From IMG/VR virus record IMGVR_UViG_3300021960_000412, positions 1-27,157 of that record: a stretch of DNA of 27,157 nt, one strand, 5' to 3'. This document shows, piece by piece, positions 1 through 27,157 of this stretch. The first letter of the stretch is position 1. Each line of letters begins with the position of its first letter. The notes beneath the pieces are model-generated. The model saw nothing but the letters and a program-made list of their open reading frames with translations. It searched no databases and was not told the DNA's origin. Position numbers and translations under genes: made by a program. Source of the stretch: a virus.

Positions 1-185
1 ACCACTGGTTTATTCAATACTATTGTAATGCAGAAAACACCAGCAATAGATTCTATTCTCCGGCAATACGAAGTTCCAGTGGAAGTAATTTTACATTATT
101 TTTGAACAGATGTGGGAATTCTAATGGACAAAATAGTTATGAGGTTACCGTGAGTACTGGAGTAATTTATGAAATCACTCGTTAA
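1..185 (+). CDS. Tail-fibre-like paralogue, C-terminal end only (cut by window edge)
   Basis: An open frame enters from the left edge (first complete codon at base 3) and stops at TAA 183-185. It encodes about 60 residues nearly identical to the C-terminus of the next gene (214-780). The end carries the family signature N-R-x(n)-N-G-Q-N-S-Y-E followed by a short G-V-I-Y-E-I strand, shared with the two further paralogues downstream. I infer a virion appendage or tail-fibre-type protein because the copies are clustered next to neck and tail genes and are Ser/Asn/Gly rich. The start and N-terminal part lie outside the window, so whether this is a full gene or a truncated duplicate cannot be decided here. 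Confidence 0.7.
   Translation, partial: HWFIQYYCNAENTSNRFYSPAIRSSSGSNFTLFLNRCGNSNGQNSYEVTVSTGVIYEITR
1..185 (+). repeat. Direct repeat, copy 1 (185 bp, offset 595)
   Basis: Bases 1-185 match 596-780 with six differences. Five cluster between 100 and 107 (changing one Phe codon to Tyr, the rest synonymous) and one is at 182. Similarity stops exactly at the stop codon. The left boundary is outside the window. Confidence 0.95.
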
Positions 186-213
186 AATTGTTTAAAATTT
201 TTTAAGAAGAACC

Positions 214-780
214 ATGAGCAGATTAAATACTAACAATATTATTAGTCCAAGTACAGGAACACCAATTCTCCAATCAACGGGGAATATTGTTCAGTGCAAT
301 AGAGTCAGATATGACTCTAGAACATCATGGTCTTCCAATAATAGTGGAAATGGAACTGAGATTAATGGTCTTAGACTAAGTATTACTCCTAGACACTCTG
401 GAAATTTATTGTTATGTCAGTGGGTTCTTTCTGGAGATTTTCATCAGGATAATGTATTCGTAATTCATAAGAACGGTGGTATTATTACTACAGGTGGTGA
501 ACAAGGATATAATGCCGAAACTGGTAATGCTAGATGGTCTGGATTTACTTGTTCTACTGCCGATTCTGCCGGAAGTGACACTGGTTCAACCCCACACCAC
601 TGGTTTATTCAATACTATTGTAATGCAGAAAACACCAGCAATAGATTCTATTCTCCGGCAATACGAAGTTCCAGTGGAAGTAATTTTACATTATACCTAA
701 ATAGATGTGGGAATTCTAATGGACAAAATAGTTATGAGGTTACCGTGAGTACTGGAGTAATTTATGAAATCACTCGCTAA
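214..780 (+). CDS. Tail-fibre/appendage-like protein, paralogue A (188 aa)
   Basis: A 188-residue protein rich in Ser, Asn, Gly and Thr, with no signal peptide or membrane segment. It starts at ATG 214 after a weak AAGAAG ribosome site. It aligns along its length with the gene at 1385-1945: both begin M-S-x-R-L-N, share a Q-W-V-L-(S/T)-G core near residue 70, a G-Y-N motif in the middle, and end with S-N-G-Q-x-S-Y-E then a short E-I strand. Families like this occur as tandem small structural proteins in T4-like cyanophages and are often called tail fibre-like. Receptor binding is inferred, not shown. Its last 185 bases duplicate the end of the preceding gene almost exactly, which points to recent recombination. 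Confidence 0.7.
   Translation: MSRLNTNNIISPSTGTPILQSTGNIVQCNRVRYDSRTSWSSNNSGNGTEINGLRLSITPRHSGNLLLCQWVLSGDFHQDNVFVIHKNGGIITTGGEQGYNAETGNARWSGFTCSTADSAGSDTGSTPHHWFIQYYCNAENTSNRFYSPAIRSSSGSNFTLYLNRCGNSNGQNSYEVTVSTGVIYEITR
596..780 (+). repeat. Direct repeat, copy 2 (185 bp)
   Basis: Second copy of the block at 1-185, forming the 3' third of paralogue A. Similarity ends at the TAA stop (778-780); the following bases (TTTCGGAGG versus AATTGTTTA) are unrelated. Confidence 0.95.
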
Positions 781-797
781 TTTCGGAGGATAGATAG

Positions 798-1388
798 ATG
801 AGTTTCGTTTACGCTGATAGGGTATATAATAGGAGCGGTATAGAGACAATTCCTCTTACCGGATCTGTAATTAATACCAGCTATATGCGATATGACGGCC
901 GTCCTGGTTATTGGACTAGAGGGTGGATTCAATATGATAATAATGGAACATTATTTGCTCTCAGATTGACAGCGAACAATGTCCAACATCCAAATAATAT
1001 TCTAGTTGCTTCATGGCAACTAACTATGGAAACCGACAATAACATTCTTTTTAAAGTAATGAAAAACGGTTCTTGGCAAGACAATACTTTTGGAACCAAC
1101 GCAGGATATGCTCCTTCAGACGAATGGTACTGGAAGGGAATACTTTGTGCATATCATGATGGGGATAATTCCTCAACACCAGCTAATTACAGACTTCTTT
1201 ATGTTTGTAGAGCGGGAACTATAGGTGATGTTAGATTAGATATTGTTGCTCAACATTCCAGTGACAGCAACCAGAACCTATATATCAATAGACCATGGAA
1301 TAGTGCTGGACAAAACTCATATGAAACTGGGGTTTGTACAGGAGTGGTTTTTGAAATCGCACAAGCCGCAGGAGGAATGGAAGCATGA
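798..1388 (+). CDS. Tail-fibre/appendage-like protein, paralogue B (196 aa)
   Basis: Start ATG 798 follows a good GGAGGA ribosome site at 784-789. The protein is the most diverged of the cluster but keeps the family architecture: an N-I-L-V-A-S-W-Q-L strand near residue 75, a D-G-D-N-S-S-T-P-A segment near residue 135 that is closely shared with paralogue C, and a C-terminal N-R-x-W-N-S-A-G-Q-N-S-Y-E motif followed by V-V-F-E-I. The C-terminus has a short extra tail (about 10 residues). Its stop overlaps the next start as ATGA, so it is translationally coupled to paralogue C. A structural role in the tail or fibre is inferred from family resemblance and location. Confidence 0.7.
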   Translation: MSFVYADRVYNRSGIETIPLTGSVINTSYMRYDGRPGYWTRGWIQYDNNGTLFALRLTANNVQHPNNILVASWQLTMETDNNILFKVMKNGSWQDNTFGTNAGYAPSDEWYWKGILCAYHDGDNSSTPANYRLLYVCRAGTIGDVRLDIVAQHSSDSNQNLYINRPWNSAGQNSYETGVCTGVVFEIAQAAGGMEA

Positions 1389-1945
1389 GCGCTAGACTTA
1401 ATGTTGATGACATTTACAATCTTGCTGGCAAGAGACTAGTTGCCAGTGGCGTTGGTAACGTAGTTTCTTTCGATGTTGTTCAAACCTGTGAACCATATCT
1501 GGTATATTGCAGAAACACTGGAAATGGTACAAGAATGAATGCCCTTTCTTTGAGTTGCAAACCAAAGAAAAGTAGTAATATTCTTGTTATGCAATGGGTA
1601 TTGACAGGAGAAGTAAGTTGGGACGAAGTTCTACTTCTCCATAAGAATGACAGTTTGATTACCGATGGTGGTCAACAGGGTTATAATAACCAAGCAGGAA
1701 ACAACCGTTGGTCTGGACTTCTTGGTGGATGGTATGATAGAGATAACAGTTCTACCCCTGCTAGTTGGAAGTTAACGTATCACTGTACAGCAAATACAAC
1801 TGGTCAACTGTATTTCACTCCTGCTGTAAGATCCTCTGAAGGGGGACAAAACTGGTGGAGATTGAATAGAACGTGGAGTAGTAATGGCCAGGGCAGTTAC
1901 GAGAGAACTTGTTCTATTGGATACCTATTCGAAATTGGAACCTAA
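1385..1945 (+). CDS. Tail-fibre/appendage-like protein, paralogue C (186 aa)
   Basis: Starts inside the stop of paralogue B (ATGA), with GGAGGAAT just upstream as ribosome site. It is full-length similar to paralogue A (Q-W-V-L-T-G, G-Y-N-N, S-S-N-G-Q-G-S-Y-E) and shares D-N-S-S-T-P-A with B, so it looks intermediate between the two. It is rich in Trp, Asn, Ser and Gly, as expected of a beta-rich surface protein. No catalytic motif is visible. The last of the four tandem copies; a late-type promoter follows directly after its stop codon. A virion appendage is the best guess; the exact place in the particle is unknown. Confidence 0.7.
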   Translation: MSARLNVDDIYNLAGKRLVASGVGNVVSFDVVQTCEPYLVYCRNTGNGTRMNALSLSCKPKKSSNILVMQWVLTGEVSWDEVLLLHKNDSLITDGGQQGYNNQAGNNRWSGLLGGWYDRDNSSTPASWKLTYHCTANTTGQLYFTPAVRSSEGGQNWWRLNRTWSSNGQGSYERTCSIGYLFEIGT

Positions 1946-1949
1946 ATAT

Positions 1950-1957
1950 AATAAATA
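1950..1957 (+). promoter_or_regulatory. T4-type late promoter (AATAAATA)
   Basis: AATAAATA matches the NATAAATA late box recognised by gp55-programmed RNA polymerase in T4-like cyanophages. It lies just after the stop of paralogue C and 43 bases upstream of the ATG at 1993. A CTAAATA also overlaps that stop codon (1942-1948). Confidence 0.6.
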
Positions 1958-1992
1958 ATTAGTAAAGTACTTCTACGTAGAGTATTCAAGTT

Positions 1993-2463
1993 ATGTCATT
2001 CTTAAAGTTCAGAGACGTTTTTAAAAGATTTCCAGAGTATGCTGATGCTATCATTGCATTAAGACCTGGAGCAGCTTTTGGTATTGAACTAAACAATTAT
2101 GATAGTTTAGTTTGGGATCAATCAACAAACGAGGGAACTCCTCCAACTGAAGATGAAATCAAAGCGAAGTTGGTGGAATTACATGCTCAATGGCAAGAAG
2201 AACAATATAAAAGATTGAGATATTTACAATATCCAACCACTGAAGAACAATTTGCTCTTCTTTATGACGATATGTCTGCGGGAAGAATCCCTGGTGCAGA
2301 AACATCACAATGGTTTGCTTTAATCAAATCAGTTAAAGAACAGTTTCCAGTAGGAGCTCAACCAGAAGGAGCACCATCAAACGTACTTGATGGTCCAACA
2401 GATGTAACTGGTGATGTAGAGAACAAAGAAACTAGCCAGTGGACAGGAGCTGCACTAACCTAA
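1993..2463 (+). CDS. Small tail-associated phage protein (156 aa), XkdW-like central segment
   Basis: A 156-residue acidic protein. Residues about 55-115 contain an amphipathic helix ending in Y-P-T-T-E-E-Q-F-A-L-L-Y-D-D, then a short helix and V-K-E-Q-F-P. This pattern (Tyr-Pro, then a helix with a D/E-Q-hydrophobic-x-L-(Y/H)-x-D core, then A-(I/V)-K-x-(K/V)-(F/Y)-P) recurs in small proteins encoded beside phage tail and fibre genes and is reminiscent of XkdW-type proteins. The C-terminal 40 residues are low complexity. It sits behind a late promoter, after the appendage cluster. Its function is unknown; a tail or fibre accessory is the most reasonable inference. The ribosome site is weak. 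Confidence 0.6.
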   Translation: MSFLKFRDVFKRFPEYADAIIALRPGAAFGIELNNYDSLVWDQSTNEGTPPTEDEIKAKLVELHAQWQEEQYKRLRYLQYPTTEEQFALLYDDMSAGRIPGAETSQWFALIKSVKEQFPVGAQPEGAPSNVLDGPTDVTGDVENKETSQWTGAALT

Positions 2464-2478
2464 ATTATTTTTTTTATA

Positions 2479-3195
2479 ATGTTTGATTATATAATAATAG
2501 ACGACTGGTACGAAGATCCAGATCGTCTAAGAGATTTTGCTTTATCTAAATTTAAAGAATCCACCAAAGATGGGGAATCTAAAGTGGATTCTAATGGTTA
2601 TGGGATTTTCCCAGGATATAGATCGAAAACAAATATTTCAAATTTAATACAAAATAAAGATAAGATAGAAAAATCTATTGGATATAAAATAAATCCTAAT
2701 AAATGGATTTGTGCAAATACTTGTGATTTTCAAAGCGAAACACATTTATTGGAGTTTGATTTTTCCCTTTTATCCGATAGTAGTATGGGGATGAAAGTTC
2801 GGGGATCTGATATTGTTTTAAATATAAAAGATTCTCTCTCAAATGGGTGTTTTCAATATTGTCCAGAAAATTCTACTAAATGGATACATTCCGATTCTGT
2901 TAATACATATGCAGCCGTGGTTTATTTAAATCCAGACTCGGATAGAGAGTCTGGAACAGGATTTTATAAAAATAAAGAGACGGGAAAAGAATTGGAGAAT
3001 GATCCAAATTTAGTTCTACCAAAAGAAGAATGTATTAATTTTGATAGGTGGAAAATGATCAATTATGTTGAAAATATCTACAATAGATGTGTAATCTTTA
3101 ATGCTAAAAGATATCATTCTGCAACAAAATACTTCGGAACAACTCCAGAAAATTCCAGATTGACTCAAGTATTTTTCTTTGATTTACAAGTTTAA
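2479..3195 (+). CDS. Putative 2OG-Fe(II) oxygenase-like protein (238 aa)
   Basis: The C-terminal half carries the metal and cosubstrate pattern of Fe(II)/2-oxoglutarate dioxygenases. H137-x-D139 (W-I-H-S-D-S) is followed by A-A-V-V-Y-L-N-P, a G-T-G-F-Y turn (G159 onward), then H213 (R-Y-H-S-A) and R227 (N-S-R-L-T-Q-V-F-F-F). The layout resembles the DUF6445-type branch common in phage and marine genomes. The N-terminus begins with a typical I-I-I-D-D-W-Y segment. Substrate is unknown; modification of a protein or nucleotide is possible. Codons are strongly A/T-ended compared with the flanking genes and no ribosome site precedes ATG 2479 (a run of eight T does), so it looks like a moron-type insertion ahead of the neck operon. 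Confidence 0.72.
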   Translation: MFDYIIIDDWYEDPDRLRDFALSKFKESTKDGESKVDSNGYGIFPGYRSKTNISNLIQNKDKIEKSIGYKINPNKWICANTCDFQSETHLLEFDFSLLSDSSMGMKVRGSDIVLNIKDSLSNGCFQYCPENSTKWIHSDSVNTYAAVVYLNPDSDRESGTGFYKNKETGKELENDPNLVLPKEECINFDRWKMINYVENIYNRCVIFNAKRYHSATKYFGTTPENSRLTQVFFFDLQV

Positions 3196-3215
3196 TGAGG
3201 TTTCCCTCACCAAAT

Positions 3216-3223
3216 TATAAATA
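3216..3223 (+). promoter_or_regulatory. T4-type late promoter (TATAAATA) for the neck/packaging operon
   Basis: Perfect TATAAATA, 35 bases upstream of the gp13 start. The box overlaps the 5' arm of the terminator hairpin at 3219-3246. By T4 geometry transcription should begin near 3229-3231, inside the hairpin. Confidence 0.75.
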
Positions 3224-3250
3224 CCTCTATAGGACTAGGGGTATTTTTTT
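3219..3250 (+). terminator. Rho-independent terminator before gp13
   Basis: An 11-bp stem pairs 3219-3229 with 3236-3246 (one T-G wobble) around a 6-base loop, and seven T follow directly (3244-3250). It would end transcripts coming from the oxygenase gene. A smaller 5-bp hairpin (3196-3200 with 3205-3209) precedes it. The T run abuts the gp13 ATG. Confidence 0.75.
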
Positions 3251-4075
3251 ATGGCGCAGCCATCTAGTAGAGCGGAGTTGAAAGACTATTGCCTCAAACA
3301 ACTAGGAAAGCCAGTTTTAGAAATAAATGTAGATGATGATCAGATTGATAATTTGATGGATGATGCTATCCAATATTTTCATGAACATCACTTTGATGGT
3401 ATTGATAGGGTTTTTCTAAAGCATAAACTAACTCCAGCAACTAAAGACACTATCACACAGTTGGGGGTTTCTACAACAACATCTGCAACTGTTGTTGGTG
3501 ACGGATTGACTTCGATTAACTATGTGGAAGGGGTGAACTATCTACCACTTCCAGATTCCATCATTGGTGTAAATAATGTTTTAAAAATAAACTCTAGTAC
3601 AGTATCTGACGGATTATTTAATATTAAGTATCAACTCTTTTTAAACGATGTTTACTATTATGGTGCGTTAGATCTTTTAAACTATGCAATGGTAAAGAGA
3701 TATCTAGAGGATCTGGATTTTCTTTTAAATCCAAATGCACAAATTCGTTTCAATAAAAAAAATCACAAGTTATATCTCGACATTGATTGGAGTGAGGTTG
3801 GAGAAAACGAATACGTAATTATAGATTGTTATAGACTTCTAGATGGTGCAGATGCTCCTAAACTCTATAATGATTCGTGGTTGAAAAAGTATTTGACCGC
3901 ATTGATTAAAAAACAGTGGGGTCAAAACATGATCAAGTTCCAAGGAGTTCTTCTTCCAGGAGGAGTTCAACTTAATGGTAGACAAATTTATGATGATGGT
4001 GTTCAGGAGGTAGAAAAACTAGAACAGAAACTCAGAACAGATTATGAATTACCACCACTAGACATGATCGGCTGA
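3251..4075 (+). CDS. gp13: Neck protein gp13
   Basis: A 274-residue protein with the characteristic cyanophage gp13 opening: M-A-Q-P-S-S-R, then G-K-P-V-L-E-I-N-V-D-D-D-Q-I-D-N and a helix D-A-I-Q-Y-F-H-E-H-H-F-D-G. T4 gp13 is 309 residues. In T4, gp13 and gp14 form the neck that closes the filled head and connects it to the tail. The gene is first in the operon 13-14-15-16, behind the late promoter at 3216. No ribosome site is seen in the seven-T run before the start, but AGGGG at 3237-3241, in the 3' arm of the hairpin, is at usable spacing in a transcript that starts inside the hairpin. gp14 follows after one base. Confidence 0.88.
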   Translation: MAQPSSRAELKDYCLKQLGKPVLEINVDDDQIDNLMDDAIQYFHEHHFDGIDRVFLKHKLTPATKDTITQLGVSTTTSATVVGDGLTSINYVEGVNYLPLPDSIIGVNNVLKINSSTVSDGLFNIKYQLFLNDVYYYGALDLLNYAMVKRYLEDLDFLLNPNAQIRFNKKNHKLYLDIDWSEVGENEYVIIDCYRLLDGADAPKLYNDSWLKKYLTALIKKQWGQNMIKFQGVLLPGGVQLNGRQIYDDGVQEVEKLEQKLRTDYELPPLDMIG

Positions 4076-4076
4076 T

Positions 4077-5507
4077 ATGGCACCTCTAAATTCCTATTTT
4101 CTTCAAGGTTCTCCAAGCGAACAGAGACTTGTTCAGGATTTAATCAACGAACAACTCAAAATATACGGACAAGACGTACTATACTTACCCAGGAAAATTA
4201 TTGGAGAAAATAATGTAATTAAAGAAATTACTGCATCCAAATTTGATGATAGTTTCAGAGTTGAAGCTTATCTGATGAATTCTGATGGGTTTAGTGGCAG
4301 TGGAGAGTTATTAAGTAAATTTGGCATAAGAAATTCTGACGAAATTAATTTGGTAATTTCAAAAGAAAGATATAATGATTTCATTATTCCAAAATTGGCA
4401 AAATTAAGTACAAATGAGAGAAAAATATCCTCAAGACCACAGGAAGGAGACTTGGTTTGGTTTCCATTAGACCAATCTTTATTTGAAATAAAATTTGTTG
4501 AAGGTAAAAAACCTTTTTATCAGTTACAAGAATTATATGTTTATGAATTGAGATGTGAAAGATTCGAATATGAAGATGAAATAATAGATGTAGGTATTAC
4601 TGATGAGAGTGGATTGGATGTAAATCAGTCCGTAAAGGATTTTGGAAATATTTACAACATTCAAATGGTTGGTACTGCAGCAACAACAGCAGTTGCCACT
4701 GTAGGTCTCATTACATCGGATCCAACTTCGAAGTCCGTACAGTACATTGATCTAATCAATGATGGATTTGGATATTCTTCTGTACCAAGAGTTTCTATAT
4801 CCACTGCACCAATAGGAGGACTTACTGCAACTGCTGTAGCGATTATGACAAGCAGGACTGCAAATCAAAAACTATCAATAGATAAGATTTTAGTGACAAA
4901 TCCTGGATTTGGATATACAGAATCTCCAACAGTAACAATAACTGGTGGAGGAGGACAGGGTGGAATAGCCACTGCTATTATAAATTCGGGTGTTCTTGGA
5001 ATCATTGGTATTTCTTCTGGTGGTGTTGGTTATACAACTACTCCACAAGTGTTCATTGATAGAGTATTCATTCCATCTAGTTCTGGAATCTCTTCAAATA
5101 TCAATAATGCACAAGCAGAAGCAATAATAAATGTGAACGGAGAAGTTGCTCAAATAAGATATCTGAATGCAGGTGCTGGATACACTTCTGCACCTTCAAT
5201 AACATTTACCAATCCAGTCTCAGATACATTCGGAGATTATACATACAATCAACTTGTTTCTGGGAATAGTTCTGGAACTACTGGTTATGTCAAGTCATGG
5301 GATCATATTAATAGAGTACTAAAACTCTCTACGGTAAATGGAACATTCAGACTTGGAGAATCTATCGTAGGTACTGGAGTAAGTTATAAAATTTCTTCAA
5401 TATCAAATAATGAATTCTTAGATGATTATGCTTCGAATCTAGAAATAGAACAAGAGGCAGATCAAATCATAGATTTCAGTCAAAAGAACCCATTTGGAGA
5501 GTTCTAA
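4077..5507 (+). CDS. gp14: Neck protein gp14 with inserted GxGY repeat domain
   Basis: The N-terminal ~190 residues match cyanophage gp14 (N-S-Y-F-L-Q-G-S, E-Q-R-L-V-Q-D-L-I-N-E-Q, D-V-L-Y-L-P-R-K). With 476 residues it is far longer than T4 gp14 (256). The excess is residues ~195-380: four repeats with a G-(F/V/A)-G-Y turn (at 230, 277, 316, 366) followed by x(3)-P-x-(V/I)-x-(I/F), separated by Gly/Ala/Thr-rich linkers. A second module (about 385-440: T-G-Y-V-K-S-W-D, then V-N-G-T-F-R-L-G-E) resembles beta-rich decorations in marine phage structural proteins. The C-terminal end (N-P-F-G-E-F) looks like the gp14 end again. Together with gp13 it closes the head-tail neck; the insert probably projects from the particle surface. 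Confidence 0.85.
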   Translation: MAPLNSYFLQGSPSEQRLVQDLINEQLKIYGQDVLYLPRKIIGENNVIKEITASKFDDSFRVEAYLMNSDGFSGSGELLSKFGIRNSDEINLVISKERYNDFIIPKLAKLSTNERKISSRPQEGDLVWFPLDQSLFEIKFVEGKKPFYQLQELYVYELRCERFEYEDEIIDVGITDESGLDVNQSVKDFGNIYNIQMVGTAATTAVATVGLITSDPTSKSVQYIDLINDGFGYSSVPRVSISTAPIGGLTATAVAIMTSRTANQKLSIDKILVTNPGFGYTESPTVTITGGGGQGGIATAIINSGVLGIIGISSGGVGYTTTPQVFIDRVFIPSSSGISSNINNAQAEAIINVNGEVAQIRYLNAGAGYTSAPSITFTNPVSDTFGDYTYNQLVSGNSSGTTGYVKSWDHINRVLKLSTVNGTFRLGESIVGTGVSYKISSISNNEFLDDYASNLEIEQEADQIIDFSQKNPFGEF

Positions 5508-5510
5508 ATA
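5504..5510 (+). promoter_or_regulatory. Possible late promoter variant (CTAAATA) before gp15
   Basis: CTAAATA overlaps the gp14 stop codon (TAA 5505-5507) and lies 32 bases upstream of the gp15 ATG, the same spacing as canonical late boxes in this window. Degenerate at the second base, so tentative. Confidence 0.3.
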
Positions 5511-5535
5511 GTTAATACGTTATTGGTAACTCGTA

Positions 5536-6588
5536 ATGATATCAAATTATTTTTACCACGAGATATTGAGAAAGACGATTATATCTTTCGGTACTCTCTT
5601 TAATGATATTCAAATAAAACATCGTGATAAAAGTGGTGTGGACTTTAGTATAATTACTGTCCCAATTGCTTATGGTCCTATCCAAAAGTTTTTAGCAAGA
5701 ATTGAACAATCACCAACGGTAAGAAAGGAAGTTGCGATTACTCTACCAAGAATGTCATTTGAAATGACAGGTGTTCAATATGATGCATCAAGAAAGTCTT
5801 CTACTATGCAGACTTTTAAGGCTGTCGATTCTGAAAAGAATCAGATTGTCAAATCTTTTATGCCTGTTCCATATAATATAAGTTTTCAATTATCAATCCT
5901 CTCCAAACTCAATGAGGATGCTTTACAAATATTGGAACAGATTTTGCCATACTTTCAACCACACTTAAATCTAACAGTAGATTTAGTAAGTAGTATCGGC
6001 GAAAAGAAAGATATCCCAATGATTCTGGAAGGAATCACAATGGATGATCAATATGAAGGAGATTATACTACAAGAAGAGCCTTAATATATACACTAAATT
6101 TTACGGCAAAGACTTATCTATTCGGACCTGTCGGAAACTTCAACGATTCCCTAATTAAGAAAGTTCAAGTCGATTATCATACAAATACCGATAATATCGC
6201 CAATTCTTCTAGACAACTTAGATATACTGCAGAACCAAGAGCTCTCAGAGATTATAATAGTGATGAGAGTGCTATCATACTTGGTGATATTGATGAAAAT
6301 GTAACTGAGATTTCTGTATCTGAAATTGCCAAGTTCTCACAAGGAATTTATCTTCAAATTGAAGATGAAGTAATGTATGTCAGAAAAGTTGGAGAAACTG
6401 AAATTCTCGTTAATAGAGGGGAAAATAACACGGTAGCATCAACCCATATCGAAGGAACTGCTATCAACATAATTGATAATCTTGATAATCAACTAATATC
6501 TCTCGATGATGATTTTGGATTCAGTGAATACCGTTTTGATTTTGAAGACGGAAAGGTTTATAGTCCATCAAAAGGAATTGATGTATGA
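5536..6588 (+). CDS. gp15: Tail completion and sheath stabiliser gp15
   Basis: Residues 1-235 match gp15: N-Y-F-Y-H-E-I-L-R-K, F-N-D-I-Q-I, V-P-I-A-Y-G-P-I-Q-K-F-L-A-R near 42, then L-P-R-M-S-F-E-M. In T4, gp15 forms a hexameric ring on top of the tail that joins gp3 and the sheath to the neck. The protein is 350 residues against 272 in T4. The extra C-terminus (about 245-315) reads I-L-G-D-I then D-E-V-M-Y-V (277-282), N-R-G (293-295) and A-S-T-H-x-E-G-T, a small beta module seen in many phage structural proteins. The gene starts 28 bases after gp14 and overlaps gp16 by ATGA. Confidence 0.88.
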   Translation: MISNYFYHEILRKTIISFGTLFNDIQIKHRDKSGVDFSIITVPIAYGPIQKFLARIEQSPTVRKEVAITLPRMSFEMTGVQYDASRKSSTMQTFKAVDSEKNQIVKSFMPVPYNISFQLSILSKLNEDALQILEQILPYFQPHLNLTVDLVSSIGEKKDIPMILEGITMDDQYEGDYTTRRALIYTLNFTAKTYLFGPVGNFNDSLIKKVQVDYHTNTDNIANSSRQLRYTAEPRALRDYNSDESAIILGDIDENVTEISVSEIAKFSQGIYLQIEDEVMYVRKVGETEILVNRGENNTVASTHIEGTAINIIDNLDNQLISLDDDFGFSEYRFDFEDGKVYSPSKGIDV

Positions 6589-7010
6589 GTTTTGAAGACA
6601 TTGATAAGGCTCTAGACATTGAGACAACTCCGATTAAATCAGAGATTGTCAAGACAGAACCAACTGCAATAAAAAAAGAGTCACCAGACCAAATTCAAAA
6701 AGACTATGAGTACTCTAGAGGTCAACTCTATTCCATCATTGAGAAGGGTCAAGAGGCAATCAATGGCATTCTAGAACTTGCACAAGAATCCGATTCCCCC
6801 AGAGCCTATGAAGTTGCTGGACAACTCATTAAGAATGTTGGTGATGTTACAGATAAACTCATTGATCTTCAGAAGAAGATGAAGGATATTAATCAGGAAC
6901 AAAAAGGTTCTGCACCTACCAATGTTACTAATAATGCAGTATTTCTTGGTTCAACTGCGGAACTTCAAAAGTTCTTAAAAGGATCCATGAACGGGGATCT
7001 CCCTAAATAA
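6585..7010 (+). CDS. gp16: Terminase small subunit gp16
   Basis: A 141-residue protein in the T4 position between gp15 and gp17. Residues about 35-100 form a long helical, coiled-coil-like segment (D-Y-E-Y-S-R-G-Q-L-Y-S-I-I-E-K-G then L-A-Q-E-S-D-S-P-R-A-Y-E-V), the known core of T4 gp16, which assembles into rings, recognises DNA and stimulates gp17. T4 gp16 is 164 residues. The C-terminus is polar and flexible. Translation is coupled to gp15 (ATGA at 6585). Unlike T4, where 16 and 17 are adjacent, two genes lie between them here. Confidence 0.85.
   Translation: MSFEDIDKALDIETTPIKSEIVKTEPTAIKKESPDQIQKDYEYSRGQLYSIIEKGQEAINGILELAQESDSPRAYEVAGQLIKNVGDVTDKLIDLQKKMKDINQEQKGSAPTNVTNNAVFLGSTAELQKFLKGSMNGDLPK
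7003..7009 (+). promoter_or_regulatory. Possible late promoter variant (CTAAATA)
   Basis: CTAAATA overlaps the last codons of gp16 (AAA TAA) and is 33 bases upstream of ATG 7036. Same variant and spacing as before gp15 and gp18; tentative. Confidence 0.3.
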
Positions 7011-7035
7011 AAATAGGAAAAGTATTACTAAAATA

Positions 7036-9402
7036 ATGGATAAACTCACCTTTAAGGAGTGGTCTATTCTATCTGACCTAGAAACTATTGCGCCTCTTGG
7101 AGAGGACTTTGAGTTTTCTATGGCTCGTGGAGAACTTAAGACTGCAAAGACTGCTATCAATAGATTGATGCGTCATCTCAAAGGAGAAGGTGATCTTGAA
7201 GCATGGGTTCAATCAAAAATTACAAAGGCATCTGAGTATCTTGATACCGTAGCCGACCATATGGATGGCGGTGAAGATGACACAGAAAAAAAGAAAGAGG
7301 TAAAGGAAGGAAAAAAGTCTAAGTGCGATTGTGATTGTGGACAGGATCCTTGCGTAAAGTGTGGAGAAAGTCATCACGATATTAAAGAAGGGAAAGAATC
7401 AAAAGAAGCGAAGAAGTGTCCAGACGGTAAGTACTGGTGCATGACTGATAAGAAGTGCAAAAAGATCCCTAAAGGTTGGCACATGATGAGAAGTGGACTC
7501 ATCATGAAAGATGAAGAACACGAAGAAGAAGGTAAGAAGAACGGTAATGGAAATGGTGAAGGATCTGAATCAAATGGTGGCGGGGTAAGCGAAGGTAACG
7601 ACATATTTCATCAAGGCAATCCCAATCCTCAAATGAGAAACATGCCTATGGGACAAAGAAATGTTGATAAACTTGCATCCTCTTATTCAAAATCTATAAG
7701 GAGTGCTGCAGTAGGTGGGCTTAATTCTATGTCCAAGGCAGCTCAATCTGCAAAAAACACTAAACTAATGAAGAGTGATAGTGTAAGAGTTGCAGAAGGA
7801 TGTGGTAGTACACACTCACCCAAAAAGAAAAAGAAGAAATTATCCGAGATGATTTCTACTACTATGGATGGTAGAAGATATAGAAATGTTGATAACAAAG
7901 AAGATCAATCAAGATTTGAAAAAGAAAAAGAAAAAGAAAAGGAATCTAAAAGAAAAGAAGCTAAGGAGAGAAAAAAAGAATTAGCTTATGAGAGACAAAC
8001 CAAAGGTATTCGTTTCTACGATAAGAAAGGATCTGGTTACATCAGAGATGGTAAAAAAGTCTATGATGAATCTGCAAAGTTGGATGAAAAATGTTGGGAT
8101 GGATACAAACAACTTGGAATGAAAAAGAAAGGGAAAAAAGTAGTTCCCAATTGTGTGAAGGAGGATTCTATTGATGAAAACAAGAGTGGTGATAGTTCTT
8201 TGCGTGACTGGTTTACTAAGAGTCGTGCTTCTGATGGCACCCCTGGTTGGGTTCAACTTGGTGGTAAATACGCAGGAAAACCCTGTGCAAAACAACCAGG
8301 ACAAACAACCAAACCAAAGTGTGGTTCAAGTAAAATGAAGGCAGACCTCTCTGATAAAGAAGAGGAAAGTGCATTCCGTCGTAAGAATCAGGAAGACCCA
8401 AATCCCGATAAAAAGGGTAAGGCAAAGAACGTTGCCACAGAAGAAAAAGATCATGAAGTCTCAATGGCACACAAACAATTGAATAAGACAATTGCAAATG
8501 CCAAACAACTTAAAAAAGATCTAGGCAAAAAAGAAAAAAATATACCAGCTTGGGTTCAAGCAAAGATTACTGATACTGATCACAATATGGATGCAGCTTC
8601 TGGTTATTTGGCAAAGGAAGCGGCTGGAGAAAAAGACGCCTGTTATTCCAAAGTAAAGTCTCGTTACTCCGTATGGCCTTCTGCATATGCATCTGGTGCT
8701 CTAGTCAAGTGTCGTAAAGTTGGTGCAAAGAACTGGGGTAACAAGACCAAGAAAGAAGGTTATGAGTTCTCCAATTGGAGAGATGAATTCAAAGCAACTG
8801 AGTATGAGTCCTTTAACATTGTTGAACCAACTCCTCTAAAAGAAAGTGAGGAGATTAGATATTGCCCTAAGTGCAAAAAGAATGAAAAGAAAAAAGAGTG
8901 TAAGTACGGTGAGAAGTATTGGACAATGTTCTCTCTACCCCCATCATTAGGTGGCGGTGGTGCTTATGATCCTAACGAAGTTCATCCCGCAAATGAGGGA
9001 TTGAGTTTTGAAATTGGTGGAGGACACAAGAAAGCACAGAAGATGGGTAAAATCCGTAACCTCTCTAAAGGTGCAACTGGTGGAGAAAAGGATGCTGCTC
9101 AAGCCGCGTTAAAGAGACTCGGTGGAGGAGTTTCACTTCCACTCGCAGATTCAGTCATCTATCCAGGACAATTAAAAACTGAAGATTATCAGAAATTACA
9201 GTCAACTGGTAATGTTTTCAGTATAATGTTGATGTGGAGAGGAAAAACTTATCGTTTGCAACTGTTCTTCTCTGGTTCTAAGAGACCATCAAGAGAAGAA
9301 GTCAAGGCAGAAATCCAAAAGTTCTACCCAGGTGGAGTTTTGACTCACTACTATCCAAGTCCATCTGATCCAACACAACCAATTGTAGTTATTCAAAGGT
9401 AA
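7036..9402 (+). CDS. Modular Lys/Cys-rich protein of unknown function (788 aa), likely virion or head-associated
   Basis: A mosaic of short modules joined by Lys/Glu-rich linkers. Residues 28-78 and 475-530 are two copies of one helical module (A-W-V-Q-(S/A)-K-I-T then a helix with M-D). Residues 97-148 are Cys-rich (C-D-C-D-C, C-V-K-C, then C-P-D-G-K-Y-W-C and G-W-H). Residues 353-375 read C-W-D-G-Y-K-Q-L-G-M then P-N-C-V. Residues 388-433 (S-L-R-D-W-F, G-W-V-Q-L-G-G, K-P-C, P-K-C) resemble DUF5872. Residues 533-570 (D-A-C-Y-S-K-V-K-S-R-Y, W-P-S-A-Y-A-S-G-A-L-V-K-C-R) are another known marine-phage module. Residues 610-622 hold a C-P-K-C knuckle, and 725-788 a distinct C-terminal domain. There is no enzyme signature. 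It sits between the two terminase genes behind a possible late promoter, so a packaged or prohead role is plausible but unproven. Confidence 0.75.
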   Translation: MDKLTFKEWSILSDLETIAPLGEDFEFSMARGELKTAKTAINRLMRHLKGEGDLEAWVQSKITKASEYLDTVADHMDGGEDDTEKKKEVKEGKKSKCDCDCGQDPCVKCGESHHDIKEGKESKEAKKCPDGKYWCMTDKKCKKIPKGWHMMRSGLIMKDEEHEEEGKKNGNGNGEGSESNGGGVSEGNDIFHQGNPNPQMRNMPMGQRNVDKLASSYSKSIRSAAVGGLNSMSKAAQSAKNTKLMKSDSVRVAEGCGSTHSPKKKKKKLSEMISTTMDGRRYRNVDNKEDQSRFEKEKEKEKESKRKEAKERKKELAYERQTKGIRFYDKKGSGYIRDGKKVYDESAKLDEKCWDGYKQLGMKKKGKKVVPNCVKEDSIDENKSGDSSLRDWFTKSRASDGTPGWVQLGGKYAGKPCAKQPGQTTKPKCGSSKMKADLSDKEEESAFRRKNQEDPNPDKKGKAKNVATEEKDHEVSMAHKQLNKTIANAKQLKKDLGKKEKNIPAWVQAKITDTDHNMDAASGYLAKEAAGEKDACYSKVKSRYSVWPSAYASGALVKCRKVGAKNWGNKTKKEGYEFSNWRDEFKATEYESFNIVEPTPLKESEEIRYCPKCKKNEKKKECKYGEKYWTMFSLPPSLGGGGAYDPNEVHPANEGLSFEIGGGHKKAQKMGKIRNLSKGATGGEKDAAQAALKRLGGGVSLPLADSVIYPGQLKTEDYQKLQSTGNVFSIMLMWRGKTYRLQLFFSGSKRPSREEVKAEIQKFYPGGVLTHYYPSPSDPTQPIVVIQR

Positions 9403-9407
9403 TCCAA

Positions 9408-9578
9408 ATGAACCCTTCCGACATTGAACTTTCTGATATTAATAAAATGTTAGTCTATGAACAACAGGCAAGGGACATAGATAAGATGGATAGAGACCAA
9501 GCAATAAATTTTGCGAAGGCCTATCTAAAATTATATCTCAAACAACAAGAGGTAGTTGCAGATTTAGCAAGAATGTGA
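9408..9578 (+). CDS. Small NblA-like protein (56 aa)
   Basis: ATG 9408 to TGA 9576-9578 encodes 56 residues, predicted to be almost wholly helical. It fits snugly between the 788-aa gene (5 bases) and gp17 (6 bases), which supports a real gene. The sequence recalls cyanobacterial NblA, the phycobilisome-degradation adaptor of about 55-65 residues. I-E-L-S (6-9) opens both, and M-D-R-D-Q-A-x-x-F (27-35) matches the NblA M-S-x-(D/E)-Q-A-x-x-F stretch with nearly the same spacing, followed by a helix with Y-L-K. The comparison is from memory. NblA is known from Microcystis phage Ma-LMM01. The alternative is an unrelated small packaging accessory carried between genes 16 and 17. Confidence 0.72.
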   Translation: MNPSDIELSDINKMLVYEQQARDIDKMDRDQAINFAKAYLKLYLKQQEVVADLARM

Positions 9579-9584
9579 TTTTTT

Positions 9585-11234
9585 ATGAGTGAACAGGTAT
9601 ATCTTGGTAATCCCAATCTAAAGAAGGCTAATGTAGCCGTTGAATTTACACAGGAACAAGTACTTGAGTTTATCAAGTGCAAACAAAATCCTGTGTATTT
9701 TGCACGTAACTATATCAAGATCGTTTCTCTTGACTATGGTGAAGTGTCTTTTGACATGTACCCATTCCAAGAGAAGTTAATCAATAATTTCCACGAAAAT
9801 AGATTCAACATTTGTAGAATGCCTCGTCAGACAGGTAAATCCACAACTTGTGTTTCATATTTGTTACATTATGCGGTGTTTAACGATAATGTTAACATAG
9901 CTATTCTAGCGAACAAAGCATCAACTGCACAGGATCTACTCAGTAGGTTACAATTTGCATACGAGAAACTGCCAAAGTGGATGCAGCAAGGTATCGTATC
10001 ATGGAATAAACGTTCTCTAGAATTAGAAAATGGTTCAAAGATTATCGCCGCGTCTACTTCTGCATCTGCTGTCCGTGGCGGATCGTACAATGTCATCTTT
10101 CTGGACGAGTTCGCATTCATCCCGAACCACATTGCTGATGACTTCTTTGCCTCTGTATATCCTACTATTTCGTCAGGTAAAAGCACGAAGGTCTTGATTG
10201 TTTCTACCCCAAAGGGTATGAATCATTTCTACCGCATGTGGCATGATGCGGAGAGAGGAAAGAACGAATATATTCCAACTGATGTTCACTGGTCTGAAGT
10301 TCCTGGTAGAGACGAAAAATGGAAACAACAGACTATTGCAAACACATCCGAACAACAGTTCAAGGTTGAGTTTGAGTGCGAATTCTTAGGATCAGTTGAT
10401 ACACTTATATCTGCTCCAAAATTACGTTCGATGGTATACGAAGATCCAATCAAACGTAACGCTGGTTTGGATGTTTATGAAGAACCACAGAATGACCATA
10501 ACTACGTACTTACTGTAGACGTTGCTCGTGGAGTTGAAAAAGATTATTCCGCATTTACGGTAGTAGATACAACAACATTCCCATATCGTTTGGTTGCAAA
10601 GTATAGAAATAATCAAATAAAACCGATGCTCTTCCCGAGTATTATTAAAGATCTTGCAAATGCATATAACAAAGCATACGTATTAGTTGAAGTCAATGAT
10701 ATTGGAGAACAAGTCGGTCAGATTCTCCATATGGATTTGGAGTATGACAATGTTCTTATGTGTTCTATGAGAGGACGTGCTGGTCAAATAGTAGGTCAAG
10801 GATTTTCTGGTAAAAAATCACAGATGGGCGTAAAGATGTCCAAGACTGTCAAGAAAGTTGGTTGCATGAACCTAAAGACACTACTTGAAGATGATAAATT
10901 AATAATCAAAGATTATGAGATTATTAGTGAACTCACTACATTTATTCAAAAATCAAATTCATTTGAAGCGGAAGATGGATGTAATGATGACCTTGCAATG
11001 TGTCTAGTTATTTTCTCATGGTTGGTGATGCAACCATACTTCAAAGAAATGACGGACAATGATGTTCGTAAGAGAATTTATGAAGAACAGAAAAATCAAA
11101 TTGAACAAGACATGGCACCTTTTGGATTTATATCCGATGGTTTAGATTCAACTGGTAGTTTTGTTGATGAAGAAGGTGATAGGTGGCATGTAGATGAATA
11201 TGGTGATATGCAGTATATGTGGGATTACCGATAA
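9585..11234 (+). CDS. gp17: Terminase large subunit gp17 (packaging ATPase and nuclease)
   Basis: A 549-residue protein with both gp17 domains. The ATPase has Walker A R-M-P-R-Q-T-G-K-S-T (78-87), Walker B V-I-F-L-D-E (170-175) and the coupling motif V-S-T-P-K-G (206-211). The RNase H-like nuclease has acidic residues in T-V-D-V-A-R-G (D312), V-L-V-E-V-N-D (E369) and C-N-D-D-L-A (D468/D469), the equivalents of the T4 gp17 triad D401/E458/D542. It pumps DNA through portal gp20 and cuts concatemers. T4 gp17 is 610 residues; the missing length is N-terminal. The C-terminal tail is acidic. The stop overlaps the next start as TAATG. Confidence 0.95.
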   Translation: MSEQVYLGNPNLKKANVAVEFTQEQVLEFIKCKQNPVYFARNYIKIVSLDYGEVSFDMYPFQEKLINNFHENRFNICRMPRQTGKSTTCVSYLLHYAVFNDNVNIAILANKASTAQDLLSRLQFAYEKLPKWMQQGIVSWNKRSLELENGSKIIAASTSASAVRGGSYNVIFLDEFAFIPNHIADDFFASVYPTISSGKSTKVLIVSTPKGMNHFYRMWHDAERGKNEYIPTDVHWSEVPGRDEKWKQQTIANTSEQQFKVEFECEFLGSVDTLISAPKLRSMVYEDPIKRNAGLDVYEEPQNDHNYVLTVDVARGVEKDYSAFTVVDTTTFPYRLVAKYRNNQIKPMLFPSIIKDLANAYNKAYVLVEVNDIGEQVGQILHMDLEYDNVLMCSMRGRAGQIVGQGFSGKKSQMGVKMSKTVKKVGCMNLKTLLEDDKLIIKDYEIISELTTFIQKSNSFEAEDGCNDDLAMCLVIFSWLVMQPYFKEMTDNDVRKRIYEEQKNQIEQDMAPFGFISDGLDSTGSFVDEEGDRWHVDEYGDMQYMWDYR

Positions 11235-11464
11235 TGGATATAGAAGATTCTTTTGAATTAGAACATCTGTTTTTAACAGAAAGAAAATGTAGATCTTGTG
11301 GTGAAATAAAAGATCTTATAGATGGTTTTTACTTAACAAGAAAGGATAGAGGGACTATACCATCTGCATATTCATACGAATGTAAAGTTTGTACTATAAA
11401 AAGAATAACTGTTAGTAGAATGACTAATAAAATTTTTGATAGATGGGAATATCCTGACTGGTAG
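11234..11464 (+). CDS. Small zinc-binding protein, HNH/endonuclease VII-type zinc motif (76 aa)
   Basis: The best start is ATG 11234, sharing its A with the gp17 stop (TAATG), although the frame is open to an upstream start at 11219. The protein has two Cys pairs, C-R-S-C-G-E and C-K-V-C, about 35 residues apart with F-Y-L-T-R-K-D-R-G and Y-S-Y-E between them. This is the layout of the zinc-binding part of endonuclease VII/HNH-type phage proteins. The catalytic His-Asn part is absent, so it is probably a DNA- or protein-binding remnant rather than a nuclease. Coupling to gp17 suggests a packaging-related role, which is inference only. Confidence 0.72.
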   Translation: MDIEDSFELEHLFLTERKCRSCGEIKDLIDGFYLTRKDRGTIPSAYSYECKVCTIKRITVSRMTNKIFDRWEYPDW

Positions 11465-11505
11465 ATTGTTCATTGGCAGTTTCCCCAATATAAAGTTAGC
11501 AAATA

Positions 11506-11512
11506 CTAAATA
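11506..11512 (+). promoter_or_regulatory. Probable late promoter variant (CTAAATA) for gp18
   Basis: ACTAAATA lies 45 bases upstream of the gp18 ATG, between short A/T arms that can pair (AAATA and TATTT). The 86-base gap before this highly expressed sheath gene has no better late box, so it is the likeliest promoter. Confidence 0.4.
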
Positions 11513-11550
11513 TTTGTAGTCAAGTTGAAAACTTCTTTAGAGGGAAAGAC

Positions 11551-13968
11551 ATGTCGCTAAACCTAGTATCGCCAGGAGTGAAGATCAGGGAAGTTGATCT
11601 TACTGTAGGCAGAATTGATGCAGTAAACGACCAAGTAGGTGCAATAGCAGGACCTTTTGCAAGAGGACCAGTTAACGTTCCCGTTTTGGTTGAAACTGAG
11701 CAAGATCTAATTAAAAAATTCGGAAAACCTTCAAACAACGATGCTCAATATGAGTATTGGTTGACGGCTTCTTCCTATCTTTCTTACGGTGGAACCCTAA
11801 GAGTAATCAGAACAGATGACGCTGGACTTGTTAATGCTCATGCAGCAGTAAGTTCACCAGTTCCTCTAAAGATTACTTCTGATGAGGATTTCCTCAATAA
11901 CTATCAGTCTGCAACAGACTGGTATTTTTCCTCAAGAGAAGCTGGAAGTTGGTCAAATAATCTAAAAGTTTGTGTTATTGATAACAAAGCAGATCAAAGA
12001 ATCTCAATCGGTACTTTTGGTCTAGCCGTTGGTTATGCAATTACTTGTGGTCTACAGACTTCATATGTAACTCCACAGGGAACAGTAGAAAACTTCAATG
12101 GATATGTAAAAGGTATCATTACAGAAGTCAATCAAGGAAGCATTGATGTAAAGGTTGTAAGTAGAACTGATGCAACTACAGGTACAACAATCGCCGTAGA
12201 ATATTCCGATAACACACTAAACAGAATTCTATCTGCAAGTGATGGCGTTGGTCAAGGTGCATACTATCAGGTATTCAATAACGTTGGAGTTGCAAACTCC
12301 CTCGAAAAACTAAGATTCTCTGATGGTGGTACAATCGGAATTGGTAATACCGTAATTGATATTACACAAAGACTCGTTGGAAGTATCGGTGATGTTGCAG
12401 TTGGAGATTTAATCCAAACTCTTAATAGCGAATTCTCTACTAGAGTAACTGGTGTTTCCACGAACTCAATTACTGTAGAGACAGCTGCTCCAGTATCATA
12501 TGCTTCAACTACTTTCGTTGTAACTTATACAAGAAGTGCCTTAGATGGAACTCTTGGATACGGTGAAGGACTATATGCAGATACAACTAGAAACCCAGTT
12601 GTTGATTGGTATGGTCAACAAACTCTCGGACTAGATAACACAACAGTATACTGGAAGAGCATTGCTCCAAAACCAGGAACCTCCCAGTATTCCTTAGAGA
12701 GAAGTTCCAAGAACGATGAACTACACGTTGTTGTAGTTGATGATAAGGGTTCTATCAGTGGAGTTGCAGGTAACATCCTTGAGAAGTTTACCAATCTTTC
12801 TAAAGCCACAGATGGAAGAATTTCTCCAACAGAGGCAATCTACTATAAGAACTATCTAGCATCCAACTCACAGTATGTTTATGCTGGTGTAGTAGGGTCA
12901 CTTCTAGGTGCAGAATATACTGATCTAGATGGATACACTCTAGTTAGTGGAGGATCTATTTCTTGGGGACAAGAAACAACTGGAGTCAACTTCGGTTTAC
13001 TTGGTAACAAGACATATAAACTCGAAAATGGTAGTGATTACGGTTCTGCAGGATCTTTTGCTGCTGGACTAAGCAACATCCTAACATCTTATGAGATTCT
13101 GTCAAACCCAGCAGAATATGATGTAAACTTCATTCTTGGTGGACCAAGTGGTGGAGATACAATTTTCGAATCCCAAGCAAAGGCGAACAAACTAATCTCT
13201 ATTGCTGAGGCTAGAAAAGACTGTGTAGTTACTATTTCCCCACACAGAGCTGGAGTCATCAACATCACAAGTTCTGATTCTCAGACTGCCAACATTATCA
13301 AGTTCTATGATTCTGTAACATCAAGTTCCTATGCGGTATTTGATTCCGGTTACAAGTACATGTTTGATAGATTTAACAATCAGTTCAGATATATTCCTCT
13401 AAATGGAGATATCGCTGGATTGATGGCAAGAACATCTATCAACAATTATCCATGGTTCTCACCTGCAGGTGCTGCAAGAGGAACTATTAATGATGCTGTA
13501 AAACTTGCATTCAATCCAACCCAGGCACAGAGAGATCTTCTCTATCCTAAGAGAATTAACCCAGTTATCTTCTCCCCTGGCGCAGGAATTATTCTCTTCG
13601 GTGATAAAACCGGTCTATCCTATGCATCAGCATTCGATAGAATCAACGTTCGTCGTTTGTTCCTAACAATCGAATCAACGATCGAGAGAGCAGCAAGACA
13701 ACAGTTGTTCGAATTCAATGATGTAATCACCAGAACAAACTTCACCAATATCATTGAACCATACCTCCGTGATGTAAAAGCTAAGAGAGGAATCACTGAT
13801 TTCCTCGTAGTTTGCGACGAGTCAAATAACACCCCAGATGTTATTGACGCAAATCAGTTTAGGGCTGATATTTTCGTAAAACCAGCAAGATCAATCAACT
13901 TCATTGGTCTAACCTTCGTTGCTAACAGAACTGGAGTTAGCTTTGAAGAGGTTGTTGGAACCGTTTAA
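11551..13968 (+). CDS. gp18: Tail sheath protein gp18
   Basis: An 805-residue contractile sheath protein. The N-terminus (S-P-G-V-K-I-R-E-V-D) and G-P-F-A-R-G-P-V-N-V-P-V are hallmarks of myovirus sheath proteins. The C-terminus has the conserved region with I-E-P-Y-L-R-D-V-K-A-K-R-G-I, D-F-L-V-V-C-D and the final strand A-R-S-I-N-F-I-G-L-T-F-V, through which subunits interlock. T4 gp18 is 659 residues; the extra length is in the middle (about 170-400), the surface-exposed, variable part of the sheath. A good AGAGGG ribosome site precedes ATG 11551. It is followed by the tube gene, the T4 order. Confidence 0.94.
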   Translation: MSLNLVSPGVKIREVDLTVGRIDAVNDQVGAIAGPFARGPVNVPVLVETEQDLIKKFGKPSNNDAQYEYWLTASSYLSYGGTLRVIRTDDAGLVNAHAAVSSPVPLKITSDEDFLNNYQSATDWYFSSREAGSWSNNLKVCVIDNKADQRISIGTFGLAVGYAITCGLQTSYVTPQGTVENFNGYVKGIITEVNQGSIDVKVVSRTDATTGTTIAVEYSDNTLNRILSASDGVGQGAYYQVFNNVGVANSLEKLRFSDGGTIGIGNTVIDITQRLVGSIGDVAVGDLIQTLNSEFSTRVTGVSTNSITVETAAPVSYASTTFVVTYTRSALDGTLGYGEGLYADTTRNPVVDWYGQQTLGLDNTTVYWKSIAPKPGTSQYSLERSSKNDELHVVVVDDKGSISGVAGNILEKFTNLSKATDGRISPTEAIYYKNYLASNSQYVYAGVVGSLLGAEYTDLDGYTLVSGGSISWGQETTGVNFGLLGNKTYKLENGSDYGSAGSFAAGLSNILTSYEILSNPAEYDVNFILGGPSGGDTIFESQAKANKLISIAEARKDCVVTISPHRAGVINITSSDSQTANIIKFYDSVTSSSYAVFDSGYKYMFDRFNNQFRYIPLNGDIAGLMARTSINNYPWFSPAGAARGTINDAVKLAFNPTQAQRDLLYPKRINPVIFSPGAGIILFGDKTGLSYASAFDRINVRRLFLTIESTIERAARQQLFEFNDVITRTNFTNIIEPYLRDVKAKRGITDFLVVCDESNNTPDVIDANQFRADIFVKPARSINFIGLTFVANRTGVSFEEVVGTV

Positions 13969-14008
13969 TTTTAAATTAAAACATCAATCCCTATCGAGGT
14001 AAAAACAA

Positions 14009-14704
14009 ATGGCTTTTTCAAACACACCAAGTTTTAGTTCTAGAACTTTAGAGGATTTTAAAGCAAGACTGATTGGTGGTGCTGCTCGTCCAAATCTTTT
14101 TGAAGTTGAACTAAATTTCCCTGCCTTCGCTACAGCATCCAATGCGGGTGCTGATGCGACTGATAACACCAGAACGGTTAGTGAACTTTCCAGATTCATG
14201 ATTAAAACCGCCAACCTTCCAGCATCTAACGTCGGTGTTATCAACGTTCCTTTCAGAGGAAGAGAACTCAAGATTGCTGGAGATAGAACCTTTGACGTTT
14301 GGACAATCACCGTAATCAACGACGTTGATTTCTCAATCAGAACTGCGTTCGAAAGATGGATGAACGCCATCAATAAGCATGATGATAACTCTGGACTAAT
14401 CAATCCAGCTCAGTATCAGAGAGATGCAATTGTAAAACAATTCGGCAGATCTTCCTTTGCTTCAGCGAACTCCAACGTAGCTAACCCAACGATCACATCC
14501 GCAGGTGATGCTATTCCAGTTCTTAAGGCATATAAGTTCTACGGAATTTTCCCAACTTCAGTTAGTGCAATTGATCTTTCATATGATTCTTCCGATACTA
14601 TCGAAGAATTCACCGTTGATCTACAAGTTCAGTGGTGGGATGCACTTGATCCACAAGGCAATACTCAACTTAATACAGATCCTCAAGTATTGAACCCTCT
14701 ATAA
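14009..14704 (+). CDS. gp19: Tail tube protein gp19
   Basis: A 231-residue protein immediately after the sheath gene. Its core is typical of gp19: L-I-G-G-A-A-R-P-N-L-F-E-V (21-33), A-N-L-P-A-S-N-V-G (68-76), P-F-R-G-R-E-L-K-I-A-G-D-R (81-93), T-F-D-V-W-T-I-T-V and F-E-R-W-M-N-A-I (114-121). gp19 hexamers stack into the inner tube through which DNA passes. T4 gp19 is 163 residues; the extra length includes an insertion near 40-58 and a segment around 135-165. Ribosome site GAGGT lies before the start. An imperfect late box (TTAAATTA, 13971-13978) is 38 bases upstream. Confidence 0.93.
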   Translation: MAFSNTPSFSSRTLEDFKARLIGGAARPNLFEVELNFPAFATASNAGADATDNTRTVSELSRFMIKTANLPASNVGVINVPFRGRELKIAGDRTFDVWTITVINDVDFSIRTAFERWMNAINKHDDNSGLINPAQYQRDAIVKQFGRSSFASANSNVANPTITSAGDAIPVLKAYKFYGIFPTSVSAIDLSYDSSDTIEEFTVDLQVQWWDALDPQGNTQLNTDPQVLNPL

Positions 14705-14707
14705 ATA
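14700..14707 (+). promoter_or_regulatory. T4-type late promoter (TATAAATA) for gp20
   Basis: Perfect TATAAATA that overlaps the gp19 stop codon (TAA 14702-14704) and stands 34 bases upstream of the portal gene start. Confidence 0.75.
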
Positions 14708-14733
14708 ATAGAAATAGAGTTAATACTTGAGTA

Positions 14734-16437
14734 ATGCCTAAATTATTTGGTTTTAAAATCCAAGACTCAGGGGACGATGGATCCAAAAAATCCATCGTCT
14801 CTCCTGTTCCGGAGAATCAAGAAGATTCTTCGGATTTTTACGTGTCTAGTGGATTTTACGGACAGTATGTTGATATTGAGGGTGTATATAAATCGGAGTT
14901 TGATTTAATCAAAAGATATCGTGAAATGGCTCTTCATCCAGAAGTTGATGGAGCAATCGAAGATATTATTAATGAAGCAATTGTTTCTGATCAAAATGAT
15001 TCTCCAGTTCAGATAGATCTCTCAAATACTCCAGCTTCAGACAAATTAAAGTCAATTATTAGAGACGAGTTTAGATATCTTAAAGAAATTCTCGATTTCG
15101 ATAAGAGATGTCATGAGATTCTAAGAAATTGGTATGTTGATGGAAGAATCTACTATCATAAAGTTATTGATTTAGAAAGACCACAGGAAGGGATCAAAGA
15201 ACTGAGATATATTGATCCCATGAAGATCAAACTTGTAAGAAAAATTAAGAAAGATAAAAACCAATTAAATCCTGCTTTTTCAATAAGTGGAAATGGCAAC
15301 GGCACTGGATCACTTTCAAGTCCAGAAGTAGAAGAATTTTACGAATATAATCCAAATCTAAGAGGAGGCGCAGTAAATGTCTCGCAATTCAAAACTGGAC
15401 TTGGTGGTGCTGCAAGAATTTCAAAAGATGCAATCACCTATGTCCATTCTGGTTTGGTAGATAGAAATAAACAGTGTGTTCTCTCATATCTCCATAAAGC
15501 AATTAAAGCACTCAATCAACTTCGCATGATTGAGGATTCTCTCGTTATCTACAGACTTTCAAGAGCTCCAGAACGTAGAATTTTCTATATTGATGTTGGC
15601 AATCTTCCAAAGATTAAAGCGGAACAATATCTCCGTGATGTCATGACTCGTTATCGTAACAAGTTAGTTTACGATGCGAACACTGGTGAGATTCGTGATG
15701 ATAAAAAAATGATGTCCATGTTGGAAGACTTCTGGCTTCCAAGAAGAGAGGGTGGTAGAGGAACCGAAATCTCCACACTTCCTGGTGGACAAAATCTTGG
15801 GGAACTTGCTGATGTTGAATACTTCCAAAAGAAACTTCTCAGAGCTCTCGGTGTTCCCGAATCACGTTTAGGTGGCAATGGTGGTTTCAATCTTGGTCGT
15901 TCTTCCGAAATTCTAAGAGACGAAATCAAGTTTACCAAGTTTGTCGGTAGAATGAGAAAGAGATTCTCACATCTCTTCATGGATATGTTGAAGACTCAAC
16001 TTATTCTCAAGAACATCGTTACACCAGAAGATTGGAAAGTTCTTTCAGATCACATTCAGTTTGACTTTGTTTACGATAATCACTTTGCAGAACTTAAAGA
16101 AGCAGAACTAATCCAGAATAGACTTGGTGTTCTTGCTGCTGCAGAACCTTATGTTGGAAAATATTTCTCAGTCGATTACATCAGAAGAAATGTTCTTAAG
16201 CAAACTGATTTGGAGATTGTAGAAATTGATGAAAGAATTGCTTTTGAACAAGAAACTGGAATCATTCCACCACCAGTAGATCCAAATACAGGATTGCCAG
16301 TTGGTGAAGAACCTCCCGCAGAACAACCTGTAATGGGAGAAGTTCCTATGAATCCGGAAGTAGACTCTTCTGAAGTTCAAATGGAACCAACTGAAGAAAT
16401 GCCAAAACTCAAGATGCCAAAGGGTGGCAAGATCTAA
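14734..16437 (+). CDS. gp20: Portal vertex protein gp20
   Basis: A 567-residue portal protein. Recognisable portal features are Y-R-E-M-A-L-H-P-E-V-D-G-A-I-E-D-I-I-N-E (62-81), the long region from S-G-L-V-D-R-N (about 237) through R-A-P-E-R-R-I-F-Y-I-D-V-G-N-L-P, and the C-side block L-P-G-G-Q-N-L-G-E then L-G-V-P-E-S-R-L (about 372). These are the stretches used for g20 PCR surveys of cyanophages. Portal dodecamers sit at one vertex, start prohead assembly, and are the channel for gp17-driven packaging. The C-terminal ~60 residues are Pro/Glu-rich and low complexity. T4 gp20 is 524 residues. Confidence 0.95.
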   Translation: MPKLFGFKIQDSGDDGSKKSIVSPVPENQEDSSDFYVSSGFYGQYVDIEGVYKSEFDLIKRYREMALHPEVDGAIEDIINEAIVSDQNDSPVQIDLSNTPASDKLKSIIRDEFRYLKEILDFDKRCHEILRNWYVDGRIYYHKVIDLERPQEGIKELRYIDPMKIKLVRKIKKDKNQLNPAFSISGNGNGTGSLSSPEVEEFYEYNPNLRGGAVNVSQFKTGLGGAARISKDAITYVHSGLVDRNKQCVLSYLHKAIKALNQLRMIEDSLVIYRLSRAPERRIFYIDVGNLPKIKAEQYLRDVMTRYRNKLVYDANTGEIRDDKKMMSMLEDFWLPRREGGRGTEISTLPGGQNLGELADVEYFQKKLLRALGVPESRLGGNGGFNLGRSSEILRDEIKFTKFVGRMRKRFSHLFMDMLKTQLILKNIVTPEDWKVLSDHIQFDFVYDNHFAELKEAELIQNRLGVLAAAEPYVGKYFSVDYIRRNVLKQTDLEIVEIDERIAFEQETGIIPPPVDPNTGLPVGEEPPAEQPVMGEVPMNPEVDSSEVQMEPTEEMPKLKMPKGGKI

Positions 16438-16443
16438 TAAATA
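16436..16443 (+). promoter_or_regulatory. T4-type late promoter (AATAAATA) for gp67
   Basis: AATAAATA spans the last bases of the gp20 stop region and is 38 bases upstream of ATG 16474. The motif continues as a second overlapping AATAAAT. Confidence 0.65.
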
Positions 16444-16473
16444 AATTTAAACAAACTTTGAAATTACGAAAAC

Positions 16474-16689
16474 ATGGATGATCTAATTAACATGATGGTT
16501 TCCGATGCATCTGCATCAGAGATCAGCGACAAGATTAAAGAAATTTTGATGCAAAAATCTGCAGAAAATATTGAAGCGGTTAGACCAGTAGTAGCAGCTT
16601 CAATGTTCAAACAGCCAGAAGATTCCGAAGAAACTGAAGTTGATTCGGAAACTGATGAGAACACCGAAGAGGAAGAAGATCAGGAATAA
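16474..16689 (+). CDS. gp67: Prohead core protein gp67-like (71 aa)
   Basis: A small, very acidic protein in the exact T4 position of gene 67, between portal gp20 and protease gp21. The N-terminal half is helical (M-D-D-L-I-N-M-M, S-A-E-N-I-E-A-V-R-P-V-V-A-A-S-M); the C-terminal ~25 residues are nearly all Glu, Asp, Ser and Thr. T4 gp67 (80 residues) has the same design: a helical start and an acidic tail. It is a scaffold core component cut to internal peptides by gp21. A possible gp21 site of the (L/I)-x-E type occurs at I-K-E. Sequence identity to T4 is low, so the call leans on position and composition. Confidence 0.75.
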   Translation: MDDLINMMVSDASASEISDKIKEILMQKSAENIEAVRPVVAASMFKQPEDSEETEVDSETDENTEEEEDQE

Positions 16690-16694
16690 TAAAA

Positions 16695-16964
16695 ATGACC
16701 TACATTCGACACGATTCAGATAATAATCCAGTTTCACCTCAACCAGGATTTACTACCGTAACTACGTTTGGTGGAACTGAAGGATGGTCTACTGTTACAC
16801 ATGAAGACTTTAATTCCGATTATGTAGCGTATACCTATAATAGTCCTGCCGGAATCGGAACTAGAACACCAGCATCATACCAAAGACACGATGCAAATAA
16901 TAATCCAGTTGGTGTAGGTACATATCAAAGACACGACTCGGATAATAATCCTATCCTTGCGTAA
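16695..16964 (+). CDS. Unknown triple-repeat protein (89 aa), RHD-NNP motif
   Basis: Not recognised. The ORF starts five bases after gp67 and is closed before the gp21 promoter, in the place T4 uses for gene 68, but it does not resemble gp68. Its striking feature is three copies of (T/S)-Y-(I/Q)-R-H-D-x-(D/N)-N-N-P-(V/I): one at the N-terminus (bases 16698-16733) and two close together at the C-terminus (16875-16910 and 16920-16955). The copies flank a Thr/Gly/Tyr-rich middle of about 45 residues. There is no signal peptide, membrane segment or cysteine. The regular repeats suggest short beta hairpins or a binding tag. Expression with the head genes makes a prohead or capsid-associated role the simplest inference. 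Confidence 0.7.
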   Translation: MTYIRHDSDNNPVSPQPGFTTVTTFGGTEGWSTVTHEDFNSDYVAYTYNSPAGIGTRTPASYQRHDANNNPVGVGTYQRHDSDNNPILA

Positions 16965-16973
16965 CTTCTTTTT

Positions 16974-16981
16974 AATAAATA
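16974..16981 (+). promoter_or_regulatory. T4-type late promoter (AATAAATA) for gp21
   Basis: AATAAATA in the short gap after the repeat protein, 34 bases upstream of the gp21 ATG at 17008. Confidence 0.65.
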
Positions 16982-17007
16982 TATTATAAGCAAAGTATAA
17001 TAGTGTG

Positions 17008-17658
17008 ATGAAACTAATTACAGAAGAAGTAACAAACGTACAAATTATCACCGAAGGTGAAGGTGCTAATAAGAAGTTGTACATCGAAGGTGTATTTCTT
17101 CAGGGAGAGATTAAAAACCGTAATGGTAGAATGTATCCCATTCAAACTCTTGCTCGTGAAGTAAGTCGTTATAATGAAAATTTTGTTGCTAAAGGTCGTG
17201 CTCTTGGTGAACTAGGTCATCCAGATGGACCTACTGTTAATCTTGATCGTGTATCTCATAAGATTACTTCTCTCGTTCAAGAGGGAAATAATTTTAAAGG
17301 AAAAGCACAAATCCTCAACACCCCAATGGGTAAGATTGCATCTTCCCTTCTTGATGAAGGTGTAATGCTTGGTGTTTCTTCTCGTGGTGTTGGATCTTTA
17401 ATGACCACAAATGAGGGTCATAAAGTTGTTGGTGAAGATTTCATGTTAGCAACTGCTGCTGATATCGTTGCCGATCCTTCTGCTCCTGATGCTTTTGTTT
17501 CAGGAATTATGGAAGGAAAAGAGTGGGTTTGGGATGGAGGAATTCTCCGTGAACAACTCGCAGAAAAAACTCAAAAGAGAATTAACACTCTTGTTGATCA
17601 GAAAAGACTTGATGAACAGAAATTAAATCTGTTCCAAGAGTTTCTATCAAATCTTTAA
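17008..17658 (+). CDS. gp21: Prohead core scaffold protease gp21
   Basis: A 216-residue serine protease of the T4 gp21/herpesvirus assemblin group. Conserved segments are R-N-G-R-M-Y-P (38-44), G-E-L-G-H-P (67-72, likely catalytic His71), L-D-R-V-S-H-K-I (79-86), and G-V-S-S-R-G-V-G-S (122-130, nucleophile Ser124 or Ser125). D-I-V-A-D-P-S-A-P (152-160) is typical of the family. Within the prohead it cuts scaffold and capsid proteins after (L/I)-x-E. T4 gp21 is 212 residues. A GTG directly precedes the ATG (17005); I chose ATG 17008. The C-terminal helix may be removed by self-processing. Confidence 0.93.
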   Translation: MKLITEEVTNVQIITEGEGANKKLYIEGVFLQGEIKNRNGRMYPIQTLAREVSRYNENFVAKGRALGELGHPDGPTVNLDRVSHKITSLVQEGNNFKGKAQILNTPMGKIASSLLDEGVMLGVSSRGVGSLMTTNEGHKVVGEDFMLATAADIVADPSAPDAFVSGIMEGKEWVWDGGILREQLAEKTQKRINTLVDQKRLDEQKLNLFQEFLSNL

Positions 17659-17660
17659 TT

Positions 17661-17668
17661 TATAAATA
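17661..17668 (+). promoter_or_regulatory. T4-type late promoter (TATAAATA) for gp22
   Basis: Perfect TATAAATA two bases after the gp21 stop and 44 bases upstream of the gp22 ATG; a second AAATA follows in phase. Confidence 0.75.
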
Positions 17669-17704
17669 AATACAGATTATACTAAAGGTAATCGGAGAGT
17701 ACAA

Positions 17705-18862
17705 ATGTCCCGTGGTAAAAATTTACAAGAAATGGAAGTAGGCACAACACAATCCAAAACCGCTGTTAATGCTGGTGCAAAAGCTGGTGAACCAATGGTA
17801 AAACCATCTGGTGCTCAGATTGAAGACCTCGGCGGTCCTACTCCAGAAAATAGCAAGCCAGATGATAACAGCAATATGCTGAAAACACCTGGCGCATCAC
17901 TTAAGCAAGTTAAGGATGTAGTAAATGCTAAAGCGAAACCTGCAGAGGCAATGCCTGCTGGTTTGAAAGAAGAGGAAGCCGAGGTTGAGATTGAAGACGA
18001 CCAGGAAGTTGTTGCTGAATCCGAAGAGGAAGTAACAGAAGAGGAAGTTGTTTCTGAAGAAGAAACCACAGAATCTGAGGTTGTTTCCGAAGAAGAGACC
18101 ACGGAAGAAGAAGTAGTAGAAGAGTCCAACATTGACGCAATCATTGAAGAGGATGTAAATGCTCTTCTAGGTGGCGAAGAACTCTCCGAAGAATTTAGAG
18201 AGAAGGCAAAACTCGTATTCGAGGCTGCTCTTCACTCTAAAACCAAAGAAATTCAATCTACTCTAGAAGAGCACTATGCTGCTGCTCTTGCAGAGGAAGT
18301 TGAAGAAATCAAAGTAGAACTAACCGAGCGTGTTGACTCATACCTAGAGTATGTTGCATCCGAGTGGTTAGAAGAAAATGCACTTGCTGTTGAAGCAGGT
18401 CTTAAGACTGAAATTACCGAGTCCTTCATCGCTGGTATGAAGGGTCTTTTTGAAGAACATTATGTATCAATGCCTGAAGAGAAATATGATGTGCTTGAGA
18501 GCATGGTAGAAAAACTTGATGATATGGAGACTAAACTCAACGAGCAAATTCAGAAGAATATTGCTCTAAACGCGAAACTTGCAGAGTCTGCCGCTGACAG
18601 AATCTTCAACCAAGTTTCCGAAGGTCTCGCTCTATCCCAAAAGGATAAGCTTGCATCCCTCGTAGAAAGTGTTGAGTTTGAGAGTGAAGATGACTATTAC
18701 CAGAAACTGGTAACTCTAAGGAAGTCTTACTTCCCAGAGCACGCTGGTACTCCAGCTGACGAAACGGAAAATCTATCAGAAGAAGCGAATTTCCAGGAAG
18801 AGACTCGTTCTCATTCTATGGACGCTTATTTAAGAGCGCTTTCCAACGTTGCTAAAAAGTGA
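17705..18862 (+). CDS. gp22: Prohead core scaffold protein gp22
   Basis: A 385-residue, very acidic, helical protein between protease gp21 and capsid gp23, the T4 order. Residues 88-150 are almost all Glu, Val, Ser and Thr and include an 11-residue tandem repeat. Residues 150-320 are long coiled-coil-like helices (L-E-E-H-Y, L-T-E-R-V-D-S-Y-L-E-Y-V, L-E-S-M-V-E-K-L-D-D-M-E). The end is conserved (M-D-A-Y-L-R-A-L-S). gp22 forms the core on which gp23 assembles and is degraded by gp21; many (L/I)-x-E sites are present. T4 gp22 is 269 residues, the difference being mostly the N-terminal low-complexity part. Ribosome site CGGAGAG precedes the start. Confidence 0.9.
   Translation: MSRGKNLQEMEVGTTQSKTAVNAGAKAGEPMVKPSGAQIEDLGGPTPENSKPDDNSNMLKTPGASLKQVKDVVNAKAKPAEAMPAGLKEEEAEVEIEDDQEVVAESEEEVTEEEVVSEEETTESEVVSEEETTEEEVVEESNIDAIIEEDVNALLGGEELSEEFREKAKLVFEAALHSKTKEIQSTLEEHYAAALAEEVEEIKVELTERVDSYLEYVASEWLEENALAVEAGLKTEITESFIAGMKGLFEEHYVSMPEEKYDVLESMVEKLDDMETKLNEQIQKNIALNAKLAESAADRIFNQVSEGLALSQKDKLASLVESVEFESEDDYYQKLVTLRKSYFPEHAGTPADETENLSEEANFQEETRSHSMDAYLRALSNVAKK
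18044..18109 (+). repeat. Tandem 33-bp repeat within gp22 (two copies)
   Basis: 18044-18076 and 18077-18109 encode E-V-V-S-E-E-E-T-T-E-(S/E) twice, with mostly third-position differences. The next bases begin a partial third copy (E-V-V). Confidence 0.85.
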
Positions 18863-18867
18863 TTTTT

Positions 18868-18875
18868 AGATAATA
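18868..18875 (+). promoter_or_regulatory. Possible degenerate late promoter (AGATAATA) for gp23
   Basis: The only late-like box in the 57-base gap before gp23, 52 bases upstream of its start. Two mismatches to TATAAATA. gp23 may instead depend mainly on read-through from the gp22 promoter. Confidence 0.25.
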
Positions 18876-18919
18876 CTCAAACCGCAGATTAACAACACTT
18901 AAAGAGGTATCAAAGAAAA

Positions 18920-20290
18920 ATGGAAGGAACTAACACCCAACAATTAATGGAGAAGTGGGCTCCAGTTCTAGACTTCGAAGGTCTAGGATCTATTAAGGAT
19001 GCACACAGAAGAGCTGTAACCGCTCAACTCCTAGAGAACCAAGAGAGAGAAGCACAAGAGCAAGCTTCTTTCCTAGGAGAGGCTGCACCAGTTAACTCTG
19101 GACATGCCCCTGCTGGTGCTGGCGTAGCTGGATTCGATCCAGTTCTAATCAGCCTAATTCGTCGTGCAATGCCTAACCTCATTGCTTATGACGTTTGTGG
19201 CGTTCAACCAATGAGTGGTCCTACTGGACTAATCTTCGCAATGCGCTCCCGCAGAGACTCCCAGACCGGAGACGAGACTTTCTACGATGAAGTAGATTCT
19301 GCATTCTCTGCTCAGAACAACAGCCGTAACCTAACCGGTGGATTCACCGCTTCTGCTGTTGGTATGGGTACAACCACTCAGGCTGGATCCAACCCTAGCG
19401 TTCTAAACCCAACTGGTTCTGCTGATCAGACCGCTTACAACGTTGGTCAGGGTATGACCACCGCTGAGGCTGAGGCACTCGGAGATGGTGGTGCTAATGC
19501 TTTCAACCAGATGGCATTCAGCATCGAGAAGGTAACCGTAACTGCAAAGTCACGTGCCCTCAAGGCTGAGTACTCCCTAGAGCTCGCTCAAGACCTCAAG
19601 GCAATCCACGGTCTAAACGCCGAGGCTGAACTCGCAAACATTCTCTCCACCGAGATTCTTGCTGAGATCAACCGCGAAGTTATCAGAACCATCTACAAGA
19701 CTGCTGAGCAGGGTGCTGTATCAAACGTTGCTAACGCTGGTACATTCGACCTCGACGTTGACTCCAACGGTCGTTGGTCTGTTGAGAAGTTCAAGGGACT
19801 TCTATTCCAAATCGAGCGCGACGCTAACGCGATTGCACAAAGAACTCGTAGAGGAAAGGGCAACACCATCATCTGCTCTGCAGACGTTGCTTCCGCTCTA
19901 ACCATGGCTGGTGTACTTGATTACACCCCAGCACTCAACGCTAACCTAAACGTTGATGACACCGGTAACACCTTCGCAGGTGTACTCCAAGGTAAGTATC
20001 GTGTATACATCGATCCTTATGCTGCTAACGTAGATGCTTCCAACCAGTACTACGTTGTAGGTTATAAGGGATCCAGCGCTTATGACGCAGGTCTCTTCTA
20101 CTGCCCATATGTACCTCTCCAGATGGTACGTGCCGTTGGTCAGGACACCTTCCAGCCTAAGATCGGATTCAAGACCCGTTACGGTATCGTTGCAAACCCA
20201 TTTGCAGAAGGAACCAACGCTGGTCTCGGTGCTCTAACCGTAAACGCAAACCGTTACTACAGAAGAGTAAAGGTTGCAAACCTAATGTGA
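18920..20290 (+). CDS. gp23: Major capsid protein gp23
   Basis: A 456-residue HK97-fold major capsid protein of the cyanophage T4-like type. The N-terminus (L-M-E-K-W-A-P-V-L-D, A-H-R-R-A-V-T-A-Q-L-L-E-N-Q) is the delta domain removed by gp21; F-L-G-E (51-54) fits the (L/I)-x-E site, giving a mature start at A55. The mature part opens with D-P-V-L-I-S-L-I-R-R-A-M-P-N-L-I-A-Y-D and M-S-G-P-T-G-L-I-F-A-M-R-S-R, and ends with F-K-T-R-Y-G-I-V-A-N-P-F. T4 gp23 is 521 residues. Codons are unusually rich in C-ended synonyms compared with the neighbours, as expected for the most abundant phage protein. No gp24 vertex paralogue follows. Ribosome site AGAGGT; strong terminator downstream. Confidence 0.96.
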   Translation: MEGTNTQQLMEKWAPVLDFEGLGSIKDAHRRAVTAQLLENQEREAQEQASFLGEAAPVNSGHAPAGAGVAGFDPVLISLIRRAMPNLIAYDVCGVQPMSGPTGLIFAMRSRRDSQTGDETFYDEVDSAFSAQNNSRNLTGGFTASAVGMGTTTQAGSNPSVLNPTGSADQTAYNVGQGMTTAEAEALGDGGANAFNQMAFSIEKVTVTAKSRALKAEYSLELAQDLKAIHGLNAEAELANILSTEILAEINREVIRTIYKTAEQGAVSNVANAGTFDLDVDSNGRWSVEKFKGLLFQIERDANAIAQRTRRGKGNTIICSADVASALTMAGVLDYTPALNANLNVDDTGNTFAGVLQGKYRVYIDPYAANVDASNQYYVVGYKGSSAYDAGLFYCPYVPLQMVRAVGQDTFQPKIGFKTRYGIVANPFAEGTNAGLGALTVNANRYYRRVKVANLM

Positions 20291-20312
20291 TCCATAGTTC
20301 ACATAAAAACCA

Positions 20313-20340
20313 AGAGACTCCTTCGGGGGTCTCTTTTTTT
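20313..20340 (+). terminator. Strong rho-independent terminator after gp23
   Basis: A 9-bp stem pairs 20313-20321 with 20326-20334 (one T-G wobble) around a TTCG tetraloop, followed by T to 20340. It closes the capsid transcription unit, 22 bases after the gp23 stop. Confidence 0.92.
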
Positions 20341-20342
20341 GT

Positions 20343-20349
20343 CTAAATA
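20343..20349 (+). promoter_or_regulatory. Possible late promoter variant (CTAAATA)
   Basis: CTAAATA directly after the gp23 terminator, 30 bases upstream of ATG 20373. It would restart transcription for the small gene and gp3. Same variant as before gp15, the 788-aa gene and gp18. Confidence 0.4.
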
Positions 20350-20372
20350 AAATATCGGATTAAGTTTGAAAA

Positions 20373-20531
20373 ATGAAACCATCCCCAAGACAAACTAAAG
20401 AAATTCATGAAAACTACGAAAAAGTAGTTGACCATCTAATTAATGAAGGTTATGCAGAAGACAAAGAATCTGCAGATCACATCATTACTGGTATGAGTGA
20501 AGCTTGGTTTAACATGATTGTTTCTGAATGA
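20373..20531 (+). CDS. Small conserved cyanophage protein (52 aa)
   Basis: ATG 20373 to TGA 20529-20531 encodes 52 residues, predicted as two or three helices: H-E-N-Y-E-K-V-V-D-H-L-I-N-E-G-Y-A, then E-S-A-D-H-I-I, then G-M-S-E-A-W-F. The pattern hydrophobic helix / G-(Y/F)-A / S-A / M-S-E-x-W resembles short conserved proteins that I associate with cyanophages and their hosts, with no assigned function. It begins after the gp23 terminator and ends four bases before the gp3 start, which supports expression with gp3. No catalytic or metal motif is present. Confidence 0.7.
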   Translation: MKPSPRQTKEIHENYEKVVDHLINEGYAEDKESADHIITGMSEAWFNMIVSE

Positions 20532-20535
20532 AAAT

Positions 20536-21069
20536 ATGAGCGCATTTGATAAACAAATTGCAAATAGAAATTTTCTTACCCCTCTTGGATTTAAGTTTAA
20601 TCTAACAAGAGCTCCTAAAGTTGATTTCTTTTCTAATTCTGCAAACATTCCCGGCATAAATCTTGGTGCAGCCATCCAACCAACATATCTGAAGGATATT
20701 CCGATTCCTGGAGATAAATTGGTTTTTGATGATTTCACTATGAGATTTAATGTGGATGAAAATCTTGAAAACTATACTATCGTTCAAAACTGGATGAGAG
20801 GTCTTGGTTATCCAGAAAGTGTTTACGAATACATAGAGTGGAAGGATAGTGATCCAAATAATCCAGGACAAGATCCAAATATTTCCGATGGAACTCTAAT
20901 CATATACAACAGTAATTTTCAACCATCAACGATGGTAAAGTTCCAAGGACTATTTCCAGTTTCTCTATCAAGTATAGAATTTGACGCTTCTGACACAGAT
21001 GTACAATACGTTACCGCATCTGTAACTTTTAAGTATGCTCTTTATAAAATCGCTAATTATGAATCTTGA
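20536..21069 (+). CDS. gp3: Tail terminator / tail completion protein gp3
   Basis: Start ATG 20536 (M-S-A-F-D-K-Q-I) gives 177 residues, close to T4 gp3 (176). The frame is open to an upstream TTG, but that would overlap the previous gene. In T4-like cyanophages gp3 lies after gp23 and before uvsY, as here. In T4, gp3 caps the tail tube and helps fix the sheath. Residues 36-84 parallel tube protein gp19: A-N-I-P-G-I-N-L-G, then P-G-D-K, F-D-D-F-T-M and Q-N-W-M, spaced as in gp19. That supports a tube-like fold at the tail end. A second tube-like protein is the alternative reading. It overlaps uvsY by 11 bases. Confidence 0.8.
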   Translation: MSAFDKQIANRNFLTPLGFKFNLTRAPKVDFFSNSANIPGINLGAAIQPTYLKDIPIPGDKLVFDDFTMRFNVDENLENYTIVQNWMRGLGYPESVYEYIEWKDSDPNNPGQDPNISDGTLIIYNSNFQPSTMVKFQGLFPVSLSSIEFDASDTDVQYVTASVTFKYALYKIANYES

Positions 21070-21487
21070 TGAAATTCAAAGACTTTGGGAAGAAGACTCA
21101 AAAATTGATGAAGACAATCTCCACACAGAATCAGTAAAGATTCCCAGTCTTCACGCAAAATACTACAAGTTGTTCAACAATATCCTGACTCTTAAAAAGG
21201 CTCAGGAAAACAAATATAAGATTTTAAAAAAAGAAAAGTGGCAATATTACTCTGGAAAGGCAGAACCAGATGTTTATATTGAAAAACCCTTTGATCATAA
21301 AGTTCTCAAGAATGATCTAGACAAATATCTGGACGCAGATGAAGATCTAATCAAGTGCCAGACTAAAATCGAATACTACCAGATGATGTTGAACTATCTG
21401 GACAGCATTATCAAAACTATATTAAATAGAACATACCAGTTGAAAAATGCCATTGAGTGGCAGAAATTTATTAGAGGTTATGACTGA
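21059..21487 (+). CDS. uvsY: Recombination mediator UvsY
   Basis: ATG 21059 gives 142 residues (T4 UvsY 137). The opening (N-L-D-E-I-Q-R-L-W-E-E-D), P-S-L-H-A-K-Y-Y-K-L (25-34), W-Q-Y-Y-S-G-K-A (near 60) and the C-terminal helices with Y-Q-M-M-L-N-Y-L-D-S-I and I-E-W-Q-K-F-I match UvsY. UvsY loads recombinase UvsX on ssDNA coated with gp32, and is needed for recombination-dependent replication. The gene overlaps gp3 (11 bases) and uvsW (8 bases), so translation of the three is linked. The reading frame allows a start at 21035, but that would lengthen the overlap with gp3 and add residues unlike the family. Confidence 0.88.
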   Translation: MNLDEIQRLWEEDSKIDEDNLHTESVKIPSLHAKYYKLFNNILTLKKAQENKYKILKKEKWQYYSGKAEPDVYIEKPFDHKVLKNDLDKYLDADEDLIKCQTKIEYYQMMLNYLDSIIKTILNRTYQLKNAIEWQKFIRGYD

Positions 21488-22943
21488 TATTGTAATTGCG
21501 AAAAAGAACGAAGTCTTCCTGAAGATTAAAGCAGAACCGCATATCTTTCAGGAACTATCCGAACACTTTACTTTTGATGTACCAGGGGCAAAGTTTATGC
21601 CTCAGTACAGAAGTAAGTATTGGGATGGAAAGATTCGTCTTTTCTCAACACATACTGGAGAAATTTACGTTGGTTTGTTAGATAAAGTTTGTGCATGGGC
21701 GAAGAAATACGATTACAATATTGAGTTTGAAAATAATAAGTTCTACGGAACTCCTTTAGAAGAGAATGAAATGATTTCTCGTGAAGGAGTTAAAGATTAC
21801 ATGACTCGGATCTCTAAACATAAACCTAGAGATTATCAGGTTGATGCAGTCTATGATGCACTCAGATACAATCGCAAACTTCTAATCTCACCAACTGCAT
21901 CAGGCAAATCTCTGATGATTTACTCTGTTGTCAGGTACTTTGCAGAAAGAGATAAGAAGATCCTCCTGGTCGTTCCTACAACGTCTCTGGTGGAACAAAT
22001 GTATAAAGACTTTGTGGACTATGGATGGAACGCTGAGGACTTCTGCCACCGCATCTACAGCGGTCGTGAGAAGACGAATGAGTTCCCTGTAGTCATAACT
22101 ACCTGGCAGTCCATCTACAAACTGCCTAGAGGGTTCTACGATGCGTTTGATGTAGTCATTGGAGATGAGGCTCACCAGTTCAAATCAAAGTCTCTGGTCA
22201 ACATCATGACCAAGATGGACAACACAAAATATAGATTTGGATTTACTGGTACTCTTGACGGTACTCAAACTCATAAATGGGTTTTGGAAGGACTCTTTGG
22301 GCCGTCATATAAAGTTACTCAAACCAAAGAACTGATTGACAAGGGTCACCTCTCCAAACTTCAAATTAAAATTATTATTCTCAAACACAATCCACAAACC
22401 TTTGAGAACTTTGAAGATGAAGTTCAGTTCATTATTGGACATCCCAAGAGAAACAAGTTTATCAAGAATCTTGCATTAGATCTTAAAGGCAATACTCTTA
22501 TTTTATTCTCTAGAGTCGAATCTCATGGTCAACCTTTATACGAATCGATAAATAATTCTGTAAAAGATGGACGTAAAGTTTTTTACGTTCATGGTGGTGT
22601 TGATGCTGGAGAAAGAGAATTAGTCCGAGAAATCACTGAAAGAGAAGATAATGCAATTATTGTTGCATCTTATGGGACATTCTCAACTGGTATTAATATT
22701 AAAAACCTACACAACGTTATATTTGCATCACCATCAAAATCAAGAATCCGTAATCTTCAATCTATTGGTAGGGTTCTAAGAAAAGGAAATAATAAAACCC
22801 AAGCAGTTCTTTATGATATTGCTGATGATTGCACAAAAAATTCAAGAAAAAACTACACACTAAACCATCTCATTGAAAGAGTAAAAATTTACAATGAAGA
22901 GAATTTTAATTATGAATTTGTACAGGTAAATTTAAAAGAATGA
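21480..22943 (+). CDS. uvsW: DNA/RNA helicase UvsW
   Basis: Start ATG 21480 (M-T-D-I-V-I-A-K-K-N-E-V) gives 487 residues (T4 UvsW 502). It is an SF2 helicase: Q-like region K-P-R-D-Y-Q (115-120), Walker A S-P-T-A-S-G-K-S (137-144), T-T-W-Q (207-210), D-E-A-H (229-232), G-F-T-G-T-L-D (254-260), and motif VI Q-S-I-G-R-V-L-R-K-G (427-436). The N-terminal ~100 residues include the W-D-G-K-I-R-L substrate-binding domain of UvsW. In T4 it unwinds R-loops and branched DNA, moving replication from origin-dependent to recombination-dependent initiation. The start at 21447 in the same frame is rejected because it runs deep into uvsY. Confidence 0.94.
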   Translation: MTDIVIAKKNEVFLKIKAEPHIFQELSEHFTFDVPGAKFMPQYRSKYWDGKIRLFSTHTGEIYVGLLDKVCAWAKKYDYNIEFENNKFYGTPLEENEMISREGVKDYMTRISKHKPRDYQVDAVYDALRYNRKLLISPTASGKSLMIYSVVRYFAERDKKILLVVPTTSLVEQMYKDFVDYGWNAEDFCHRIYSGREKTNEFPVVITTWQSIYKLPRGFYDAFDVVIGDEAHQFKSKSLVNIMTKMDNTKYRFGFTGTLDGTQTHKWVLEGLFGPSYKVTQTKELIDKGHLSKLQIKIIILKHNPQTFENFEDEVQFIIGHPKRNKFIKNLALDLKGNTLILFSRVESHGQPLYESINNSVKDGRKVFYVHGGVDAGERELVREITEREDNAIIVASYGTFSTGINIKNLHNVIFASPSKSRIRNLQSIGRVLRKGNNKTQAVLYDIADDCTKNSRKNYTLNHLIERVKIYNEENFNYEFVQVNLKE

Positions 22944-23350
22944 TGGAAGAAGATTTCTATGCAGTAATAAAATTAGTCACTGGAGAAGAAATATTCTCCA
23001 TTGTTTCTCCAACGGAGGAATATGATAGACTATTTTTGATTCTTCACAACCCTGTTGTCATAGAAGTCATTATGATGAAACAAATTGGAATGCAAGGATA
23101 TAAAATAGATCCATGGCTTAAATTCGCTGATGACGATACATTTTTATTGAATATGGATAGAGTCGTCACTATTAGTGAAGTAAAAGATGAAGATACTATT
23201 GAAATGTATAAAAAGTTTTTAAATCAACAAGAAACTAAAGACGAAAATCCCAACGGAATAAGTAGAGAAATGGGATATATTTCTTCAGTTTCTGAAGCAA
23301 GGACACAATTTGAAAAGCTTTATAGATCTAAAGATATTAAAGATAGCTGA
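22940..23350 (+). CDS. Conserved hypothetical protein, Sm-like N-terminus (136 aa)
   Basis: Coupled to uvsW by ATGA overlap. The N-terminal ~85 residues look like a small beta barrel: F-Y-A-V-I-K-L-V-T-G-E-E-I-F-S-I-V-S-P, then L-H-N-P-V-V-I-E-V and D-T-F-L-L-N-M-D-R-V-V-T-I-S-E-V. The pattern of strands with (K/R)-L-x-(T/N)-G-E-E and a late D-x-V-x-x-(I/V) recalls Sm/LSm-like folds, and similar proteins are common in marine T4-like phages in this position. The rest is helical and charged (E-M-Y-K-K-F-L, A-R-T-Q-F-E-K-L-Y). RNA or protein binding is a guess. It is the last gene before the gp55 promoter. Confidence 0.72.
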   Translation: MMEEDFYAVIKLVTGEEIFSIVSPTEEYDRLFLILHNPVVIEVIMMKQIGMQGYKIDPWLKFADDDTFLLNMDRVVTISEVKDEDTIEMYKKFLNQQETKDENPNGISREMGYISSVSEARTQFEKLYRSKDIKDS

Positions 23351-23396
23351 TGTCTTTGAAACTCCACAGAGTAATTGTACCGGTTATTGGGGGGTC

Positions 23397-23425
23397 TTGT
23401 CAAGAGTTGTTCATAATGTTATAAT
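23397..23425 (+). promoter_or_regulatory. Host sigma70-type promoter for gp55
   Basis: TTGTCA (23397-23402), a 17-base spacer, then TATAAT (23420-23425). This is a near-consensus primary-sigma promoter, about 36 bases upstream of the gp55 start, in the only sizeable gap (110 bases) of the right half. No late box is present here. Confidence 0.75.
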
Positions 23426-23460
23426 TTAAACAACTTAAGATAAAAGGGACTTATGGACTT

Positions 23461-23934
23461 ATGCAAAAACGCAAGAGATCAGAACATTACGTTAACAACA
23501 AGGAATTTTTAGAAGCAATTGTTCAATATAAAATTGACGTAAAGAGAGCTGAAGAAAACGGACTTCCAAAACCTCGTATTACCAATTACCTTGGCGAGTG
23601 TTTCCTGAAGATTGCTACTCACCTTTCATACAAACCAAACTTTGTCAATTACATGTTCCGTGAGGACATGATCTGTGACGGAATCGAGAATTGTGTTCAG
23701 TACATTCATAATTTTAATCCTGAGAAATCTTCGAATCCTTTTGCTTACTTTACGCAGATCATTCATTACGCATTTCTCCGTAGAATCCAGAAGGAGAAAA
23801 AACAGATGGAGATCAGAAGTAAAATCATTGAGAGGTCTGGTTATGACGAAGTGTTCACGGTAGATGATGACTACGGCAACTCTTCCGACTATAATAGCAT
23901 TAAGGATTCTATTCAAACAAAAATGTATCAATGA
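23461..23934 (+). CDS. gp55: Late-transcription sigma factor gp55
   Basis: A 157-residue protein (T4 gp55 185). It is a minimal sigma factor that, with the sliding clamp, directs host RNA polymerase to TATAAATA late promoters. Typical segments are Y-V-N-N-K-E-F-L-E-A-I, the region-2-like helices L-G-E-C-F-L-K-I-A-T-H-L, F-R-E-D-M-I-C-D-G-I-E-N-C and N-P-F-A-Y-F-T-Q-I-I-H-Y-A-F-L-R-R-I-Q-K (the promoter-melting/-10 reading helix), and K-K-Q-M-E-I-R. Start ATG 23461 has AAAAGGGA about 11 bases upstream; an out-of-frame ATG at 23453 lies in between. Driven by its own host-type promoter, and overlapping gp47 by ATGA. Confidence 0.93.
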   Translation: MQKRKRSEHYVNNKEFLEAIVQYKIDVKRAEENGLPKPRITNYLGECFLKIATHLSYKPNFVNYMFREDMICDGIENCVQYIHNFNPEKSSNPFAYFTQIIHYAFLRRIQKEKKQMEIRSKIIERSGYDEVFTVDDDYGNSSDYNSIKDSIQTKMYQ

Positions 23935-24977
23935 CCCTAGTTGCATGTGTGACTGACACCCATTATGGTGCCAGAAAAGGTAGTAAAACCTTTCATGATT
24001 ATTTTAAAAAGTTCTATGAAGATATTTTCTTCCCAGAACTAGAGAAGAGAAATATTAAACACTGTATTCACCTTGGTGATGCATTTGATAGCCGTAAGTC
24101 CATTGATTTCTGGTGTCTGAACTGGGCAAAAGAAAATGTCTATGACAGGTTCCGTGATCTTGGAGTTACTGTTTATCAAATTGTAGGTAACCACGACGCA
24201 TATTATAAGAACACGAATGAAGTCAACTCCATCGAGTCCCTTTTAAGAGAGTATGACAACATTGTTCCTATCTCTAGTCCTGGTGAATACGATGTTGCAG
24301 GAATGAACACCTTTATGATTCCCTGGATTTCTGCAGAGAATCAAGAAGAAACACTTACCAAACTTTCTAAGACTAAAGCAAAGGCTGCGTTTGGTCACTT
24401 GGAACTACAAGGATTTGCAGTTTATCCTGGTAATGTTCAACAACATGGTATGGAAACTAATGTCCTCGACAAGTTTCAAATTGTTTGTTCTGGACACTAT
24501 CACACTCGTTCTAACAACGGTAAAATTTTCTATCTTGGCAATCCTTATCAGTTGTTCTGGAATGATGTAAACGATAAACGTGGATTCAACTTCTTTGATA
24601 CGGAAACGTTTGATTTGGAGTTTGTTGAGAATCCTTATACGATGTTTGAACGGATTTATTATGAAGATAATAAACCACAACTATTCAATGCAGAACCTTA
24701 CAAGGACAAGATCGTAAAGATTATTGTTCGTAAGAAGTCTGATCAACTTCAGTTTGAAAAGTTTGTTGACAAGATTTATAAGACTGGTGTAGTAGATATT
24801 AAAATCGTTGAAAACTTTGAAGTAAACGATGATGATGTAGAGTTTGACTCTGAAAAAGTCGAAGATACTATCACCATTTTAAATAAATACGTTGAGGACT
24901 CTGATTTTGGTCTAGATAAAGAAAAGGTCAAAACACTTTTACGAGAAGTCTACCAGGAAGCTTGCGAGATGGAATAA
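23931..24977 (+). CDS. gp47: Recombination exonuclease subunit gp47 (SbcD/Mre11-like)
   Basis: A 348-residue metallophosphoesterase (T4 gp47 339). The phosphodiesterase motifs are all present: D-T-H (D9, H11), G-D-A-F-D (49-53), G-N-H-D (86-89), G-H (155-156) and G-H-Y-H (188-191), which bind the two catalytic metal ions. With gp46 it resects DNA ends to feed UvsX/UvsY recombination and contributes to host DNA breakdown. The C-terminal part is acidic and helical and probably contacts gp46. It begins inside the gp55 stop (ATGA) and is followed after one base by a small gene that separates it from gp46. Confidence 0.95.
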   Translation: MTLVACVTDTHYGARKGSKTFHDYFKKFYEDIFFPELEKRNIKHCIHLGDAFDSRKSIDFWCLNWAKENVYDRFRDLGVTVYQIVGNHDAYYKNTNEVNSIESLLREYDNIVPISSPGEYDVAGMNTFMIPWISAENQEETLTKLSKTKAKAAFGHLELQGFAVYPGNVQQHGMETNVLDKFQIVCSGHYHTRSNNGKIFYLGNPYQLFWNDVNDKRGFNFFDTETFDLEFVENPYTMFERIYYEDNKPQLFNAEPYKDKIVKIIVRKKSDQLQFEKFVDKIYKTGVVDIKIVENFEVNDDDVEFDSEKVEDTITILNKYVEDSDFGLDKEKVKTLLREVYQEACEME

Positions 24978-24978
24978 T

Positions 24979-25245
24979 ATGTATATGTTAACGCCATACG
25001 GAGATGAAGACGGTGCTTATGCTGTCAGAGATTCGCATGGAACTAAAACATTATATTTTTTTCAAGATGAGGATGATGCTGAAAGATTTTTAATCTTGTT
25101 GGAAGCAGATGACCACCCAAAAATGGAAGTTGTAGAAATTGATCCAGAACTTGCAATAAAGGCGTGTCACGAGTATAATTACAACTATGCTATCATCTCT
25201 CCAGATGACCTTGTGATTCCTCCTAGACCAAATGATAATTTTTAA
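24979..25245 (+). CDS. DUF3110-like small protein (88 aa)
   Basis: Lies between gp47 (one base) and gp46 (14-base overlap). The core reads A-Y-A-V-R-D, L-Y-F-F-Q-D-E-D-D-A-E-R-F (28-40), L-L-E-A-D-D-H-P (44-51), then V-V-E-I-D, and ends I-I-S-P-D-D-L-V-I-P-P. This is the pattern of DUF3110 proteins, a family concentrated in cyanobacteria, where F-(x)-D-E-D-D-A-x-R-(F/Y) and L-L-E-A are typical. The family has no established function. A second ATG (24985) in frame is an alternative start. Location inside the 47/46 unit suggests a role tied to the nuclease, or simply cargo acquired from a host. Confidence 0.75.
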   Translation: MYMLTPYGDEDGAYAVRDSHGTKTLYFFQDEDDAERFLILLEADDHPKMEVVEIDPELAIKACHEYNYNYAIISPDDLVIPPRPNDNF

Positions 25246-26950
25246 AAACATTCGTTGGAAAAATTTCCTGTCAACTGGAAATAATTTCACTGAAGTGAAT
25301 TTTCAAGACGCTAATACAAACTTAATTGTAGGAACAAATGGTTCTGGTAAGAGTACGATCCTAGACGCTCTTACCTTTTCTTTGTATAACAAACCATTCC
25401 GAAAGATTAATAAACCTCAACTTATCAACTCAGTAAATGAAAAAGACTGTGTTGTTGAGATTGAGTTTTCTATTGGCAATCGTGAATACAAGGTAGTTCG
25501 TGGAATCAAACCAAATGTGTTTGAGATCTGGGTAGACGGAAAAATGCAAGATCAAGATTCTGCAGCTCAAGATCAACAGAAGAAACTAGAAGAAAGTATT
25601 CTTAAACTTAACTATAAGTCTTTTACTCAGACTGTCATTTTGGGATCGGCAACCTTTGTCCCATTTATGCAGCTGACCTCTGCTAATCGTAGAGAGATCG
25701 TTGAGGATCTTTTGGATATTAAGATCTTCTCCACGATGAATAACATCCTGAAAGATCGGATGCGTAAAACTAATGAACTCATTCGTGAGTACTCAATCAA
25801 GAAGGATATGGTTGAGGAAAAGATTGAGATGCAAGAAAACTTTATCCGTGATTTGGATAAGAGTGGTAAAGAACGAATCGGTAAGAAAGAAAATAGTATT
25901 CAGGAAATAGAAACTGAGATTGAAGAAGTCACTGATCAAAACGAGACTCTTTTATCCAAGATTGATACGGAACTCCAACCCGAGTTAGAGAAACTTAACA
26001 ATTCAAAGTCTACGCTCAAAAAACTCAATCAACTCAGAGCCAAACTGGAACAAAAGATACAAACTTTGGTTTCTGAACATAAGTTTTTCCAAGAAAATAC
26101 GGTTTGCCCTACCTGTACCCAGAGCATTGAGAATGAATTTCGCTTAAATAAAATTGTAGATATTGAGGAGAAATCCAAAGAACTCAATGACGGATACCGA
26201 GAGTTGGAGGATGCAATCAATGTAGAACAGGAAAAAGACGAACAATTCTTATCTTATTCTACGGAGATTAACAGACTCAACAATGACATTTCAAAAAACA
26301 ATGTTAAGATTACTGGGCTTAACAAACAAATCAGAACTCTTAGAAACGAAATTCAAGAAATTACCGAACAAATACAAAATAGAAATTCTGAAAGGGAAGC
26401 CCTTGACAATTTAATAAAAGATCTTGATACAGTAGAAAAACAAAGGTCTACGGAAAAAGAACAAGTAAATTATTATGAGTTCGCTCATTCACTCATGAAA
26501 GATGGTGGAGTGAAGTCCAAGATCATCAAAAAGTATCTGCCTCTTATGAATCAGCAGATAAACAAGTATCTACAGATGATGGACTTCTACATCAACTTCA
26601 CGTTGGATGAAGAGTTTAAGGAGGTTATCAAGTCACCAGTACACGAAGACTTTAGTTATGAATCGTTTAGTGAAGGTGAGAAGATGCGTATTGACCTATC
26701 TCTCTTGTTTACCTGGCGGGACATTGCCAAACTCAGAAACTCGGCCAGTACAAATCTTCTCATTCTAGACGAAATCTTTGATAGTTCACTAGATGACGCA
26801 GGAACCGATTTCTTTACCAAGATCATTCGTTATGTAATTCAGGATGCTCACGTATTCGTAATCTCACACAAGACAGACGATATCATGGATAAGTTTGACA
26901 AGGTGATGAGATTTGATAAAGTAAAGGGATTCAGTAAACTAGTGTCATGA
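25232..26950 (+). CDS. gp46: Recombination exonuclease subunit gp46 (SbcC/Rad50-like ATPase)
   Basis: A 572-residue SMC-like ATPase (T4 gp46 560). Walker A is G-T-N-G-S-G-K-S-T (34-42). Residues ~180-290 and ~300-410 are two long coiled-coil arms joined by the zinc hook C-P-T-C (292-295). The ABC signature F-S-E-G-E-K-M-R (479-486) and Walker B L-L-I-L-D-E-I-F-D (509-517) follow, then V-I-S-H-K (543-547). It dimerises through ATP and the hook, and drives gp47 nuclease in end resection for recombination-dependent replication. The start overlaps the DUF3110-like gene by 14 bases; the stop overlaps the next ORF by ATGA. Confidence 0.96.
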   Translation: MIIFKNIRWKNFLSTGNNFTEVNFQDANTNLIVGTNGSGKSTILDALTFSLYNKPFRKINKPQLINSVNEKDCVVEIEFSIGNREYKVVRGIKPNVFEIWVDGKMQDQDSAAQDQQKKLEESILKLNYKSFTQTVILGSATFVPFMQLTSANRREIVEDLLDIKIFSTMNNILKDRMRKTNELIREYSIKKDMVEEKIEMQENFIRDLDKSGKERIGKKENSIQEIETEIEEVTDQNETLLSKIDTELQPELEKLNNSKSTLKKLNQLRAKLEQKIQTLVSEHKFFQENTVCPTCTQSIENEFRLNKIVDIEEKSKELNDGYRELEDAINVEQEKDEQFLSYSTEINRLNNDISKNNVKITGLNKQIRTLRNEIQEITEQIQNRNSEREALDNLIKDLDTVEKQRSTEKEQVNYYEFAHSLMKDGGVKSKIIKKYLPLMNQQINKYLQMMDFYINFTLDEEFKEVIKSPVHEDFSYESFSEGEKMRIDLSLLFTWRDIAKLRNSASTNLLILDEIFDSSLDDAGTDFFTKIIRYVIQDAHVFVISHKTDDIMDKFDKVMRFDKVKGFSKLVS

Positions 26951-27126
26951 CCACTCCAAACTGGCAACACAACTCTGGGAAAACCCAGAAACGAAAACTT
27001 AAACCGCAAGCAATGAGGGCACGTAAAGAAGCCCTCAGACACTTTAAAAACCGTCACATGACCTCTCGGAAACGGGAGGTTTCGTCGTATATTGGCTACA
27101 TACGAAACGAAGTCCATGTCTGTTAA
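26947..27126 (+). CDS. Small basic hypothetical protein (59 aa)
   Basis: An ORF that starts inside the gp46 stop (ATGA) and ends 11 bases into the next start. It encodes 59 residues with many Lys and Arg: W-Q-H-N-S-G-K-T-Q-K-R-K-L-K-P-Q-A, then R-A-R-K-E-A-L-R-H-F-K-N-R and a short C-terminal Y-I-G-Y-I-R segment. I do not recognise it. Tight overlaps at both ends favour a real gene. Against it, a GAAA-loop hairpin (27062-27079) lies within the ORF and could be a terminator in non-coding DNA. If translated, nucleic acid binding is possible on charge alone. Confidence 0.5.
   Translation: MTTPNWQHNSGKTQKRKLKPQAMRARKEALRHFKNRHMTSRKREVSSYIGYIRNEVHVC
27062..27079 (+). other. GAAA-tetraloop hairpin, possible weak terminator
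   Basis: CCTCTCG (27062-27068) pairs with CGGGAGG (27073-27079), with one T-G wobble, around GAAA; only TTT follows, then CGTCG. It would separate gp46 from the next gene, but it lies within a putative small ORF and the T tract is short. Confidence 0.35.
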
Positions 27127-27157
27127 CCACGAAGTCAAGGGCAACCTCGCCCGTCTC
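27116..27157 (+). CDS. Start of next gene (14 codons, cut by window edge)
   Basis: ATG 27116 opens a frame that runs to the window end: M-S-V-N-H-E-V-K-G-N-L-A-R-L. The codons (GGC, AAC, CTC, GCC, CGT) look coding. In T4-like cyanophages the stretch between gp46 and clamp gp45 often holds a metallopeptidase-like protein with a similar M-S-V-N-H-E start, which I recall only loosely. Fourteen residues cannot establish identity. No strong ribosome site is visible. Confidence 0.5.
   Translation, partial: MSVNHEVKGNLARL

Follow-up and report, generated by a model that had tools for sequence, protein, structure and literature searches.

An NblA-like gene upstream of the large terminase gene in a T4-like cyanophage

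Introduction

ORF237 of Synechococcus phage S-SCSM1 has been identified by HHpred as a homolog of NblA, the adaptor that delivers the light-harvesting antenna of the host to a protease, as have its relatives in other cyanomyoviruses (PMC9602691), and, in the account given in PMC9602691, NblA of phage S-TIM5 had been predicted earlier by Nadel 2019. The S-SCSM1 and S-TIM5 proteins both fall within the family of a small open reading frame at positions 9408 to 9578 of the window that we analyzed, the whole 27,157-nucleotide stretch of a virus record (IMG/VR IMGVR_UViG_3300021960_000412), with E values of about 1e-24 against the family profile. The nearest named ortholog of ORF 9408-9578 is a gene of phage S-SCSM2R that carries the GenBank label "NblA" and likewise lies upstream of terL. 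Published work has thus already recognized this family as distant NblA relatives, and ORF 9408-9578 is a further member.

A phage NblA would allow a virus to strip its host's main light-harvesting protein store, and in recent work a marine cyanophage has reportedly been shown to infect faster owing to a viral NblA. We found no functional (bleaching) test in the literature for the phage branch to which ORF 9408-9578 belongs.

Results

The 27-kb window covers the block of structural genes of a T4-like cyanophage, including gp13 to gp15, gp16, terL, endonuclease VII, tail sheath and tube, portal, protease, and capsid genes. Its terL region is matched by 492 phage records, mostly those of Synechococcus phages. 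The features surrounding ORF 9408-9578 are as follows.

6585-7010, plus strand: terminase small subunit (gp16; PHROG 445, E 1.3e-56)
7036-9402, plus strand: upstream neighbor of 788 codons with no listed function (PHROG 727 and others)
9395-9399, plus strand: AAAGG ribosome-binding site, read from the sequence, 8 bases 5' of the ATG and within the end of the upstream gene
9408-9578, plus strand: 56-residue ORF for an NblA-like small protein of PHROG 27081 (translation, relatives, selection, and profile match)
9585-11234, plus strand: downstream neighbor, terminase large subunit (gp17, terL; PHROG 2, E 1.4e-77)

Gaps of 5 bases to the stop codon of the preceding gene and 6 bases to terL flank the ORF, bearing out the tight fit that an earlier note on this DNA had claimed, and translation of 9408-9578 gives the 56-residue peptide described there. 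The note had also placed the ORF between the terminase genes, which is correct for gp16 and terL as the outer pair, but the 788-codon gene intervenes after gp16. Compared with relatives at 64 to 100% amino acid identity, synonymous change per site far exceeded replacement change per site, with dN/dS mostly at 0.05 to 0.3. Because of the AAAGG site, the tight gaps, the low dN/dS, and the many relatives described below, ORF 9408-9578 is confirmed as a real gene rather than a chance ORF.

Other genes of the window showed features of their own. The middle of the 7036-9402 gene is variable and rich in lysine and glutamate, with several PHROGs matched piecewise and relatives alignable only in part. 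A small endonuclease VII-like gene (11219-11464; PHROG 4723) overlaps the end of terL and occupies the same site in many cyanomyoviruses, and a DUF3110 protein (24979-25245) is flanked by gp47-like (23931-24977) and gp46-like (25232-26950) ORFs.

Searches with ORF 9408-9578 itself identified 45 IMG/VR loci with relatives at 44 to 100% identity, and searches with an alignment identified at least 583 related IMG/VR loci. PHROG 27081, for which no function is listed, was matched by all 26 family members tested and by ORF 9408-9578 with an E value of 4.7e-15. The family is therefore much bigger than its sparse annotation, in which members belong to a PHROG of "unknown function" and are mostly labeled "hypothetical."

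The gene was present in 25 phage records, every one a Synechococcus phage, with S-SM2 and Bellamy as culturable carriers. The earlier note had regarded conservation in phages whose hosts lack phycobilisomes as evidence against NblA. We found no such carrier, and the named carriers are all Synechococcus phages; S-SCSM1, however, also infects Prochlorococcus. By itself, the lack of carriers among Prochlorococcus phages does not reach significance, as the overall rate predicts about 1.2 carriers in the 24 such records among the terL-region matches.

A scan of genome contigs for the family matched only NHGE01000016.1 and NZRR01000014.1, two contigs of Euryarchaeota-labeled metagenome-assembled genomes that carry the gene upstream of neck genes. 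Since the two copies cluster with genes of Synechococcus phages on the family tree, these contigs look like cyanophage sequences misbinned as archaea.

We compared the family with NblA by profile methods. The Pfam NblA profile (NblA / Ycf18, PF04485; cut-off, 25 bits) readily detected NblA in Microcystis phage Ma-LMM01 and Planktothrix phage PaV-LD, with E values no worse than about 1e-12. It gave no match to ORF 9408-9578 and missed the family gene in 13 carrier phage genomes. For two sister proteins encoded next to terL, NblA was the sole Pfam match, with E values of 0.0053 and 0.05 and scores of 17.6 and 14.5 bits that fall short of the cut-off, and this match was ungapped, aligning residues 14-50 with profile positions 7-43. 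In profile-profile comparison by hhalign, 64 family members aligned with eight NblA sequences over 55 columns, the full length, at a P value of 4.9e-5 and a probability of 68%. With an enlarged NblA set, P values were 7e-5 to 1.6e-4, and probabilities across the variants were 50 to 70%; the score of 23.8 exceeded those of all 200 column shuffles, which reached 18.5 at most, and the 11.7 obtained with the reversed profile. Against a thin set of viral NblA sequences, mostly of the Microcystis type, the probability was only 12%.

Single NblA sequences compared with the family profile against 700 decoys ranged from better than all true decoys to ordinary, with decoy counts that include one true relative: the highest-scoring "decoy" is a member of the family from S-SKS1. 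The family profile matched no NblA in the PDB and had no match in Ma-LMM01 or PaV-LD. A CTPR match (7obi, E 6.9e-6) was set aside as a sum of weak helical-repeat matches with no single significant stretch, and an OGG_N Pfam match (E 0.15) was dismissed as chance level. Thus, the profile check proposed in the earlier note gave a divided answer: Pfam NblA misses ORF 9408-9578, while two sister proteins and the profile-profile comparison reach NblA. Taken together, our tests moderately support NblA homology of the family.

The motifs on which the earlier note had based its proposal, I-E-L-S and M-x-x-D-Q-A-x-x-F, do match Anabaena NblA (1OJH), in registers one residue apart, but the exact IELS and MDRDQA strings are limited to close relatives of ORF 9408-9578. 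Conservation across the family consists of I-x-L near the start, hydrophobic spacing, and a Y-x-K-L-Y-x-x-Q-Q-E block in helix 2. The most strongly conserved residues, Y39, K41, L42, Q47, and E48, are not those of NblA itself. In the NblA set, helix 1 starts with an L-x-x-E-Q signature whose L, E, and Q are invariant; the E-Q has no conserved counterpart in the phage family, which has L-x-x-x-x-K-x-F there. Many relatives adjacent to terL have L53 and K/R55 at the places of Leu51 and Lys53 of Anabaena NblA, two residues that matter for phycobilisome binding; we treat this correspondence only as a lead.

AlphaFold2, run with family members, predicted ORF 9408-9578 to encode a confident two-helix protein (mean pLDDT, 95.3).

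9438-9482, plus strand: predicted helix 1, codons of residues 11-25 (AlphaFold2 model)
9492-9572, plus strand: predicted helix 2, codons of residues 29-55, with conserved Y39, K41, L42, Q47, and E48 (AlphaFold2 model and family alignment)

The model is a helix-loop-helix with a short helix 1 and a long helix 2, within the range of about 50 to 65 residues sought for NblA, and the model of an undisputed viral NblA, built as a control, had helices at residues 11-26 and 29-57. The predicted fold is not unlike NblA, an unlike fold being among the outcomes that the earlier note had counted against its proposal. Two-helix folds are simple, however, and such a likeness could arise by convergence. Foldseek searches of the PDB and of viral models found nothing significant for the ORF 9408-9578 model, but we consider these searches uninformative because the model of the undisputed NblA likewise failed to find the NblA crystal structures.

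Placement of the gene bears on its probable timing. Among 128 family loci, 46 were directly upstream of terL, 67 were upstream of the neck gene gp13, and 15 were elsewhere or could not be placed. The earlier note had called a location in the packaging operon unexpected, but the late neck/packaging cluster proved to be the typical family site (113/128 loci). The family tree implies at least eight changes of place, with place tracking subclades; the tree rests on few columns and many of its forks are unresolved.

3216-3223, plus strand: TATAAATA, an octamer resembling a T4-type late promoter, located 35 bases ahead of gp13 and the nearest exact octamer upstream of ORF 9408-9578

Seven of the nine ATAAATA sites in the window (1951, 3217, 14701, 16437, 16975, 17662, and 17666, all on the plus strand) lie 30 to 43 bases before gene starts (binomial p about 2e-8), as expected of T4-type late promoters; their placement, not their total count, is above chance. 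Our scan of the window found no ATAAATA site directly before ORF 9408-9578, which would therefore be read through from upstream. Since the family sits mostly upstream of terL or gp13, late expression of ORF 9408-9578 is plausible.

Discussion

We consider it likely that ORF 9408-9578 encodes a divergent phage NblA that would route phycobilisomes to Clp proteolysis, probably late in infection. This reading accords with the published annotation of relatives, which partly supports it, and the NblA identity proposed in the earlier note stands on the published assignments, the S-SCSM2R label, the profile-profile match, the helix layout, and the host range, and is weakened by the Pfam miss and the missing conserved E-Q. 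In the mechanism that we propose, a two-helix protein would be made late, probably within the neck/terminase transcription unit, and would pair as a dimer. The dimer may bind both phycobiliproteins and the ClpC chaperone of a Synechococcus-type host, so that phycobilisomes would be degraded by the Clp protease, which would release amino acids and reduce light capture. Phycobilisome degradation by the product of ORF 9408-9578 is predicted from sequence.

The same gene might instead encode a small late helical protein linked to assembly or the virion, such as a neck, terminase, or scaffold accessory, whose likeness to NblA reflects only a shared short two-helix build. Residence of 113 of 128 loci in the neck/terminase cluster, the conserved helix 2 block without an NblA counterpart, and the failure of Pfam NblA to detect ORF 9408-9578 or its family would all suit such a protein. 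We nevertheless regard it as unlikely, as the gene occurs in only 25 phage records versus 492 with a similar terL region and hence is dispensable. Furthermore, its site varies through at least eight moves among terL, gp13, and positions far from structural genes, such as the tRNA genes of S-TIM5; every named phage that carries it is a Synechococcus phage; and its NblA profile match exceeds column shuffles. Quite improbable, in our assessment, is a retuned NblA homolog that still serves as a host ClpC adaptor and delivers a target other than phycobilisomes. Retention of the helix layout with loss of the invariant E-Q and gain of a new invariant helix 2 block is consistent with such retuning, but nothing that we observed points directly to another target, and the host range of the carriers matches hosts that bear phycobilisomes.

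A broader scenario has a small but real chance of being correct: an NblA lineage that diverged fast and was relocated to the late neck/packaging operon may be widespread among T4-like Synechococcus phages, timing antenna breakdown to virion assembly, with the new helix 2 block marking a changed target or binding mode. With the family mostly among late structural genes, the point at which T4-like infections break down the antenna is directly testable in S-SM2 and Bellamy.

Among known systems, NblA of S-SCSM2R (SSCSM2R_118, XQU50031.1) is of the same family (58.8% identity and E 6e-12 by tblastn with ORF 9408-9578) and occupies the same site, after the large gene following gp16 and upstream of terL, differing in that an additional 276-base gene separates it from terL. 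NblA proteins of S-SCSM1 (E 7e-5) and S-TIM5 (E 3e-6) also belong to the family at 41 to 44% identity by tblastn, but, unlike ORF 9408-9578, their genes are distant from terL and are located close to tail fiber genes and among tRNA genes. More distant are the NblA proteins of Ma-LMM01 and PaV-LD, which resemble the ORF 9408-9578 product in size and helix layout. Ma-LMM01 NblA and the family have an IDKM-x-x-x-Q-A stretch in common, yet the Ma-LMM01 type belongs to PHROG 23930 rather than 27081 and is the only one of the two detected by Pfam NblA, and Ma-LMM01 nblA adjoins nrdA, unlike ORF 9408-9578. Cyanobacterial NblA (1OJH, 3CS5, and 2Q8V) differs in its L-x-x-E-Q signature, which is not conserved in the phage family, and gives no direct sequence match, but it too is a short two-helix protein, and its profile match to the family has a P value of about 5e-5.
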